The notes beneath the pieces are model-generated. The model was not told the DNA's origin, made no database searches, and worked only from the letters and a program-made list of their open reading frames with translations. From positions 1 to 64,000 of the forward strand of contig JAJYUH010000003.1 of assembly GCA_021792635.1 (NCBI GenBank): a stretch of 64,000 bases of DNA, given 5' to 3'. The DNA comes from Natronospirales bacterium (lineage in GTDB: Bacteria > Pseudomonadota > Gammaproteobacteria > Natronospirales > REEB76). The stretch's first letter is position 1; each line of letters begins with the position of its first letter. The translations under genes and the position numbers were made by a program. Shown here in pieces: positions 1 through 64,000 of the stretch.

Positions 1-187
1 TAGCGGTCTCGGAACCACCCGCTGGGTAATCGAACGCACCATTGCTTGGCTGCATCAGTTCCGCCGCCTACGGGTTCGTTACGAACGCCGCCCCGACATT
101 CACGAGGCGTTCCTCACACTCGGTTGCACCATCATCTGTTGGCGCTTCTTGGTACGCATATGAAAACTCATTTTGTTAGACGCACTA
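1..187 (+). mobile_element. Right end of an IS5-type insertion sequence, cut by window start
   Basis: The first 163 bases encode the C-terminus of a DDE transposase, and the following 20 or so bases should contain the terminal inverted repeat of the element. The left end lies outside the window, so the inverted repeat cannot be matched and the exact boundary is a guess. The element abuts an AT-richer orphan gene, which fits a region open to insertions. Confidence 0.5.
2..163 (+). CDS. IS5 family transposase, C-terminal fragment
   Basis: An open frame enters from the window edge and ends at TGA 161-163 after 53 codons. The readable protein contains GTTRWVIERTIAWLHQFRRL followed by RYERRPDIHEAFLTLGC. 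This is the typical C-terminal end of IS4/IS5-superfamily DDE transposases, in which the glutamate of WVIERT is the third catalytic acid. It would cut and join DNA during transposition of its own element. Whether the full gene is intact cannot be seen. The stop is about 30 bases before the next reading frame, so the IS end lies almost directly against gene 195-1064. Confidence 0.75.
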   Translation, partial: SGLGTTRWVIERTIAWLHQFRRLRVRYERRPDIHEAFLTLGCTIICWRFLVRI

Positions 188-194
188 AGACAGA

Positions 195-1064
195 ATGACG
201 GATATGGGTAAATTCTTAATACAAAAGTTGAGGTGCGTGCCTCCTGTATTCTGGTTTGTAGTACCCGCGACTTTGCTTTGCAGTTGTTCTAGCGTGCGGC
301 TGCACCTGAACCAAGATGAGGTAGCTGAATTACGCTCAGCATCAACAACCATAATATACGTCGAACCGTCACAGCCTCTTTATGTCTATGCGCCGGGACT
401 GGAGGATGATCCTGGCACGCCCGATGACAACAGCATTGGATACGGCGTCGCCTTCGGGCTAGTGGCTTTTTTGGCCGCAGAAACAGTGCATAGTAGGCAA
501 TTGCAGGAATATGACGCTTTTATGAAGTCTTTTAGTCCGTATAGTACTGTCATCAACAAATTGCCAATATCAACACAGTTATTGGAAGCGTCACGTGATG
601 CTCTCGGGCGGGTGCCTTGGTATCAGCACGCAGAGTGGAAAGTGGTCCCATCATCCAATGACGACTATTTTTACCACAAGATGGTGGAATTAACTGACAC
701 GCAGGCCGTGGTCTTTATCAGCCCTCTAGTAATGATTCGTAATGATGCCGAAGTTGTTCGTATTGACTACCGCATCAATATCTTCATCAAGAATCCTAAC
801 AATAAGTATGATTTGCACAGATTTGGCAGTCAGATGATTGCATCTCAGAAAGAGATTTATCCTGGTAATCAATCGCCCAGCAATCGACTGGAAGATGCAT
901 TTAATGATTTGAGCATTGACCAGCGACTGAATGACATATTTTCCAACAAAGGTGCTTTATTCAGGCAAACCATGTCATCGGTACTTGCCGTATTGCGACC
1001 CCGTCTCACTTTCTATTTCACGGATATGTCGGGAAGCGATAGGAGACTACATCAGGGTGACTGA
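195..1064 (+). CDS. Hypothetical lipoprotein
   Basis: A protein of 289 residues that I do not recognise as a named family. The N-terminus has basic residues, a hydrophobic stretch (FWFVVPATLLC) and a lipobox-like LLCSC near residue 31, so it is probably an outer- or inner-membrane lipoprotein. The segment around residues 80-95 (GVAFGLVAFLAAE) is a short hydrophobic stretch. The rest is a mixed soluble domain with no motif that I can name. An alternative ATG lies 9 bases downstream at 204, and neither start has a clear Shine-Dalgarno. The gene is visibly AT-richer than the chromosomal genes that follow and sits directly beside an IS end, so it may be an acquired gene. Downstream, 1115-1138 carries a small stem (TTCACTT paired with AAGTGAA). 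Confidence 0.6.
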   Translation: MTDMGKFLIQKLRCVPPVFWFVVPATLLCSCSSVRLHLNQDEVAELRSASTTIIYVEPSQPLYVYAPGLEDDPGTPDDNSIGYGVAFGLVAFLAAETVHSRQLQEYDAFMKSFSPYSTVINKLPISTQLLEASRDALGRVPWYQHAEWKVVPSSNDDYFYHKMVELTDTQAVVFISPLVMIRNDAEVVRIDYRINIFIKNPNNKYDLHRFGSQMIASQKEIYPGNQSPSNRLEDAFNDLSIDQRLNDIFSNKGALFRQTMSSVLAVLRPRLTFYFTDMSGSDRRLHQGD

Positions 1065-1178
1065 CGGTACGCGCTAACAAAGGCAATGATTATGAAAATT
1101 TTTCAGCACCACGTTTCACTTGCGCTGCGATAAGTGAATCACGATCTTGACATCTGTCCAGATTCTGAGGCTTAAACG

Positions 1179-2111
1179 ATGGCAGTTTTAATCTGCGGCT
1201 CCCTGGCCTACGACACCATCATGGTGTTTCCGGAACCGTTCAAGAATCACATCCTGCCCGACAAGATTCACATCCTGAACGTGTGTTTCCAGGTACCGGA
1301 ACTGCGTCGTGAATTCGGCGGTACCGCCGGCAATATCGCCTACAATCTCAAGTTGCTGGGAGGCGAAGGCCATCCCATGGCGACGGTGGGCACTGACTTC
1401 CAGCCGTATGCCGCGTGGATGGACAAACACGCGATCAGCCGCAGGTATATAAAGGAGATCCCCGGGGCTTATACCGCCCAGGCCTTCATCACCACCGACC
1501 TGGATGATAACCAGATCACCGCCTTTCATCCCGGCGCCATGGACCATGCCCACAAACAGGCGGTGCCGGTGGATCAGGGGATCACTCTCGGTATCGTGGC
1601 ACCGGACGGCCGCGAGGGCATGTTGCAGCATGCGCGCCAGTTTCACGCCGCCGGCATTCCATTCCTGTTTGATCCCGGCCAGGGATTACCGCTGTTCTCC
1701 GCCGAGGAACTCAGGGAGTTCATGCACATGGCCACCTGGGTGGCGGTGAATGACTACGAATCGCAGATGCTGGAGCGCAAGACCGGGCTCACTGCCGGCG
1801 AGATCGCCGGAAAGGTGGCGGCGCTGATCGTTACCTCGGGTGCCAAGGGTTCCGTAATCCACAGCCGGCAAGGCCGCATCGCCGTGCCTGCGGCCAGGGC
1901 CGCTGAAGTACTGGATCCCACCGGTTGCGGTGACGCCTACCGTGCGGGGCTGATTTACGGGCTCATGCACCATCTCGACTGGGAGACCACCGGCAACATT
2001 GCCTCCCTGATGGGCGCCATCAAGATCGCCTCCAAGGGCACCCAGAACCACCATTTCACCCGCGCAGAGTTCGCGGCACGCTTTGCCGGGGCTTTTGGAT
2101 ATACACTCTGA
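1179..2111 (+). CDS. PfkB-family carbohydrate kinase, adenosine kinase type
   Basis: A 310-residue ribokinase-fold kinase that probably phosphorylates adenosine to AMP in the cytoplasm (purine salvage). The N-terminal stretch GSLAYDTIMVFPEPFKNHIL closely resembles proteobacterial proteins annotated as adenosine kinase, as I remember them. PfkB signature 1 appears as GGTAGNIAYNLKLLGG near residue 48. Signature 2 is DPTGCGDAYRAGL near residue 247; its second aspartate is the catalytic base. Full family length. The start ATG at 1179 follows GAGG at 1167-1170. It is followed closely by the protease gene at 2198. Substrate is inferred from family resemblance; another ribokinase-like substrate is possible. 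Confidence 0.85.
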   Translation: MAVLICGSLAYDTIMVFPEPFKNHILPDKIHILNVCFQVPELRREFGGTAGNIAYNLKLLGGEGHPMATVGTDFQPYAAWMDKHAISRRYIKEIPGAYTAQAFITTDLDDNQITAFHPGAMDHAHKQAVPVDQGITLGIVAPDGREGMLQHARQFHAAGIPFLFDPGQGLPLFSAEELREFMHMATWVAVNDYESQMLERKTGLTAGEIAGKVAALIVTSGAKGSVIHSRQGRIAVPAARAAEVLDPTGCGDAYRAGLIYGLMHHLDWETTGNIASLMGAIKIASKGTQNHHFTRAEFAARFAGAFGYTL

Positions 2112-2197
2112 AAATACCGTTGCAACGCCGCGACTTTGTCCGCGTCAGCCTGTCTGAAAACCACGATACCCCAGCCAGTCACCAATGGATTCCAGCC

Positions 2198-4999
2198 ATG
2201 AAATTCCAGCGCATGCTTCCGGCCCTGTTTCTGCTGTTGTTCAGCAGCACCGCACCGGCGGCGGTGAATGACCAGCAGTGGGCCGCCACCCTCGCGCGGG
2301 TTTCGCCTTCCATCGTGTCCATCCGCGTGGATGCCACCCGCGCCTTCGACACCGGTTGGAACCTCACCGGTCAGGCCACGGGGTTCGTGGTGGATGCACA
2401 ACGCGGCATCATCCTCACCAACCGTCACGTGGTTACGCCCGGTCCGGTGGTGGCGGAAGCGGTGTTCCAGGATCACGAGGTGGTGACACTCAAGCCCATC
2501 TACTACGATCCGGTGCACGATTTCGGCTTCTATCAGTACAATCCCAAAGCGCTCAAGTACATTCATCCCGTCTCCCTCAGGCTTGCGCCGCAGGATGCCC
2601 GGGTGGGCGAGGAAATCCGCATCATCGGCAACGATGCGGGTGAACAGTTGTCCATTCTCAGCGGCACGCTGGCGCGGGTGGACCGCAATGCGCCCGGCTA
2701 CGGCGTCGGCAATTACAATGACTTCAATACCTTTTACATGCAGGCGGTATCCGGCACCAGCGGCGGCTCCTCCGGCTCGCCGGTGATTGACATCCATGGC
2801 GACGTGATCGCCCTCAACGCCGGCGCGCGTACCGACGGGGCATCCAGCTATTTTCTGCCGCTGCAGCGCGTGGTGCGTGCGCTCAAGCTCATTGAAGCCG
2901 GCAGACCCGTCACGCGCGGCACCCTGGAAACCGTGTTTCGTCACGAGTACTACGACGAACTGGAGCGTCTGGGTCTGCCCGCGGCCACCGAAGCGCAACT
3001 GCGCCGGGACCATCCGCAGGCTACCGGGTTGCTGGTGGTCAATCAGGTGCTGCCGGGCGGGCCGGCGGACGGTATCCTGCAACCGGGTGACATCCTGTTG
3101 AGTGTGGCAAGCCAGCCGGTATCCACGTTCGTGCCCCTGGAGGCCATCCTCGATGACTCCATCGGCAAGACGCTCACTCTGAAACTCATCCGTGGCGGCG
3201 TGCCGGTTTCCGCCAACGTCACGGTACGGAATCTGGACAGCATCACGCCTGCCAGCTACCTGGAATTCGGTGGCGCGGTCCTGAACAACCTGTCCTATGA
3301 GCAGGCCCACAGTTTCAACGTGCCGGTGCGCGGCGTGTACGTGGCCAACCCCGGTTACGTGTTCAGCACCGCCGGTATCGGCCGCGCCAGCGTCATCACC
3401 GATTTCAACGGTGTGCCGGTGCACGATCTGGATGAATTCCAGAAGGTGCTGGTGACGTTGCCGGACCGCGCCCAGGTGACGCTGCGTTATTTCAATCTGG
3501 CGGATCCGCGGCATTCCATATTGGGTGTCATCAGCATTGACCGGCGCTGGTACCCGGCCGACCGCTGTCATCGGGACGATGCCACCGGCTGGTGGCCGTG
3601 CATCGCGCTGCCGCCGCCACCGCCGGCGCCGCCGCTCGCGCCCGCTACGGCGAACCTGCCGCATTACGCCAACGCACGCATGAACCGGCTGGCGCCGTCG
3701 CTGGTGTACGTGAATTTCGACATGCCCTATCCCATTGACGGCGTCGCCGAGACCCATTACATCGGCACCGGCGTCATCGTGGACGCGCGGCGCGGCCTGG
3801 TGGTGGTGGACCGGGATACCGTACCGGTGGCCATGGGCGATGTGCGGCTGACCTTCGACGGTTCCCTGGAGATTCCCGCCAAGGTGGTGTACGTGAATCC
3901 GTTGCACGACCTGGCCGTTGTGCAGTACAACCCGAAACTCATCGGCCGCACGCCGGTGAGAAGCATCCAGTTCAGCCGCCGCCCGTCACGCTCCGGTGAT
4001 GCGGTGTGGGTGGTCGGCTACCAGCCGGACCAGACCCTCGCCAGCCAGGAAACCCGCGTGGCGTCCCTTGATCCGGTGCTGTTTCCATTGTCGCCCACCT
4101 TTCGTTTCCGCGACACCAACCTGGAAGTGCTGAATCTCGTCAATCCCCCCGCCAATGTGACGGGCGTACTCACGGATCGCCGGGGCCGTACCACGGCATT
4201 GTGGGCGAGCTTTGCTTTCAGCGAGGACGGCCACATCCGCGAAATACAGCGCGGCATCCCCGCGAATGTGGTGCAGGACATGCTGCGTATCGTGGAAAGC
4301 AACGGCAAGCTCGCGCTGCGCACGCTGGACGTGGAGCTGTATCCCGTACCGCTTTCCCAGGCGCGCAAGCTGGGCCTGCCGGCCGGCTGGATCCGCCGTT
4401 TGGAAGCCGCCGAGTCGCAGCGTCGCCAGGTGCTGATCGTGTCGCGGCTTACGGCGGACACGCCGGCGCAAAATCTGCTGCAGACCGGCGATCTGCTGCT
4501 GGCGGTGGATGGTAAACCGGCTATTAGTTTTCGCGGCGTGGCAAAAGCCAGTCAGCGGCCGCAGGTGCGGCTCACGCTGTTGCGCAACGGCCGGGTCATG
4601 AATGTCACGGTCCCCACCGTGGTTCTCAATGGCAGGGGCACACAACGCATCCTGTTGTGGGCCGGCGCACTATTGCAGAAACCCCAGCATGCGGCGGCTG
4701 CGCAGCGGGATATTCCACCCGCGGGATTACTGGTGGACTATTACAATTTCGGTTCACCGGCGAGCCGCTATGGCCTGACCCCCGGCCAACGCATCGTTGC
4801 CGTGGACGGCCGGCCCACGCCGGACATGGCCAGCTTCATCGCCGCGGTAAAGCACGAGCATAACGGCGATACCGTGCGCCTTACGGTGCGTACCTGGAAC
4901 GGCATGGTGCAGATCATCACCCTGAGACTCGATCTGCGTTATTGGCCTACCTACGAAGTGGTGCACACCGATCACGGCTGGCAGCGCCGCTCCCTGTAG
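2198..4999 (+). CDS. Tandem trypsin-like/PDZ serine protease, Nma111/DegP-like, exported
   Basis: A 933-residue protein beginning at ATG 2198 with a clear signal peptide (MKFQRMLPALFLLLFSSTAPAA). The first half is an HtrA-like protease with a complete triad: His77 in TNRHVV, Asp108 in HDFGFYQY and Ser192 in GGSSGSPVI. PDZ domains follow (GILQPGDILLSV near residues 295-305). A proline-rich linker near residues 470-485 leads into a second copy of the protease/PDZ module. That copy keeps the Asp (LHDLAVVQYN) but has lost the His (VVVDRDTVPV) and the nucleophilic Ser (VNPPANVTGV). This active-plus-dead duplication matches the family of yeast Nma111, which is also found in bacteria. It probably degrades or holds misfolded periplasmic proteins. 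An upstream ATG at 2120 would remove the signal peptide from the N-terminus, so 2198 is preferred. Confidence 0.85.
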   Translation: MKFQRMLPALFLLLFSSTAPAAVNDQQWAATLARVSPSIVSIRVDATRAFDTGWNLTGQATGFVVDAQRGIILTNRHVVTPGPVVAEAVFQDHEVVTLKPIYYDPVHDFGFYQYNPKALKYIHPVSLRLAPQDARVGEEIRIIGNDAGEQLSILSGTLARVDRNAPGYGVGNYNDFNTFYMQAVSGTSGGSSGSPVIDIHGDVIALNAGARTDGASSYFLPLQRVVRALKLIEAGRPVTRGTLETVFRHEYYDELERLGLPAATEAQLRRDHPQATGLLVVNQVLPGGPADGILQPGDILLSVASQPVSTFVPLEAILDDSIGKTLTLKLIRGGVPVSANVTVRNLDSITPASYLEFGGAVLNNLSYEQAHSFNVPVRGVYVANPGYVFSTAGIGRASVITDFNGVPVHDLDEFQKVLVTLPDRAQVTLRYFNLADPRHSILGVISIDRRWYPADRCHRDDATGWWPCIALPPPPPAPPLAPATANLPHYANARMNRLAPSLVYVNFDMPYPIDGVAETHYIGTGVIVDARRGLVVVDRDTVPVAMGDVRLTFDGSLEIPAKVVYVNPLHDLAVVQYNPKLIGRTPVRSIQFSRRPSRSGDAVWVVGYQPDQTLASQETRVASLDPVLFPLSPTFRFRDTNLEVLNLVNPPANVTGVLTDRRGRTTALWASFAFSEDGHIREIQRGIPANVVQDMLRIVESNGKLALRTLDVELYPVPLSQARKLGLPAGWIRRLEAAESQRRQVLIVSRLTADTPAQNLLQTGDLLLAVDGKPAISFRGVAKASQRPQVRLTLLRNGRVMNVTVPTVVLNGRGTQRILLWAGALLQKPQHAAAAQRDIPPAGLLVDYYNFGSPASRYGLTPGQRIVAVDGRPTPDMASFIAAVKHEHNGDTVRLTVRTWNGMVQIITLRLDLRYWPTYEVVHTDHGWQRRSL

Positions 5000-5090
5000 T
5001 CAGAGGGATTGGATGTTTTGGCCGGAGAAAACTGCGTTGTATTGGCTGACGAGCCCCCGCGGCTAGTGGGGAGATCATTGGAGCGAAACC

Positions 5091-7754
5091 ATGGCGGATT
5101 CCTGGACGGTGCAGGCCCTAGTTGAATCGCTTGACTCCCGTGGCGAGTTTCCCGCCCTGATGACCGTCCGCGGCGAGACTGTAGCAAGGCTTTCCTATGC
5201 GGAATTGGCCGATAAAGCGAGGCGGTTGGCGAGCGCCTTCCATGCCATGGGAATTCAGCCTGCCGAGCCGGTGGCTCTTCTCGCCCCGAATGGACCCGAC
5301 TGGGTCACGGCATGGCTTGGGCTTGGAGCCGCCGGGGCCCTGATTGTCGCGCTCGACGATCTGGCGAGCGATGCCGAGCATGCCAGCGCGCTCGATGACA
5401 GTGGCTGCCGCCGTATCGTAACGACAACCGCGCATGCCGAGCGGCTACGCCGCCTCGATTCGTCGGATCGCCGGATCATCGTCTTGCCGGACGCCGCCGC
5501 ACCCGCGGCGGCAGCGAGTTGGGCAAACCTGATGGCCGCACCCGTCGCTCCCCTGCCGCCCCTCACCGCAACGCAGCCGGCGATTCTGGTCTATACGTCG
5601 GGGACCACAGGCCAGCCGAAAGGGTTCGCGCTGACTTCGGCCAATCTGTGGGCCAATCTGCAGCCGCTGATTGCGACGCGACAGCTTGGGCCGGCAGACC
5701 GCGTGCTGCTGCCGCTGCCGCTCCATCATGTCTATCCCCTGGTGGTGGGACTGCTGACACCGCTTTTGTGCGGCGCCACCGTAGTCTTTCCCGAGTCGGT
5801 CGCCGGGCCTGAGATCATGCAAGCGTTTCACCTCGCGAGCGTGACGGTAGTCACCGGCGTGCCGCGCCTGTATGCAGCGCTCACCGCCGGGCTCAAAGCC
5901 CGCGTCGCCAAAACCGGGCTGCTCAGCCGGTGGCTTTTCCGGGTTCTGCTGGCGGGCGCGATCGGGGTCCGCCGCCATGCCGATGTGGATGTCGGCCGAT
6001 GGCTGTTCCGCCGCGTGCGGGCCAGGCTCGGGCCGCGACTGCGGCTGCTCATCACGGGCGGGGCACGACTTGAGCCCGAGGTGCTATGGCTGCTGGTCGG
6101 CCTGGGCTTCGAGGTCCGCAGCGGATACGGCCTTGCCGAGACGGCGTCGATTTTCACCGGCAATCTGCCCGCCTGCGAGCGCTTGGGCAGCGAAGGGCGG
6201 CCTTTTCAGGGAGGTGAGCTGCGGATCGCTGCATCGGATGCCGACAGGATGGGCGAAATCCAGCTCCGTGGTCCCAATGTTTTTACCGGCTATCGCGGCA
6301 ACCCCGGGGCGAATCGCGACATTTTCACCGCGGACGGTTGGTTTCGTACCGGCGACCTTGGCCGGCTGGACGACGACGGCTTCCTCTATGTCACGGGCCG
6401 GCTCAAAGAAACTCTCGTGCTGGGCGGCGGCAAGAAGATCCACCCCGAGGAGTTGGAAAAGCTCTACGGAGCCAGCCCCTATATTCAGGAAATCGCCGTG
6501 CTTGAGCAGGCCGGCAGTCTGGTGGCGCTGGTACTGCCCAACCTCGCCGCCATCCGCACCACCACCAGCATTCACGCGGACGACGTCATCCGCATTGACT
6601 TGATGAGCCGCGCCCAGGCGCTGCCTTCCTATCAGCGTCTGGCCGGGTTTGCCCTGGTCCGCGAACCGCTGCCCAAGACGCGGCTCGGCAAGTACCAACG
6701 CTTTTTCTTGCCGGCTCTCTATGAGCAAGCGCGCGCCGGAATCGCGGCTGCGTCCCGCCTGGGGCCGAAATCCGGGGATCAGGCACTTCCACAAGACCCT
6801 CGCGCCCGCGAGATCTTCGAGTTCCTCCGGGCCCGCTATCCGGACAAGCCCGTGAGTCTGGGCGCGAATCCCCTCCTGGACCTCGGCATTGACTCACTGG
6901 AGATGATCGGCTTGTCCCTGGCCCTCGAGGAGCAGTTTGGCGTCCGCCTCAATGAGGAGGAGGCAAGCCGGGCAGCCACCCTCGATGAACTCCTGAGGAC
7001 GGGGCTGGTATCGGTACCGGTGCCGGGCGGAGATCATTCGGAACCGGCGCAACAGGCGGATTCACTTGAGCAAATGCATTGGATCGTACCGACGGGTCGG
7101 GGACTTGCGTTCCTTGCCGTGCTGGGCCAATGGTTGAACGGGCTCGGCATGCGCCTGCTGTTCCGGGTGCGACTGGAGGGGCGGGAGAATCTGCCCCGGG
7201 GCGGGCGCTACGTATTGACACCAAACCATTCGAGTGACCTGGATCCCCTGGTACTGGCGGCGCCTTTGGGCAGGGTCCGGCTGCGCGAGCTTTACTGGGG
7301 CGGCGATGCCAACCGTTTATTCCCACACACTTGGCTGCGGCCGTTGCTGCGTGCGCTGCATGTCTTTCCGGTGGATGAGCACAAGCCGGGTCAGGCGCTT
7401 TCTCTCGCCAAAGCGGTGCTCGCCCGCGGTCAGGCACTGGTCTGGTTCCCGGAAGGGTGGAGAACACCGGATGGCTGCCTGCAGGCATTTCTCCCCGGGA
7501 TCGGCAGAGTGCTGAAAGAAACGGGGGCGGCTGCGGTCCCGGTATATATCGTCGGCACATTCGCCGCCCTCCCGCGCTATCGCAAGCTGCCCCGCTTGCG
7601 TCGCCTGCGGGTGGTGATCGGCCGGGCGCTCAGCCCCGAAGCGTTGGCGGCGGCAGGATCCGGAGCAACCGAAGAACAGCGTATCGCGAGCGCATTGCAT
7701 GACGCCGTCGCGGCGCTCGCCGCGACGGCTGTCGAACCGGCGCCGGGCGGTTGA
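5091..7754 (+). CDS. Acyl-CoA/acyl-ACP ligase - acyl carrier - PlsC acyltransferase fusion
   Basis: An 887-residue three-domain protein. Residues 1 to about 560 are an AMP-dependent ligase with the P-loop-like YTSGTTGQPKG near residue 168 and TGDLGRLDDDGFLYVTGRLK further on. Residues about 575-650 are an acyl-carrier domain with the phosphopantetheine site LGIDSLEMIG (Ser near residue 602). Residues about 680-870 are a 1-acylglycerol-3-phosphate-type acyltransferase with the HX4D box NHSSDLD near 711 and FPEGWRTPDG near 785. By family logic it activates a fatty acid, loads it on its own carrier and transfers it to a lysophospholipid or related acceptor; that sequence of steps is inference. 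The architecture extends that of E. coli Aas by an in-line carrier domain. ATG 5091 follows GGAGCG. No predicted membrane anchor beyond the acyltransferase region. Confidence 0.85.
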   Translation: MADSWTVQALVESLDSRGEFPALMTVRGETVARLSYAELADKARRLASAFHAMGIQPAEPVALLAPNGPDWVTAWLGLGAAGALIVALDDLASDAEHASALDDSGCRRIVTTTAHAERLRRLDSSDRRIIVLPDAAAPAAAASWANLMAAPVAPLPPLTATQPAILVYTSGTTGQPKGFALTSANLWANLQPLIATRQLGPADRVLLPLPLHHVYPLVVGLLTPLLCGATVVFPESVAGPEIMQAFHLASVTVVTGVPRLYAALTAGLKARVAKTGLLSRWLFRVLLAGAIGVRRHADVDVGRWLFRRVRARLGPRLRLLITGGARLEPEVLWLLVGLGFEVRSGYGLAETASIFTGNLPACERLGSEGRPFQGGELRIAASDADRMGEIQLRGPNVFTGYRGNPGANRDIFTADGWFRTGDLGRLDDDGFLYVTGRLKETLVLGGGKKIHPEELEKLYGASPYIQEIAVLEQAGSLVALVLPNLAAIRTTTSIHADDVIRIDLMSRAQALPSYQRLAGFALVREPLPKTRLGKYQRFFLPALYEQARAGIAAASRLGPKSGDQALPQDPRAREIFEFLRARYPDKPVSLGANPLLDLGIDSLEMIGLSLALEEQFGVRLNEEEASRAATLDELLRTGLVSVPVPGGDHSEPAQQADSLEQMHWIVPTGRGLAFLAVLGQWLNGLGMRLLFRVRLEGRENLPRGGRYVLTPNHSSDLDPLVLAAPLGRVRLRELYWGGDANRLFPHTWLRPLLRALHVFPVDEHKPGQALSLAKAVLARGQALVWFPEGWRTPDGCLQAFLPGIGRVLKETGAAAVPVYIVGTFAALPRYRKLPRLRRLRVVIGRALSPEALAAAGSGATEEQRIASALHDAVAALAATAVEPAPGG

Positions 7755-7767
7755 AAAACAGCCTGTA

Positions 7768-7773
7768 TATAAT
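7768..7773 (+). promoter_or_regulatory. Candidate -10 element (TATAAT) before the prolyl oligopeptidase gene
   Basis: A perfect TATAAT lies 14 bases after the stop of the ligase fusion and 108 bases before the peptidase ATG. A convincing -35 at the standard spacing is not visible, although TG occurs just upstream. It would give the peptidase its own transcript with a leader of about 100 nt. Confidence 0.3.
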
Positions 7774-7881
7774 TCCCCGGGTAGGGGGCACATACTGCGG
7801 CAACCCTCAAAGTCCGGCATGGGAGGCAGGCGGGGTGATTTTTACGGGATTGTCCCGGTAGCGATAGTGTCGGGAGAAGTC

Positions 7882-10032
7882 ATGAAACAGATTGCCTGGA
7901 TTCTGATGAGCGTTTCCCTGTTGTGGGCGGGGGTGGCGGCGGCAGCGCCCGCACATCCCCAGCTCATATATCCGTCTGCGGCGCGTGACACCATCGTGAA
8001 CGATTACTTCGGCACCAGGGTGCCGGCGCCCTACCAGTGGATGGAGCATCTCAACCGTCCCGCGGTAAAGCAGTGGGTCGAGGCCGAGAACACACTCACA
8101 TTCACCTATCTGCGCAAGATTCCTGAACGCAACTGGATCCGCACCCGGCTGACCAAGCTGTGGAATTACGCCAAGGTGGGCGTGCCGCGCCAGCGGCAGG
8201 GTCGGCTCTTCTTCAGCAAGAACACCGGGCTGCAGAATCAGGCGGTGGTGTACGAGCAGGATTCGCTGACCGCCAAGCCCCGCAAGCTGATTGATCCCAA
8301 TACGCTCTCGCCCAACGGTGACATCGCGCTGCTCGACTACGCGCCCTCACCGCATGGGCGATATCTCGCGTACGCACTCTCCCAGGGCGGCTCTGACTGG
8401 GAGACGCTGCACGTGCGGGATATCGCTACGGGGCATGATTTGTCCGACGCGGTACACTACGTGAAGTTCTCGGGCATTTCCTGGACTCGGGATGACAAGG
8501 GCTTTTTCTACTCGCGCTATCCGGCACCGCCTCCCGGCAAGGCCATCAGCGACCGGGTCAGGGATCAGGCTGTTTACTACCACGTGGTCGGCACACCGCA
8601 GAGCGCGGACCGGCTCATCTACGCGCGGCCGGACCTGCCGGAATGGATCATGGAAGCGAGCGTGTCCGAGGATGGTCGGTACCTGTTCATCGTGCTGGTG
8701 AACGGCACCTCGGCGAATAACGAGCTTTACTACGCGAACCTGGGCGATCCCCGGCACCCCCACGTGGGCGCGCCCATCAAACCGCTGTTCACCAAAAACG
8801 ATGCGGCATACCAACCCATAGGCAATCTGGGGGACACGGTGTTCCTGCAGACCACCCGCAATGCGCCGCGCGACAGGATTGTGTCATTCAAACTGTCCGA
8901 CCCGGCACGCTGGCGCAACGAGGTGCCCGAAACCCGCAACGTGATCCAGAACGCGCTCCTCGCCGACCGGCGTCTGGTGGTGCAGTATCTGGTGGATGTG
9001 AAGAGCGAATTGAAACTCTTTTCAAGCGCCGGCCGACCGCAGGGCGCGGTGCCGCTGCCGGGCATCGGTTCGGTGGTGGGACTGAGCGGCCGCAACACCT
9101 CGTCCGCACTCTACTACGGCTTTACTTCGTTCCTGTATCCGACCACGGTCTATCGTTACGACCTGCGCAGCGGAAAAAACGCGGTGTTCTTCCGGCCCCG
9201 CGTGCCTTTTGATCCCTCGAAATATGTCACCCGCCAGGTGTTCTATCGCTCCAAGGACGGCACACGCATTCCCATGTTCCTCACCTATAAGAAGGGCCTC
9301 AAGCGGAGCGGTGAAAATCCCACCGTGCTCTATGGCTACGGCGGCTTTGACATCAGCATCACTCCGGACTTTTCCCCGAGCCTGCCGGTGTGGCTGGAGC
9401 TGGGCGGCGTGTATGCGGTGGCCAACATCCGCGGCGGCGGCGAGTACGGCGAAGCCTGGCATAAGGCCGGCATGCTCGGTAACAAGCAGAACGTGTTCAA
9501 CGACTTTATCTGGGCGGCGAAGTATCTGATTCGCCGGAAATACACCTCGCCCGGACGGCTCGGCATCGAGGGCTATTCCAACGGCGGGTTGCTGATCGGC
9601 GCTGCCATTACCCAGCAGCCGCAGTGGTTCGGTGCTGCCTACGCGGGTGCCGGTGTCATGGATATGCTGCGCTACCAGAAATTCTCCGGCGGCGCCCTGT
9701 GGGCACCGGAATACGGCACCTCGGACAACGCCAAAGCTTTCCGCTGGCTGATCAAGTACTCGCCGGTACAGAATGTGAAACCGGGCGTGTGCTATCCGCC
9801 CACCATCCTTACCACCGCCGATCATGACGATCGCGTGGTGCCGAGCCATTCCTACAAGTTCACGGCCGCCATGCAGCACGACCAGGGCTGCGCCAACCCG
9901 GTGCTGATCCGCGTGGAAACCCAGACCAGCCACAACTACATGCCTACCGACAAGCGCATCGCCCAAGCCGCCGATATCTGGGCGTTTCTGGCCTACAACC
10001 TGGGAATCACCCGGGCACCGGCCAGGAAGTAA
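7882..10032 (+). CDS. Prolyl oligopeptidase family serine peptidase (S9A), exported
   Basis: A 716-residue peptidase from ATG 7882, which follows GGGAGAAG and begins a signal peptide (MKQIAWILMSVSLLWAGVAA). The N-terminal part is the seven-bladed beta-propeller of S9A enzymes, entered by the characteristic DYFGTRVPAPYQWMEHL. The C-terminal alpha/beta hydrolase has the nucleophile in GYSNGG, an acid in TTADHDDRVVPSHSYKF and the histidine in TQTSHN. It should cleave short proline-containing peptides in the periplasm. Length agrees with the family (about 700). The open frame extends upstream to 7699 inside the previous gene, but that extension would bury the signal peptide. A strong hairpin follows the stop codon. 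Confidence 0.92.
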   Translation: MKQIAWILMSVSLLWAGVAAAAPAHPQLIYPSAARDTIVNDYFGTRVPAPYQWMEHLNRPAVKQWVEAENTLTFTYLRKIPERNWIRTRLTKLWNYAKVGVPRQRQGRLFFSKNTGLQNQAVVYEQDSLTAKPRKLIDPNTLSPNGDIALLDYAPSPHGRYLAYALSQGGSDWETLHVRDIATGHDLSDAVHYVKFSGISWTRDDKGFFYSRYPAPPPGKAISDRVRDQAVYYHVVGTPQSADRLIYARPDLPEWIMEASVSEDGRYLFIVLVNGTSANNELYYANLGDPRHPHVGAPIKPLFTKNDAAYQPIGNLGDTVFLQTTRNAPRDRIVSFKLSDPARWRNEVPETRNVIQNALLADRRLVVQYLVDVKSELKLFSSAGRPQGAVPLPGIGSVVGLSGRNTSSALYYGFTSFLYPTTVYRYDLRSGKNAVFFRPRVPFDPSKYVTRQVFYRSKDGTRIPMFLTYKKGLKRSGENPTVLYGYGGFDISITPDFSPSLPVWLELGGVYAVANIRGGGEYGEAWHKAGMLGNKQNVFNDFIWAAKYLIRRKYTSPGRLGIEGYSNGGLLIGAAITQQPQWFGAAYAGAGVMDMLRYQKFSGGALWAPEYGTSDNAKAFRWLIKYSPVQNVKPGVCYPPTILTTADHDDRVVPSHSYKFTAAMQHDQGCANPVLIRVETQTSHNYMPTDKRIAQAADIWAFLAYNLGITRAPARK

Positions 10033-10033
10033 C

Positions 10034-10059
10034 GGCATCATCCGCGCGCGGATGATGCC
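10034..10059 (+). terminator. Perfect 26-bp inverted repeat after the peptidase gene
   Basis: Two 13-base arms (GGCATCATCCGCG and its exact complement) meet with no spacer, starting two bases after the stop codon. In RNA this gives a stable GC-rich hairpin. There is no U-tract behind it, so it may be a 3'-end protecting or Rho-assisted structure rather than a classical intrinsic terminator. Confidence 0.5.
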
Positions 10060-11750
<1,691 letters not shown>

Positions 11751-11799
11751 TTTTCGTGACAGGGGTCGGGGATTCTGCCCCCTTTGACATCCCGATCCC

Positions 11800-11845
11800 G
11801 TCCCGGAATCGCGAAGCGGGCGACCCGCAGTCCCGGAATTGGGAC
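11800..11845 (+). promoter_or_regulatory. Paired upstream sites, candidate enhancer for the sigma-54 regulator
   Basis: The decamer GTCCCGGAAT occurs at 11800-11809 and again at 11830-11839, spaced 30 bases (about three helical turns) start to start. The second copy is half of a perfect palindrome (GTCCC, six bases, GGGAC, 11830-11845). The pair lies roughly 110-150 bases upstream of a -24/-12 promoter, the usual place for activator binding. Assignment to the regulator encoded at 20771-22117 is inference. Confidence 0.5.
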
Positions 11846-11921
11846 GGCCCGTGAGCGGATGATTCGCCCGGTGATTAGCTGATGGCCTGAAAATCGAGGC
11901 CCTGCACCAACCCTCTGGCTT

Positions 11922-11937
11922 TGGCACGCTACGTGCT
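11922..11937 (+). promoter_or_regulatory. Sigma-54 (-24/-12) promoter of the efflux locus
   Basis: TGGCACG, four bases, then GTGCT. This matches the RpoN consensus TGGCACG-N4-TTGCW at all fixed positions but one, with GG (11923-11924) and GC (11935-11936) separated by exactly 10 bases. Transcription would start near 11948, about 23 bases before the adaptor ATG at 11971. The same gene cluster encodes a sigma-54 activator, which strengthens the call. Confidence 0.7.
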
Positions 11938-11970
11938 TTCCTGTAAGGCATCGCCACTGGGAAATTCGCC

Positions 11971-13239
11971 ATGCCCGATATCGCGATTACCCCTGAAGTC
12001 CGCCGCCGGCGCAAACAGAAACGCTACGCCATCATCGGCGCCGCTGCGGCCGTGGTCATTGCCCTGGTGGTCTGGGCGTTGACGCGCACCCCGGCCGGGC
12101 CGAGCGTGCAACGCTCGGATCTTTGGATCGCGACGGTGCGTCAAGGCCCGCTGCCGATCACGGTGAGTGCCACGGGTACATTCATGCCGGTGGTGGAACG
12201 CTGGATCACCGCGGCCGCACCCGGTGTGGTGGAAATGGTCAAAGTGCAGCCCGGTGACCAGGTGAAACCGGACACGGTGCTCGCGACACTTTCCAATCCC
12301 TCCGTGGTATCTGTGCTGGTGCAGGCTCGGGCCGACGTCGCCAACGCCGAAGCCCAGCGCGCCTCGCAGCACTCGGAACTCACCAATCAGCTTCTGAACC
12401 TGCAGGCAAGTCTCGATTCCGCTAAGGTCGAAGCCGAGATCGCGGCGCTCAAGGAAAAGGCCGAGCGCTCGCTCTTGAGTCAGCACATCGTGTCAACACT
12501 CGACTACCAGACCATCAAGCTGCAGGCCGAGCAGAACGCCAAGCTGGTGACGCTCACCGAACAGCGCGTAGCTGCGTTCAAGCAGAGCATGGCGGCGCAG
12601 GATCAGGCAGCCAATGCGCAAGTGGCCGCGCTCAAGGCCGTGCTCAGCAACCGTCAACAACAGGTGGATGCGCTGCGCGTCACTGCCAATCTCGAAGGCG
12701 TGGTGCAGGACGTGGCGGTGCAGTCAGGTCAGACGCTGGCGCTCGGCGGCAACATCGCGCGTGTCGCCAGCCTCAAGCAACTCAAAGTCACGCTGCAAGT
12801 GCCGGCCAATCAGGCAGGCGAAGTTGTGGTCGGCCAAAGCGTGACGCTGGAACTCGCCACCACCAGCACCCAGGACCTGAACGGCAAAGTCATCCGCGTA
12901 TCGCCGGCCGTGACCAACGGCAACGTGGACGTGGACGTGATCCCGGACGGTGACCTGCCGGCCGACACCCGTCCGAATCTCGCGGTCACGGGCCGCATCC
13001 ACATCGCCAACATCGCCAATACCATCTACATACAGCGTCCGGCCTACGCGAACCCGGACAGCAGTATGACGCTCTACCGTCTCGCCGACGGTGGCAGCGA
13101 CGCGGTACCGGTGAGCGTGCGCTTCGGCGCGGCTTCGGATCGCTACATCCAGATATTGAGCGGTTTGACGCCCAGTGATCAAGTGATCGTCTCCGACACC
13201 AGCGGCTTTGCCGGCGCCAAACTGGTGAACGTGCGATGA
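11971..13239 (+). CDS. Efflux transporter periplasmic adaptor (HlyD/MFP family)
   Basis: A 422-residue membrane-fusion protein. The N-terminus is basic, then has one membrane segment (AIIGAAAAVVIALVVWAL, residues about 17-34) that anchors it in the inner membrane. It continues with a biotinyl/lipoyl-like hairpin half (VVEMVKVQPGDQVKPDTVLA), a long coiled coil (about residues 115-230, rich in Ala, Gln and Glu) and the returning half (GVVQDVAVQSGQTLALGG), then beta-barrel domains. It should bridge the ABC permeases to the TolC-type channel encoded next. It is the first gene behind a sigma-54 promoter. Substrate cannot be told from sequence; MacA-like antimicrobial or lipid export is possible. 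Confidence 0.88.
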   Translation: MPDIAITPEVRRRRKQKRYAIIGAAAAVVIALVVWALTRTPAGPSVQRSDLWIATVRQGPLPITVSATGTFMPVVERWITAAAPGVVEMVKVQPGDQVKPDTVLATLSNPSVVSVLVQARADVANAEAQRASQHSELTNQLLNLQASLDSAKVEAEIAALKEKAERSLLSQHIVSTLDYQTIKLQAEQNAKLVTLTEQRVAAFKQSMAAQDQAANAQVAALKAVLSNRQQQVDALRVTANLEGVVQDVAVQSGQTLALGGNIARVASLKQLKVTLQVPANQAGEVVVGQSVTLELATTSTQDLNGKVIRVSPAVTNGNVDVDVIPDGDLPADTRPNLAVTGRIHIANIANTIYIQRPAYANPDSSMTLYRLADGGSDAVPVSVRFGAASDRYIQILSGLTPSDQVIVSDTSGFAGAKLVNVR

Positions 13240-13263
13240 AAGCGTTGAGCGAAGTTCCGAAAA

Positions 13264-13360
13264 ATTCCGTTCGTACTGAGCTGGTCGAAGTATGAACGGA
13301 ATATTCACACTGCTGTTCAGAAATTTCATGAATACCCTTCGACGTACTCAGGGTGAACGG
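13264..13360. repeat. REP-type inverted-repeat pair, copy A
   Basis: A palindromic unit at about 13264-13302 (core CTGAGCTGGTCGAAG with outer arms ATTCCGTTC and GAACGGAAT) is followed 35 bases later by an inverted unit at 13335-13360 (CCCTTCGACGTACTCAGGG then TGAACGG). The cores of the two units are near-complements, so the pair can fold as one long hairpin, as in BIMEs. It lies between adaptor and channel genes and overlaps the upstream extension of the channel reading frame. Related copies occur at 15568 and 18199. Confidence 0.75.
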
Positions 13361-14809
13361 GAGAAACATTACCTGTCGTTTGGTGTAGTACGCACCGTGG
13401 CTGCGGCTACCGCGCTGTTATTCGCGGCGCGAGCCACGCATGCCACCACGCTCTGGGAAGTATGGCAGTTGGCCGAAGTGCATGCCCCCGCCTTGGAACA
13501 GGCCGAAGCTACGCTCGAACAGGCGCACGCCACGCACTCCGCGGCGCTCGCGCAACTCCTGCCGGCGCTCAATCTCAACGCCAGCCACGTCGTGGATAAC
13601 CAATCGGCCAGCGGCCCGCAGTTCTATGGCAACGGAATTGTCCCGGTGAGCCAGACATCCAATACCCGCACCAACGGTTGGGATCTGCAATTGAGCCAGC
13701 CCCTGTTCGACTGGCACGCGATCCAGAATCTCTCGGCCGCCGATTACACCGAAGCCGCGGGCGTGGCGAGTGCCGAAGCCACGCGCCAAACCCTGATGGC
13801 CACGCTTACACAGGATTACCTCGCGGTATTGAACGCGCAGGCGCAGCTCGCCGCCACGCGCAAGGCCCAGGACGGTTTCGCCACTCAGGCGATACAGGCC
13901 GCAGCACGCTACAGGGCGGGATTGAGCGGCATCATCGGCACGGATGAAACCCAGGCGGCACTTGCCCAGGCGCAGGCCGAAACCCTCTCGGCTGAACAAA
14001 CGTTGAAACAAGCGCGCCGCCAGCTCGATACCGACGCCGGCATACGCATCAACGGACCGTTTCCGGATTTGCCCGCGAACCTAGCCCTCAGCTTGCCTGC
14101 CGGCGTGAATCGCGATGCCTACGTGCAACGCGCGCTGCAGCAAAACCCGACGCTGGCCGCGGCGCGCCTGTCGCAAACCTCCGCCAGTCATGCGCTTTCC
14201 GCCACGCGCGCCGGATACCTGCCGAGCGTGTCGCTGGTGCTGAGTCACCAGCGCAATTTCGTCATCGGCACCTCGGATTTCTCGGTGCCGGGTTCCGCGG
14301 TCACCAGTCCCGCAACCCAGGATGCCAGCCAGAACATGATCGGCCTGCAACTGAGCTGGGCGATTTTTTCCGGCGGGGCGACCTCGGCCGCGGCGCAGGC
14401 CGCCGAAGCCCAGCAGCGTTCGGCCGATGCCAGCGCGCGCACTGCGGAGCTGAGCGTGGCCAGCCGGGTCAGCAACGCGCTCGACGGACTTGCCAGCGAT
14501 CAGCACCGCGTGCGCCAATTGCAAACCGGCGTGGTCTCGGCACAGGCCGCGGTCACCGCCACCGCCGCGGCGGTATCCAAAGGGCTGAATACCGAGCAGA
14601 ACCTGGTGATCGCACGCCAGACATTGCTTACGCTCGAGACCGGCTATGCCCAGGCGGTGGTGGACCTCGTCAACAACCGCGTGGCGCTCGACCAGGCGCT
14701 TGGCACGCTTACACCTGAACTGCTCTCGCAGCTCAGCGGCAAGATCGGCCGCGCACCGGCCAATCCCAATACAGACGATTCGCAACCGAACGGAGACTCC
14801 CCGCAATGA
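13292..14809 (+). CDS. TolC family outer membrane channel protein
   Basis: A protein of up to 505 residues with the alternating coiled-coil and beta-strand pattern of TolC-type exit ducts: repeated Ala/Gln-rich helices such as ALEQAEATLEQAHATHSAALAQLLP and its counterpart in the second half near residues 360-420. The signal peptide is probably VVRTVAAATALLFAARATHA around residues 33-52. The first 30 codons are translated repeat DNA (copy A), so the true start is uncertain: ATG 13292, ATG 13328, or a non-ATG codon nearer the signal peptide, behind GGGAGAAA. The stop overlaps the next start as ATGA, indicating translational coupling to the ATPase. It would let the ABC permeases discharge substrate across the outer membrane. 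Confidence 0.88.
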   Translation: MNGIFTLLFRNFMNTLRRTQGEREKHYLSFGVVRTVAAATALLFAARATHATTLWEVWQLAEVHAPALEQAEATLEQAHATHSAALAQLLPALNLNASHVVDNQSASGPQFYGNGIVPVSQTSNTRTNGWDLQLSQPLFDWHAIQNLSAADYTEAAGVASAEATRQTLMATLTQDYLAVLNAQAQLAATRKAQDGFATQAIQAAARYRAGLSGIIGTDETQAALAQAQAETLSAEQTLKQARRQLDTDAGIRINGPFPDLPANLALSLPAGVNRDAYVQRALQQNPTLAAARLSQTSASHALSATRAGYLPSVSLVLSHQRNFVIGTSDFSVPGSAVTSPATQDASQNMIGLQLSWAIFSGGATSAAAQAAEAQQRSADASARTAELSVASRVSNALDGLASDQHRVRQLQTGVVSAQAAVTATAAAVSKGLNTEQNLVIARQTLLTLETGYAQAVVDLVNNRVALDQALGTLTPELLSQLSGKIGRAPANPNTDDSQPNGDSPQ

Positions 14810-15540
14810 ACACCGATACCGTTATCCGCATCGAAGATCTCACCAAGGTGTACCGCACCGAGGAAGTCGAGACCCATGCGCTTTCCGGCGTCAGCCTGTC
14901 GGTAACGCGCGGCGAGTACGTCGCCATCATGGGGCCGTCGGGCTGCGGCAAAACCACGCTCATGTCCATCCTCGGCCTGCTCGACACGCCCAGTGGCGGC
15001 CAATACGATCTTGCGGGCAAACCGGTTGCCAACCTGGACGCCGGCGCGCGCGCGCGTTTCCGTAACCTGAACATCGGCTTTGTGTTCCAGTCGTTCAACC
15101 TGATCGGCGACCTGAACGTGTACGAAAACGTGGAACTGCCGCTGGTGTACCGCGGCGGCGTCAGCCGCAGCGAGCGGCAGAGCAAGGTGGACGCGGCGCT
15201 CGAAAACGTCGGCATGTCGCATCGCATGCGTCATTACCCGGCGCAGTTGTCCGGCGGCCAGCAGCAGCGCGTGGCCGCGGCGCGCGCACTGGTCGGCGAT
15301 CCCGCGATCCTGCTGGCCGACGAGCCCACGGGCAACCTGGATTCCGCCAACGGCGAAACCATCATGGAACTGCTGGCGGCGCTCAACGCCAAGGGCGCGA
15401 CCATCGTCATGGTGACGCACGATCCGCGCTATGCGGCGCACGCCAAACGCATCGTGCGGCTGTTCGACGGGCAGATTGTCTCCGAGAACAAATCTCCCGC
15501 CGGCATCGAGCTGCGCGCGGGAAAAGGTGCGGCGCGCTAA
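14806..15540 (+). CDS. ABC transporter ATP-binding protein (MacB/LolD type)
   Basis: A 244-residue ATPase. Walker A is GPSGCGKTT near residue 43, the Q-loop lies in FVFQSFNLI, the signature is [15 protein letters not shown] and Walker B is [13 protein letters not shown], with the H-loop in MVTHD. The GNLDS ending is typical of the LolD/MacB/FtsE group that works with FtsX-like permeases. It overlaps the channel gene by four bases and precedes two such permeases, so one ATPase probably powers both. The C-terminus is followed by a REP pair before the first permease. Confidence 0.93.
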
Positions 15541-15567
15541 CGGCTGCTACCAATGCGATAAAGAAAT

Positions 15568-15684
15568 CCCGTTCGTACTGAGCTTGTCGAAGTACGAACC
15601 GAATTTTCCACATGCACATCGGCTTTGAAGATCACCCTTCGACAAGCTCAGAGCCTGCTCCGGACTCGATCCGGGGGTGAACGG
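15568..15684. repeat. REP-type inverted-repeat pair, copy B, with an internal insertion
   Basis: Unit one is at 15568-15600 (core CTGAGCTTGTCGAAG) and unit two starts at 15635 (CCCTTCGACAAGCTCAG). The two 15-base cores are exact complements. Unit two is interrupted: a stretch of about 23 bases containing its own CCGGACTCGATCCGG palindrome stands between CTCAG and the expected GGGTGAACGG, which resumes at about 15675. The Shine-Dalgarno of the downstream permease lies directly after the repeat. Confidence 0.78.
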
Positions 15685-15701
15685 AGAGTAAGGAACGTTT
15701 C

Positions 15702-18182
15702 ATGAACAATATTGCTCAGCACCTTGCCGGCTTTTTCCGCAGCCTGTTCAGAAAACCGGGCTTCGCGCTCGCGGTGATCCTCACGCTCACCATCGGCATC
15801 GGCGCCAATACCGCGACGCTCAGCCTGCTGTACGGTTATCTGCTCGCGCCCTTGCCCTATCCGCATGCGAATCAGCTGGTGAACGTGTATTTCACCGCTA
15901 AGAAATACTCCGGTAACCTGGGCATGTCCTATACCACGTATTTCGACATCCGCAAGCAGACCACGGCCATGAGCGATGCCGGCATGTACCTGATGAACAA
16001 CCTGAATCTGGTGTCCGGGGCCGGGATGGTACATGTGCGCGGCGCAACCATCTCCGCATCGCTGTTCACCACCTTGGGTGTGCGGCCGCTGCTCGGCCGC
16101 GTATTCGGACCGGACGCCAATGCCGTCGGCGCCGCCGGCCAGGTGGTGCTGAGCTATGGACTCTGGTCACGGCTTTTCAACCGCAATCCGTCGGTGATCG
16201 GCCAAGCGATCCGGTTGAACGACAAGGCCTACACCGTGGTTGGAGTCATGCCCCGGAACTTCGAATTTCCCAACACGGCAACCGACCTTTGGCTTCCCCA
16301 AACCTTCGGTCCCTTTACCCACGAAGCCGACAACGTGACCGCCTGGGGCTTCACCATGGTTGCACGTCTTAAACCGGGCGAAACCGCCGCCAGTCTCGCG
16401 GCTCAAGCCCAGGCGGTACTGGACAACGAGGTCGCACACTTTCCTTACCCGTCCGCCATTCCCGACCTCAAAAAAGTGGGCATGAGTATCCAGGCCACGC
16501 CGCTGCGCAGCACACTCGTCGGTGAACTCAGCCAGCGCCTGATCCTCGTGCAGCTCGCCACCGCGCTCTTATTGCTGCTCGTATGGTTCAACCTCGTCAA
16601 TCTCTTCATCGCGCGTGCGCTCACCCGCCGCAGCGAGCTGATCCTGCGGCGCGTGCTCGGCGCCGGCACCCGCACGCTCTTCGGCCAACTGTTTGCCGAA
16701 AGCCTGGCGCTGTGCGTGATCGGTGGCATTGCGGGTTTGATTCTCGGCGAAGTCCTGCTGCGTACCCTGTTGCATACCGGCTTCGGCACCGCGCAACTGG
16801 CCTTCCCGGTCAACGAATGGGGCAGCGCCATCGGCATCGCAGCGGTACTGGCCATCGTCTCGGCGCTGGTGTTTTCGCTCGCCGGCCTGTACTTCATCCG
16901 CCGTCAGGATCTCGGCCAGGCACTGCGCGAAGGGGATGCACGTACATCCGGCGGACGTGGCGAACACCGTATCCGCGCAGGCTTGGTCGTCACCCAACTG
17001 GTCTTGGCCTGTATTCTGGCCGGCATCGGCGCGATGCTGGCGCACAGCCTGATGAAACTCAACAACGTGAGACTCGGTTTTCAGCGGGAGCAATTGATTA
17101 CTTTCCAGGTGCATGTGCCCGGCAGTGCGGACGAAAAATACCTGGGGCCGCCGCTCGAAGCCAAGCTCGCGCCCCTGCACCGGGCGCTTGCGCAGGTGCC
17201 GGGCGTAGAGTCCGTGACGCTCGCGAGCGACATACCCTTCGATGACGAGTCGTCTGGGGTTTCGGCCTATCCCTATCCTTACGACGAGAAACACTCGCCA
17301 GGGGTATTCCCGGTGATCACCGATCCGGGCTACTTCAAGACCTTCGGAATCCCGGTGCTGTCCGGCCGGGGCTTTACACCTCAAGACGCTCAAGTGCTGG
17401 AAGCCTACGCGGTGATTGACGTGAAAGCGGCGGAGTCGTTGTTCGGCACCACCAACGTCGTGGGACGGCAACTCAGTCTCAACAATCCGAACAATACCAA
17501 GCCCAACCTGCTCTACCGCGTGATCGGCGTAGTCGCCAACACGCACCGCGACAAGGTGGGCAGCGCCGAACAGACCGGCAGCGTCTACATAGACCGCGAA
17601 CAGGTGCTGCAAACCAAGACCCAGAACTGGTCTTTTGCAGCGGAAACTTGGTACGTGGCGGTGCGCACGCCGCTTTCGACCGGTGCGATCCTTCCAGCGC
17701 TCACTCGGGCAGTGGCACAAACGTTGCCCGGCATTCCGATTTACAACGTGCGCAGCATGGACCAGCGGCTATCCAACCAGCTGGCTCCGCGCCGCGGTCT
17801 CATGACACTGGTGTTGATGTTTGCCCTCGGCGCGATCCTGCTGGCCGCGGTGGGCCTGTATGCCGTGCAGAGCTATTCGGTCAGCCAGCGGCTGCGCGAG
17901 TTCGGCATCCGCGCGGCGCTCGGCGCGGATCGCGGCCAGTTGCTCGGTTTGGTGTTGCGCGAAATCGCCAGGCTGTTGGTGATTGGCTTGGTCGTTGGCC
18001 TGGTCGGCGTGGTGGTATTCGGACATGTGTTTTCCTCCACGCTCTACAACGTGAACATGGCCGATCCCGTATCGCTGTTCCTGGTGTTTGTGATCCTGAG
18101 CTTCACGGCACTCGCGGCGGGGTGGATTCCCGCCTGGCGCGCGAGCCGCGTGCCGCCGATGGAGGCGCTGAGAGAACGCTAA
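15702..18182 (+). CDS. ABC transporter permease, MacB/FtsX type (first of two)
   Basis: An 826-residue permease with one N-terminal membrane helix (GFALAVILTLTIGIGANTATL), a large MacB-type periplasmic domain, three helices near residues 275-400, a second periplasmic domain, and three more near 700-820 (for example LMTLVLMFALGAILLAAVGLYAVQ and the C-terminal AAGWIPAWRASRVPPMEALRE). Two FtsX domains in one chain is the duplicated-permease layout common in acidobacterial and gammaproteobacterial exporters. ATG 15702 follows GGAGAGTAAGGA, placed directly after REP copy B. It pairs with the ATPase upstream and is a paralogue of the next gene. Such permeases usually move substrate from the periplasm outward (mechanotransmission) rather than across the inner membrane. 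Confidence 0.9.
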   Translation: MNNIAQHLAGFFRSLFRKPGFALAVILTLTIGIGANTATLSLLYGYLLAPLPYPHANQLVNVYFTAKKYSGNLGMSYTTYFDIRKQTTAMSDAGMYLMNNLNLVSGAGMVHVRGATISASLFTTLGVRPLLGRVFGPDANAVGAAGQVVLSYGLWSRLFNRNPSVIGQAIRLNDKAYTVVGVMPRNFEFPNTATDLWLPQTFGPFTHEADNVTAWGFTMVARLKPGETAASLAAQAQAVLDNEVAHFPYPSAIPDLKKVGMSIQATPLRSTLVGELSQRLILVQLATALLLLLVWFNLVNLFIARALTRRSELILRRVLGAGTRTLFGQLFAESLALCVIGGIAGLILGEVLLRTLLHTGFGTAQLAFPVNEWGSAIGIAAVLAIVSALVFSLAGLYFIRRQDLGQALREGDARTSGGRGEHRIRAGLVVTQLVLACILAGIGAMLAHSLMKLNNVRLGFQREQLITFQVHVPGSADEKYLGPPLEAKLAPLHRALAQVPGVESVTLASDIPFDDESSGVSAYPYPYDEKHSPGVFPVITDPGYFKTFGIPVLSGRGFTPQDAQVLEAYAVIDVKAAESLFGTTNVVGRQLSLNNPNNTKPNLLYRVIGVVANTHRDKVGSAEQTGSVYIDREQVLQTKTQNWSFAAETWYVAVRTPLSTGAILPALTRAVAQTLPGIPIYNVRSMDQRLSNQLAPRRGLMTLVLMFALGAILLAAVGLYAVQSYSVSQRLREFGIRAALGADRGQLLGLVLREIARLLVIGLVVGLVGVVVFGHVFSSTLYNVNMADPVSLFLVFVILSFTALAAGWIPAWRASRVPPMEALRER

Positions 18183-18198
18183 GAAAACCAAAACTGCG

Positions 18199-18274
18199 GT
18201 TTATACTAAGCCTGTCGAAGTACGCACGCATCTATCCGCACAAGATCACCCTTCGACACGCTCAGGGTGAACGG
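18199..18274. repeat. REP-type inverted-repeat pair, copy C (diverged)
   Basis: A decayed first unit (ACTAAGCCTGTCGAAGTAC, around 18205-18223) and a well-kept second unit at 18249-18274 (CCCTTCGACACGCTCAGGG then TGAACGG). It fills the 109-base junction between the two permease genes. The second permease's ribosome site (GAGGAAAG) follows directly. Confidence 0.68.
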
Positions 18275-18291
18275 CGACTGAGGAAAGACTG

Positions 18292-20748
18292 ATGAATGCT
18301 TTCATTCATTGCCTTGGAGGGTTGATGCGCGGTTTATTCAGAAAACCCGGTTTCGCGCTTACGGTGGTGCTGATCCTGGCACTCGGCATCGGTGCGAATA
18401 CTGCGACGTTGAGCCTGCTGTATCGCTATTTCTACGCGCCGCTGCCCTATCCCGACGCGCAGCGGCTCGTACGGGTGCAGTTCAGCAATCACTATTGGGG
18501 CACGTTGAACTCGCTGTCCCTGCCCGTGTATCGCGTAATCCGCACCCAGGCGCCCGCCGTGCAAGACGCGGCCGTTTATAACTGGTCCGGGTTCAATCTT
18601 GCGATGGGCTCCCGCAGCCTGCGTGTGGGTGGCATCGTGTCCAGCGCTTCGCTGTTTTCGACGCTCGGCGTGGCACCGCTGATGGGCCGGGTGTTTTCCG
18701 AGTCCAGCGAACAACTGGGTGCGGAGCCGGTGGTTGTGCTGAGTTACGGGATGTGGGACGAGTTATTGCACCGCGATCCCCAGGTGATCGGCAGTACCCT
18801 GCGCCTCGACAACCGGGTTTACACCGTCATCGGGGTGATGCCGGAGAGTTTCTGGTTTCCGTCTCGCAAGGCCATGTTCTGGGCGCCGCTGACGTTGAGC
18901 GAAGCCGATTTCGCGCCCAAGCAAATCGGTGACTTCGATTACAACGTCATCACTCGCCTCAAAACTGGAGCCGATATTTCTCAGCTCGTGGCCCAGGCCA
19001 ATGCTTTGTTCGCAAAAGAAGCATCCTCAGCGGCGGCCGACGGCGAACAAATCAAGGCCGGAGAATTCCGTGCGCGGCCGTTTTCTTGGCGCGATTGGCT
19101 GGTGGGTCAGTTCCATCAGTCGCTGCTGCTGATGCAACTGGCGACCGGTCTGCTGATCCTGCTCGCCTGGTTCAATCTCGCTAATTTATTCGTGACGCGC
19201 GCACTGGCACGCTGCGGGGAGCTGGTGCTGCGTCGAGTGCTGGGCGCCGACTCGCGTCGCCTGTTTGGACAACTGCTGACCGAAAGTCTGGGCCTGTGCG
19301 CCATCGGCACGGTAGCGGGCCTATTGGTCGGGCGACTGCTGGTCGTACTGCTGGAGCGCAGTGGGCTCGTGAACGGCGTCAACGTCGCTTCCGGCAACGG
19401 CTGGGGATTGCCGCTGGCCGTGGCTTGCGGGCTCGGCATCGTGTCGGCGCTGGTATTCGCAACGGTCGGCTTTTATGGCACGCGCCATCAGGACTTGTCG
19501 CTCGCGTTGCGGGAGGGCGATGCACGCGCTTCCCACAGCCGCGGCGAGCGCCGGATACGCTCCGCATTGATCGTACTGCAAGTGGCATTCGCCTGCGCGC
19601 TGTGCGGCATGGGTTTGCTCCTGGCACGCAGCCTCCTGAACTTGAACGGCGTGAACTTGGGGTTCCACCCGCAACACGCGCTCACGCTCGAGTTGAACCT
19701 GCCCGCGGGCCAATACCCGCCGCAGCAATCGGGTGTCGCGTTAACCGCGCTGCGCGCCAAACTCACCGCGCTGCTGGGCGTTTCCGCCGCGAGCATCAGC
19801 TCGCATGTGCCGTTCGATAATAGCCAGGACGATTACGGTATCTTTCCCTATCCCTGGAACCGCCACACTTCCGCCCAATTGTTCACTACGCTCGCGGACG
19901 GAGGTTATTTCCGGGCTCTCGGCATGCCGTTGCTCACGGGGCGCACGTTTTCCGACGCGGATCGCAACTCGGGTGCGGGCGTTGCGGTAATTGACACGCT
20001 AGCGGCCAAGCAACTGTTCGGCACCACGCAGGTACTCGGCCGGCAGTTCACCATCGGCAATGTCGCGCGTCCAGACTCGCTGTTCACCGTCATTGGCATG
20101 GTCAACCCCGTACATCGGGAGCGAGTCGGCAAATCGCCGGGCGAGGGCTCTGTGTACCTGGACCGCAGCCAGGTACTGAACTTCGTCAACCCGTTGTGGG
20201 CCAATCAGCAACATTGGATCGTCAGCGCTCGCTCGCTGCTGCCGCCGGATCGCATCCTGCCGCTGATCCGCGACGCCGCAGACAACATCCTGCCCGGCAT
20301 CCCGGTTTACGGCGTGCAGACCATGGATCAGCGTGTCGCGCAGCAGCTCGCACAACGTCGCGGGCTGGCGTTGCTGGTCGGGTTCTTCAGCCTGAGCGCG
20401 CTGTTGCTCGCATCCGTGGGTCTGTACGCGGTGCAAAACTACGCGGTGAGCCAGCGCACCCGCGAATTCGGCATCCGCGCCGCCATCGGCGCGGACCGCT
20501 CGCGCTTGCTGAGATTAGTGCTGTCCGAAGCCGGCCGTCTGCTGATTATCGGCCTCATTCTGGGTCTCGCGGGCATGGCGGCCATGACCGAAGTGTTCGC
20601 GCCTGTGCTTTACCGCGTGAGTCCCACGGACCCCGCAATTATGCTGATCGTGGTGGGAGTAATCGTGGTGGCGCTGATGCTTGCCGCCTGGCTACCCGCG
20701 TGGCGCGCGAGTCGTATCGCGGCTGCGGAGGCGTTGCGACAGGAATAG
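18292..20748 (+). CDS. ABC transporter permease, MacB/FtsX type (second of two)
   Basis: An 818-residue paralogue of the preceding permease with the same order of parts: N-terminal helix (GFALTVVLILALGIGANTATLS), periplasmic MacB domain, central three-helix FtsX block, second periplasmic domain, and C-terminal block ending LPAWRASRIAAAEALRQE. The two share the start RGLFRKPGFAL and phrases such as LYAVQ and REFGIRAA, so they arose by duplication; they have diverged most in the periplasmic domains. The two products may form a heterodimer on the single ATPase, or alternate. The next gene starts 22 bases after the stop. Confidence 0.9.
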   Translation: MNAFIHCLGGLMRGLFRKPGFALTVVLILALGIGANTATLSLLYRYFYAPLPYPDAQRLVRVQFSNHYWGTLNSLSLPVYRVIRTQAPAVQDAAVYNWSGFNLAMGSRSLRVGGIVSSASLFSTLGVAPLMGRVFSESSEQLGAEPVVVLSYGMWDELLHRDPQVIGSTLRLDNRVYTVIGVMPESFWFPSRKAMFWAPLTLSEADFAPKQIGDFDYNVITRLKTGADISQLVAQANALFAKEASSAAADGEQIKAGEFRARPFSWRDWLVGQFHQSLLLMQLATGLLILLAWFNLANLFVTRALARCGELVLRRVLGADSRRLFGQLLTESLGLCAIGTVAGLLVGRLLVVLLERSGLVNGVNVASGNGWGLPLAVACGLGIVSALVFATVGFYGTRHQDLSLALREGDARASHSRGERRIRSALIVLQVAFACALCGMGLLLARSLLNLNGVNLGFHPQHALTLELNLPAGQYPPQQSGVALTALRAKLTALLGVSAASISSHVPFDNSQDDYGIFPYPWNRHTSAQLFTTLADGGYFRALGMPLLTGRTFSDADRNSGAGVAVIDTLAAKQLFGTTQVLGRQFTIGNVARPDSLFTVIGMVNPVHRERVGKSPGEGSVYLDRSQVLNFVNPLWANQQHWIVSARSLLPPDRILPLIRDAADNILPGIPVYGVQTMDQRVAQQLAQRRGLALLVGFFSLSALLLASVGLYAVQNYAVSQRTREFGIRAAIGADRSRLLRLVLSEAGRLLIIGLILGLAGMAAMTEVFAPVLYRVSPTDPAIMLIVVGVIVVALMLAAWLPAWRASRIAAAEALRQE

Positions 20749-20770
20749 GCTGCTCCGGCATAATGGCCGC

Positions 20771-22117
20771 ATGTCGAAACCGCTGATACTTGTAGCCGAC
20801 GACCAGGCCGACGTGCGCCAGGCGCTGTCGCTGCTGCTGCGCGATTCGGGCTACGAGGTCGCCACCGCGGCCAGCCCCGCCGAAGTGCTGAGTTCGCTCC
20901 GGCAAGCGCGGCCGGAACTGCTGCTGCTGGACCTCAATTTCCAGCGCGATACCACCTCCGGCGCCGAGGGCCTGGCGCTGCTCCGGGAAATCCGCACGCA
21001 CGACGCCGAGCTGCCGGTGGTGATCCTGACCGGCTGGGCCACGGTGCAGCTTGCGGTGCAAGCCATCCAGCTGGGCGCCCAGGATTTTCTGGAAAAGCCC
21101 TGGGAAAACGCGCGCGTGCGCTCGCTGGTGGCCAATCACTTGGCGCTCGCGAGCACTCGTGTGCAGCTCAAGCGGCTTGCGGAAATCCGGCAGGCAGAGG
21201 GTGCTGAAGACGAACCGGTGTTCCAGTCCCGGGGCATGCGCGAAGTCATGGACGTCGCGGCGCGCGTGGCCGCATCCGCGGCACCGGTGCTGCTGACCGG
21301 CGAGAGCGGCATCGGCAAGGGCCTGCTGGCGCGCTGGATTCACCGCCATTCAGCGCGCAAGGACGGCGCATTCGTGAGCGTGAATCTGGGCGGACTCGCG
21401 GAAACCCTGTTCGAGAGCGAACTTTTCGGCCACGTCAAAGGTGCGTTCACCGACGCACGCAGCGATCGCGTGGGACGCTTCGAGAGCGCCCGCGGCGGCA
21501 CGCTGTTTCTCGATGAGATTTCCAACATTGCGCCGGCGCAGCAGGCGCGCTTGCTGCACGTGCTCGAAGAAGGCCGTTACGAACGCGTCGGCGAAACCGC
21601 CTCGCGTACCACGGACGCACGCATCCTCGCCGCCACCAATGCCGATATTCACAAGCTCATGCGCGAAGGCCGGTTCCGCGAGGATTTATATTTCCGGCTG
21701 AACACTGTGGAGATCGCGTTGCCACCCTTGCGCACGCGGCGCGATGACATCGTGCTGCTGGCCGGCCACTATCTCGCGCGCTACGCGCGCCAGCATGTGC
21801 GTCCGCCGCTCATGCTTAGTGACAGCGCACGCCGCGCGCTTGAAGCCTACGACTGGCCCGGCAACGTGCGTGAACTCGCACACGTCATGCAGCGCGCCAT
21901 ACTGCTCGCCAAGGGCGAGGAAGTCCAGGCCGCGGATTTGCGGCTTGCCGGCGGCGACACGGCGGAGCGCTTGGATAATCTCACGTTGGAACAAGCGGAA
22001 CGCTATGTGATCCGGCGCGCACTCGAAAGCTGCGGCGGCGACGTGGAGACGGCGGCGCTCCGGCTCGGTGTGAGCCGCAGCGCTCTTTACCGGCGCATCG
22101 AGAAGCTGCGGGAATGA
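20771..22117 (+). CDS. Sigma-54-dependent response regulator (NtrC family)
   Basis: A 448-residue activator from ATG 20771. The receiver domain (1-120) carries the phospho-acceptor Asp54 in LLLLDLNF and Lys in LEKPW. The AAA+ domain has Walker A GESGIGKG near residue 177 and Walker [10 protein letters not shown]. The sigma-54 contact loop reads GAFTDA (from residue 224) in place of the classic GAFTGA. The C-terminus is a Fis-type helix-turn-helix ([21 protein letters not shown]). It overlaps the kinase gene as ATGA. It should, when phosphorylated, act at the -24/-12 promoter at 11922 and switch on the efflux locus; this autogenous loop is inference. An upstream frame extension to 20681 lies inside the permease gene and is rejected. 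Confidence 0.92.
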
Positions 22118-23421
22118 ATCTTTTCCGGCCGGCAAACGGGAGTGACTGGACTCTCGGTATCCTGGGCGTGCTGCCGGCGCTGATCCTGGCGGGACTGCCT
22201 CTCGCGGGGGTGGAATTCCCCCGCGGGCTGCACGTACTGCTTTTGGCGTTGGCGGTCCTTTGGTTTGCGGTGTTCCTGGGGATGGCCGTTTCCCGGCGAA
22301 CCCGCCGCCTGCGAATCCTCGCGAGTCTGTTGCAGGCCCTGCGGGAAGGCGATTACAGCCTGCGGGCCCGGGGCAGGGGTGGGGCGTTCAAGGAAGTCTG
22401 GCGCGAGTTCAACGCGCTGGCGGCGCGGCTCGGCGGGGAACAGCGTCTCGGCATCGAGACCGACGCGCTGCTCGTGCAACTGCTTGCCGCCCTGGAGTTC
22501 GCCGTGCTGGTGGTTGACGGCCAGGATCGCCTCGTGGACCTGAACCCCGCCGCAGAACAGTTGCTCGGCGATGTCGCCACGGTACTGGTGGGCCGCCCGG
22601 CGAGTGAACTCAAACTGGCCGATTGGCTGACCCGGTCCTCTCCCTTTATTGACAGTCAGGACTTTTCCGGTGGCAGCGGTCCCTGGGAAGTGCGCCGACT
22701 CACTTTCCGCCGCCAGGGCCGGCCGCACCGCCTGCTGGTGGTGACCGACGTGAGCCGTGCATTGCGCGAAGAGGAACGGCGCGCCTGGCGACGACTGATC
22801 CGCGTGCTCGGCCACGAAATCAACAACTCTCTCGGACCGATCCAGTCCACGGCCAATGTTCTCAGGGAAAAAATTGTCAAGCAAGTCGCGCCCGACATTC
22901 ATGAACTGCAAGAGGGTCTCCTGTTGATCGAGCGGCGCAGCCAGGCGTTGGGGGCATTCATTCGTCGTTATGCGGATCTGGCCCGATTGCCGCCGCCGCA
23001 GCGCAATCCCCTTGACCTGTCCGCGTTGCTCGGACGCGTGGCGTCTTTGGAAACGCGCCTGGTGGTCCAGGTGGAGTCGGGCACACCGGTGGTTATTGAC
23101 GGGGATGAAGCCCAGTTGGAGCAGGCATTCATCAATCTGGTGCGTAACGCGGTGGATGCCGCCCAGGAAACACACGGCAGCGTCAGGTTGCGATGGCAGA
23201 TGCTGGGCACAAGCGTGCGGGTGGAGATCGAGGATGATGGGCCGGGGATTCAGAATACCGAAAACCTGTTTGTGCCGTTTTTCACTACCAAGCCGGGTGG
23301 GACCGGCATCGGTCTCGTATTGGCGCGGCAAATCATCGAAGCCCACAATGGCACAGTGCGCTTGCGGAACCGGCGAGGTGCGCGCGGCGTTTCCGCCCTG
23401 GTAACCCTGCGCCGCAACTGA
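22114..23421 (+). CDS. Sensor histidine kinase (NtrY-like)
   Basis: A 435-residue membrane kinase. Two hydrophobic segments (about residues 8-27 and 34-55) give a very small periplasmic loop, so sensing is likely in or near the membrane. A HAMP-like stretch and a PAS domain (LEFAVLVVDGQDRLVDLNPAAEQLL, about 125-150) follow. The H-box is VLGHEINNSLGP with His234, the N-box is NLVRNAVDAAQE, and the G-boxes are DDGPGI and GTGIGLVLARQIIE. It is coupled by a four-base overlap to the response regulator, its obvious partner. The setting behind an export operon suggests that it detects envelope stress or the exported compound. Confidence 0.92.
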   Translation: MNLFRPANGSDWTLGILGVLPALILAGLPLAGVEFPRGLHVLLLALAVLWFAVFLGMAVSRRTRRLRILASLLQALREGDYSLRARGRGGAFKEVWREFNALAARLGGEQRLGIETDALLVQLLAALEFAVLVVDGQDRLVDLNPAAEQLLGDVATVLVGRPASELKLADWLTRSSPFIDSQDFSGGSGPWEVRRLTFRRQGRPHRLLVVTDVSRALREEERRAWRRLIRVLGHEINNSLGPIQSTANVLREKIVKQVAPDIHELQEGLLLIERRSQALGAFIRRYADLARLPPPQRNPLDLSALLGRVASLETRLVVQVESGTPVVIDGDEAQLEQAFINLVRNAVDAAQETHGSVRLRWQMLGTSVRVEIEDDGPGIQNTENLFVPFFTTKPGGTGIGLVLARQIIEAHNGTVRLRNRRGARGVSALVTLRRN

Positions 23422-23560
23422 CGGAACGAAGCCATTGCCCTGGCAAGAATACCGTCAAGTGACGTAGTTCGTGTCACGCTTGAATCACACGGACAGGCCG
23501 GGTTTGCAGAACCTGCCTTGGAATTGCTTTTGGCGGATAATGATTTCAGGAGGTTCTACC

Positions 23561-23767
23561 ATGATGCTTACGGTCGTACTCATGCCGGCTCCCGAAGACG
23601 GGTTCACTGCCATGAATCCTGAAACGGGCACTACGACTCAGGGAGAATCTGTGCCTGAAGCCCTAAAAAACCTCCGGGAAGCCACCGAACTTTACCTGGA
23701 AGAGTTTTCCATCAGCACTGTTGGCCCGCCGCTGATAACAGCCTTCCAGGTTCTGCCGCATGCCTAA
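23561..23767 (+). CDS. hicB: HicB-type antitoxin
   Basis: A 68-residue protein with the HicB partial RNase-H-like fold: it opens MMLTVVLMPAPEDGFTAMNP and ends with the family's SVPEALKNLREATELYLEEF. The start ATG 23561 is set by a perfect AGGAGG at about 23549-23554, so the longer frame from 23471 is rejected. Such proteins bind and neutralise the HicA mRNA interferase and often repress their own promoter. The reading frame looks intact and overlaps the hicA start by eight bases. The partner is broken (next entry), so this is an antitoxin without a working cognate toxin here. Confidence 0.8.
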   Translation: MMLTVVLMPAPEDGFTAMNPETGTTTQGESVPEALKNLREATELYLEEFSISTVGPPLITAFQVLPHA

Positions 23768-23939
23768 ATTGCCGCACCTCTCCGGTCAAGAGGCGGTGCG
23801 CGCACTCGAACGTCTGGGCTTCATCGTTCTTCGTTAACACGGCAGTCACATCATTCTCCGTCGCGAAACATTCGTAGGTGTTATCCCAAACCATCGCGAA
23901 CTGAAGATTGGTACGATAAATCTCGGGGAAACCGCATGA
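23760..23939 (+). pseudogene. hicA: hicA mRNA interferase toxin, inactivated by an internal stop
   Basis: Reading from ATG 23760 gives a HicA N-terminus (MPKLPHLSGQEAVRALERLG), then FIVLR, then TAA at 23835-23837 (codon 26). Past it the same frame continues HGSHIILRRETFVGVIPNHR and ELKIGTI, which is the family's conserved core including the catalytic His of GSH. The codon normally encodes Gln in this position (RQxGSH), so a single C-to-T change of CAA explains it. The tail after KIGTI also departs from the usual LRxILRDAG ending, while DAGV appears in another frame near 23938-23950, suggesting an additional frameshift. The truncated 25-residue product lacks the active site. Confidence 0.78.
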
Positions 23940-24017
23940 TGCTGGGGTTCGCAAGCTCACCCCGGACCCGCGCGGGATTCTGATAATCAGCACGCAGGCG
24001 GGTTCATATTGCGGAGA

Positions 24018-26087
24018 TCAACAAGGCCGGATTTCTGATAGTTGTTCAATCGTCATAACCGGCAAGGAGCATTGTTTCCCGCGGCAAATGTAGGCGCACA
24101 CATCGCCTTGCGGAGCGCACTGGGCGAGCAAGCCAGTCAGGTTTGCGGCATCGTTGGGAATGGCCAGCACGATCCGGCGCGGGTCGAACATTCTGTCCAG
24201 CTCCGCCCGCCATGCATAAAGTTTCTCCTGGTTCCCCCGCATCACGATCATGACCGGCGGTTCGAGTCCATCCTGCAGCGCCAGCAGTATGGCGGCATGG
24301 GCCTCGGGATAGCGCAGCATTCCGGGCAGGGCGGCCTTGAGGGTGCGTTCCGCCGCGTCCAGATAACGCGGCTCCGCATACAGGTGGCCCAGGCGCAATA
24401 GCGCACGGGCTGCAAGCGCGCTGCCGGAAGGCAGCGATTCATCGGTGAAATTCCTGGGCCGGTGGAGCGGAGTGTCCTGGTCATCCGCCGTGAACCAGAA
24501 GCCGCCGTGCGGTTTGTCCTCGAAGTGTGCCAGCAGGGCGTCCGCCAGTTCGCGCGTGAAGGCGGACAGGCTGCTGTCCCAATGGGCCTGCAAGAGTTCC
24601 AGGATGCCGTCCAGCAGGAAGGCATAATCATCCAAATATGCCGGCAGCTTCGCCTGCCCGGCACGCCAGCTTGCGCGTAATCGGCCGTCTTTCCAGAGAT
24701 GCGCGCGGATGAAAGTCACGGCCCGCTGCGCGGATTCCACCAGGCGCGGCTCCTTCAGCAGGCGGCCCGCAATTGCCATGCCGCGGATCGTGAGGCCGTT
24801 CCAGGCCGTGAGTACTTTGTCGTCAAGATCCGGGCGCACGCGTCCCCGGCGTGCCGTCAGCAACTTGACGCGGGCGGATGCAAGCAATGCTTCCACATCC
24901 TTTGCATTCTTCCCCAGGGAATCGGCTATATCCCTGATCCCGGCTTGCACATGCAGGTGCCAATGTCCCTCGAAGTTGGGCGGCCGGTCGAGAGCGAAAC
25001 GCGGCGCGTAGACGGCGTATTCCGCCGCGCTCAGGAGTTGCCGGATTTCCGCCGTGTCCCAGACATAGTACCGGCCTTCCCGGCCTTCCGAATCCGCGTC
25101 CAGGCTCGAGTAATAACCGCCATCCGGCGACTGCATGTCGCGCAGGATCCAGTCGGCGGTTTGCCGGGCGATACGCGCGTACAGCGGCTCGCCGGTGAGC
25201 GCCCAGGCCTGGGCGTACAGTGCCAGCAGCGGGCCGTTGTCGTAGAGCATCTTCTCGAAGTGCGGGATCATCCATTCCTCATCCACCGCGTAGCGGCAGA
25301 AACCGCCCCCCAACTGGTCGTAGATGCCGCCCTCGGCCATGCGTGTGAGAGTGATTTCCAGCATGTGCCGGCTGTGTTTTGCCGTTTCGCCGTCAATTTT
25401 CGGATCGCCGGCCCGCCACAGCAGGAATGCAAGGCTGGAAGGGTGGGGAAACCTGGGCGCGCGGCCGAAACCGCCGCAGCGCGGATCAAAGCTTTCCGCC
25501 AGTGAGTGATAGGCGGCTTGCAGCGGAGCATCGTTTAATGCACCCGCCATGGCGGGGGTTTCAGACTCGATGCGCTTGAAAACATCCCGCAACGCCGTAT
25601 TCTGCCGGTGCAAGTCCGCCGCATGGTCATGGTAGAACTGCGCCGCCCGCGTGAGCACTTCCTGGAACGCCGGCATGCCGTAGCGTGGGGATTTTGGGAA
25701 ATAGGTGCCGGCGAAGAAGGGGGTGAGATCGTCGGGATTGAGGAACAGTGTCAGCGGCCAGCCGCCGCCGCGCTGGGTCAGAACCTGGTGGGCGAGTTGA
25801 TAGACGCGATCCAGGTCGGGGCGCTCCTCCCGGTCCACCTTTATATTGATGTACAGCCGGTTCATGAGCGCAGCAGTATCCGCGTCCTCGAAGGATTCAT
25901 GAGCCATCACGTGGCACCAGTGACAGGCGGAATAACCGATGGAGAGCAGGATGGGTTTGTGCTCGGTGCGTGCCTGCGCCAGCGCCGCCTCATTCCAGGG
26001 GTGCCAGTCCACGGGGTTGCCGGCATGTTGCAGCAAGTAGGGGCTGGTCTCGTGGATGAGATGATTAGTGTGTGACGCGTCGTTCAT
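24018..26087 (-). CDS. YyaL/SSP411-type thioredoxin-domain protein (DUF255)
   Basis: A 689-residue protein from the ATG at 26087. The N-terminal 160 residues are the DUF255 thioredoxin-like domain with the start [20 protein letters not shown] and the cysteine motif [10 protein letters not shown] near residue 50. The remainder is an (alpha/alpha)6-barrel like those of glycoside-processing enzymes, with [20 protein letters not shown] as a family landmark. Members occur from bacteria to mammals (spermatogenesis-associated 20); the biochemical role is not settled. The length is normal. A further upstream in-frame ATG at 26117 is possible but adds an atypical hydrophobic tail. It is divergent from rlmI, with the shared spacer 26088-26182 holding TAGAAT and TATAAC as possible -10 boxes. 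Confidence 0.88.
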
Positions 26088-26182
26088 GGCGAGAGCATTT
26101 GGGTAGAATACGCACACTATAACCTCTTCCCCTCACCCCGGTCCTCTGCGAAAACGGGAGGAGGGCGACACATTTCGGTGTT

Positions 26183-27370
26183 ATGTCGCTGCCGCCGCTG
26201 ATACTCAGAAAGAATGAAGACCGGCGCCTGCGGGCGGGACACCTGTGGGTGTTCAGCAACGAAGTGGATATCGCGCGCACGCCGCTCAAGACATTCGCGC
26301 CCGGTGACGCGGTGGAGATACGCAGCCACAACGGCCGCTTTATCGGCAGCGGCTATGTCAATCCCAATTCGCTCATCAGCGCGCGCATTCTTTCGCGCGA
26401 CCCGGAACGTCCGCCGGACCGCGCGCTGCTGGTGCACCGGCTTGACATCGCCCTTTCCCTGCGCAAACGGCTGTACGACAAGCCGTTCTACCGTCTCGTA
26501 TTCGGTGAGGCGGATGGTCTGCCGGGGCTGGTGGTGGACCGCTACGCCGGGGTATTGGTGGTGCAGATTACCACCGCCGGCATGGAGAGAATGAAGGCCG
26601 ACATCGTGACGGCCCTTGCCGGGGTTATCAAACCCGTCGGCATCTTTTTCCGCAACGATGTGGCTATCCGCGAACTGGAGGGCCTGCCGCTGTACACCGA
26701 AACAGCGCATGGCACCGTGCCGGATACGGTTATGATCGAGGAACACGGCTGCCGTTTCGAGGTTCCCCTCAGCGGCGGCCAGAAGACCGGCTGGTTCTTC
26801 GACCAGCACGACAATCGCGGCCGCATGCTGCGCTATATTTCCGGAAAGCGCGTGCTGGATGTTTTCAGTTATGCAGGTGCCTGGGGCATCGAAGCGCTTG
26901 CCCACGGTGCCCGCGAAGCACTGTGCGTGGACAGCTCTGCTGCGGCGCTGACGCATGCGATGCACAATGCCGGTCTCAACCATGTGACTGTAGCTGCGCG
27001 TGAAGCGGATGCTTTTGACGCCCTGCGCGAGCTGCGCGAATCTGGCGAGAAATTCGATGTGGTGATTCTCGACCCGCCGGCTTTTGTGAAGCGCAAGAAA
27101 GATCTTGCCGCCGGCCGCAATGCTTACCAGCGTCTCAACCAGTCGGCCCTGCAATTGCTGGAGCGGGACGGTCTGTTGATTTCCTGTTCCTGTTCGCATC
27201 ACCTGCCGGCGGCGGACCTGCTGCAGGTGATCCAGGCCGGCGCACGACATTTGGAGCGTGAAGCGCAATTGCTGGAAACAGGCGGCCAGGCCGCCGACCA
27301 TCCGGTGCATCCGGCGATTGCAGAAACCGCCTATCTCAAGGCGTTTTACCTGCGTGCGGTTGCGCTGTAA
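26183..27370 (+). CDS. rlmI: 23S rRNA (cytosine-5-)-methyltransferase, RlmI-like
   Basis: A 395-residue protein, the same length as E. coli RlmI, which methylates C1962 of 23S rRNA. An N-terminal PUA domain ([14 protein letters not shown]) is followed by an EEHD-like central domain with [15 protein letters not shown]. The C-terminal Rossmann methyltransferase has [16 protein letters not shown] as SAM site (about residue 229), DPPAFVKRK as motif IV and SCSCSHH carrying the catalytic cysteines. It heads a run of plus-strand housekeeping genes with lgt 30 bases downstream. Site specificity is inferred from overall similarity. Confidence 0.88.
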
Positions 27371-27400
27371 TTCCGGGATGGTGTGATAAACTGCGCCCCC

Positions 27401-28264
27401 ATGCTGACCTATCCCGACTTCAATCCCATTGCTTTAAGCCTCGGTCCCCTGAAAATCCACTGGTACGGCATTACCTATCTCGTGGGCTTCCTCGGTGGCT
27501 ATCTGGCGTTGCTGACCCGCGTGAAGAAACCCGGCAGCGGCTGGACCAAGGATCAACTGGCCGACCTGCTGTTTTATGCGGCCCTGGGTGTGGTGGTGGG
27601 TGGACGCCTGGGCTATACGCTGTTCTATGCCTACGACATCCAGGGGCATTGGCTGGAATGGCAGAATCCGCTGTATGTGTTTCAGGTCTGGGATGGCGGC
27701 ATGGCCTTCCATGGCGGTCTGGTGGGCGTGTTGATCGCCGTCTGGCTGTTTGCCCGCAAGTACCAGAAACGTTTATTCGGCGTGCTGGATTTCATCGCGC
27801 CGGCAGTGCCCATCGGGCTCGGCGCGGGACGCATCGGCAATTTCATCAACGGCGAGCTCTGGGGCAAGGTTTCGGACCTGCCCTGGGCCATGCGCATTCC
27901 CTGCGTCAACACCCGCTTCACGGGAGGCGAATACTGCCAGCAGGTGGTGAACGGCTACAGTCTGCCGCGCTTGCCCACGCAGCTCTACGAGTGCTTCCTC
28001 GAAGGCGTGGTGCTGTTCACGGTACTGTGGATTTTTTCCCTGAAACCGCGGCCGCGCATGGCAATCTCCGGTCTGTTCGCGCTGCTGTACGGCATATTCC
28101 GTTTCCTGGTGGAATTCGTGCGCCTGCCGGATCCGCAGCTCGGCTATCTGGCCTTCGGCTGGCTGACCATGGGCCAAGTGCTGTCCGCACCGCTCATCAT
28201 TGCGGGCGCCGTACTGCTGTGGCTGGCCTACCGGCGCAGGGGCGGAACCGAAGCGCAGACCTGA
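27401..28264 (+). CDS. lgt: Prolipoprotein diacylglyceryl transferase
   Basis: A 287-residue polytopic inner-membrane enzyme that attaches diacylglycerol to the lipobox cysteine of prolipoproteins. It opens [20 protein letters not shown] and contains the Lgt signature [13 protein letters not shown] near residue 147, HGGLVG near 103 and about seven membrane segments. ATG 27401 is preferred over an upstream in-frame ATG at 27383 because the family starts at this point. Its TGA overlaps the thyA ATG by one base, the widespread lgt-thyA arrangement. Many lipoproteins in this window (SurA-like, MltB, RlpA, the repeat lipoproteins) would be substrates. Confidence 0.95.
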
Positions 28265-29058
28265 TGCGCCAGTATCTGGCTCTCATGCGTCACGTGCGCG
28301 ACCACGGCGCCAGGAAAAGCGACCGCACCGGCACCGGCACCCTCTCGGTATTCGGCTATCAGATGCGCTTCGATCTGAGTGAAGGCTTCCCGGCGGTCAC
28401 CACCAAAAAGCTGCACTTCCGCTCCATCATCCATGAATTGCTGTGGTTCCTGCGGGGCGACACCAACACCGGTTATCTGCACGACCACGGTGTCAGCATC
28501 TGGGACGAGTGGGCCGGCGAAAACGGCGAACTGGGTCCGGTGTACGGCTACCAGTGGCGTTCCTGGCCCGCGCCGGACGGGGGGCACGTCGACCAGATTT
28601 CAAAGGTGCTCGAACAGCTGCGCAAGGCGCCGGATTCCCGCCGCATGCTGGTGAGCGCATGGAACGTGGCCGATCTGGACAAAATGGCGCTGCAGCCCTG
28701 CCATGCGTTCTTCCAGTTCTACGTGGCCGAGGGCCGGCTTTCATGCCAGCTCTATCAGCGCAGCGCGGATATTTTCCTGGGCGTGCCGTTCAATATCTGC
28801 TCCTATGCGCTGCTTACCCACATGATCGCCCAGCAGACGGACTTTAAGCCCGGTGAGTTCATCTGGACAGGCGGCGACTGCCACCTGTATCTGAATCACC
28901 TTCAACAGGTGAACGAGCAGTTGTCGCGTGAACCCTATACGCTGCCGACACTGGTGATCAGGCGCAAGCCGCCGACGCTGTTTGAATATCTTTACGAGGA
29001 TTTTGAAATCGCCAATTACCAAAGTCATCCGGCCATCAAGGCGCCGGTGGCGGTTTAG
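28264..29058 (+). CDS. thyA: Thymidylate synthase
   Basis: A 264-residue enzyme, exactly the E. coli length, that converts dUMP to dTMP using methylene-tetrahydrofolate. Landmarks are [20 protein letters not shown], the nucleophile in [13 protein letters not shown] (Cys146 in E. coli numbering), [14 protein letters not shown], and the C-terminal APVAV. The start codon overlaps the lgt stop (TGATG). The long frame running 205 codons further upstream is an out-of-frame reading of lgt and is discarded. FolA downstream regenerates tetrahydrofolate from the dihydrofolate that this enzyme makes. Confidence 0.97.
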
Positions 29059-29098
29059 AAAAGGTGAGGTGTGAGGTGTAAAGGGTGAGGTATCCAGC

Positions 29099-29437
29099 AT
29101 GGAACGTATTGATTGGCAGGATTTTGAAAAGGTGGAACTTCGGGCCGGCACCATCGTGGCGGCCGAGCCGTTCCCCGAGGCGCGCAAGCCGGCCTACAGA
29201 CTAAAAGTGGATTTCGGCGCCGCAATCGGCGTACTGCAATCTTCAGCGCAGATCAGCGTACATTACCGCCCCGATGAGCTCGTAGGCCGGCAGGTGATCG
29301 CCGTGGTGAACTTCCCGCCTAAAAGGATCGGCCCGTTCCAGTCCGAATGCCTGGTTACGGGTCTTTACCGCGAAGACGGCAGCGTGGTACTGGCGGTGCC
29401 GGATAAACCCGTGCTCAACGGCGCGAAACTCGGATAA
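29099..29437 (+). CDS. CsaA-like tRNA-binding domain protein
   Basis: A 112-residue stand-alone OB-fold tRNA-binding domain. It begins DWQDFEKVELRAGTIVAAEP and contains VVNFPPKRIGPFQSECLVTG, both typical of CsaA, a putative chaperone and tRNA-binding protein. The ATG follows GAGGT. The 40 bases between thyA and this gene carry short imperfect GTGAGGT repeats. Its stop overlaps the folA ATG (TAATG), so the two are translationally coupled. Its role in a thyA-folA operon is not obvious. Confidence 0.88.
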   Translation: MERIDWQDFEKVELRAGTIVAAEPFPEARKPAYRLKVDFGAAIGVLQSSAQISVHYRPDELVGRQVIAVVNFPPKRIGPFQSECLVTGLYREDGSVVLAVPDKPVLNGAKLG

Positions 29438-29931
29438 TGTTGTCACTCATCGTTGCCTGCGGTCTTGACAATGAAATCGGCAAGGATGGCCGCATGCCCT
29501 GGCATCTGCCGGCGGACCTGAAGCACTTCAAGGCGCTGACGCTGGGCAAGCCGGTGCTCATGGGCCGGCGTACATTCCAGGCCATCGGCAGGCCGCTGCC
29601 TCGGCGGCGTAATATAGTGGTGACCGCAGACCGGGCATTCCGGGCGGAGGGTTGTGAACTGGCGCATTCCGTCGCGCAGGGGGTGCAGTTGGCGGGTGCG
29701 GTTGCGGAGGTCATGGTGATTGGCGGCGGCGAGATTTATCGTCGCGCCTGGCCTCAGGCGCAACGCATCCACCTTACGCGCATATATGCCCGTTTCGATG
29801 CCGACACTTTTTTTCCGGAAACGGACCCCGCCGAATGGCGGGAAACGGCGCGAGAGGAACATGGCGCGGATGGACGTAACCCGTTCGATTATGCCTTCAT
29901 CATACTGGAGCGGGTGTTTGGCCGCGGGTAA
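29437..29931 (+). CDS. folA: Dihydrofolate reductase
   Basis: A 164-residue type I DHFR. It starts LSLIVACGLDNEIGKDGRMP with WHLPADLKHF carrying the substrate-binding acid, then GKPVLMGRRTFQAIGRPLP for NADPH binding and VMVIGGGEIYRRAWP with the GG phosphate loop. It reduces dihydrofolate formed by ThyA, two genes upstream. The start overlaps the stop of the CsaA-like gene by one base. Normal length; trimethoprim sensitivity cannot be judged from sequence alone. Confidence 0.96.
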   Translation: MLSLIVACGLDNEIGKDGRMPWHLPADLKHFKALTLGKPVLMGRRTFQAIGRPLPRRRNIVVTADRAFRAEGCELAHSVAQGVQLAGAVAEVMVIGGGEIYRRAWPQAQRIHLTRIYARFDADTFFPETDPAEWRETAREEHGADGRNPFDYAFIILERVFGRG

Positions 29932-30024
29932 ATCCATTTTCGGGATCGAGGTAATGCCCGCCGGGATCTGTTCTGCGACATTCACGGCGTGGCTGCAGGC
30001 AGACGCTACCAGGATGCCGTTCGC

Positions 30025-31155
30025 ATGAATGAAACCACGCGCCTTGCACGCATCTGGCATCTGCTGAAAAGCCCCGTGAAACTGCGCAATCCCTTGCCGG
30101 CACTGGCGACCCTGGCTGAGGTGTCCGACTGGCGCGACGATGAGGTGCCACAACAGGTCGCACTGCGCCGCCAACAATCCGATTTGACCCTCTCCGTATC
30201 CCTGGTCATGAGCCTGTTTGCCCTGCTCGAATTGCTGCTCAAGCCGCAGTCTGGCTATGGCAAATGGTATGTGTTCAGCGTGGTGCTTTCGGGCGCATTT
30301 CTGCTAAACGCCGTACTCGCCTGGCGCGGCCTTACCCGGGCCGCCGGTTACCTGTTGCCGCTGTTTCTGGCGCTCTTTGTGGCGGTGCAGATTTCCCAGC
30401 ATACCGGCATGAGCTGGATATTCCTGGTGCCGCCCGTGGTCCTGTTCCTGCATCCGTTGCGGCGCGGGTTGATGCTTCTGGCCGGCATGCTGATCATGGT
30501 GATGCTGATCGTCAGCGTGGCGCACGTGCAAATGGCGCTGCGCAGTGAGGAATCATTCGAGTTTATCGTGAGCATTCTCATATTGGTGGTGGTATGCGCG
30601 ATCATCGTGGAGCAGTTGCAGAAGAGTCTTGGGTCCGTTGCCACGATGGCATTCCGGGATCCGCTCACCGGCTTATATCGCCGCAGCGTGTTCGAAGAGT
30701 CCTTTTTGAACCATCTCAGAATGGTACAACGTTCCCGGCAAAATTTCGCATTGTTGATGCTCGACATTGACAATTTCAAGACGGTTAACGACCTGTTTGG
30801 ACATGCGGCCGGTGACGCGCTGCTGCGTGAGATCGGAGAGTTATTGCGCAATAATCTGCGTGTCGGCGATATCGCCGCCCGCTACGGCGGCGATGAATTC
30901 CTGATTCTGCTGGGGGATTGCCCCATATCCCAGGCCGCGGAGATTGCAGACCGGCTGCGGGTGCAGATTGACGTGCTGGGTGAATCCAGGCAATCCGGCG
31001 GCGCTTGCCGGGCGACGGTATCCATGGGGATCGCCGTGTACCCCGGCGACGGGGATACGGTGGAAGCCCTGTTTGAGGCCGCTGACCGGCATCTTCTGGC
31101 GGCAAAGCAGACCGGAAAGGATCACATTGTGGGCGCGCGTGCCGTGAGCACGTAG
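30025..31155 (+). CDS. Membrane diguanylate cyclase (GGDEF)
   Basis: A 376-residue protein from ATG 30025. Residues about 55-205 hold six hydrophobic segments (for example SLVMSLFALLELLL and GLMLLAGMLIMVMLIVSVAHV), an integral-membrane sensor. The C-terminal domain begins FRDPLTGLYRRSVFE and has an intact active site RYGGDEFLILL. RVGD stands five residues before GGDEF and forms the product-inhibition I-site. It should make cyclic di-GMP from two GTP and be feedback-inhibited. It converges on the sulfotransferase-like gene, with only seven bases between the stops. A phosphodiesterase of the same signalling system lies at 32465. Confidence 0.92.
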   Translation: MNETTRLARIWHLLKSPVKLRNPLPALATLAEVSDWRDDEVPQQVALRRQQSDLTLSVSLVMSLFALLELLLKPQSGYGKWYVFSVVLSGAFLLNAVLAWRGLTRAAGYLLPLFLALFVAVQISQHTGMSWIFLVPPVVLFLHPLRRGLMLLAGMLIMVMLIVSVAHVQMALRSEESFEFIVSILILVVVCAIIVEQLQKSLGSVATMAFRDPLTGLYRRSVFEESFLNHLRMVQRSRQNFALLMLDIDNFKTVNDLFGHAAGDALLREIGELLRNNLRVGDIAARYGGDEFLILLGDCPISQAAEIADRLRVQIDVLGESRQSGGACRATVSMGIAVYPGDGDTVEALFEAADRHLLAAKQTGKDHIVGARAVST

Positions 31156-31162
31156 TGACCCG

Positions 31163-32221
31163 TCAATGCGTATGCAGATGTACCGCTAACGGTGCGAGCA
31201 CCGGCGTTTCCCGACACAGGCTTTCCGCCCAGGTCAGGCCGGCGCGAATCTCGGCAGCCAGGCGTTGCCTGGCTTTGTCAAGCTCCCGGCGACGCATTTC
31301 CCTGTCAAAGCGCTGGCTTGGGATTTTCGCGTAGCACTGCATCCATGGTCCGTTCACAAGGACTTCAGCCTGATTGCGGCCGGCGTCAAGTTCCAGGAAA
31401 TCGGCCAGTATCTCAAGCTGTTCGGCAGGTGCCGCGAGGAAGGTTTCGAAGTCCAGGAGCCGGGTCCGGCCGGGTGCGGCGTCCCGCGTGCGCTTGAAGC
31501 ACAGCAGTTCCGTTAACCAGTTGAGGCTGAACTGCTGCGCATCGTTGAGCGTCCCCTGACGGATATCCGTGCGGCCGGTGAGACGGTGGAAATCGGCCAG
31601 CCAGGCCGCGGCGTAGGCGCGGCCATTCTCGCGGGTCTCCTCCGCACGCAGCATGGTGGCGAGCCAGGTTTCCAGCGACAGGTACAGCAGCACCGCACGG
31701 GACTCGCGGTTGCGCGCCAGCAGCATCTCGGCCAGATTACCGGCGCCACTGGTGAGCTTGATGAGAGGCCTGTCGTCCTTGCGATAGGTGCGCGACAGCA
31801 GTTGCAACGACAGGTGCAGCAATCGCCGCCAGGCATCCCCGTCGAGCGCTGTGCCGGGCATGTCCAATTCCCGTTGCATCATGGCGAGAGCCAGCAGCGT
31901 CAGGGGTTCACGCAGGCTGAACGCCCGCGGCAGCTCACCCAGCAGCCGCGAGATGAGCGTCGAACCGCAATGACCCGTGTGGAAAATGTAATGGGGCACC
32001 CGCGGCACCGTGAGTCCACGCGTGGCTTCGAATAACCGCTCCAGTGGAAACCATGCACCCTGAGTATGCGGCGTAAACATACGCTCATCCAGGAACGAGG
32101 CCTGGCGATAGATGTTTTCGTTAATATGCACCACCAAGCCGCGGCGGTTCACCAGGTCCAGGTTCTGTAACAGGTAATCGGGACTGTGCCTGAGTCCGGC
32201 GAGGAAAGGGTGCGCGCTCAT
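31163..32221 (-). CDS. Sulfotransferase-like P-loop protein, function unknown
   Basis: A 352-residue protein from the ATG at 32221 (MSAHPFLAGLRHSPDYLL). The only strong motif is HTGHCGSTLISRLLGE near residue 88, which resembles the 5'-phosphosulfate loop of sulfotransferases (GxxxSGSTxL style). Downstream residues (LIKLTSGAGNLAEMLL and LLDFETFLAAP) fit the overall plan of that fold. The family of short sulfotransferase-like proteins is seen in gammaproteobacteria, but acceptor and reaction are unknown to me. An open extension to 32317 covers intergenic sequence and is not used. It is divergent from the EAL gene and convergent with the cyclase, which gives no functional clue. Confidence 0.65.
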   Translation of the reverse strand: MSAHPFLAGLRHSPDYLLQNLDLVNRRGLVVHINENIYRQASFLDERMFTPHTQGAWFPLERLFEATRGLTVPRVPHYIFHTGHCGSTLISRLLGELPRAFSLREPLTLLALAMMQRELDMPGTALDGDAWRRLLHLSLQLLSRTYRKDDRPLIKLTSGAGNLAEMLLARNRESRAVLLYLSLETWLATMLRAEETRENGRAYAAAWLADFHRLTGRTDIRQGTLNDAQQFSLNWLTELLCFKRTRDAAPGRTRLLDFETFLAAPAEQLEILADFLELDAGRNQAEVLVNGPWMQCYAKIPSQRFDREMRRRELDKARQRLAAEIRAGLTWAESLCRETPVLAPLAVHLHTH

Positions 32222-32326
32222 GCTTCGATGAGCGGCGGGCAACAGGCGCGCATGTGCAAAGATCGTGGCCGGTTTGGGAACCGCCCCCATTGTCCGCGCT
32301 CGCCGAGCGGGCGACAAGTTTTATAC

Positions 32327-32344
32327 TGACGCGATGTCGCGTCA
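32327..32344. promoter_or_regulatory. Perfect 18-bp palindrome in a divergent promoter region
   Basis: TGACGCGA, two bases, TCGCGTCA. It lies between the divergent sulfotransferase-like gene and the GGDEF/EAL gene, next to TTTTATACT at 32319-32327, a possible -10. This is the position and symmetry expected of a dimeric repressor site. No regulator gene is adjacent, so the binder is unknown. Confidence 0.4.
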
Positions 32345-32464
32345 CCCCCATGGTGCGGTTTGGCGGCATGGAGACAGCCGGCAACCGGGGAATCTTGCGG
32401 GACGCAGCAAACGGGGTGTAACGTATTCATCCGAAAAGAAAAATAATCGAAATGGAGTGAACCC

Positions 32465-35389
32465 GTGAAATTGACTTTTCCCGGCAGTCTGCGCGCCCGG
32501 CTGTTTTTGCTGGTATTCGCGGTGCTCATCCCGGCGGCGGCCGTTGTCGTGTGGGGAGGCATCAATCAGCGGGAGATGGTGGACGCACAATATCACCAGG
32601 AAGCGCTGCATCTGGCGGAATTCACGGCGAATAATTTCTACCATCTCGTGCAGGAAGGGCGGATCACCCTGACTTTGCTCCGGCAACTTCCCGACATCGA
32701 GCGGGTCAACGGGCATTGCTCCGCCGCTTTGGCGGCCATTCGCGGCCGGCATCGGCGTTTCGACAATCTGGGCGTTATCGGCGCGGACGGGCGCACGCTG
32801 TGCAGTGCCCTGCCCCTACATGGGAGCGTCTATCTGGGCGACCGTCCCTATTTCAGGCGTGCCATGGCGACGGGGAAGTTCACCGTGGGTGGCTTCCAGG
32901 TGGGCCGTATCACCGGCCGTCCCGGTGTCGTGGTCGCCCTGCCGCTCCCCGGTGCCGGGGGACGGTCGCGCGACGTGCTGTTCGCCACGCTGAGCCTGCG
33001 CTGGCTCAGCGATTCGGTGGTAACGGCACATGAACTGCCCGGCACCGTCGTCAGCATCACGGACAACGCAGGCCGGCTGATTGTGCAGCACCCCAGAATG
33101 GCGGCGGCCGGCACTGTCCTGCCGCTCGTCTCCCGCCTGCTTGGCCGCCCGCAGGACGGCTCCGGCACACTGACCGCCAGCGGGTTTGACCACCGGCGGG
33201 CGCTGTTCGGCTATACGCGTCTGGCCACCGACAGCGGCGGCGGACTGGTGCTGGCAAGCATCCCCGCCTCCCTGGCCGAAGCCCCGGTAAGGCATATCCT
33301 GGCGCGCAATTTGTGGGTGCTCGTTGGCTTGCTGTGTGTGGCACTCGCGGCGGTGTGGACGTTGGGGGAGACGTTGATTCTGCGCAAAACCCGGGCGCTC
33401 ATTTCGGCGGCGCAACGCTTGAGCGCGGGTGAGACGGCGGTGCGCACGGGCCTGCGGCACGGCGGCGATGAGCTGTCCCGGGTGGCGGCCACCTTCGACG
33501 GCATGGCGGAATCCCTGGAGCAGCGCGAGCGGGAGCTGCGCGGGCAAGTGGAGCAGATTGCCCGCCTCAACCGGACCTACCGGCTGCTCACCGCCGTCAA
33601 CAGCCTGCTGATCCGCGCGCGCGAACAGCAGGAGCTGTTCCGGGACGCCTGCCGCATCGCCACCGAACAGGGAGGATTTTTGCTGGCATGGATCGGCGCA
33701 GTGGACCGCAGCGGCGGCAGGGTCCGCCCCCTGACCTGGAGCGGCCTGCCCGATTTCGATGCGGAACGGCTGTGGCTTCCGCTCGAACCGGCCGATACCC
33801 CGATGGCGCGCGCGGTGCGGGAAAGCCGCAGCAGTGTGTGCGACGATTTCCTTAATGATCCCGGCACCCGGCACTGGCGCGTCATCGCGGAACGCGTCGG
33901 CATCGCTTCATCGGCCACATTGCCACTGCGGGTGGGCGGCGAGGTGCGCTGGGTATTTGCGCTCTATGCCCCTGAGCCGGGCTTCTTCGATGCCGAAGAG
34001 TTGGCGCTGCTCGAACAACTCGCCGCCGACATCAGTCTCGGCCTGCGGACCCTGGGGAGCGAGCTGGAACTCGGCTATCTTGCCACCCACGATGCGGTGA
34101 CCGACCTGCCGAACCGCCGCCTGCTGACGGAACAACTGGATTATGCCCTCAAGCGCGCCCGCCACAGCGGGCGGTACGTGGCGGCGGTCGAGCTCGACAT
34201 TGCGGATTTCCAGCGTCTCAGTGACCTGCGGGGTCCGCACGCCGGCGACGCGCTGCTGCGGGAGTTGACGACACGTTTGCGGGCCATATTGCGCGATGGC
34301 GATACGCTTGGACGTGATACGGGGGCGCGCCTGGCCGTCATTCTTGCGGATGTCGCCGGACCCCAGGACGTGCGCCACGTGGTGGAGCGCATTCTCGGTG
34401 ACCTTCCTGCCACGCTGCGCGTCGGCGGGGACGACACCTCGCTTTCCGTGCGCGCGGGGATCGCGGTGTTTCCGGGCGATGCCGAGACCCCGGAAGGATT
34501 GCTGAACTGCGCGCTGCTCGCCCTGCAAGGCAAGGACACCGGTGCGGATGGGGCCGTGGCGTTCTTCTCTCCCGCCCTTAACCACACGCTGCAGGAGAAC
34601 CGCCGCCTCGAACAGGCGCTGCGCCGTGCCATCGAGGACGAAACACTGGAGTTGCATTACCAGCCGGTGGTGGATGCCGTGCAGCGGAAGCTTGTAGGTT
34701 TCGAGGCACTGGCGCGCTGGCGTTCGCAGGAGTTCGGCATGGTTCCGCCGGGACGGTTCATTCCGCTGGCCGAGGCGGGCGGACTGATCCTGCCGCTCGG
34801 CGAATGGGCGCTGCGTACCGCCGGCCGGCAGGCCCTGCTGTGGGAGCAGGCGGGACACCGGGATCTGCGCATCGCCGTCAATGTCTCCGTCGCCCAGCTC
34901 CGGGAGCATGATTTTCCCGGGCGGGTGCGCAGCGTGCTGGAATCAGTCGGCGGAGTGCCGCGCCGTGTGCAGCTCGCCCTGGAAATCACCGAAAGCATGC
35001 TGATCGCCGATCTTGACGCGGCCATGCAACTTTTGCGCGGACTCAAGCAGCTCGGCCTGGCGCTTTATCTGGATGATTTCGGCACCGGACATTCCTCGTT
35101 GAGCTATCTTCACCGTCTGCCTTTTGATGTCATCAAGGTGGACCAGGCTTTCATTTGCGGGCTGCCCGCCGATGCCTCCAGTGCGGCGATCATCAAGAGC
35201 ATCGTGGGCATCGCCGGGGTGCTCGGCTTGGCGGTGATTGCCGAAGGCGTGGAAACGGAGCCGCAGCTCGCCCTGCTGCGGGAGTTGGGATGCGGCTTCG
35301 TTCAGGGTTATCTGCTCGGCCGGCCGATGCCGGCGGTTGAGGCCGAACGCCTGCTGGCCGCCGCCTCCGGCAATCGGGACAGCGTCTGA
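32465..35389 (+). CDS. Sensor GGDEF/EAL protein, probable cyclic di-GMP phosphodiesterase
   Basis: A 974-residue protein from GTG 32465 (GGAG eight bases upstream). Layout: membrane helix (about 9-30), extracytoplasmic sensor domain (about 31-280), second helix (about 283-305), HAMP, GAF-like domain (about 380-530), GGDEF domain (about 540-700) and EAL domain (about 715-965). The GGDEF site is degenerate (the motif position reads DTGAR), so cyclase activity is unlikely. The EAL domain is complete: FEALARW, NVSVAQL, EITES, LDDFGTGHSSLSYL, KVDQAF and IAEGVETEPQL. It should hydrolyse cyclic di-GMP in response to a periplasmic signal, opposing the cyclase at 30025. Confidence 0.92.
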   Translation: MKLTFPGSLRARLFLLVFAVLIPAAAVVVWGGINQREMVDAQYHQEALHLAEFTANNFYHLVQEGRITLTLLRQLPDIERVNGHCSAALAAIRGRHRRFDNLGVIGADGRTLCSALPLHGSVYLGDRPYFRRAMATGKFTVGGFQVGRITGRPGVVVALPLPGAGGRSRDVLFATLSLRWLSDSVVTAHELPGTVVSITDNAGRLIVQHPRMAAAGTVLPLVSRLLGRPQDGSGTLTASGFDHRRALFGYTRLATDSGGGLVLASIPASLAEAPVRHILARNLWVLVGLLCVALAAVWTLGETLILRKTRALISAAQRLSAGETAVRTGLRHGGDELSRVAATFDGMAESLEQRERELRGQVEQIARLNRTYRLLTAVNSLLIRAREQQELFRDACRIATEQGGFLLAWIGAVDRSGGRVRPLTWSGLPDFDAERLWLPLEPADTPMARAVRESRSSVCDDFLNDPGTRHWRVIAERVGIASSATLPLRVGGEVRWVFALYAPEPGFFDAEELALLEQLAADISLGLRTLGSELELGYLATHDAVTDLPNRRLLTEQLDYALKRARHSGRYVAAVELDIADFQRLSDLRGPHAGDALLRELTTRLRAILRDGDTLGRDTGARLAVILADVAGPQDVRHVVERILGDLPATLRVGGDDTSLSVRAGIAVFPGDAETPEGLLNCALLALQGKDTGADGAVAFFSPALNHTLQENRRLEQALRRAIEDETLELHYQPVVDAVQRKLVGFEALARWRSQEFGMVPPGRFIPLAEAGGLILPLGEWALRTAGRQALLWEQAGHRDLRIAVNVSVAQLREHDFPGRVRSVLESVGGVPRRVQLALEITESMLIADLDAAMQLLRGLKQLGLALYLDDFGTGHSSLSYLHRLPFDVIKVDQAFICGLPADASSAAIIKSIVGIAGVLGLAVIAEGVETEPQLALLRELGCGFVQGYLLGRPMPAVEAERLLAAASGNRDSV

Positions 35390-35409
35390 GTGGTGCGGAT
35401 CCGGGACGT

Positions 35410-36780
35410 TCAGCGCTCTGCAGACAGGCGGATGGGTGCGAGTCGTTCGCGGATCAGACGGGCTGCCAGTGCCAGATCCACATCTGCGATGCTTTCCGCC
35501 CGCCGCAGGAGCGTTTCCAGGATTTCCGTCTGCACTGCGCCGCGCTGCTGCGCTGCGGCATACGGGATAGGGTGGAACATCACCATGGAATAGCGCGGAA
35601 TGAAGCGCTCCGGATGCAGCTCTTCCAGCAGGAAGCCAAGCTGCTTCTGCAGATGGAACTTGGGATCGCGCACTGTGTCGCGCATCTCCACGTAATTCTC
35701 CAGCGCCATTTCGGCAATCGCTTCGGCATCCGGGCGCCGCCGCCTTTCGAATTCCGCGAACACTTTCTCCCAGTCATCACCCTGTGATTCAATGCACTGA
35801 TCCAGTATCAGGCAATCCTCGAAAGCGCAATTCATACCCTGGCCGTGGAACGGCACGATGGCGTGGGCGGCGTCGCCCAGCAACAGCACTTTGTCTTGCA
35901 CATGCCAGGATGAGCTGTGCACCGTGCTCATGACGCCGGTGGGGTGCTGATAGAATTCGTCTTGCAGGCCGGGAATCAGTTTGCAGGCATTGGGAAAATG
36001 TTTCCCGAAGAAAGCCAGCAAAGCTTGCGGCTTTTGCAGCGCACCCAAACCGGGCTCACCTTCCCTGGCCAGGAACAGGGTGACGGTGAAGCTGCCGTCC
36101 AGATTGGGCAGGGCGATGAGCATATAGCCACCCCGCGGCCAGATGTGCAGCGCTTCCCGCTCCATCCGGTGCTCGCCGTTTTTCCCGGCGGGGATGCTGA
36201 GCTCCTTGTAGCCGTGGGGCAGGATGTCTTCCGTCACCTTTATACCCAGGCGATTCACCATGGCCTGGCGCACGGCGGAGCCGCCGCCATCGGTGGCAAT
36301 GACGGGTTTGGCCCTGATTGTATATTCGCGACGGCTGGATTCATCGGTAAGATGCAACGTGACGGTTTCAAAATCCACATGGTCGCAGCGCTGCCGGAAC
36401 AGGATTTCCACGCCTGCCGCTTCGGCCGCATCCATGAGCAACGCGTTGAGGCCGGGGCGGGAGACGGAGTGGATCACTTCCGTGGGTGTGCGACCGTAGG
36501 GTGTAAACGTCAGTTGATCATGCTCGTCGTGCAGCATGCGGCCAGGCATGGGAATGAGCAGTTTTTGTACTTCCTCCAACAAACCCACCAACTTGAGCGG
36601 ACGGATGCCGCGGTGGGCCAGCGCCAGGTTGATGGAACGGCCGGCGGGGATTGCGTGCCGGCGCATGTCCGGACGCCGCTCATATACACTTACCCTGAAC
36701 CCGCGGCGTGCCAGAAAGATGGCCAGCAGACTGCCGGCGAGGCCGGCGCCAACTAACGCGATGTGTTTTTCAGCACTCAT
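35410..36780 (-). CDS. kmo: Kynurenine 3-monooxygenase
   Basis: A 456-residue FAD monooxygenase that hydroxylates kynurenine to 3-hydroxykynurenine with NADPH and oxygen. It begins HIALVGAGLAGSLLAIFLAR (dinucleotide fold), then RSINLALAHRGI and LLMDAAEAAG. The second FAD motif is LLGDAAHAIVPFHGQGMN near residue 310. Length and motifs match the bacterial enzymes. It is the last gene of the minus-strand kynurenine cluster. It is separated from kynU by 138 bases that contain a heptamer array, so it may be expressed partly on its own. The C-terminus converges with the EAL gene across 20 bases. Confidence 0.95.
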   Translation of the reverse strand: MSAEKHIALVGAGLAGSLLAIFLARRGFRVSVYERRPDMRRHAIPAGRSINLALAHRGIRPLKLVGLLEEVQKLLIPMPGRMLHDEHDQLTFTPYGRTPTEVIHSVSRPGLNALLMDAAEAAGVEILFRQRCDHVDFETVTLHLTDESSRREYTIRAKPVIATDGGGSAVRQAMVNRLGIKVTEDILPHGYKELSIPAGKNGEHRMEREALHIWPRGGYMLIALPNLDGSFTVTLFLAREGEPGLGALQKPQALLAFFGKHFPNACKLIPGLQDEFYQHPTGVMSTVHSSSWHVQDKVLLLGDAAHAIVPFHGQGMNCAFEDCLILDQCIESQGDDWEKVFAEFERRRRPDAEAIAEMALENYVEMRDTVRDPKFHLQKQLGFLLEELHPERFIPRYSMVMFHPIPYAAAQQRGAVQTEILETLLRRAESIADVDLALAARLIRERLAPIRLSAER

Positions 36781-36815
36781 GGGTAATGGAACTATCCTGC
36801 ATTCGATGAATCATC

Positions 36816-36875
36816 GTGCTGCGTGCTGCGTGCTGCGTGCTGCGTGCTGCGTGCTGCGTGCTGCGTGCTGCGTGC
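36816..36875. repeat. Heptanucleotide tandem repeat (GTGCTGC, about 8.6 copies)
   Basis: Eight perfect copies of the heptamer plus four further bases, 60 bases in all, stand 36 bases upstream of the kmo start codon and 43 bases after the kynU stop. Perfect short tandem arrays of this kind change copy number by slippage. Here it would alter the spacing or leader of kmo rather than a reading frame. Confidence 0.95.
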
Positions 36876-36918
36876 AATCGCGGCGCATGTAACCGCTCCC
36901 ATCGCCGGTGTACTGCAG

Positions 36919-38190
36919 TCAGTCAAGCAACTCCCAGAGAATCTCCACAAAACGATACACATCACCGTAGGTATTGTAGAGCGGCACGGGCGCCACGCGG
37001 ATCACATCCGGTTCGCGCCAATCACAGGTGATGGCGCGTCGTTCCAGCTCTTCAAAGATCGCGCGTCCCCCGGCACGATCGCTGTGCAAACGCAATGACA
37101 GTTGGCAACCGCGCGCTTCCGCAGCAGCGGGTGTAATGATCTCGACGTGCTCCGGCAGTTTTTCCTTGAGCAGCCATTCCAGGTAACCGGTGAGCTTCAC
37201 GGATTTTTCCCGCAGCGCGACCATGCCCGCCGCATCGAATATCTCCAGTGAGGCCAGCACCGGTACCAGGGCGAGGATGGGAGGGTTGCTGAGTTGCCAG
37301 CCTTCGGCGCTTTCCGTGGGGATGAATTCCGGACCCATTTTGAAGCGCGTGGACTTGTCATGGCCCCACCAGCCGGCGAAACGCGGCATATCTCGCCTGC
37401 CAAAATGACGTTGGTGCACAAAACAGCCGGCGATCGCGCCGGGACCGCCGTTCATGTACTTGTAATTGCACCATGCGGCGAAGTCCACGTCCCAGTCGTG
37501 CAGTTGCAGCGGTACATTGCCGGCGGCATGGGCCAGATCGAAACCGGCAACGGCGCCCGCCGCACGGGCGGCGCGGGTGATGCGCGCCATGTCGAACCAC
37601 TGACCGGTAAGGTATTGCACACCGGGGAGCAATACCAGCGCAATGCGCCGGCCTTCTTCCGCCAGCACGGCCTCGATATCCTCCATGCGCAACCACTGTT
37701 CGTGACGGCGCGGAGCGATCTCGATGAGCGTCTCGGCGGGATCGAGACCGTGGAAACGCAACTGGGATTCCACCGCGTAGCGGTCCGAAGGAAAAGCGCC
37801 GCGTTCGATGAGGATGCGGTTGCGTTCTCGTGATGGTTTGAAAAAGCTCACCATCATGAGATGCAGGTTGACGGTGAGGGAGTTCATGTTGATTACTTCC
37901 GCAGGTTCGGCCCCCACCACGCGTGCGGTCCTTTCCGTGAGCAGTTCGTGGTAGGGCATCCACGGGCGCCTGCCCGCGAAGTGTGCCTTCACCGCCAGCC
38001 GTTGCCAGTTCTGCAGTTCTTCCTGCAGAAAACGCGCCGTGGTTTTGGGCTGCAGGCCCAGGGAGTTGCCGCAAAGATAAATCTCATCCGTATCGCCCTG
38101 ACCGGGAATGTGGAAACAGTCACGGTAATGCGCCAGCGGATCGGCATGGTCCAGCGCGGCGGCGCAGTCGGCGTTGGAGCGGAATTTCAT
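36919..38190 (-). CDS. kynU: Kynureninase
   Basis: A 423-residue PLP enzyme that cleaves (3-hydroxy)kynurenine to (3-hydroxy)anthranilate and alanine. It contains YLCGNSLGLQPKTT near residue 37, ADPxxH-type N-terminal features, LAHAAGNVPLQLHDWDVDFA and the PLP lysine in WCNYKYMNGGPGAIAG near residue 250. Length is standard (about 416-430). Its start overlaps the stop of the KynB-like gene as ATGA. The upstream presence of a monooxygenase product pathway suggests 3-hydroxykynurenine is the main substrate. Confidence 0.95.
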   Translation of the reverse strand: MKFRSNADCAAALDHADPLAHYRDCFHIPGQGDTDEIYLCGNSLGLQPKTTARFLQEELQNWQRLAVKAHFAGRRPWMPYHELLTERTARVVGAEPAEVINMNSLTVNLHLMMVSFFKPSRERNRILIERGAFPSDRYAVESQLRFHGLDPAETLIEIAPRRHEQWLRMEDIEAVLAEEGRRIALVLLPGVQYLTGQWFDMARITRAARAAGAVAGFDLAHAAGNVPLQLHDWDVDFAAWCNYKYMNGGPGAIAGCFVHQRHFGRRDMPRFAGWWGHDKSTRFKMGPEFIPTESAEGWQLSNPPILALVPVLASLEIFDAAGMVALREKSVKLTGYLEWLLKEKLPEHVEIITPAAAEARGCQLSLRLHSDRAGGRAIFEELERRAITCDWREPDVIRVAPVPLYNTYGDVYRFVEILWELLD

Positions 38191-38975
38191 TTGATTTCCA
38201 CGGGATAAATGAGGGGGCGGCTGGGCGCGGCGTCGCTCATGAAGGCGGGAATCTGCAGGTCCAGCAGGTAATAACCATCCTTCACCTGATCCGGCACGTA
38301 AATCATCTCGGTCACCGTGCCATGCGGGCGCAAGGCTTCCCGCTGGCGGCGGCTTCCCGCCGGCAATCCCCAGAAAGCACGGTGTGCCGCGAGACGTCCC
38401 TCATCCTGCATGGGATCCAGTGAAGGCAGGTCCAGCAGAAGGTGTTCCACCCCGGCTTCCACCAGCAGTGTCACGGCATCGTCTGCCACATAAGCCGGAG
38501 GCATGGCTGGGTTGTAACGGCGTGACAGCTTTTCCTTGCTGTTCGGCAACGTACGGATGACAAATGCCGCGTGCAATCCCCGCAGTGGATGGTGCTGCAG
38601 GCTCGTCTTTATGAGCGCCGCATCAATGATATTGTGCCGCGGCATCAGGGTGACGAGGGTTGCCGGCAGCAGCGATGCGCGCAGTTGTTCCGTCACCACA
38701 GTGGCGTCATCCACGATATGACCGATACATTCCGTGTGCGTACCGTTGCAGTGAGGTACCAGATGATAATTGCCCACGTTACAGCTGCCGCCCTGATGTG
38801 TATCGCCTGTAAAATTTCCCGCCTGCAGCGGGGCGGCGCTCGCTTGTGGTGTATCGAAAAAGTTCGGTTGCGGGCCATTGAACTGCAGCGGAATGGCGAG
38901 CGACACACCACGTGCCAGATCGGCGGTGCAATGGTGGTTGTCAATCTCGAAACGCAGAATGTTCACAGGAAGCAT
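38187..38975 (-). CDS. Cyclase-family metal hydrolase, probable kynurenine formamidase (KynB-like)
   Basis: A 262-residue protein of the arylformamidase/cyclase family (Zn or Mn hydrolases). The metal-binding motif reads HCNGTHTECIGHI near residue 76, a variant of the usual HxGTHxDxxxH with Glu in place of the Asp. It differs enough from classical KynB (about 210 residues) that I rely on context: it lies between ACMSD and kynU, coupled to kynU by ATGA, and the pathway needs a formamidase to release kynurenine from N-formylkynurenine. Start uncertain: ATG 38975 or ATG 38996, both overlapping the end of the decarboxylase gene. Confidence 0.7.
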   Translation of the reverse strand: MLPVNILRFEIDNHHCTADLARGVSLAIPLQFNGPQPNFFDTPQASAAPLQAGNFTGDTHQGGSCNVGNYHLVPHCNGTHTECIGHIVDDATVVTEQLRASLLPATLVTLMPRHNIIDAALIKTSLQHHPLRGLHAAFVIRTLPNSKEKLSRRYNPAMPPAYVADDAVTLLVEAGVEHLLLDLPSLDPMQDEGRLAAHRAFWGLPAGSRRQREALRPHGTVTEMIYVPDQVKDGYYLLDLQIPAFMSDAAPSRPLIYPVEIK

Positions 38976-39976
38976 GCCCGGTCGAGCTTGAGCCATTCCA
39001 GTGCCGTGCCATGCAGTAGCTTTTCCCTGGTTTGCGTGTCCAGCGGCATGGATTCAATCAACTTGCCGGGGATCTGCTCGCCCAGCGGGAAAGGATAATC
39101 ACTGCCAAGGGCGATACTGTTCGCACCCATGAGATCAATCATGTATTGCAGCATCCCGGGATGGTGCACCAGGGAGTCCACGTAGAAGCGCCCCAGATAA
39201 CTCATGGGGTTTACTTTATTATCCACGGCACAGAGGTCGGGACGCACTTGGAAGCCGTGTTCGATGCGGCCTGCGGTGGCCGGGAACGCGCCGCCGCCGT
39301 GAGCAAAGCACACCCGCAGCTTTGGCAGGCGCTCAAATACGCCGCCAAAAATCATGGAGCAGACGGCGAGCGCGGTCTCCGCGGGCATGGCCACCAGCCA
39401 CGGCGTCCAGTATTTCCTCATGCGCTCCTTGCCGAGCATGTCCCAGGGATGCACGAATACGGCCGCACCCAGTTCCTGGGCGGCCTCGAACACGGGGAAA
39501 AGCGTCGCATCATCCAGATTCATGCTGTTCACGTGGGAGCCGATCTGCACGCCGGGAAGTTTCAATTCCCTTACGCAGCGTTCCAGTTCACGGATGGCAA
39601 GAGCCGGCGCTTGCAGGGGAAGTGTGCCGAGTCCAATGAAGCGTTGCGGATGCAGTGCAACCACACTTGCAATGTGGTCATTGAGCAGACGGCTGAGATC
39701 GTGAGCATGTTCGGCCTTGGCCCAGTAGCTGAACATCACCGGCACGGTGGACAGTACCTGCACGTTCACATGATACCGGTCGCATTCATGCAAACGCACG
39801 TCCGGATCCCAGCAATTTGCCTGTACTTCCCGAAATACCTCACCATCGCGCAGCATGCGCGCGCAGCCGGGGCCATGATGCTCCAGTTGAATGAAGCCAC
39901 CGTAGCCATATTTATCCTTCAGATTGGGCCAATCATGGGGGAGGATGTGGGTGTGGATGTCTATTTTCAGAGTCAT
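38963..39976 (-). CDS. 2-amino-3-carboxymuconate-6-semialdehyde decarboxylase (ACMSD)
   Basis: A 337-residue amidohydrolase-fold Zn decarboxylase from ATG 39976. It starts MTLKIDIHTHILPHDWPNL (HxH metal ligands), followed by the histidines of FVHPWD and FAHGGG and the aspartate of LGSDYPFPLG, the full ligand set. It removes CO2 from the ring-cleavage product of 3-hydroxyanthranilate and so diverts carbon from quinolinate (NAD) to catabolism. The gene overlaps the dioxygenase upstream by four bases and the KynB-like gene downstream by 13 bases. Confidence 0.93.
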   Translation of the reverse strand: MTLKIDIHTHILPHDWPNLKDKYGYGGFIQLEHHGPGCARMLRDGEVFREVQANCWDPDVRLHECDRYHVNVQVLSTVPVMFSYWAKAEHAHDLSRLLNDHIASVVALHPQRFIGLGTLPLQAPALAIRELERCVRELKLPGVQIGSHVNSMNLDDATLFPVFEAAQELGAAVFVHPWDMLGKERMRKYWTPWLVAMPAETALAVCSMIFGGVFERLPKLRVCFAHGGGAFPATAGRIEHGFQVRPDLCAVDNKVNPMSYLGRFYVDSLVHHPGMLQYMIDLMGANSIALGSDYPFPLGEQIPGKLIESMPLDTQTREKLLHGTALEWLKLDRACFL

Positions 39977-40497
39977 TGCTTTTTCTTCGGAGCTTCCATA
40001 ATAGTCCCGCATTGTGTGCAGGTACGGTTCTTCACATCGCCGAAAAAGCGGTCAAACACCGGCGGGAACTGGGTTTCAATGTTGGTGAGGTGGAAATATT
40101 CCTCGTAGAGCTTATGGTTGCAACGCTCGCAAAACCACAGCAGACCGTCCTGTTCCTCCGGCAGGCGCGGGCGCTCGATTACCAGGCCGGCGGTGTCGGC
40201 GAAGCGCTGAGGCGAGTGAGGCAGGTGCGGCGGGATCAGCAGGATTTCACCCTCGTGGATGGGGATATCCACGGGCTCACCGTTCTGCATGGTCTTCAAA
40301 AGCATGTCGCCTTCGATTTGATAGAAGAACTCTTCGCCGGGATCGTCGTGAAAGTCCTTGCGGGAATTGGGGCCACCCACCACCTGCACCACGAAGCCGG
40401 TATCCGTGTAGATGCGCTTGTTGCCCACCGGCGGTTTCAACAGTTGACGGTTATCGTCAATCCACTTTCTGAAATTGATCGGTGTCAGATCCGGCAT
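39973..40497 (-). CDS. nbaC: 3-hydroxyanthranilate 3,4-dioxygenase
   Basis: A 174-residue cupin that opens the ring of 3-hydroxyanthranilate using Fe(II) and oxygen. It begins MPDLTPINFRKWIDDNRQLL; Fe ligands lie in DFHDDPGEEFFYQIEGD and PPHLPHSPQR. The C-terminal extension has two CxxC pairs (FCERC and CTQCG) forming the rubredoxin-like iron site typical of the bacterial enzyme. Its stop overlaps the ACMSD start as ATGA, fitting hand-over of an unstable semialdehyde. A gap of 94 bases separates it from the aminomuconate deaminase gene, the only real spacer in the upper cluster. Confidence 0.95.
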   Translation of the reverse strand: MPDLTPINFRKWIDDNRQLLKPPVGNKRIYTDTGFVVQVVGGPNSRKDFHDDPGEEFFYQIEGDMLLKTMQNGEPVDIPIHEGEILLIPPHLPHSPQRFADTAGLVIERPRLPEEQDGLLWFCERCNHKLYEEYFHLTNIETQFPPVFDRFFGDVKNRTCTQCGTIMEAPKKKQ

Positions 40498-40591
40498 GAT
40501 GTCATCCTCCTGGAACCCGCAAAGTGGCGGAAAGCCCCCTGGCTCTGATCTCTCCCCTCAAGGGACAGAGAGGGAAATTATAATTACGCCG

Positions 40592-41011
40592 TTATAGGGT
40601 CGCGATGCATTTCAATTCGATGGCGATGGGCGTGGGCAGGGCGGTCACTTGCACCGTGGTGCGACAGGGCTGGTTATCCTTGAAGTATTCGGCATAAATC
40701 CGGTTATAGGCGGCAAAATCGCGTTTCATGTCCGTAAGGAATACGGTCACGTCCACCAGCTTGTCCCAGCCCGAGCCCGCGTCTTCCAGGATCAGGCGCA
40801 CGTTCTCGAACACCGAGCGGCATTGAGTCTCGATGCCATGGCCGACGACATTACCATCCGCATCCAGAGTCACGCCGGGAATTTCCTTGGATCCGCGTTT
40901 ACGGGGGCCGACGCCGGACAGGAACAGCAGATTGCCCACGCGGCGGGCATGGGGGTATAGCCCAACCGGTTCTGGTGCCTGTCGGGACTCGGTTTTGGAG
41001 GAATTATTCAT
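40592..41011 (-). CDS. RidA-family protein, probable 2-aminomuconate deaminase
   Basis: A 139-residue RidA/YjgF-fold protein. The family core is seen in GNLLFLSGVGPRKRGS near residue 28, SVFENVRLILEDAGSGWDKL and the C-terminal CRTTVQVTALPTPIAIELKC with the conserved arginine. In bacterial kynurenine and nitrobenzoate pathways a RidA-type protein (AmnD/NbaF) deaminates 2-aminomuconate to 4-oxalocrotonate. It is coupled by ATGA to the semialdehyde dehydrogenase that would supply aminomuconate. Function is therefore taken mainly from context. Confidence 0.82.
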   Translation of the reverse strand: MNNSSKTESRQAPEPVGLYPHARRVGNLLFLSGVGPRKRGSKEIPGVTLDADGNVVGHGIETQCRSVFENVRLILEDAGSGWDKLVDVTVFLTDMKRDFAAYNRIYAEYFKDNQPCRTTVQVTALPTPIAIELKCIATL

Positions 41012-42453
41012 TCATACTTGACGCAGACATTACGTGCCTCGGTAAAAAAGCGCATGGCCTCCCAGCCGCCCTCGCGGCCGGTGCCGGACTGCTTCACGCC
41101 GCCCATGGGCACGCGCAGGTCCCTGAGCATCCAGCAGTTCACCCAGATCAGCCCGGCTTCGAGCCGCGCCGCAATGCGGTGACAGCGGGAAGTATCCCGG
41201 CTCCAGAGTGAGGCCGCAAGACCATAGGGTGTGCCATTGGCCCAGGCGACGGCTTCGTCTTCCGTATCGAAGGGGATCAAAGTCACCACCGGGCCGAAGA
41301 TTTCCTCCTGGTTGGTGCGGCAATCATAAGGCAGATTCTCGATGACCGTGGGTTCCGTGAACCAGCCATCGGCGCAGCGGCCGTCCAGGCGCGCGCGCCG
41401 GCCGCCGCAAAGGATTTTGCCACCCTCTTTTTTGGCCAATTCGATATAGCCCAACACTTTCTGCAGGTGCGCCTCTGAGATCACCGCACCCTGTTCGGTG
41501 GACTCCTCCAGCGGATCGCCCAAGCGCAGCGCCCTGATGTGAGCCACGAATGCGTCGCGGAAACGCGCATACAGGTCACGCTCGATGAGAATGCGCGAGC
41601 CGCACAGGCAGATTTCACCCTGATTGGAAAACGCCGCGCGCACGCTTTCTTGCACGGTGCGCCCGAAGTCGCAGTCGGCAAACACCAGGGTCGGATTCTT
41701 GCCGCCCAGTTCCAGGGAAAGTTTCTTGAATTTCGGCGCCGCCCGAGCGGCGATGTCGGCGCCGGTGCGGGTGCCGCCGGTGAAGGAGATGGCTTTCACG
41801 GCCGGGTGTTCCACCAGCACCGTTCCGGCCTTGGGACCGAGTCCGTGCACCACGTTGAGCACGCCCGCCGGGAATCCCGCTTCGAGGCAGAGCTCCGCAA
41901 ACAGATACGCCGTCATGGGAGTGAGTTCGGAGGGTTTCACCACCACGCAATTGCCGGCGGCCAGCGCCGGCGCAAGCTTCCAGGTGAAGAGATAGAGCGG
42001 CAGGTTCCAGGGGGAGATGCAGCCCACGACGCCCAAGGGCGAGCGCAGGGTGTAGTTGATGGCTCCGGATTCCATGGCATGGGATTCGCTGGCGAATTGG
42101 CCGGCGGCGGCGGCGAAGAAGCGCAGGTTGGCGACGGCACGGGGGATGTCCACGCTGCGCGCGAGAGCGATGGGCTTGCCGCTGTCGGTGCTTTCGGCGC
42201 GCGCCAGTTTTTCCAGATCCCGCTCCACCAGTGCCGCAAGTTTGTGCAGCCATTCGCCGCGCTCCACGGCGGGTGTGGCGGACCATGCCGGAAAGGCGCG
42301 CTGCGCGGCGGCCACGGCGTTATCCATGTCGGTCTTGTGGGAATCGGGAGTGCGCGCGTACATCCGGCCGGTGGCAGGTTCGAAATCCTCCAGCCAGCCG
42401 CCGGAGGCGGCGGGCGCGAATTGACCGCCTATATAGTTGGCCAGTTTCAGCAT
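41008..42453 (-). CDS. 2-aminomuconate-6-semialdehyde dehydrogenase (aldehyde dehydrogenase)
   Basis: A 481-residue NAD-dependent aldehyde dehydrogenase from ATG 42453 (MLKLANYIGGQFAPAASGGW). Landmarks are the SPWNLPLYLFTWKLAPALAA substrate/cofactor segment, FTGGTRTG, LELGGKNPTLVFADCD with the catalytic Glu, and the nucleophile in NQGEICLCGSRI. The context (deaminase, ACMSD, dioxygenase) identifies it as the enzyme that oxidises 2-aminomuconate semialdehyde. It is the first gene of the minus-strand cluster. Upstream, 42460-42480 holds a small stem (CTCTGC paired with GCAGAG). Confidence 0.88.
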   Translation of the reverse strand: MLKLANYIGGQFAPAASGGWLEDFEPATGRMYARTPDSHKTDMDNAVAAAQRAFPAWSATPAVERGEWLHKLAALVERDLEKLARAESTDSGKPIALARSVDIPRAVANLRFFAAAAGQFASESHAMESGAINYTLRSPLGVVGCISPWNLPLYLFTWKLAPALAAGNCVVVKPSELTPMTAYLFAELCLEAGFPAGVLNVVHGLGPKAGTVLVEHPAVKAISFTGGTRTGADIAARAAPKFKKLSLELGGKNPTLVFADCDFGRTVQESVRAAFSNQGEICLCGSRILIERDLYARFRDAFVAHIRALRLGDPLEESTEQGAVISEAHLQKVLGYIELAKKEGGKILCGGRRARLDGRCADGWFTEPTVIENLPYDCRTNQEEIFGPVVTLIPFDTEDEAVAWANGTPYGLAASLWSRDTSRCHRIAARLEAGLIWVNCWMLRDLRVPMGGVKQSGTGREGGWEAMRFFTEARNVCVKYE

Positions 42454-42617
42454 GTCACGGGCTCTGCACGCGGCAGAGTCATGCAACTTGTTTTCGCAGT
42501 ACGCCGCCCCAGGGTCACGCCGACACTCCGGGCGAGCACATGCTTGTTATGAAAATCACCGTTGAGAATCGGGTCTGGCATAACCCCGGTCGCCATTTCA
42601 AGAGATACGCACAAAGC

Positions 42618-43460
42618 TCAGTCGCTTGCCCCCGGCCGCTGTGCGCCGGAGCAGTCCACGCAGTACCAGCCGCCGCTGTCGTCACCGTCGAGCCGCAGGG
42701 CCGAGAGCCGTCCGCCCCACACGCAACCCGTATCCAGCGGATAGATATTCTGGCCCTTTATTTCACCGAGTGTGGACCAGTGGCCGAAGAGGATATACAG
42801 ACCGGCGCTGGCACGCCCCGGCACTTCAAACCAGGGCATGAAGCCCGCCGGCTGGGTACCCGGTGCGCCTTTGCAGGCAAGATCGAGTTCACCCTCCGGA
42901 GAGCAATAACGCAGGCGTGTGAAACAGTTCACGATGAAGCGCAGCCGCCCCATGCCGGAAAGCTCCGCTGACCAGCGGCGCGGCTGGTCGCCGTACATTT
43001 GCGTGAAGAATTCCGGATAATCGGCCGCACGCAGCGCAGCTTCCAGTTCCCGTGCACAGGCAGTGGCGGTGGCCAGATCCCACTGGGGCGGAAGGCCGGC
43101 GTGAATCAGCGTATAGCCCAGTGTTGCATCGTGATGCAACAGCGGACGCTGCCGCAGCCAGTGCAACAGCTCATCGCGATCCGGGGCGGCGAGAATGGGG
43201 TCGAGCGTATCCGCGGGCTTGTGCCGGTGCACGCCGGCGGCAAGGGCCAGCAGATGCAGATCATGGTTGCCCAGCACGCATACGGCGCGCTCGCCCAGAC
43301 TTTTCACGAAACGCAGGGTTTCCAGTGACTTGGGGCCGCGGTTCACGAGGTCGCCGGTGAACCAGAGCTGGTCTTCCGCAGGATTGAAGTCGAGCCGTTC
43401 CAGCAGCCGGCGCAGATCGTCGTAACAGCCCTGGATGTCGCCAATAGCGAAAATGGCCAT
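42618..43460 (-). CDS. apaH: Symmetrical bis(5'-nucleosyl)-tetraphosphatase
   Basis: A 280-residue calcineurin-type phosphoesterase that splits Ap4A into two ADP and can remove Np4 caps from RNA. Metal-binding motifs are FAIGDIQGCYDDL, WFTGDLVNRGPKSLE and CVLGNHDLHLLAL, in the standard order within the first 75 residues. Length equals the family (about 275-282). It is the last gene of the lptD-surA-pdxA-rsmA-apaG-apaH series, an order shared with E. coli, with 94 bases to apaG. Confidence 0.95.
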   Translation of the reverse strand: MAIFAIGDIQGCYDDLRRLLERLDFNPAEDQLWFTGDLVNRGPKSLETLRFVKSLGERAVCVLGNHDLHLLALAAGVHRHKPADTLDPILAAPDRDELLHWLRQRPLLHHDATLGYTLIHAGLPPQWDLATATACARELEAALRAADYPEFFTQMYGDQPRRWSAELSGMGRLRFIVNCFTRLRYCSPEGELDLACKGAPGTQPAGFMPWFEVPGRASAGLYILFGHWSTLGEIKGQNIYPLDTGCVWGGRLSALRLDGDDSGGWYCVDCSGAQRPGASD

Positions 43461-43554
43461 TAGCGGTTGCTGCGCCTGTTACTGTGTTGCCCCTCAACCT
43501 GGCCCCTCTCCGGAAGAGCAGGGTTGTCGGGGAGGCGAGTTGCAGAGCAAGCCA

Positions 43555-43935
43555 TCAGTGCAGCATTCCGGGCACCGCCAGCCGGAAGGGGGCGATGGGG
43601 GCGTCGAAATGTTTACCCTGGTCGTTCACCATCTGATAGGCACCCTGCATGGCACCCACGGGGGTTTCCAGTATCGCCCCGCTGGAATAACGGAAGCCCT
43701 CACCGGGCTGGAGGTGTGGCTGTTCGCCTACCACGCCTTCGCCGCGCACTTCCTGGACCTTGCCGTTGGCATCCGTGATCAGCCAGTGACGTGTGAGCAG
43801 CCTGGCTGGCAAACTGCCCTGATTGCGGATGGTAATGGTGTAAGAGAACACAAAACGGTGCTGCGCCGGATCGGACTGGGTGGCTACGTAAGCCGTTTCC
43901 ACGTCCACACGAATGTTGTTGACGCTGTCGTTCAT
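43555..43935 (-). CDS. apaG: ApaG protein
   Basis: A 126-residue beta-sandwich protein of the ApaG/DUF525 family. It begins [20 protein letters not shown] and has the conserved [28 protein letters not shown] and [15 protein letters not shown]. The function is not settled; it is usually adjacent to apaH and rsmA, as here. The reading frame continues open upstream to 44250, but the family starts at ATG 43935. A TAAAAT on the minus strand (43982-43987) could be a -10 for a separate transcript. Confidence 0.94.
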
Positions 43936-44262
43936 GGGTCGGGAAGGTGGTGTGCGTACGGCCACAGGCAGCCAAGCCGCCATTTTAGCGAAAATTGCTC
44001 TCCACGGCTCGGCAAGGGCGAGCCCGGGGATTGTGTGGAAATGCCACTGGCATTTCCACACGGTCGGGCGCGGGAAGGGGGTGAACCGCGCGGCGGCGAA
44101 CGGGCGGGCAGAGCGAGCAGCACAGCTTCGAGCGAATCCTCCGAGAAAGGTCCCGGGCCGCATGCGGAGCAGGAGGCCAAGCACGATGGCCCGCCCCGTG
44201 CCACAAGCGCAGGCGGGGTAGCGGAACGCAGCGCCCGGGCCGGTCCGCACACTTCTGTGTCG
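43936..44262 (-). other. Intergenic region between the universal stress gene and apaG, with a long hairpin
   Basis: About 327 bases without a convincing gene, very GC-rich over 44060-44260. At 44033-44061 there is a perfect inverted repeat: 13-base arms (GTGTGGAAATGCC and complement) around a three-base loop. It has no T-run on either side. It may be a processed leader structure or REP-like element. An open frame through it in phase with apaG has atypical composition (many Arg, Ala, Cys, Trp) and I do not call it. Confidence 0.5.
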
Positions 44263-44697
44263 CTAGCTGAGGCGTACGGCCAAGACGTCGCAGGGAGCCT
44301 TATGCAGGATGGATTTTTCCGTGGAGCCCAGGAATACCGCCAGACCATGGCGTCCGCGACTGCCCAGTACCAGCAGATCTGCCTGTTCCTCGGCGGCTAC
44401 CCGCAGGATTTCGGCCTTGATGCTGCCCAGCTCTACCCGGCGCGGGACCGCCTGCATACCCAGGCTGTCGCACAGGGCTTCGAGCCGCTGGCGAGCACCC
44501 TGTACCAGTTCGCCCTCCAGATCCACGGGAGGCGGCAGCAGGGCCTCACCGGCCGGATCCACGGGGATGAATTCCACTACGTGCAGCAGGCTGAGTTTGG
44601 CGTGGAAGCGGGTGGCGAGTTCTTGACCACGGCGGGCCACGGCCTCGCTGTCCTGGGTCAGGTCCACGGCGATTAAAACGTGACTGTAACCGCTCAT
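44263..44697 (-). CDS. Universal stress protein (UspA family)
   Basis: A 144-residue single-domain Usp. It begins MSGYSHVLIAVDLTQDSEAV and ends with the nucleotide-binding pattern LLVLGSRGRHGLAVFLGSTE followed by KAPCDVLAV, typical of ATP-binding members (G-2x-G-9x-G-S). The start follows GGGGA. It sits inside the otherwise conserved rsmA-apaG junction, which is not usual in E. coli-like genomes. Likely a cytoplasmic stress-survival protein, target unknown. Confidence 0.92.
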   Translation of the reverse strand: MSGYSHVLIAVDLTQDSEAVARRGQELATRFHAKLSLLHVVEFIPVDPAGEALLPPPVDLEGELVQGARQRLEALCDSLGMQAVPRRVELGSIKAEILRVAAEEQADLLVLGSRGRHGLAVFLGSTEKSILHKAPCDVLAVRLS

Positions 44698-44787
44698 AGG
44701 CTATCCCCGGTTGGTGCGTGAACTCAAAGTATAAGGGAGAGCGGTGTCGCCGCCACGCGGTTGCAACCCCGGGGCGGGAAAACAGGG

Positions 44788-45573
44788 TCAGCCTGCAAGG
44801 CGGGCGTAATCAGCCGCGCTGAGGGTCTCGGGACGTTGACCGGGATCCAGGCCGGCGGCGCGGATGGCGGCCTCATCGGCAAGCCCCTGCAAGGCGTTCT
44901 TCAGGGTCTTGCGGCGGCGGCTGAAGGCCTGATTGACGAGCGCTGCAAAGCGGGCCGGGTCGCCCAGAGGAAACGCCGGCGTTGCGCAGGGCACGAGACG
45001 CACGAAAGCGGACTCGACTTTGGGTGCGGGTGTGAAGGCGCCCGCAGCAACGGCAAACAACGGCTCCACCCGGCAATGGGCGGCGAGCATGACCGTAAGC
45101 CGACCGTACTCCTTGCCTCCCGGTTTTGCCGCCATGCGTCGCACTACCTCCTTTTGCAACATGAAATGCATGTCACGGATCACCTCCGCCTGCAGCAGCA
45201 GGTGGAACAAGAGGGGCGTGGAGATGTTGTAGGGCAGGTTGCCAATCAGGCGGATTTTCCGTCCTGCCGGAGCGAGTGCACGGTAATCGGTCCTGAGCGC
45301 GTCCCCCTGGATCACGCGTAATGTTCCCTTGTCTGCCGCATCCGCTTCAAGACGCGGGATCACGTCCCGGTCAAGCTCCACGGCGGTGAGCGTGCCACAG
45401 ACTTGCAGCAGTGGAAGCGTGAGTGCGCCCAGACCGGGGCCGATCTCGACTAGGAAGTCATCACGTTTCGGGGCGATGGCCAACAGAATCCTGTTGATCA
45501 CATTACGGTCGTGTAAAAAATGCTGGCCGAAACGTTTTCTTGGCGGGTGAGGTTCTGTGGAGTGGTGCTGCAT
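44788..45573 (-). CDS. rsmA: 16S rRNA dimethyladenosine transferase
   Basis: A 261-residue KsgA enzyme that dimethylates two adjacent adenosines near the 3' end of 16S rRNA. It has the opening KRFGQHFLHDRNVINRIL, SAM site VEIGPGLGALTLPLL, the catalytic motif LIGNLPYNISTPLLFHLL and VRLVPCATP with FSRRRKTLKNALQ in the C-terminal domain. Normal length. It lies between pdxA and the universal stress gene, preserving the pdxA-rsmA order. Confidence 0.96.
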   Translation of the reverse strand: MQHHSTEPHPPRKRFGQHFLHDRNVINRILLAIAPKRDDFLVEIGPGLGALTLPLLQVCGTLTAVELDRDVIPRLEADAADKGTLRVIQGDALRTDYRALAPAGRKIRLIGNLPYNISTPLLFHLLLQAEVIRDMHFMLQKEVVRRMAAKPGGKEYGRLTVMLAAHCRVEPLFAVAAGAFTPAPKVESAFVRLVPCATPAFPLGDPARFAALVNQAFSRRRKTLKNALQGLADEAAIRAAGLDPGQRPETLSAADYARLAG

Positions 45574-45646
45574 GCGCTTTTCCTCCCGCTACTCTTGCAT
45601 CACGTGAGAAGAAACGGGCAAGGCGCATGCCGGATAGTTTTCATAT

Positions 45647-46639
45647 TCACGTATTTGAGGTCCGGATCAGCGCCAGCGCCAAGCTGACCGCAGCTTCGAG
45701 ACTGGTGTGTTGCGTGCGGTCGGTACCGGCCAGTTCCAGCGCGCTGCCGTGGTCCACCGAGGTGCGGATGATGGGCAGGCCCAGGGTGACGTTGACCGCG
45801 TGGCCGAAGCCGGCATACTTCAGCACGGGCAACCCCTGGTCATGGTACATGGCGAGTACCGCATCCACATTGCCGAGCCGCTCCGTACTGAACGCGGTAT
45901 CGGCGGCGACCGGGCCGGTCAATTGCATGCCGTCCTCGCGCAACGCATCCAGTACCGGCGCGATGACGGTGATTTCTTCCCGCCCCAGGTGGCCGCCTTC
46001 GCCGGCGTGCGGATTGAGCCCTAACACCAGAATGCGCGGCCCGGCGATGCCGAAGCGGTGCACGAGGTCAGTGTGCAACACCCGCAGGGTATGGGCCAGT
46101 TTCCCCCGGTTGATGGCGGACGGCACGTCGGCGAGCGGCAGATGGGTGGTAGCCAGCGCCACCCGCAATTTGTCGGCGACCAGCAGCATGACGGGCGGGG
46201 GCGATTGGCAGCGTGCAGCCAGGTATTCAGTGTGGCCGGTGAACGGGATGCCGGCGTCGTTGATGACGCCTTTATGCACCGGCGCCGTCACCATGGCGTC
46301 GAATTCGCCCCGCAGGCAGCCGTCCACGGCGCAATCCAGTGTGTCCAGCACATAGCGGGCATTGGCGGGGTCAAGCCTGCCGGCCCGTGGCCGTGTACGT
46401 GCTGTCACGGGCAATATCTGCAATTCACCCTCCCGACTGTGGCGGCGCGTTGCTTGCCGATAGGAGACGAGTGTCAGCGGCAACCCAAGGTTGTGGGCGC
46501 GTTGCATGAGTAAATCCGCATCGCCGATGGCTACGATCTCCGCCGCGTGGGCCGTTTGGGCGAAGCGGATGCAGATGTCCGGACCGACGCCCGCCGGCTC
46601 GCCGGTGGTGAGCGCGATGCGTGGAAGCGCGGCAGGCAT
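45647..46639 (-). CDS. pdxA: 4-hydroxythreonine-4-phosphate dehydrogenase
   Basis: A 330-residue NAD-dependent enzyme of the DXP-dependent pyridoxal phosphate pathway. It begins RIALTTGEPAGVGPDICIRF and has metal-binding histidines in ITVIAPVLDALREDGMQLTGP context, TGHTEYLAARCQ, GLNPHAGEGGHLGREE and AMYHDQGLPVLKYAGFGHAV. All match the family. It is co-oriented with surA (27 bases upstream) and rsmA. PLP demand in this window is notable: tyrosine phenol-lyase, kynureninase and D-amino acid aminotransferase all use it. Confidence 0.96.
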   Translation of the reverse strand: MPAALPRIALTTGEPAGVGPDICIRFAQTAHAAEIVAIGDADLLMQRAHNLGLPLTLVSYRQATRRHSREGELQILPVTARTRPRAGRLDPANARYVLDTLDCAVDGCLRGEFDAMVTAPVHKGVINDAGIPFTGHTEYLAARCQSPPPVMLLVADKLRVALATTHLPLADVPSAINRGKLAHTLRVLHTDLVHRFGIAGPRILVLGLNPHAGEGGHLGREEITVIAPVLDALREDGMQLTGPVAADTAFSTERLGNVDAVLAMYHDQGLPVLKYAGFGHAVNVTLGLPIIRTSVDHGSALELAGTDRTQHTSLEAAVSLALALIRTSNT

Positions 46640-46666
46640 GGGTATGGTTCAGGTGCGGAGTGTGGC

Positions 46667-48064
46667 TCAGTTTCCGAGATGATATTCGATGTAGGCGGAA
46701 TTCTTGAGTGCGCTCACCCACTGCCGCAGGATTTCCTCGGATTTGCGTGCGTAGAGTTCTTCATAGGCCTTGTTCCGGGTGTATTCCCTGGTCTCGTCTT
46801 CCTGGCGGCGGCCGAGCACCTGGACAATATGCCAGCCAAACGGGGTTTTGAAAGGCTGACTGATCTGTCCCACCTGCAGCTTGTCGAACTGCGCCTGGAA
46901 TTCCGGTACGGTGGCACCCGGGTTGAGCCAGCCCAGATCGCCGCCCTTGCTGGCGGAGCCGGGATCCTGGGAATATTCCCTGGCAAGTTTGGCGAAATCC
47001 GCGCCCGCAAGGATCTGCTTGCGCAGTTGTTCCAGTTTGGCCCTGGCCTCGGCGTCCGTCACCACGGCGCTGGTCTTCAGCAGGATATGCCGCACGTGGG
47101 TCTGGGTGACCATAATCTTGTTGCTGGCCTGCTTTACGCCATCCAGCTTCAGGATATGAAACCCACTTGGGCTCGACAGGGGTTCGGTGATATCGCCCGG
47201 CTTCATCTGGCGGATGACATTGGCAAAGATGGTGGGCAGCTCGGAACCTTTGAGCCAGCCGAGATCGCCGCCCTTGAGGGCCTGTTGTCCCTGGGAATAC
47301 TCCACCGCCACGGCGGCAAAATCAGTGCCCTTCCTGATCTTCCGGTAAACCATATCCGCCTTTTTGCGTGCTTCTTCCACCTGCGCGGGCGTGGGGTTGG
47401 ATGGTGTTGCGATCAGAATCTGTGCGAGGTGATATTGCGTATTGGCGTCACTGTTCGCCTCGTCTTCCTGGATCTGGGTCTGTACCTCGCGCGGTGTGAT
47501 GTGCATTTGTTGGCTCACCACCTGCTTTTGCAGATCATTGATGATGATCTGGCGGCGCAGATCCTGACGGAAGGTGGCGTAATCGAGGCCCTGCTGCCGC
47601 AGTTTGGCGGGAAGCTGGCTCAGTGTGATTCCGTTGCGCTCGGCAATTCGATTGAGTGCCTGGTTGAGCGCGTCATCGCTCACCGTTATGCCTTTGTCAG
47701 CGGCCTGCTGCAGTTGCAAGTGAGTGAGAACCATTTGATCCAGCACCTGTTTGCGCAGGATGTGTCCCGGCGGTAGCGTGGTGCCTCGCGCCTCGATCTC
47801 TTTGGTGATGGCCGCAACATGCTGATCGAGCTGGCTCTTCAGGATCACGTCATTGTTTACCACGGCCACAATACGATCCAGCAGCACGCCGGTGGATGTC
47901 GCCTTGGTGATGGCGGCAGCGGTGGCGCTGGCCTTCGGTGGCGCCGGATTCATCACCGCGGCAGCGCTGAAGTTGGGATTCGGCGGAGGCGTGGAGGCGC
48001 AGCCCTGACACAGGATGAGAGCCGCGGCCAGGGCCGCGAGAAGACGGGAAACGCGTGTCAACAT
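46667..48064 (-). CDS. surA: Periplasmic chaperone and peptidyl-prolyl isomerase SurA
   Basis: A 465-residue SurA. After the export signal, the N-terminal chaperone domain (about 45-210) includes LDRIVAVVNNDVILKSQLDQ. Two parvulin domains follow: one around 210-320 (GGDLGWLKGSELP, FHILKL) and one around 325-430 (KGGDLGWLNPGATVPEF, FGWHIVQVLG). It escorts outer-membrane proteins including LptD, whose gene is directly upstream. The signal region is unusual: ALILCQGCASTPPPNP resembles a lipobox followed by a Pro/Ala-rich linker, so this SurA may be membrane-anchored as a lipoprotein. The parvulin parts are normal. Confidence 0.95.
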   Translation of the reverse strand: MLTRVSRLLAALAAALILCQGCASTPPPNPNFSAAAVMNPAPPKASATAAAITKATSTGVLLDRIVAVVNNDVILKSQLDQHVAAITKEIEARGTTLPPGHILRKQVLDQMVLTHLQLQQAADKGITVSDDALNQALNRIAERNGITLSQLPAKLRQQGLDYATFRQDLRRQIIINDLQKQVVSQQMHITPREVQTQIQEDEANSDANTQYHLAQILIATPSNPTPAQVEEARKKADMVYRKIRKGTDFAAVAVEYSQGQQALKGGDLGWLKGSELPTIFANVIRQMKPGDITEPLSSPSGFHILKLDGVKQASNKIMVTQTHVRHILLKTSAVVTDAEARAKLEQLRKQILAGADFAKLAREYSQDPGSASKGGDLGWLNPGATVPEFQAQFDKLQVGQISQPFKTPFGWHIVQVLGRRQEDETREYTRNKAYEELYARKSEEILRQWVSALKNSAYIEYHLGN

Positions 48065-48076
48065 GGAGCAGGAACC

Positions 48077-50311
48077 TTAATTAAATTGAGTGGGGCCTGA
48101 ATAGCCTAGGATACCATTTTGCAGGAAGTCCTCCAGGTGGCGGCCGATGGTGGTGAGTCCCTTGAGCTGCAACTGGAAGAAGATCGCCGCGTTGGCCTGA
48201 CCCGTCTGGGTGATGTAGCGCCGGGACACCACCTGGAACGTCCAGCAGCAACTGTCGTACTCGAATCCCGCGAAACTCTCCAATGTGACCTTGTTTTTCA
48301 GGTCGTAGTTCCAGCGGCCCACCATGCTCCAGTGACGGGTGAGCGGCCAGGCGAAGGACAGGTCCGTCTGCCTCAGCGCCAGGCTGCGATTGTAGCGGTA
48401 AGCCAGGTTGATGACCTGATGAAAGGCCGGATGGTATTGGATTCCGATGGAGGCCAGGTCCGTCCGGCGGGTGCTGGGGTTCCACTGCTGGCCGTAGTCG
48501 GTGGACCAGTTGTGGTTGAGGTTGAGGATGATGTCCCCCACCATGTCCGAGAAAAGACGGGTCTGCGGTGCAACTCCGGGCAGTTGTACGTTGCGGTTGC
48601 TGAAATAGCGGATCTGGCCGATGTCCGCTTCCAGCAACTGCGAACCGCTGGCAGTATCCAGCAGGCGGCTGGTGAGGGCGTAGCTCAACTGGTTGGCATC
48701 GCCCTGGCGATCCGCTCCATAAAAGCGATTGTCGGTGAATAACTGCAGGAAGCTGAATTGCGGCTGGATCGTGTCGAAGATGGGGATCTGCGACTGATTG
48801 CGGTAGGGTACGTACAGATAATACAACCGCGGTTCCAGGGTCTGTATATAGTTGCCGTTGTCACCCACGCTGCGCTGGAAGAATAACCCGCTGTCGAGGC
48901 TTACGATGGGTGTGATACGTGACAATTGGGTTTGGGTACCCAGGGGCACATTCTGGTCGAGGTTATATTCCGTCACGCGCATTGCCGCGGTAGGCGTGAA
49001 ATAGTAGCCGGCATTGCCGAAGGTGTAACTGGCACTGGGTTTGAAATCCAGGCGCAGGGCGCCCAAACGTCCATCCTGCTGGAACTGCACCAGCTCGCTG
49101 TTGAACGCATATTGCGGTCCGCTGCTGGCGGGGTTGCTCTGCCAGGTGAACAGCGTCTGGGGCAGGAGCCTGTAGGGATAGGCACTGGGTGGAACCAGCG
49201 GGTCCACAATTTGCCATTCCTGCGCCTGGGTAAGGAAATTCCAGTCCTGGGTTGCATAGCTGAGTTGTACGTGGCGCTCCAGGCTGGTGGTGGCAATGGT
49301 GGCCAGACTGTTGCCCAGATCCTGGAAATACTGATTATCCGAGACCCAGTTGTAGGCGGTGTTTAAGTTCCAGCCGTCCTCGAGCGCCGTGTTGTCGTTG
49401 AAATTGAGCAGGCCGCGTTCCCGGTTGGCCAGTCTGTCATGCGGCAGATAGCTGACATAAATCCGGCCTTTACTGCTATTAGTGAGATAACGAAACTCGC
49501 CGCCCATGTCGAAGCCGCGCTTGGTGATGATGCGGGGGATCAGCGTGGCATCGTAGTTGGGCGCCAGATTCAGGTAATAGGGCGTGGTGAGGTCCGTGCC
49601 GGTAAACGCGGAGAAACCGAAGGAGGGAGCCAGGAAACCGGATTTACGCGCGTCGTTCAGCGGGAAATTGATGTACGGCGTCCAGAAAATGGGCACGCCG
49701 AAAAAATCAATGGTGACGTTATGGCCAACGCCGGTATTGGTGGACTGGTCCAGTTCCAGATCGGGTGCGTGCAGCATCCAGTCGTGCCGTCCCACCGGGC
49801 AGGTGGTGTACTGCATGTCATAGAGCTGCTCATGATTCTTGTCCAGTGCCTTCAGCACTTTTGCCGAACCGCGGCCGTGGCGCCGGGGCAGAGAAAAATG
49901 GGTATCCTCAAACACGCCGCGTGCGGTGTTGAGGTTGTAGTCCGCCACCGGCCCTTGCAACAGCAGGTTGCGCGAACGGTACTGCACATCGCCCACCGCA
50001 TGGGCATTGCCGGTGGTACTGTCGTATTGCATGCGCTGGGCCGTCAGCAGCCTGTCACCCTGGATCGCCCGTACCTTGCCGGTGAGCAGGGATTCGCCGT
50101 GCACATAACCCGTCACTTGGTCGGCGCTGACATAGGTGGACGGATTGCCGGTACTCGCGGCGGGGGCGGATGTGACCGGGACGGCCGCGGGCGGTATGGG
50201 GGGGCAGACGCCCCACTGGTTGTAACCGATGCTGCCGGCGGAGGTGTCGGCAAGCAGCGGCGCGGAAGCGAGCAGCGTGGCGGTGAGGACAAGCGCGCGG
50301 CTCACATTCAC
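48077..50311 (-). CDS. lptD: LPS-assembly outer membrane protein LptD
   Basis: A 744-residue protein with N-terminal OstA/LptA-like domain (about 80-200) and a C-terminal 26-strand barrel. Cysteines that would form the structural disulfides are visible in WGVCPPIP, YTTCPVGRHDW and the adjacent pair in DSCCWTFQV. It inserts lipopolysaccharide into the outer leaflet together with LptE. The start is chosen at GTG 50311: GGGAG lies seven bases upstream (50319-50323) and the product then begins with a clean signal peptide (VNVSRALVLTATLLASAPLLA). The frame is open to another GTG at 50356, which would add 15 residues before the signal. Confidence 0.94.
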   Translation of the reverse strand: MNVSRALVLTATLLASAPLLADTSAGSIGYNQWGVCPPIPPAAVPVTSAPAASTGNPSTYVSADQVTGYVHGESLLTGKVRAIQGDRLLTAQRMQYDSTTGNAHAVGDVQYRSRNLLLQGPVADYNLNTARGVFEDTHFSLPRRHGRGSAKVLKALDKNHEQLYDMQYTTCPVGRHDWMLHAPDLELDQSTNTGVGHNVTIDFFGVPIFWTPYINFPLNDARKSGFLAPSFGFSAFTGTDLTTPYYLNLAPNYDATLIPRIITKRGFDMGGEFRYLTNSSKGRIYVSYLPHDRLANRERGLLNFNDNTALEDGWNLNTAYNWVSDNQYFQDLGNSLATIATTSLERHVQLSYATQDWNFLTQAQEWQIVDPLVPPSAYPYRLLPQTLFTWQSNPASSGPQYAFNSELVQFQQDGRLGALRLDFKPSASYTFGNAGYYFTPTAAMRVTEYNLDQNVPLGTQTQLSRITPIVSLDSGLFFQRSVGDNGNYIQTLEPRLYYLYVPYRNQSQIPIFDTIQPQFSFLQLFTDNRFYGADRQGDANQLSYALTSRLLDTASGSQLLEADIGQIRYFSNRNVQLPGVAPQTRLFSDMVGDIILNLNHNWSTDYGQQWNPSTRRTDLASIGIQYHPAFHQVINLAYRYNRSLALRQTDLSFAWPLTRHWSMVGRWNYDLKNKVTLESFAGFEYDSCCWTFQVVSRRYITQTGQANAAIFFQLQLKGLTTIGRHLEDFLQNGILGYSGPTQFN

Positions 50312-50322
50312 CAGCAGACTCC

Positions 50323-50351
50323 CTGAACCGTTATGAAACGCGGGGTACAAT
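50323..50351 (+). promoter_or_regulatory. Candidate sigma-70 promoter of amgK-murU
   Basis: CTGAAC at 50323-50328 and TACAAT at 50346-50351, with a 17-base spacer. The start point would be near 50358, giving a leader of about 37 nt to the GTG at 50395. The -35 overlaps the ribosome site of the divergent lptD gene, so the two genes share a very compact control region. Confidence 0.45.
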
Positions 50352-50394
50352 CGCACACTTTAATAACGGCTTCAAACCGCGGGAGAGCGCAAGA

Positions 50395-51387
50395 GTGGCG
50401 CAGAGGCTGGGAGAACTGCAAGCCTGGGTGGCGGGGGCACTGCGGATTCCGGCGGTGATGCTGGAAGCGGCTTCGGCGGATGCCAGCTTCCGGCGCTATT
50501 TCCGCACCTATGCCGGCGGGCGCTCTTATATCGTCATGGACGCGCCGCCCCCCCGGGAGGACTGCCGCCCTTTCGTGCGTATTGCCGGGCTGCTGCAAGA
50601 CGCGGGCGTGCATGCCCCCGAAATACTCGCCCAGGACCTGCAGCGGGGATTCCTGCTGCTCAGCGATCTGGGACGCCGCACCTACCTCGATGTGCTCAAC
50701 CAAGACAATGCCGATACGCTGTTTGCCGACGCCATTGCGGCGCTGATTCGATGGCAGCAAGCCAGCCGGGCTGATGCGTTGCCACCCTACGACCGTGCTC
50801 TGCTGCAACGCGAACTCAGGCTGTTTCCCGATTGGTATGTGGCACGTCATCTGCATATTGCACTCACGCAGGCGGAGCGTGAAACTTTGGAATCCAGCTT
50901 CACGCTGCTGGAGAACAGCGCGCTGGAGCAGCCCCGGGTCTATGTGCATCGTGACTACATGCCCCGCAATCTCATGCTGAGTACGCCCAATCCCGGCGTA
51001 CTGGATTTCCAGGACGCGGTGTATGGGCCGATTACCTACGACGTGGCGTCCCTGTTCAGGGACGCTTTTATTTCCTGGGAGGAACGGCAGATAAGCGCCT
51101 GGCACAGGCAATACTGGCAACAGGCCGGACAAGCCGGCTTGCCGGTACCGGAGTTCTCCGCATTCGAGCGTGCCTGCGACTGGATGGGCATGCAGCGGCA
51201 TCTCAAGGTGCTGGGCATCTTCGCCCGCATCCACTACCGTGACGGCAAGCCGGACTATCTCAAGGATACGCCGCGGTTTCTGCGCTATGTGCGTGAGACC
51301 GGCAGGCTTTATAGGGAATTCATGCCGCTCCTGAAATTGCTGGATGCGCTGGAAAGCCGCGTATCACCAACGGTGACGGCAATATGA
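50395..51387 (+). CDS. amgK: N-acetylmuramate/N-acetylglucosamine anomeric kinase (AmgK-like)
   Basis: A 330-residue aminoglycoside-phosphotransferase-fold kinase from GTG 50395 (GGGAGAGCG upstream). Kinase motifs are ASFRRYFRTY, the catalytic loop YVHRDYMPRNLML and the DFG-like DFQDAVYGPITYDVASLF. With murU immediately downstream (overlap ATGA) it forms the AmgK-MurU cell-wall recycling pair: AmgK phosphorylates MurNAc at C1 and MurU turns the product into UDP-MurNAc, bypassing MurA, the fosfomycin target. The position divergent from lptD is the same as in pseudomonads. Substrate call rests on this context and resemblance. Confidence 0.9.
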   Translation: MAQRLGELQAWVAGALRIPAVMLEAASADASFRRYFRTYAGGRSYIVMDAPPPREDCRPFVRIAGLLQDAGVHAPEILAQDLQRGFLLLSDLGRRTYLDVLNQDNADTLFADAIAALIRWQQASRADALPPYDRALLQRELRLFPDWYVARHLHIALTQAERETLESSFTLLENSALEQPRVYVHRDYMPRNLMLSTPNPGVLDFQDAVYGPITYDVASLFRDAFISWEERQISAWHRQYWQQAGQAGLPVPEFSAFERACDWMGMQRHLKVLGIFARIHYRDGKPDYLKDTPRFLRYVRETGRLYREFMPLLKLLDALESRVSPTVTAI

Positions 51388-52040
51388 AGGCGATGATTCT
51401 GGCGGCGGGCCGTGGCGAGCGTTTGCGGCCGCTGACCGACGCTACACCGAAACCCCTGCTTGAAATCCAGGGCCAACCCCTCATCGTGCGGCACCTGCAG
51501 CGACTGCATGCCACGGGCTTCACGGATATTGTGATCAACGTTTCCTGGCTGGCGGACAAGATCAAGAATTATCTCGGTGATGGCTCACGCTACGGCGTGC
51601 GCATCCGCTATTCCGAGGAAGTTGACGGGCCGCTGGAAACCGGCGGCGGAATTCTGAACGCCTTGCCGCTGCTGGGCGAGAATCCTTTTCTGGTGGTTAG
51701 CAGCGACATCCACACTGATTTTCCCTTCCGGACCCTGCAATCCTCACTCAAGTACGGTGATCTCGCCCATCTTGTGATGGTGGAAAATCCGCCTCACCAC
51801 CCGCAGGGGGACTTTCATCTCTCCGCCGCCGGCCGCCTGCGGGCCGACGGTACGCCACGGCTTACCTACAGCGGCATCGGCGTGCATCATCCCGCATTCT
51901 TCAAGGGCTGCAGCCCGGGAAAATTTCCCATGCTGCCGTGGTGGCAGGAAGCAATGCGGTCTGGGAGGGTAAGCGGTCAGTTGTATTCGGGTCTATGGAA
52001 AGATGTCGGCAGGATCGAAGCATTGCGCGGCGTTACCTGA
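51384..52040 (+). CDS. murU: N-acetylmuramate-1-phosphate uridylyltransferase (MurU-like)
   Basis: A 218-residue nucleotidyltransferase. It begins MKAMILAAGRGERLRPLTD with the nucleotide-binding GxGxRL pattern and KPLLEIQGQPLIVRHL; LVVSSDIHTDFPF contains a metal-binding aspartate. It joins UTP and MurNAc-1-phosphate to give UDP-MurNAc in peptidoglycan recycling. Coupled to amgK by a four-base overlap. Slightly short but complete for the family. It converges on the repeat lipoprotein gene 53 bases downstream. Confidence 0.9.
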   Translation: MKAMILAAGRGERLRPLTDATPKPLLEIQGQPLIVRHLQRLHATGFTDIVINVSWLADKIKNYLGDGSRYGVRIRYSEEVDGPLETGGGILNALPLLGENPFLVVSSDIHTDFPFRTLQSSLKYGDLAHLVMVENPPHHPQGDFHLSAAGRLRADGTPRLTYSGIGVHHPAFFKGCSPGKFPMLPWWQEAMRSGRVSGQLYSGLWKDVGRIEALRGVT

Positions 52041-52093
52041 CGCGTTGCGCAGGGCGGGCAAGGGTACCCGCGAGCAGGATGAAAGGGGTGGAA

Positions 52094-53806
52094 TCAGTAT
52101 TGCATGACGGCCGCGCCCAGATAGGGGCTCGCCGCGTCGGTGCCAATCAGCACAAACGCGCCCGGTGTTACCGGATAAATGGCGAAAGGCGAACTCCCAC
52201 CCCCGCTGCTGATGAGTGTGGCCGTGCCGCGGACACCGCCGTTAAGCTGGTAGGTACCCGTCAGGGACAGTGTGGCTGGGATGGTGCCGTTCAGGTTCTG
52301 TATCAGGTTGCCGCCGCTGAGGTTTCCCTGTCCATCCAGCGCCAGCGTGCCCAGACCCAGGAAAATGGATTTCGGAGTTGTCTGGCTGAATAGGGTAAAT
52401 CCATAATTTGTATCGAGCGATGCATTGCTGAAAGACGCTCCCGATTGTTGTGCGATGATAAGGCCGCTCGCAACAATGTTGGAATTTGTCGTCATGACTT
52501 GCGCCTGGGTAGAGGAATCCATGTAAAACACATAGGTTTGCGGGGCATTCGGGCCCTGATTGTTGATTGTCAATGTGCCGCGGCCATTCCCGGAGGGGTC
52601 GAAAGCATACGTGCCGGTCGTGGTGATATTTGCAATAGTGCCGGGCGTGTTGATGTCCTCGGTGATGGTTCCGAGACCGCCCTGGCCGTCCGGATTGAAT
52701 TGTCCGGCCTGGGCATAACCGGAATTGGGACTGTTCCCGCCCACAAAGAACACATACCCGCCGTTCAGGGAAGCATTATTGAAGGTGACCGGCTGTTGCG
52801 GTTGCGGTGAAATGCTGCCGCTCAAGGGTTGAGAGGGAGCGGATGACAGGAATTCCAGGTCCGATGCGGATTCCACATAGAAACTGTATGTATGCGTCCC
52901 GTTGCTGTCGGTGAACGTGGCCGTACCGTGATTATTGCCGTCAAATTGGTAAGAACCCGTCACGGAGGCATTCAAAAGAGGAGCCGGGCCATTCACATCC
53001 TCGGTCCCGGCGGTCAATGCGCCGCTTGAACTCGCGACGATGCGCCCCAGCACAGCGATACGCTGATTCGCGGTGTTTTCACCGGCGAAACTGAACACGT
53101 AAGGGCCGCTAAGACTCGTTACACTGCCGGCCGTTTGGCTCTGCGGGAACAGGCTGCCCTCCACCACGGTGTTGTTATCGGTACGAATGAGGTTCGCTTG
53201 GCCGCCGGTTACCAGCACAAACCGGATGTTGACGGTTCCCAGAACTGCGGTGCTAAGTCCATTGGGGCTGATGTTGTACGTTCCGCTGAAGGCAGTCTTC
53301 AGCGAAACGCTGGAACCATTATTGACGTCTTCCAGGCCCTTGCCCAGTTGTCCCGCGCCATTGGCGGTGAATTCGCCGATCGCAGCCCACGGAACCCCGG
53401 CATTCAATCCCGACATACTGAATACGTATGCGCCATTCAGCGAGGCGTTCGAGTAGCCGATGCTGAGTGTGGCCGTACCCGATTGGCTGGTATGGGCCTG
53501 CTCGATGGCGGTGATGGTAACCGCAGCACCCGGGGGCGGAAGATCAGGGGCGGTGTACAGGCCGCTGCCGGATATGGTGCCGAGGGTGCTGTTGCCGCCG
53601 GTGGTGCCGTTCACCTGCCAGGTAAAGGCCGTGCTGCCGTCTACCGCGGTGGCGGACATTTGCTGGGTGGCGCCCGCGAGAACCCGGGTGCCGGAGGGAG
53701 TGACGGTTACGCCGGACGATGCGGATAAACCCACGGAACCGCCGCCGCACCCGCCAAGGATGAGCAAGTATGTCGTTAAACCCAATACCTTGATGATGCG
53801 CAACAT
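52094..53806 (-). CDS. Repeat-containing lipoprotein, function unknown (paralogue 1)
   Basis: A 570-residue protein from ATG 53806, set by GGGGAG upstream. The signal ends in a perfect lipobox LLILGGC followed by GGGS. An Ig-like segment (TVTPSGTRVLAGATQQMSAT through GLYTAPDLPPPG, about 30-95) resembles bacterial Ig-like domains that end GLYTAP. Then four copies of a domain of about 110 residues follow. Each has NASLNGAYVF or similar, AxxGxFxxxGxGxLxxGxEDxN, GTYxxxPxGxGxxT, a strand with YxFY, and a GxxxxQ end. The last copy ends AAVMQY. It is probably a surface or periplasmic beta-rich lipoprotein. I do not recognise a function. The neighbouring gene is a clear paralogue. Confidence 0.72.
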   Translation of the reverse strand: MLRIIKVLGLTTYLLILGGCGGGSVGLSASSGVTVTPSGTRVLAGATQQMSATAVDGSTAFTWQVNGTTGGNSTLGTISGSGLYTAPDLPPPGAAVTITAIEQAHTSQSGTATLSIGYSNASLNGAYVFSMSGLNAGVPWAAIGEFTANGAGQLGKGLEDVNNGSSVSLKTAFSGTYNISPNGLSTAVLGTVNIRFVLVTGGQANLIRTDNNTVVEGSLFPQSQTAGSVTSLSGPYVFSFAGENTANQRIAVLGRIVASSSGALTAGTEDVNGPAPLLNASVTGSYQFDGNNHGTATFTDSNGTHTYSFYVESASDLEFLSSAPSQPLSGSISPQPQQPVTFNNASLNGGYVFFVGGNSPNSGYAQAGQFNPDGQGGLGTITEDINTPGTIANITTTGTYAFDPSGNGRGTLTINNQGPNAPQTYVFYMDSSTQAQVMTTNSNIVASGLIIAQQSGASFSNASLDTNYGFTLFSQTTPKSIFLGLGTLALDGQGNLSGGNLIQNLNGTIPATLSLTGTYQLNGGVRGTATLISSGGGSSPFAIYPVTPGAFVLIGTDAASPYLGAAVMQY

Positions 53807-53902
53807 TGAAACATCTCCCCGCATGCCGTGCAGTCGTTGAGCATGCTGTTCAGAGGCTGCGGTAGCCTCGGAGGTTGTGCCGGCGCGAGTGTCTGCATGC
53901 GT

Positions 53903-55609
53903 CTAGAACTGTTCTGATAACGTGCCGACCACCGGTGAGCCGCTTTCGCCAAGCAGAATAACCGAGCTGTTTGAAATCGGATAATACGCAAAGTTCGTAC
54001 TTGTCCCGCCGTTCGTGGTGAAGGTGGCCTGACCGCGTAATGCAGCGCCGCTGAACGAATAGGTACCGGTAACGGAAAGGGTGCCTGAAAGGGTGCCATT
54101 GTTGTTTTCGATTTCGGAGCCGGTGAGGCTGCCTGCGGCATTCAGGAAGAATGTGCCAACTGCCGCCGATGGCGAAGCAATGCCAGCCGGGCTTGCCAGC
54201 GTGAGACCGTAGTATCCATTCAGGGCGCCAGTGGAAAAGCCGCCGCTCTGTACAAACATCTGCCCGCTGGCATTGATTCCGGAATCCGTGGTCATGAGCA
54301 AGGCAATGCTGGGCGTGATCAGATAAAACACGTAATTTGCCGTTCCAGCTGCGCCACTGAGCGTGAGTTTGCCGCGTCCGGCTGCGCCATTGGTAAAATT
54401 TCCGGTTAACGCCACACTTGCAGCAATGCTGCCGCCGTTGTTTATATCCTCGGTTCCGCTGCTCAGAGTGCCACTCGTGCTGGCGCTGGGCGTAAAGTCG
54501 CCCGCGGCGCCGTAGGCTGATGAGCCATCGGTGCCTGCGACAAAGAAAGCGAAACTGGCTGTTAAAGTGGTGGTGGAGGTCACATTTTGCTGCTGATACG
54601 CGCCACCGCTTAAATGCCCCGAAGAATCAGTCTCGATGAATTGCAGCTGGCCGGGAGAGACAATATAGAAGTTGTAGTTGCGGGTGCCGGCCGAATCCGT
54701 GAATGTGGCCGTGCCACGGCCGTTGGCACCGATGGTGTATGAACCGCTGAAAGGCTGGTTCGACGCGCTACCGCCGTCATTGACGTCTTCCTCGGCGGAA
54801 GCCAGGGTACTGGAACCGTTTGTGGTGAACTGGCCGATAATGCTGAGCGTTTTGCCTGACTGGTCATTCCCTGTAAAGCCGAATGCATACGCCGCATTCA
54901 GGGTTGTCAGGGAGAGGGCTGCAGGGCTCTGCAGGAACAGGCTGCCGGTGGCGACGGTATTTGCGTCGGTACGCATTATTCCGGCTTGTCCCTGCGAATC
55001 CAGAGTGAGGCTTACATTGACGCTACCCTGTGCGCTGGTGAACGTCGCAACTCCCTGTCCATTGGGGTTGATTATATAACTGCCGTTAAAGGCAAGTCCC
55101 TGAAAAATACCGGCAGGTCCATTGATGTCCTCGATACCGTTGGTAATCATGCCGTTACCGTCAGCGGTGAATGCACCGGTGACAGCCCACGGGCCGCCGC
55201 CCTGCGTACCATTCAGAGTGAACACGTAATTACCGCTCAGCGAGACATTGGCGAAGGCGATATTGATAGTTACCCCGGTAACAGCAACAGGGAACGCCTG
55301 CGGAGCGGCGCTGATGGTGACGGATCCGCCCGGAGGAGGCACGTCGGGCGCGGTGTAGACCCCCTGTGGCGATATGGTCCCGAGAGTACTGCTGCCGCCG
55401 GGCAGGCTATCCACGAACCACAGCACCGTGGTGTTATTGCTGTTGCTGATCGTGGCATGGAGCTGCAGCGTGGAGCCGGCGGCCACAGTGGTAGAAGAAG
55501 GTTGCGCGAGAACAATGCTGGGATCGATTATTTGAGAACTGCCCCCACCGCATCCCGTGAGGATAAATGCCACGCAAAGGATCGGAAATATTTTTGGTAG
55601 GGATGCCAT
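53903..55609 (-). CDS. Repeat-containing lipoprotein, function unknown (paralogue 2)
   Basis: A 568-residue paralogue of the preceding protein. Lipobox FILTGC is followed by GGGSS. The Ig-like segment (STTVAAGSTLQLHATISNSN, then GVYTAPDVPPPGG) is followed by four repeats of about 110 residues. Examples are NVSLSGNYVFTLNGTQGGG, GAFTADGNGMITNGIEDING, FSGSYTIGANGRGTATFTD and NYNFYI. The C-terminus ends SPVVGTLSEQF, like the other copy's AAVMQY. The two genes lie head-to-tail 96 bases apart, so they arose by tandem duplication. They interrupt the space between murU and lipA. Proteins with GLYTAP Ig-like segments are familiar from acidobacteria and some gammaproteobacteria; role unknown. Confidence 0.72.
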   Translation of the reverse strand: MASLPKIFPILCVAFILTGCGGGSSQIIDPSIVLAQPSSTTVAAGSTLQLHATISNSNNTTVLWFVDSLPGGSSTLGTISPQGVYTAPDVPPPGGSVTISAAPQAFPVAVTGVTINIAFANVSLSGNYVFTLNGTQGGGPWAVTGAFTADGNGMITNGIEDINGPAGIFQGLAFNGSYIINPNGQGVATFTSAQGSVNVSLTLDSQGQAGIMRTDANTVATGSLFLQSPAALSLTTLNAAYAFGFTGNDQSGKTLSIIGQFTTNGSSTLASAEEDVNDGGSASNQPFSGSYTIGANGRGTATFTDSAGTRNYNFYIVSPGQLQFIETDSSGHLSGGAYQQQNVTSTTTLTASFAFFVAGTDGSSAYGAAGDFTPSASTSGTLSSGTEDINNGGSIAASVALTGNFTNGAAGRGKLTLSGAAGTANYVFYLITPSIALLMTTDSGINASGQMFVQSGGFSTGALNGYYGLTLASPAGIASPSAAVGTFFLNAAGSLTGSEIENNNGTLSGTLSVTGTYSFSGAALRGQATFTTNGGTSTNFAYYPISNSSVILLGESGSPVVGTLSEQF

Positions 55610-55728
55610 GTAGCCTTCTGCTCCTGTGTTCCGGCAATCTTCAAGACGTTTGCCGTCCTGGACGCGCGGTGGTGTATCCGGTCACGATTGAATTCCGGCA
55701 TGACGGTACATCCCGGATATCGGCGTCA

Positions 55729-56703
55729 TCAAGCGATATGCATCAATCCCTCGGCCTGTCTGTCGGCGTGGTAGGACGATCGCACCAGGGCACCGCTGGC
55801 CACGTGCTGGAATCCCAGCCGGTAACCCTGGAGTTCAATTTCCCTGAATTCCTCCGGCATCGCGTAGCGCACCACCGGGTGGTGGAATTTGCTGGGCTGG
55901 AGGTATTGCCCCACCGTGAGCATGTCCACGTCATGGGCCCGCAGGTCGCGCATTACCGAGAAAATCTCCGGCAGTTCCTCACCCAGCCCCAGCATGATAC
56001 CCGACTTCGTGATGGTATCCGGATGCGCTTCCTTGAAACGCCTGAGCAGCGCGAGTGAATGCTGATAATCGGATCCGGGACGCACTTCACGATAGATGCG
56101 CGGCACGGTTTCGAGATTGTGGTTGAACACGTCCGGCGGCACGTCATTGATGAGCGCCAGTGCCACCTCCATGCGGCCGCGGAAATCCGGTACCAGCACC
56201 TCGATCCTGGTTCCCGGGCTCCATTCGCGGATGGCGCGGATGCAGGCCGCGAAATGCCCGGCGCCGCCGTCGCGCAGATCATCGCGATCCACGGAAGTCA
56301 CCACCACGTAGTCCAGTCCCATGGCCCGGATGGTCCTGGCGAGGTTGACAGGCTCCTCTGCATCCGGCGCGCCGGGGCGGCCGTGGGCCACATCGCAGAA
56401 GGTGCAGCGGCGTGTGCAGATATCACCCAGGATCATGAAGGTGGCGGTGCCCTTGCCGAAGCATTCGCCGAGGTTGGGGCAGGAGGCCTCCTCGCATACG
56501 GTGTGCAGGCGATTTTCCCGCAGGATTTGCTTTAGCCGCGCCACTGCCTGGGTGGCCGGCGAACGCACCCTGATCCAGGACGGCTTGCGCAACGGCACGG
56601 GGGTGGCTTCAATCTTTACCGGGATACGCGCCATTTTTTCGGCGGCACTGAGCTTCCTGCCGGGTTCGAGTCTTGGGCGCGCAATGGCGGGGGAATCACT
56701 CAC
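55729..56703 (-). CDS. lipA: Lipoyl synthase (radical SAM)
   Basis: A 324-residue enzyme that inserts two sulfurs into octanoyl groups on lipoyl domains. The auxiliary cluster cysteines are in [14 protein letters not shown] and the radical SAM CxxxCxxC in [12 protein letters not shown], about residues 80-105. The C-terminal serine of RSSYHAD, which ligates the auxiliary cluster, is present. It is followed on the minus strand by the repeat lipoproteins and preceded by lipB, which supplies octanoyl groups. Confidence 0.97.
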
Positions 56704-56712
56704 GCAAGGTCC

Positions 56713-57387
56713 TCAGGTTTGCGGATGGCGCATGCCATCCGGCTGGAAAAGCGGCGGGTTATTGTAACCCAGCCGCTTCAGCAAATGCGGTTTGAGCCGC
56801 TCGGCGACCATGGTTACGTCAGCGGGTCCGCCCAGATCCTTCACTTGTGTCATCTGCAGGCCCACGTAACCGCAGGGGTTGATGCGCGCGAACGGCCCCA
56901 GGTCCATGGCGATGTTGAAGGCAAGGCCGTGATAGCTGCAGCCGCGGCGTATCCTCAAGCCCAGTGAAGCGAGCTTGCGTCCGTCCGCGGTGTATACTCC
57001 CGGTGCCTCGCGTTTTGCGCGGGCTTGAATGCCGAATTCCCCCAGTGTGTCAATGACGCTGTTTTCGATGCCTTCAACCAGGGCGCGTACGCCCAATTTG
57101 AGGCGCTTGAGATCAAGGAGCGGATATACCACCAACTGGCCGGGGCCGTGATACGTCACCTGGCCGCCGCGGTCGATGCGGATCACGGGGATGTCGCCGG
57201 GCGCAAGCACGTGTTCCGCCTTGCCGGCCAACCCGAGCGTGAATACCGGCGGATGCTGCAGGAACCAGATCTCGTCGCGGGTGTGCGCCTCACGCGTTTC
57301 GGTGAAACGCTGCATCGCACGCCAGGCACGCTCATAGTCCACCCGGCCGAGGTCACACAGCAACGGTGTTTCAGGCGATTCCATCAT
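56713..57387 (-). CDS. lipB: Octanoyl-[acyl-carrier-protein] protein N-octanoyltransferase
   Basis: A 224-residue LipB that moves octanoate from ACP to lipoyl domains. Motifs are [31 protein letters not shown], the lysine in [19 protein letters not shown] and the catalytic cysteine in [14 protein letters not shown]. Two ATG codons are adjacent (57387 and 57384); either overlaps the stop of the ybeD-like gene. Nine bases separate it from lipA, so the two are one unit. Confidence 0.96.
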
Positions 57388-57647
57388 AACGCCATGAGTA
57401 CGTGCTCATTCCGGGTCAACTCGATGTAAAGCGCGTCCAGTTGTTCACGGCTTTCTGCCCTGAAGGTAATGGTGACCGAAATGAATCTGCCTTCCCGGCT
57501 CGGCTGTTGCGCGATTCTCAGGGTATCAAGGGGTGCCACATGCCGCATGAGAATGGCGGCAAGGGCGTCATGGAATTCCCGTGTATTCCGCCCCATGACC
57601 TTGAGGGGGAATTCCAGGGGAAACCGGAGGGACGGTGCGTCGCTCAC
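57384..57647 (-). CDS. ybeD: DUF493 family protein (YbeD-like)
   Basis: An 87-residue protein, the same length as E. coli YbeD, from GTG 57647. It contains [13 protein letters not shown] and the ferredoxin-like [17 protein letters not shown] with [20 protein letters not shown] at the end. It is always found beside lipB and is thought to be an ACT-like regulator; the mechanism is unknown. The frame is open further upstream to 57749, into the end of the aminotransferase gene, but family length supports the GTG. Confidence 0.88.
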
Positions 57648-57663
57648 GCCGGGTTCAGGCGAA

Positions 57664-58518
57664 TCACGCCGTCTTGTGCTGCTGGAAGAGAGTAAACATG
57701 CGCCGCCAGCACGGCCCGGGCCTGCCATCTCCAATCCTGCGTCCGTCAAGTTCCGTCACCGCGTACACTTCTCGGGTGGAACTGGCAAACCAGATTTCCT
57801 GCGCCGCATGCAGCAGTGTCAGGGGAATGGGCGCCTCACGGTGCGCGATGCGGTGCTGCACCGCCAGTTCCAGTATTATGTCGCGGGTGATGCTGGGCAG
57901 CAGGTCGTGACTTTTCGGCGGCGTGATTATTACATCCTCATGCACGATGAACAGACTGCTGGCGGTGCCTTCGGTGGCACAGCCGTTCCGCAACAGGACC
58001 GCTTCGTCGCAGCCCTGATCCACCGCCACCTGACGCAGGAGCACGTTGCCGAGCAGTGCCACGCACTTGATGTCGCAGCGATGCCAGCGAAAATCATCGA
58101 GAGTCACTGCCCGGGCGCCGTTTTCCGCGAGACTGACGGGCAATGCATTGAGCACCGAGGTCATGGCAAACACCGTGGGCGGCACGTTCCTGGGAAACGC
58201 ATGCTCGCGGCCCGTGTCGGCGCCGCGCGTGACCTGCAGGTAAACCGCCTGGTCACCGCCGCCATTCTGTTGCACCAGTCCGTCCAGCAACACGTTCCAT
58301 TCCGCTTCGCTGTGCGGATTTCGCAGACGGATGCCGTCCAGGCTGTACTGCAGCCGCTTAAGATGTGCCGCCGGATGGAACAGCTTCCCCTGATAGGCCG
58401 GGATTACTTCATATACGCCGTCAGCGAACAGAAAGCCGCGGTCCAGCGGTGAAATGCGCACTTCAGCCAGCGGCAGGAAGTTGCCGTTAAGGTACGCAAC
58501 TGGCAGCGGGTCGGCCAC
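57664..58518 (-). CDS. D-amino acid aminotransferase (class IV)
   Basis: A 284-residue fold-type IV PLP enzyme from GTG 58518, two bases after the dacA stop. It begins VADPLPVAYLNGNFLPLAEV and contains ISPLDRGFLFADGVYEV; the PLP lysine is in RCDIKCVALLGNV. Length matches Bacillus D-amino acid aminotransferase. In this position between dacA and ybeD it should provide or recycle D-alanine or D-glutamate for peptidoglycan. A branched-chain or aminodeoxychorismate lyase role is less likely given the length and context. An upstream ATG at 58554 overlaps dacA. Confidence 0.87.
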   Translation of the reverse strand: MADPLPVAYLNGNFLPLAEVRISPLDRGFLFADGVYEVIPAYQGKLFHPAAHLKRLQYSLDGIRLRNPHSEAEWNVLLDGLVQQNGGGDQAVYLQVTRGADTGREHAFPRNVPPTVFAMTSVLNALPVSLAENGARAVTLDDFRWHRCDIKCVALLGNVLLRQVAVDQGCDEAVLLRNGCATEGTASSLFIVHEDVIITPPKSHDLLPSITRDIILELAVQHRIAHREAPIPLTLLHAAQEIWFASSTREVYAVTELDGRRIGDGRPGPCWRRMFTLFQQHKTA

Positions 58519-58519
58519 G

Positions 58520-59671
58520 CTATTTTTTGGCAAACCACAGGCGGATGCTGTCAATCATGCGCCGGAAAATGTTGCCTTCCGGTACCGCCTTCAGCGTATA
58601 CAGCGGTGCCTGTGCCAGCACCTTGCCGTCATAGGAGGCGGTCACCGTACCCACTTCGGTATGCGCTTTGACCGGCGCAATCACCCCTTCCGGCACCTGC
58701 AACGCCGCGCTCAACCGGCGGTAGCCGCCTTTGGGAATCGTTACATACATATCATCAAGTACACCCACCGGCACGCTGCTGTCAGCACCCTTCCAGGCGT
58801 TGATTTTGGTGAGCACGGAATCGGCGGCATACAGCTTATGAGTCTCGTAGAAGTTGAAGCCGTAATTGAGCAGCGCCTCGTCGTCAACGGCGCGGGCCGC
58901 TTCCGACGGCGTACCCATGACCACGGCAATCAGGCGCATGCCGTTGCGCAGCGCGGAAACCACCATGCAATAACCGGCCTTGTCCGTGAAGCCGGTCTTG
59001 AGACCATCCACCGAGGGGTCCGTGAACAGCGGCGAGACGCGGTTCATCTGGGTGATGTCGTCCCAGGTAAACTGTTTTTCAGCGAAGTAGCGGTGATAGT
59101 ACTGCGGGAATTCCTTGATGATGGCGCGCGAGAGAATGGCAAGGTCAAGCGCCGATACATAGTGGGCTGGATTGCTGGTCAGGCCCGAGGCGTCCACATA
59201 GTGGGTGTTCTTCAGACCGAGTTTCCGGGCGTACTGGTTCATGAGTTCCACGAAGGTGCCTTCTGTGCCGCCCACTTTTTCCGCCAGCGCCACCGCCGCG
59301 TCGTTTCCGGACTGCACAATCAGGCCCTGCAGCAGGTTGTTCACGCTCACCTGACTGCCCACGTTTACGAACATGCGCGAGCCGCCCATACGCCAGGCCT
59401 TTGCGCTGATGGTGACCGGCGTATTCAGGTGGATCACACCGTCCTGGAGCGCGTGGAATACCACATAAGCGGTCATGAGTTTGGTGAGGCTCGCAGGCTC
59501 GCTGCGCAAGTCCGGATGACTGGCGGCGAGTACCTGGCCGCTGTCGGCATCCATAAGCACGTAGCTTTTCGCGTCAAACTGCGGCGGTGCGGGAATCGGG
59601 ATCGCCTGGGCGGCGGTGCCAAACAGTGCGAGCAGGCTTACGGCAAATGTAACAAGACGCTGGCTTCTCAA
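58520..59671 (-). CDS. dacA: D-alanyl-D-alanine carboxypeptidase (PBP5/6 type)
   Basis: A 383-residue low-molecular-weight PBP. Active-site motifs are SLTK (catalytic Ser) early in the domain, SGND in VQSGNDAAVALAE, and KTG in DGLKTGFTDKAGYC. The C-terminal beta domain ends in an amphipathic anchor (FRRMIDSIRLWFAKK). Start: TTG 59671, with GAGGTG five bases upstream, giving the signal peptide MRSQRLVTFAVSLLALFGTAAQA. The frame runs open to 59923, but that extension is basic low-complexity sequence from a non-coding spacer. It trims the fifth residue of peptidoglycan stem peptides. Confidence 0.94.
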   Translation of the reverse strand: MRSQRLVTFAVSLLALFGTAAQAIPIPAPPQFDAKSYVLMDADSGQVLAASHPDLRSEPASLTKLMTAYVVFHALQDGVIHLNTPVTISAKAWRMGGSRMFVNVGSQVSVNNLLQGLIVQSGNDAAVALAEKVGGTEGTFVELMNQYARKLGLKNTHYVDASGLTSNPAHYVSALDLAILSRAIIKEFPQYYHRYFAEKQFTWDDITQMNRVSPLFTDPSVDGLKTGFTDKAGYCMVVSALRNGMRLIAVVMGTPSEAARAVDDEALLNYGFNFYETHKLYAADSVLTKINAWKGADSSVPVGVLDDMYVTIPKGGYRRLSAALQVPEGVIAPVKAHTEVGTVTASYDGKVLAQAPLYTLKAVPEGNIFRRMIDSIRLWFAKK

Positions 59672-59738
59672 GAGAACACCTCGGGGGGGAATGGCACTGG
59701 AATCGGAAAGCGCCGGGCAGGACCGGCCGAAGGTCGCA

Positions 59739-59744
59739 ATTTTA
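59739..59744 (-). promoter_or_regulatory. Candidate -10 (TAAAAT) upstream of dacA
   Basis: TAAAAT on the minus strand, 68 bases before the dacA TTG start, in the 251-base spacer between rlpA and dacA. No good -35 is visible at 17 bases. It fits with the terminator-like stem just upstream and suggests that dacA begins a new transcript. Confidence 0.3.
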
Positions 59745-59857
59745 GCGCGGCGGAGTGCAGAAAAATACCGTCCGGCGCGCCGTTGCAGTGGTCTGCCGGT
59801 CCGGTTCGGGAAGGGGCCGGTTATCCGTTTGCCGCGAGGCGAATGGAAAATGAGGAA

Positions 59858-59880
59858 AATCGAAAACCGCCTTTTCGATT
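59858..59880 (-). terminator. Stem-loop between rlpA and dacA
   Basis: Nine-base perfect arms (AATCGAAAA and complement) around five bases. On the minus strand the stem is followed by TTTCC. It lies 43 bases after the rlpA stop, so it could end or attenuate the mrdA-rodA-mltB-rlpA transcript. The stem is AT-rich and the T-run is short. Confidence 0.4.
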
Positions 59881-59922
59881 GGCAAGCCGAAAAACGCCGG
59901 AGATGGCTGGCTCCATCGCTCA

Positions 59923-60762
59923 TTATGGGATAACCACCTGGGCGTCCGGGAAGCCCAGGGTACTCAGTTGGTCGGTAAGCGCATCCACATGCGCCACATC
60001 GGCAATCGGTCCGATGCGTACCTTGTAAAGCGCCAGGCCGTTGCGGGATCGCGTGAGGATAAAGGCCGGGCTGATGTGCGCCGTTCGCAGACGTTGCAAT
60101 ACCCGCTCCGCATTGTCCCGGTTGGCGAAGGCGCCCACCTGCACGAATATCAACGGCTTGCTGACCGCGCCCGCGGCGGTGCTCACAGGCGGTGTACCGC
60201 TTTCCACGGGCAGGTTGCTGCCGGGACCGGGCGGTGGGGGCTTACCCGGTGTTACGGCCTGCACATCCACCAGCGCCGTACCGGCACCCAGCATGCCGAT
60301 ACGGGCGGCGGCTGCGTAGGACAGGTCAATGATGCGGTTTTTCACGAATGGCCCGCGGTCATTCACGCGCACGATCACACTCTTGCCGTTCTCCAGGTCG
60401 GTGACGCGCACATAACAGGGCAGCGGCAACACCTTGTTGGCGGCGGTCATAGCGTACATGTCGTAGGTTTCGCCATCGGAGGTGCGGCCACCGTGGAATT
60501 TGCTGCCATACCAGGAAGCGATGCCGCGCGCATGGTAGCCCGCGCAATCCGGCAGCACGTGATAGGTCTCGCCATCCACGCTATAGGACGCGGGATTGCC
60601 GTAGGGGCTTCTGGGTTCATATCGCGGTACCGCGTTCGGGATCTGCGACAGGTCCACAGGGTAGGCGGGACCGTGATCCTGACTGGGGAATTGCGCGCAG
60701 GCGCCCATGCCCAGCGTCAACACAGTCAGGGTGCAGACAGCGCGTAAATCAGGGAGGCGCAT
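59923..60762 (-). CDS. rlpA: RlpA-family septal ring lytic transglycosylase
   Basis: A 279-residue lipoprotein from ATG 60762 with lipobox LGMGAC. The double-psi beta-barrel domain carries GIASWYGSKFHGGRTSDGE, MTAANKVLPLPCYVRVTDL and VNDRGPFVKNRIIDLSYAAA, including the catalytic Asp of NDRGP. A C-terminal SPOR domain (about 205-279, FVQVGAFANRDNAERVLQRL) binds denuded glycan at the septum. It overlaps mltB by 14 bases. The pairing with MltB, RodA and PBP2 is the conserved elongasome cluster. Confidence 0.94.
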   Translation of the reverse strand: MRLPDLRAVCTLTVLTLGMGACAQFPSQDHGPAYPVDLSQIPNAVPRYEPRSPYGNPASYSVDGETYHVLPDCAGYHARGIASWYGSKFHGGRTSDGETYDMYAMTAANKVLPLPCYVRVTDLENGKSVIVRVNDRGPFVKNRIIDLSYAAAARIGMLGAGTALVDVQAVTPGKPPPPGPGSNLPVESGTPPVSTAAGAVSKPLIFVQVGAFANRDNAERVLQRLRTAHISPAFILTRSRNGLALYKVRIGPIADVAHVDALTDQLSTLGFPDAQVVIP

Positions 60763-61789
60763 GCCGGCCCTGTCGGGCAGCGCGCGCATCGGCGATGCGC
60801 GCGCTGAGATCAATTACCGCCATGGCATACAACGGACTGCGGTTATATCGGGTAATGACACGGAAGTTGTGCAGGCCCACCCAGTATTCGGTGCCGTGTG
60901 CAAGCTGCAGCGGTACCAGTATGGCCCGGGTATCGTCGGCAAGGCCGCTACTCACCACCACGCCCCGCTCGCGCAATGCGCCTACGGTGGTAGGCGTGAG
61001 CACAGTGGGCGTCGGTGCCGCGGCCGGCAGGGAGGCTGGTACCGCCACGAGCCCATCCCTGTGCCAGTCGTGGGCATGGAAATAATTGGCCACGCTGCCG
61101 ATGATATCCGCCCAGTTGTTCCAGATGTCAGGCTTGCCCCGGCCGTCGAAGGCTACGGCATATTTGCGGTAGCTGTCGGGCATGAATTGCGGTACACCCA
61201 TGGCACCGGCATAGGAGCCGGTCAGCACCGATGGGTCAAAAGATTGTTCGCGGCAGAGCAGCAGATATTGCTCCAGTTCTCCCTGGAAGAAACCGGCCCG
61301 TGGCGGATAATCGAAACTGAGCGTAGCAAGCGCATCCAGCACCCGATAGTCGCCCTTCTGGCGGCCGTAGAAACTTTCCACACCGAGAATCGCCACAATG
61401 AGGGAGCGAGATACGCCATAAACCGACTGCGCCTTGTCCAGCAGCGCACTGTGCGTATTCCAGAAAGCGACACCCGCGGTGACACGCGCAGGGTTGACGA
61501 ACAGAGCCCGGTACTGATACCAGGGTTTGGCCTCGTAGGGTCTGGTGATGGCGGCAAGAACCGTGTCGCGGGTGCGGGCGGCGGCGAGGGTCTTTTCGAG
61601 CCAGGTTTTGTTGAAACCATCCTGCTTGACGAGGCGGGCGATGAACTGCTGCACCTCGGGACGCGCGACATAGCCGGGCACGGCGGATTGGGGCTGCGCC
61701 GGTCTGACAGCCGCTTTGCCGCAGCCCGCAAGCAGGCAGCCGCTGACGAGGATGGCAGGGACGAGCAGGAAACGGATGCGCCGTGTCAC
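60749..61789 (-). CDS. mltB: Lytic murein transglycosylase B
   Basis: A 346-residue outer-membrane lipoprotein with lipobox LLAGC. The lysozyme-like domain contains the catalytic Glu in ILGVESFYGRQKGDYRVLDA, plus AMGVPQFMPDSYRKYAVAFD and WNNWADIIGSVANYFHAHDW. It cleaves glycan strands to 1,6-anhydro ends. Those fragments would feed MurNAc into the AmgK-MurU recycling route encoded elsewhere in this window. The start overlaps the rodA stop (ATGA). Confidence 0.95.
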   Translation of the reverse strand: MTRRIRFLLVPAILVSGCLLAGCGKAAVRPAQPQSAVPGYVARPEVQQFIARLVKQDGFNKTWLEKTLAAARTRDTVLAAITRPYEAKPWYQYRALFVNPARVTAGVAFWNTHSALLDKAQSVYGVSRSLIVAILGVESFYGRQKGDYRVLDALATLSFDYPPRAGFFQGELEQYLLLCREQSFDPSVLTGSYAGAMGVPQFMPDSYRKYAVAFDGRGKPDIWNNWADIIGSVANYFHAHDWHRDGLVAVPASLPAAAPTPTVLTPTTVGALRERGVVVSSGLADDTRAILVPLQLAHGTEYWVGLHNFRVITRYNRSPLYAMAVIDLSARIADARAARQGRHAPP

Positions 61790-62922
61790 GAGGCTATGAG
61801 CTTGCGATGCGAGTGAATACTCATGAGGATACCGAAGCCCGCCATGAGCGTCACCATGGAGGTGCCGCCGTAGCTCACCAGCGGCAGCGGTACACCCACC
61901 ACCGGCAGGATGCCCGACACCATGCCGCTGTTGATGAACACGCAGGTGAAGAACGCCATGGTGAGGCTGCCGGCAAGCAGGCGTGAAAAGGTGTCCTGGG
62001 CGCGCAGCGCTATGTATAACGAGCGCGCGATGATATAGCCGTAGAGAGCGAGCAGCACCAACGCGCCGATCAGCCCGAATTGCTCGCCGAGCACCGCGAA
62101 GATGAAGTCGGTGGGGCTTTCCGGCAGGAAATCCAGTTGCGACTGGCTGCCGTGCAGCCAGCCCTTGCCAAATACCCCGCCGGAACCGATGGCGATTTCC
62201 GATTGGATGATATGGTAGCCCGCACCCAGCGGGTCGCGCTGTGGATTCAGGAAGGTAAGTACCCGCTCACGCTGATAGAAGTGCATGAAGTGCCACAGGA
62301 TGGGCGCGGCGATGGCCAGCAACAGCAGCAGCATGATGATTACGCGCCAGCGCAGGCCGGAGAAAAACGCGCCGAAGGCGCCGGCGCTGGCGATGAGCAG
62401 CGCCGTGCCCAAATCCGGCTGGATGGCTACCAGCAGCACCGGGATCACCACAATCGCGGCGAGAGGGAACAACTGTTTCCAATTGGGCGGCAGGGGTTTG
62501 TCATGCAGATACCAGGCTACCATCATGGGAACGGCGATCTTCATGATCTCCGAAGGCTGGAAGCGGACGAAGCCGAGACTCAGCCAGCGTTGGGCACCGC
62601 GGCCGATATGGCCCGAGTGCAGCGTGAACAGCAGCAGTACCAGCCCCAGGACGAACAGCCAGGGCGACCACAGACGCAGGAATTGTGGCGAAATCTGTGC
62701 CACCACCAGGAGCACGCTGAAAGACAGGCCCAGGCGGATCGCCTGGCGGTAAACCATGCTGGCGTCCTCATTGCTGGCGCCGTAAAGGACGGCGAGACCC
62801 GCGATAGCCAGCGCCATCACCGCCACCAGCAGCGGGCCGTCGAGATTGAAGCGCCGCAGCAGCCGCTGGTCGAGTGTGAGGTCGCCCGTGGAGGAGGACA
62901 GGCTGAAGTCGTTCAAAATCAT
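61786..62922 (-). CDS. rodA: Rod-shape SEDS glycosyltransferase RodA
   Basis: A 378-residue SEDS protein with about ten membrane segments. Family motifs include GRGAQRWLSLGFVRFQPSEI and the C-terminal VGVPLPLVSYGGTSM. It polymerises glycan strands for side-wall growth together with PBP2, whose gene overlaps it by four bases. Typical length (E. coli 370). Confidence 0.96.
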   Translation of the reverse strand: MILNDFSLSSSTGDLTLDQRLLRRFNLDGPLLVAVMALAIAGLAVLYGASNEDASMVYRQAIRLGLSFSVLLVVAQISPQFLRLWSPWLFVLGLVLLLFTLHSGHIGRGAQRWLSLGFVRFQPSEIMKIAVPMMVAWYLHDKPLPPNWKQLFPLAAIVVIPVLLVAIQPDLGTALLIASAGAFGAFFSGLRWRVIIMLLLLLAIAAPILWHFMHFYQRERVLTFLNPQRDPLGAGYHIIQSEIAIGSGGVFGKGWLHGSQSQLDFLPESPTDFIFAVLGEQFGLIGALVLLALYGYIIARSLYIALRAQDTFSRLLAGSLTMAFFTCVFINSGMVSGILPVVGVPLPLVSYGGTSMVTLMAGFGILMSIHSHRKLIAS

Positions 62923-64000
62923 GGTTCTGTCACGTTGCCGCCGGCTGTATGCAAAAGATACGCGTCCAGAACCTTGCGCGCTATGGGCGCTGCAGTGGCG
63001 GCTCCATAGCCGCCGTGCTCCACCACCACCGCCACCGCGATGCGCGGATGGTCCACCGGTGCAAAGGCGATGAACATGGCGTTGTCGCGGAGTTTTTTCG
63101 GCAGGTCCATCTCCGGACCTTCTCCGTGCAAACTGCGGGGCGCAGCCACCACCTGGGCCGTGCCGGTCTTGGCGGCGATGCTGAACTTGGCGCCGTAGCT
63201 GATGGCGTGGGCCGTGCCTGCGGGGTTGGCTACCACCTCCCGCATGCTGTGGATGATCAGCTTCCAGGCCCCGCTGTCGGCCTCGGGCGGCGAAGGCATG
63301 GGCTGCGGGGGCAGCAGCTTGAGTGCGCCGGTGAGCGGATTCTTGACGGCCATCACTATCCGCGGGGCGTAACGTTTGCCCTGCATGGACAGGGTGGCGG
63401 TGGCGCTGGCGAGTTGCAGCGGCGTGACCAGCACGAAACCCTGGCCGATGGCGGTGATGGCGGTGTTACCCAGGTACCAGGCATGGCCGTCCATGCGCCG
63501 CTTCCAGGCCGGGGAAGGAATCAGGCCCGTGTTCTCATGTGGCAGATCTATGCCGGTGGGCTGGCCGAAGCCGAAATCCACCAGATAGCGGTGCATGTCG
63601 CTGATGCCGAGCTGCAGACCGAGGCTGTAGAAATAGGTATCACAGGACACCATGATGGCTTCCGCCAGATCCACCTGGCCGCAGCCGTCAGGATCCCAGT
63701 TGCGGTAGGGGCGGTGGCTGCCCGGAATATAGAACACCGCCGGACCATAGACCTTTTTCAGCGGATTGACGCGGTGATAGTTGAGGGCCGCCAGTGCCAC
63801 GAAGGGTTTGAGGGTGGAACCCGGGGGATACTGTCCACGCAGCACGCGGTTGAACAGCGGCCGGTTGGGATCGTTGCTGAGCGCAGCGTATTTCTCCTGG
63901 CTGATGCCGTCCACAAACGGGTTGGGATCGTAGGACGGCGAACTCACCAGCGCCAGCACCTCGCCGTTCTGCGGGTTGATGGCCACCACCGCGCCGTTGT
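62919..64000 (-). CDS. mrdA: Penicillin-binding protein 2, C-terminal part (cut by window end)
   Basis: The frame is open to the window edge; about 360 residues are visible, beginning NGAVVAINPQNGEVLALVSS. The transpeptidase motifs are all here: the nucleophile in YPPGSTLKPFVA, SCD in VSCDTYFYSLG and KTG in AAKTGTAQV. The N-terminal membrane anchor and pedestal domain lie outside. It crosslinks new glycan made by RodA during elongation and is the target of mecillinam in E. coli. Confidence 0.96.
   Translation of the reverse strand, partial: NGAVVAINPQNGEVLALVSSPSYDPNPFVDGISQEKYAALSNDPNRPLFNRVLRGQYPPGSTLKPFVALAALNYHRVNPLKKVYGPAVFYIPGSHRPYRNWDPDGCGQVDLAEAIMVSCDTYFYSLGLQLGISDMHRYLVDFGFGQPTGIDLPHENTGLIPSPAWKRRMDGHAWYLGNTAITAIGQGFVLVTPLQLASATATLSMQGKRYAPRIVMAVKNPLTGALKLLPPQPMPSPPEADSGAWKLIIHSMREVVANPAGTAHAISYGAKFSIAAKTGTAQVVAAPRSLHGEGPEMDLPKKLRDNAMFIAFAPVDHPRIAVAVVVEHGGYGAATAAPIARKVLDAYLLHTAGGNVTEP

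Follow-up and report, generated by a model that had tools for sequence, protein, structure and literature searches.

A putative sigma-54 circuit linking an ADOP permease pump to the NtrC-type regulator and kinase encoded in its own operon

Introduction

What controls a tripartite efflux operon that ends with a two-component pair of its own? The question is raised by a locus in the window, as we call the whole 64,000-nucleotide stretch of DNA from a Natronospirales bacterium that was analysed here. Comparison of this locus with homologous systems leads us to consider it probable that the kinase-regulator pair drives its own pump through paired dyads and sigma-54 acting at a -24/-12 box, inducing both the pump and itself.

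Results

Seven genes lie in 11971-23421. Five encode pump parts, namely an adaptor, a TolC channel, an ABC ATPase and a pair of ADOP duplicated permeases; the last two encode a response regulator of the NtrC type and a histidine kinase. Reading frames and family matches agree with the gene order given in the initial annotation. The features of the locus are as follows (L086, the closest ortholog, lies in genome G008 of the same genus).

11800..11815, + strand: upstream regulator site 1, putative; weak, with an intact GTCCC left arm and a degenerate right arm; centre predicted at -140.5; L086 keeps 15/16 bases
11830..11845, + strand: upstream regulator site 2, putative; dyad GTCCC-GGAATT-GGGAC; predicted centre -110.5; L086 keeps 16/16 bases
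11922..11937, + strand: -24/-12 box TGGCACGCTACGTGCT; GG/GC spacing and conservation in L086
11971..13239, + strand: periplasmic adaptor, RND_mfp/HlyD type; family match
13292..14809, + strand: outer membrane channel, TolC family; family match
14806..15540, + strand: ABC ATPase; family match
15702..18182, + strand: ADOP duplicated permease 1; TIGR03434 at 662.6 bits, over the cut-off of 622.3; structure model
18292..20748, + strand: ADOP duplicated permease 2; TIGR03434 at 630.2 bits, over the cut-off
20756..20765, + strand: CGGCATAATG, tentatively an internal -10 element; identical in the 4/4 closest copies (window, L086, L028, L101)
20771..22117, + strand: NtrC-type response regulator (receiver, AAA+, Fis HTH; loop GAFTDA); domain matches and alignment
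22114..23421, + strand: histidine kinase with two N-terminal hydrophobic segments, PAS, HisKA and HATPase; domain matches and hydropathy

Both permeases belong to the ADOP class, with TIGR03434 scores over the cut-off and two FtsX and two MacB_PCD stretches. MacAB-TolC is defined by an ATPase fused to a single MacB permease; here the ATPase is separate and the permeases are duplicated. The pump is functionally like MacAB-TolC, yet is not classed as such. The structural comparison of the permease model covered Foldseek matches, which were re-ranked; families missing from that ranking are not thereby excluded. Directly upstream of the operon lies a tyrosine phenol-lyase gene (10335-11750, + strand; TIGR02618 at 793.7 bits, over the cut-off), the 3' end of which also precedes the operon in L086. 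Just past the kinase gene (23562-23930, + strand), a HicB-like frame is followed by a HicA-like frame with an early stop, as judged by eye.

An RpoN promoter match had been proposed at 11922-11937, and TGGCACGCTACGTGCT is present exactly there, with a gap of exactly 10 bases between GG and GC. By convention, the box predicts a transcription start near 11948. Box sequence alone was dropped as evidence for a promoter, since matches with up to two mismatches are not above chance in the window (53 against 61.2 expected); the exact match occurs twice there, the other copy (at 50840) lying inside a reading frame. Comparison with L086 over 11866-11970 was more informative. All 12 box positions are kept, against 0/5 in the spacer and 45/93 of the other bases, a pattern with a chance of about 3.6e-4. 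Retention of the box while spacer and flanks drift indicates that it is under constraint. Across homologous systems the box scores 9-12 of 12 positions in 11/12, and in L156 its spacing appears lost by eye. The genome holds one match to rpoN (431.7 bits, over the cut-off). An identical 16-mer, spacer included, precedes a distant homologous operon in another family (L095, position 8272), a match that may reflect either chance or constraint.

Other promoter elements were sought around the operon. The best IHF site in the window has two mismatches and a perfect match occurs only in L089 and L153 among 10 upstream regions; IHF was left out of the proposed architecture. Sigma-70 promoters and terminators within 11600-23700 are no more frequent than chance. 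The putative internal element CGGCATAATG is absent in L100, and the sigma-70-like match at the window site is within chance.

Upstream of the box, the 10-mer GTCCCGGAAT occurs at 11800 and 11830. The repeat 30 bases apart reported in the initial annotation is thus present, and its placement 110-150 bases upstream agrees with centres at -140.5 and -110.5 from the predicted start at 11948. The perfect palindrome ascribed to one site shrank to perfect 5-base arms, the centre of 11830-11845 (GGAATT) being non-palindromic. In the genome as a whole (2.71 Mb), GTCCCGGAAT has 8 exact copies against 4 for a reversed control, and 2 of the 8 lie at this operon. L086 conserves the whole stretch before the sites (74/79), so that this pair of genomes says little about the dyads.

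Comparison of distant homologs led us to replace GTCCCGGAAT as candidate operator by a split dyad, RTCCC-N6-GGGAY. In L087 and L088, with regulators 57% identical, the recurring element is GTCCC-N6-GGGAT or ATCCC-N6-GGGAC. Conserved GTCCCGGAAT pairs, which had been suggested as a check in relatives, do not recur in these two in the form of the 10-mer; the split dyad does. Site 1 departs from this dyad by two mismatches; it is already degenerate in the window, and L086 has an even weaker form.

The dyad was fixed on the window, L086, L087 and L088, and then scanned in further systems. Of seven additional distinct systems, six had it exact (L153, L154 and L157, L100 with three dyads, and L156 and L158 with two each), and the seventh, L089, had it with one mismatch; L155, a near copy of L088, was left out of this count. 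In all, the dyad lies upstream in 12/12 homologous systems with upstream DNA, 11 exact and one with a mismatch, one of the twelve being the near copy. L028, L090 and L101, whose contigs stop short of the promoter, were not counted. The initial annotation had made its reading depend on conservation of the box and the upstream sites in orthologous loci, and conservation was found for both. In the 11 systems with a measurable box (a set that takes in L155 and leaves out L156), 13 exact dyads fall in 3300 bp of upstream DNA, against 2 in the other 212450 bp. A motif-free search for shared 4-base dyads ranked TCCC-N6-GGGA first, in 9/10 regions, compared with a maximum of 3 in 300 shuffled sets. 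Judged by whether their upstream DNA can be aligned, these ten regions fall into about five groups, which is the fair count of independent cases.

Spacing is also shared. A second site, counted with up to 2 mismatches of 10, lies 30-31 bases away in 9/12 systems (the window, L086, L087, L088, L153, L155, L156, L157 and L158). Both sites are exact only in L156 and L158, and the second sites of L086, L087, L088 and L155 carry two mismatches. L089 and L100 differ in site spacing, and in L154 a scan allowing 2 mismatches finds a single site. In most systems the dyads stand at -110 to -143 relative to the box-predicted start.

Exact dyads are absent from the 22 loci whose regulators are more distant (L091-L098, L102-L115), which indicates that the dyad follows this regulator group. 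The genome as a whole shows no enrichment of it (12 places; control, 10), and no second target is claimed. L136 was rejected as a target, its box, 258 bases behind the dyad, lying inside a reading frame; so was L140, where the box is on the wrong side of the dyad. The sequence GTCCCAGACGTGGGAC, found near contig ends in two genomes (own contigs C1:180 and C10:172; L086 contig, 18768), is probably not a regulator site but a repeat at which the assembly breaks. In 11 of the Bacteroidota loci (L103-L115, 13 in all) the adaptor gene is preceded by a TGG-N8-TTGC box, which is missing in L113 and L114; GTCCG-type dyads were also seen by eye in this set. The RTCCC-N6-GGGAY signature permits regulon prediction in relatives.

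The regulator has a complete receiver, sigma-54 interaction AAA+ domain and Fis-type HTH, all above curated cut-offs, and is thus of the NtrC type. Its loop reads GAFTDA rather than GAFTGA, as in 11/12 aligned regulators. The kinase and nine homologs, ranging from this genus to Bacteroidota, all have a pair of hydrophobic segments within the first 65 or so residues, separated by a short loop (10/10); in 4/10 the PAS region contains another such stretch, at about 116-139. By hydropathy, this arrangement corresponds to the two membrane segments, very short loop and missing periplasmic domain of intramembrane-sensing kinases. The best curated models, AtoS and NtrB, score far below cut-off. With almost no periplasmic part by hydropathy, the kinase likely senses within the membrane, directly or via the ADOP permeases.

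The layout of the locus varies. Regulator and kinase end the pump operon in this genus (window and L086) and in L100; in L087, L088, L153, L154, L155, L157 and L158 they are transcribed divergently from the pump genes, with the dyads close to the start of the regulator gene. In L156, the second copy in genome G384, an integrase-type (rve) gene at 9708-10990 stands in the pump's place, leaving the regulator-kinase pair orphan, and dyads still precede the regulator gene. In L089, the gene that follows dyad and box encodes a permease 32% identical to permease 2; the regulator-kinase pair lies about 1.7 kb behind that gene, past a panB-type gene. No adaptor homolog was found there, and the closest ATPase match, more than 5 kb off, is weak (27%). 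No adaptor or TolC homolog was found in L100. In L086, permease 2 (13522-15993, the counterpart of 18292-20748 in the window) is only 58% identical, compared with 86-94% for the other six proteins, and may have been exchanged or be diversifying. The partial locus L101 looks mosaic from its sequence: the kinase N-terminus is 97% identical and the regulator 81%, with a near-identical C-terminus, and the permease only 27%.

At E <= 1e-70 the locus was found in 3/19 genomes of the order, all of the same genus (3/11), in 8/9 genomes of the order of G250 and in 1/53 of the order of G347. Its distribution is patchy. A kinase search of genome contigs gave 31 loci. Pump parts adjoin the kinase in 17 of them (L099-L115), with no permease match in L110 and a permease only in L101. 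L116-L129, with weaker kinase matches, were excluded from counts; they show no adaptor or permease homolog, and an ATPase homolog only in L122.

Discussion

We propose that the kinase would phosphorylate the NtrC-type regulator, which, once phosphorylated, would bind the paired RTCCC-N6-GGGAY sites near -140 and -110 and activate sigma-54 polymerase at the -24/-12 box. Activation would induce the pump and, via the last two genes, the regulator and kinase themselves. A weak internal promoter before the regulator gene might, tentatively, provide a starting level of both signalling proteins. The positive loop suggested in the initial annotation fits the layout in this genus and in L100, but not in the seven systems where the pair is divergent from the pump; in those, binding at the dyads could also restrain the regulator gene.

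Who acts at the box could be answered differently. The box might be real but served by another enhancer-binding protein, the cognate regulator acting elsewhere. The genome does encode two other regulators of the same type (C5 and C16, at E <= 1e-60), but across lineages the dyad goes with the cognate regulator group and, among the 12 genome-wide dyad places, no other has a properly placed box; we regard this explanation as very unlikely. Alternatively, a GAFTDA regulator could be independent of sigma-54 and act at the dyads as a sigma-70-type activator or repressor. This would suit the close position of the dyads before the regulator gene in L087, L088 and L153-L158, and in the passages of PMC10714721 sigma-54 was not found in the pull-down of VfmH, a GAFTDA protein. 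Against this, GAFTDA is counted among the variants that would retain activity in the part of PMC4641369 concerned, the box is under constraint, and in most systems the dyads at -110 to -143 are far from a polymerase-contact position. We consider sigma-54 independence unlikely. The preferred reading remains activation by the cognate regulator through sigma-54.

What the kinase senses, and what the pump moves, are separate matters. The locus might represent a Gram-negative counterpart of the Bce detoxification module, in which the pump is the sensor: an ADOP permease, of YbbP/BceB-like fold, would report load to the kinase, and the NtrC-type regulator with sigma-54 would set the output. Homologous sets from Gammaproteobacteria and Bacteroidota in which GTCCC- or GTCCG-type dyads stand ahead of a -24/-12 box would then form one wide class of load-sensing envelope pumps, with pump output set by pump load. 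We advance this tentatively, as a minority reading. Because the kinase appears almost without an outside part, transporter-borne sensing, known from Gram-positive Bce modules, becomes testable in Gram-negative bacteria. We are evenly divided over the view that the kinase alone responds to membrane stress or to a small molecule, using its membrane helices or cytoplasmic PAS domain, with the pump outside signalling and the circuit otherwise the same. A PAS domain does follow the membrane part, and the divergence of permease 2 in L086, set against the conserved kinase, implies that the kinase need not follow permease 2; yet such kinases accompany FtsX/MacB-type pumps in many lineages. It is doubtful that the machine mainly extracts lipid or hydrophobic compounds from the inner membrane rather than exporting drugs, as the run also includes genes for an adaptor and TolC, which points to export through the outer membrane.

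Several known systems resemble parts of the proposed circuit. At glnA, NtrC uses a pair of enhancer sites (near -140 and -108, some 32 bases apart) that precedes a -24/-12 box; the layout is similar, but half-sites, target and sensor differ. E. coli MacB has its own ATPase domain and dimerises, and E. coli YbbAP is, to our knowledge, without adaptor or TolC; the present pump differs from both in these respects. Bce regulators are of the OmpR type, whereas the present locus, in contrast to the Gram-positive BceRS and BraRS systems, has an NtrC-type regulator, a sigma-54 box, an adaptor and TolC, and is not classed with BceRS-BceAB. Bce/Bra modules are described as coupling intramembrane kinases with ABC transporters. 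A review (PMC10295115) describes MacABCsm-MacRS of Stenotrophomonas maltophilia, likewise a tripartite ABC pump that brings its own outer membrane channel and has a two-component system nearby; the likeness to the present locus lies in this layout. There, the MacRS pair is divergent from the pump, and the passages concerned name no sigma-54 or NtrC-type regulator (PMC10295115). Phage-shock systems with FtsX/MacB parts were set aside as equivalents, their arrangement being different as described in part of PMC11237479.

Among the literature matches listed, which cover few subscription journals, we found no publication on an NtrC-type regulator with an intramembrane kinase for an ADOP/MacB pump, nor these together with a paired enhancer and a sigma-54 box. 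A 2025 survey predicts sigma-54 promoters before operons of FtsX-like ABC permeases (COG0577) in Gammaproteobacteria, Opitutia and Bacteroidia, and presents this as first evidence for the link, in the passages concerned (PMC12316311). Its enrichment is at COG level, the term 'upstream activating' is absent from its text, and those passages name no dedicated regulator-kinase pair or enhancer pair, whereas the present operon has both, the enhancer being putative. The sigma-54/FtsX-permease link was thus already predicted (PMC12316311), and, relative to those passages, the paired enhancer, the dedicated regulator and the Bce-like layout appear new. The present locus would turn that statistical link into a concrete, testable candidate circuit in which regulator, kinase, paired enhancer and promoter are each named.
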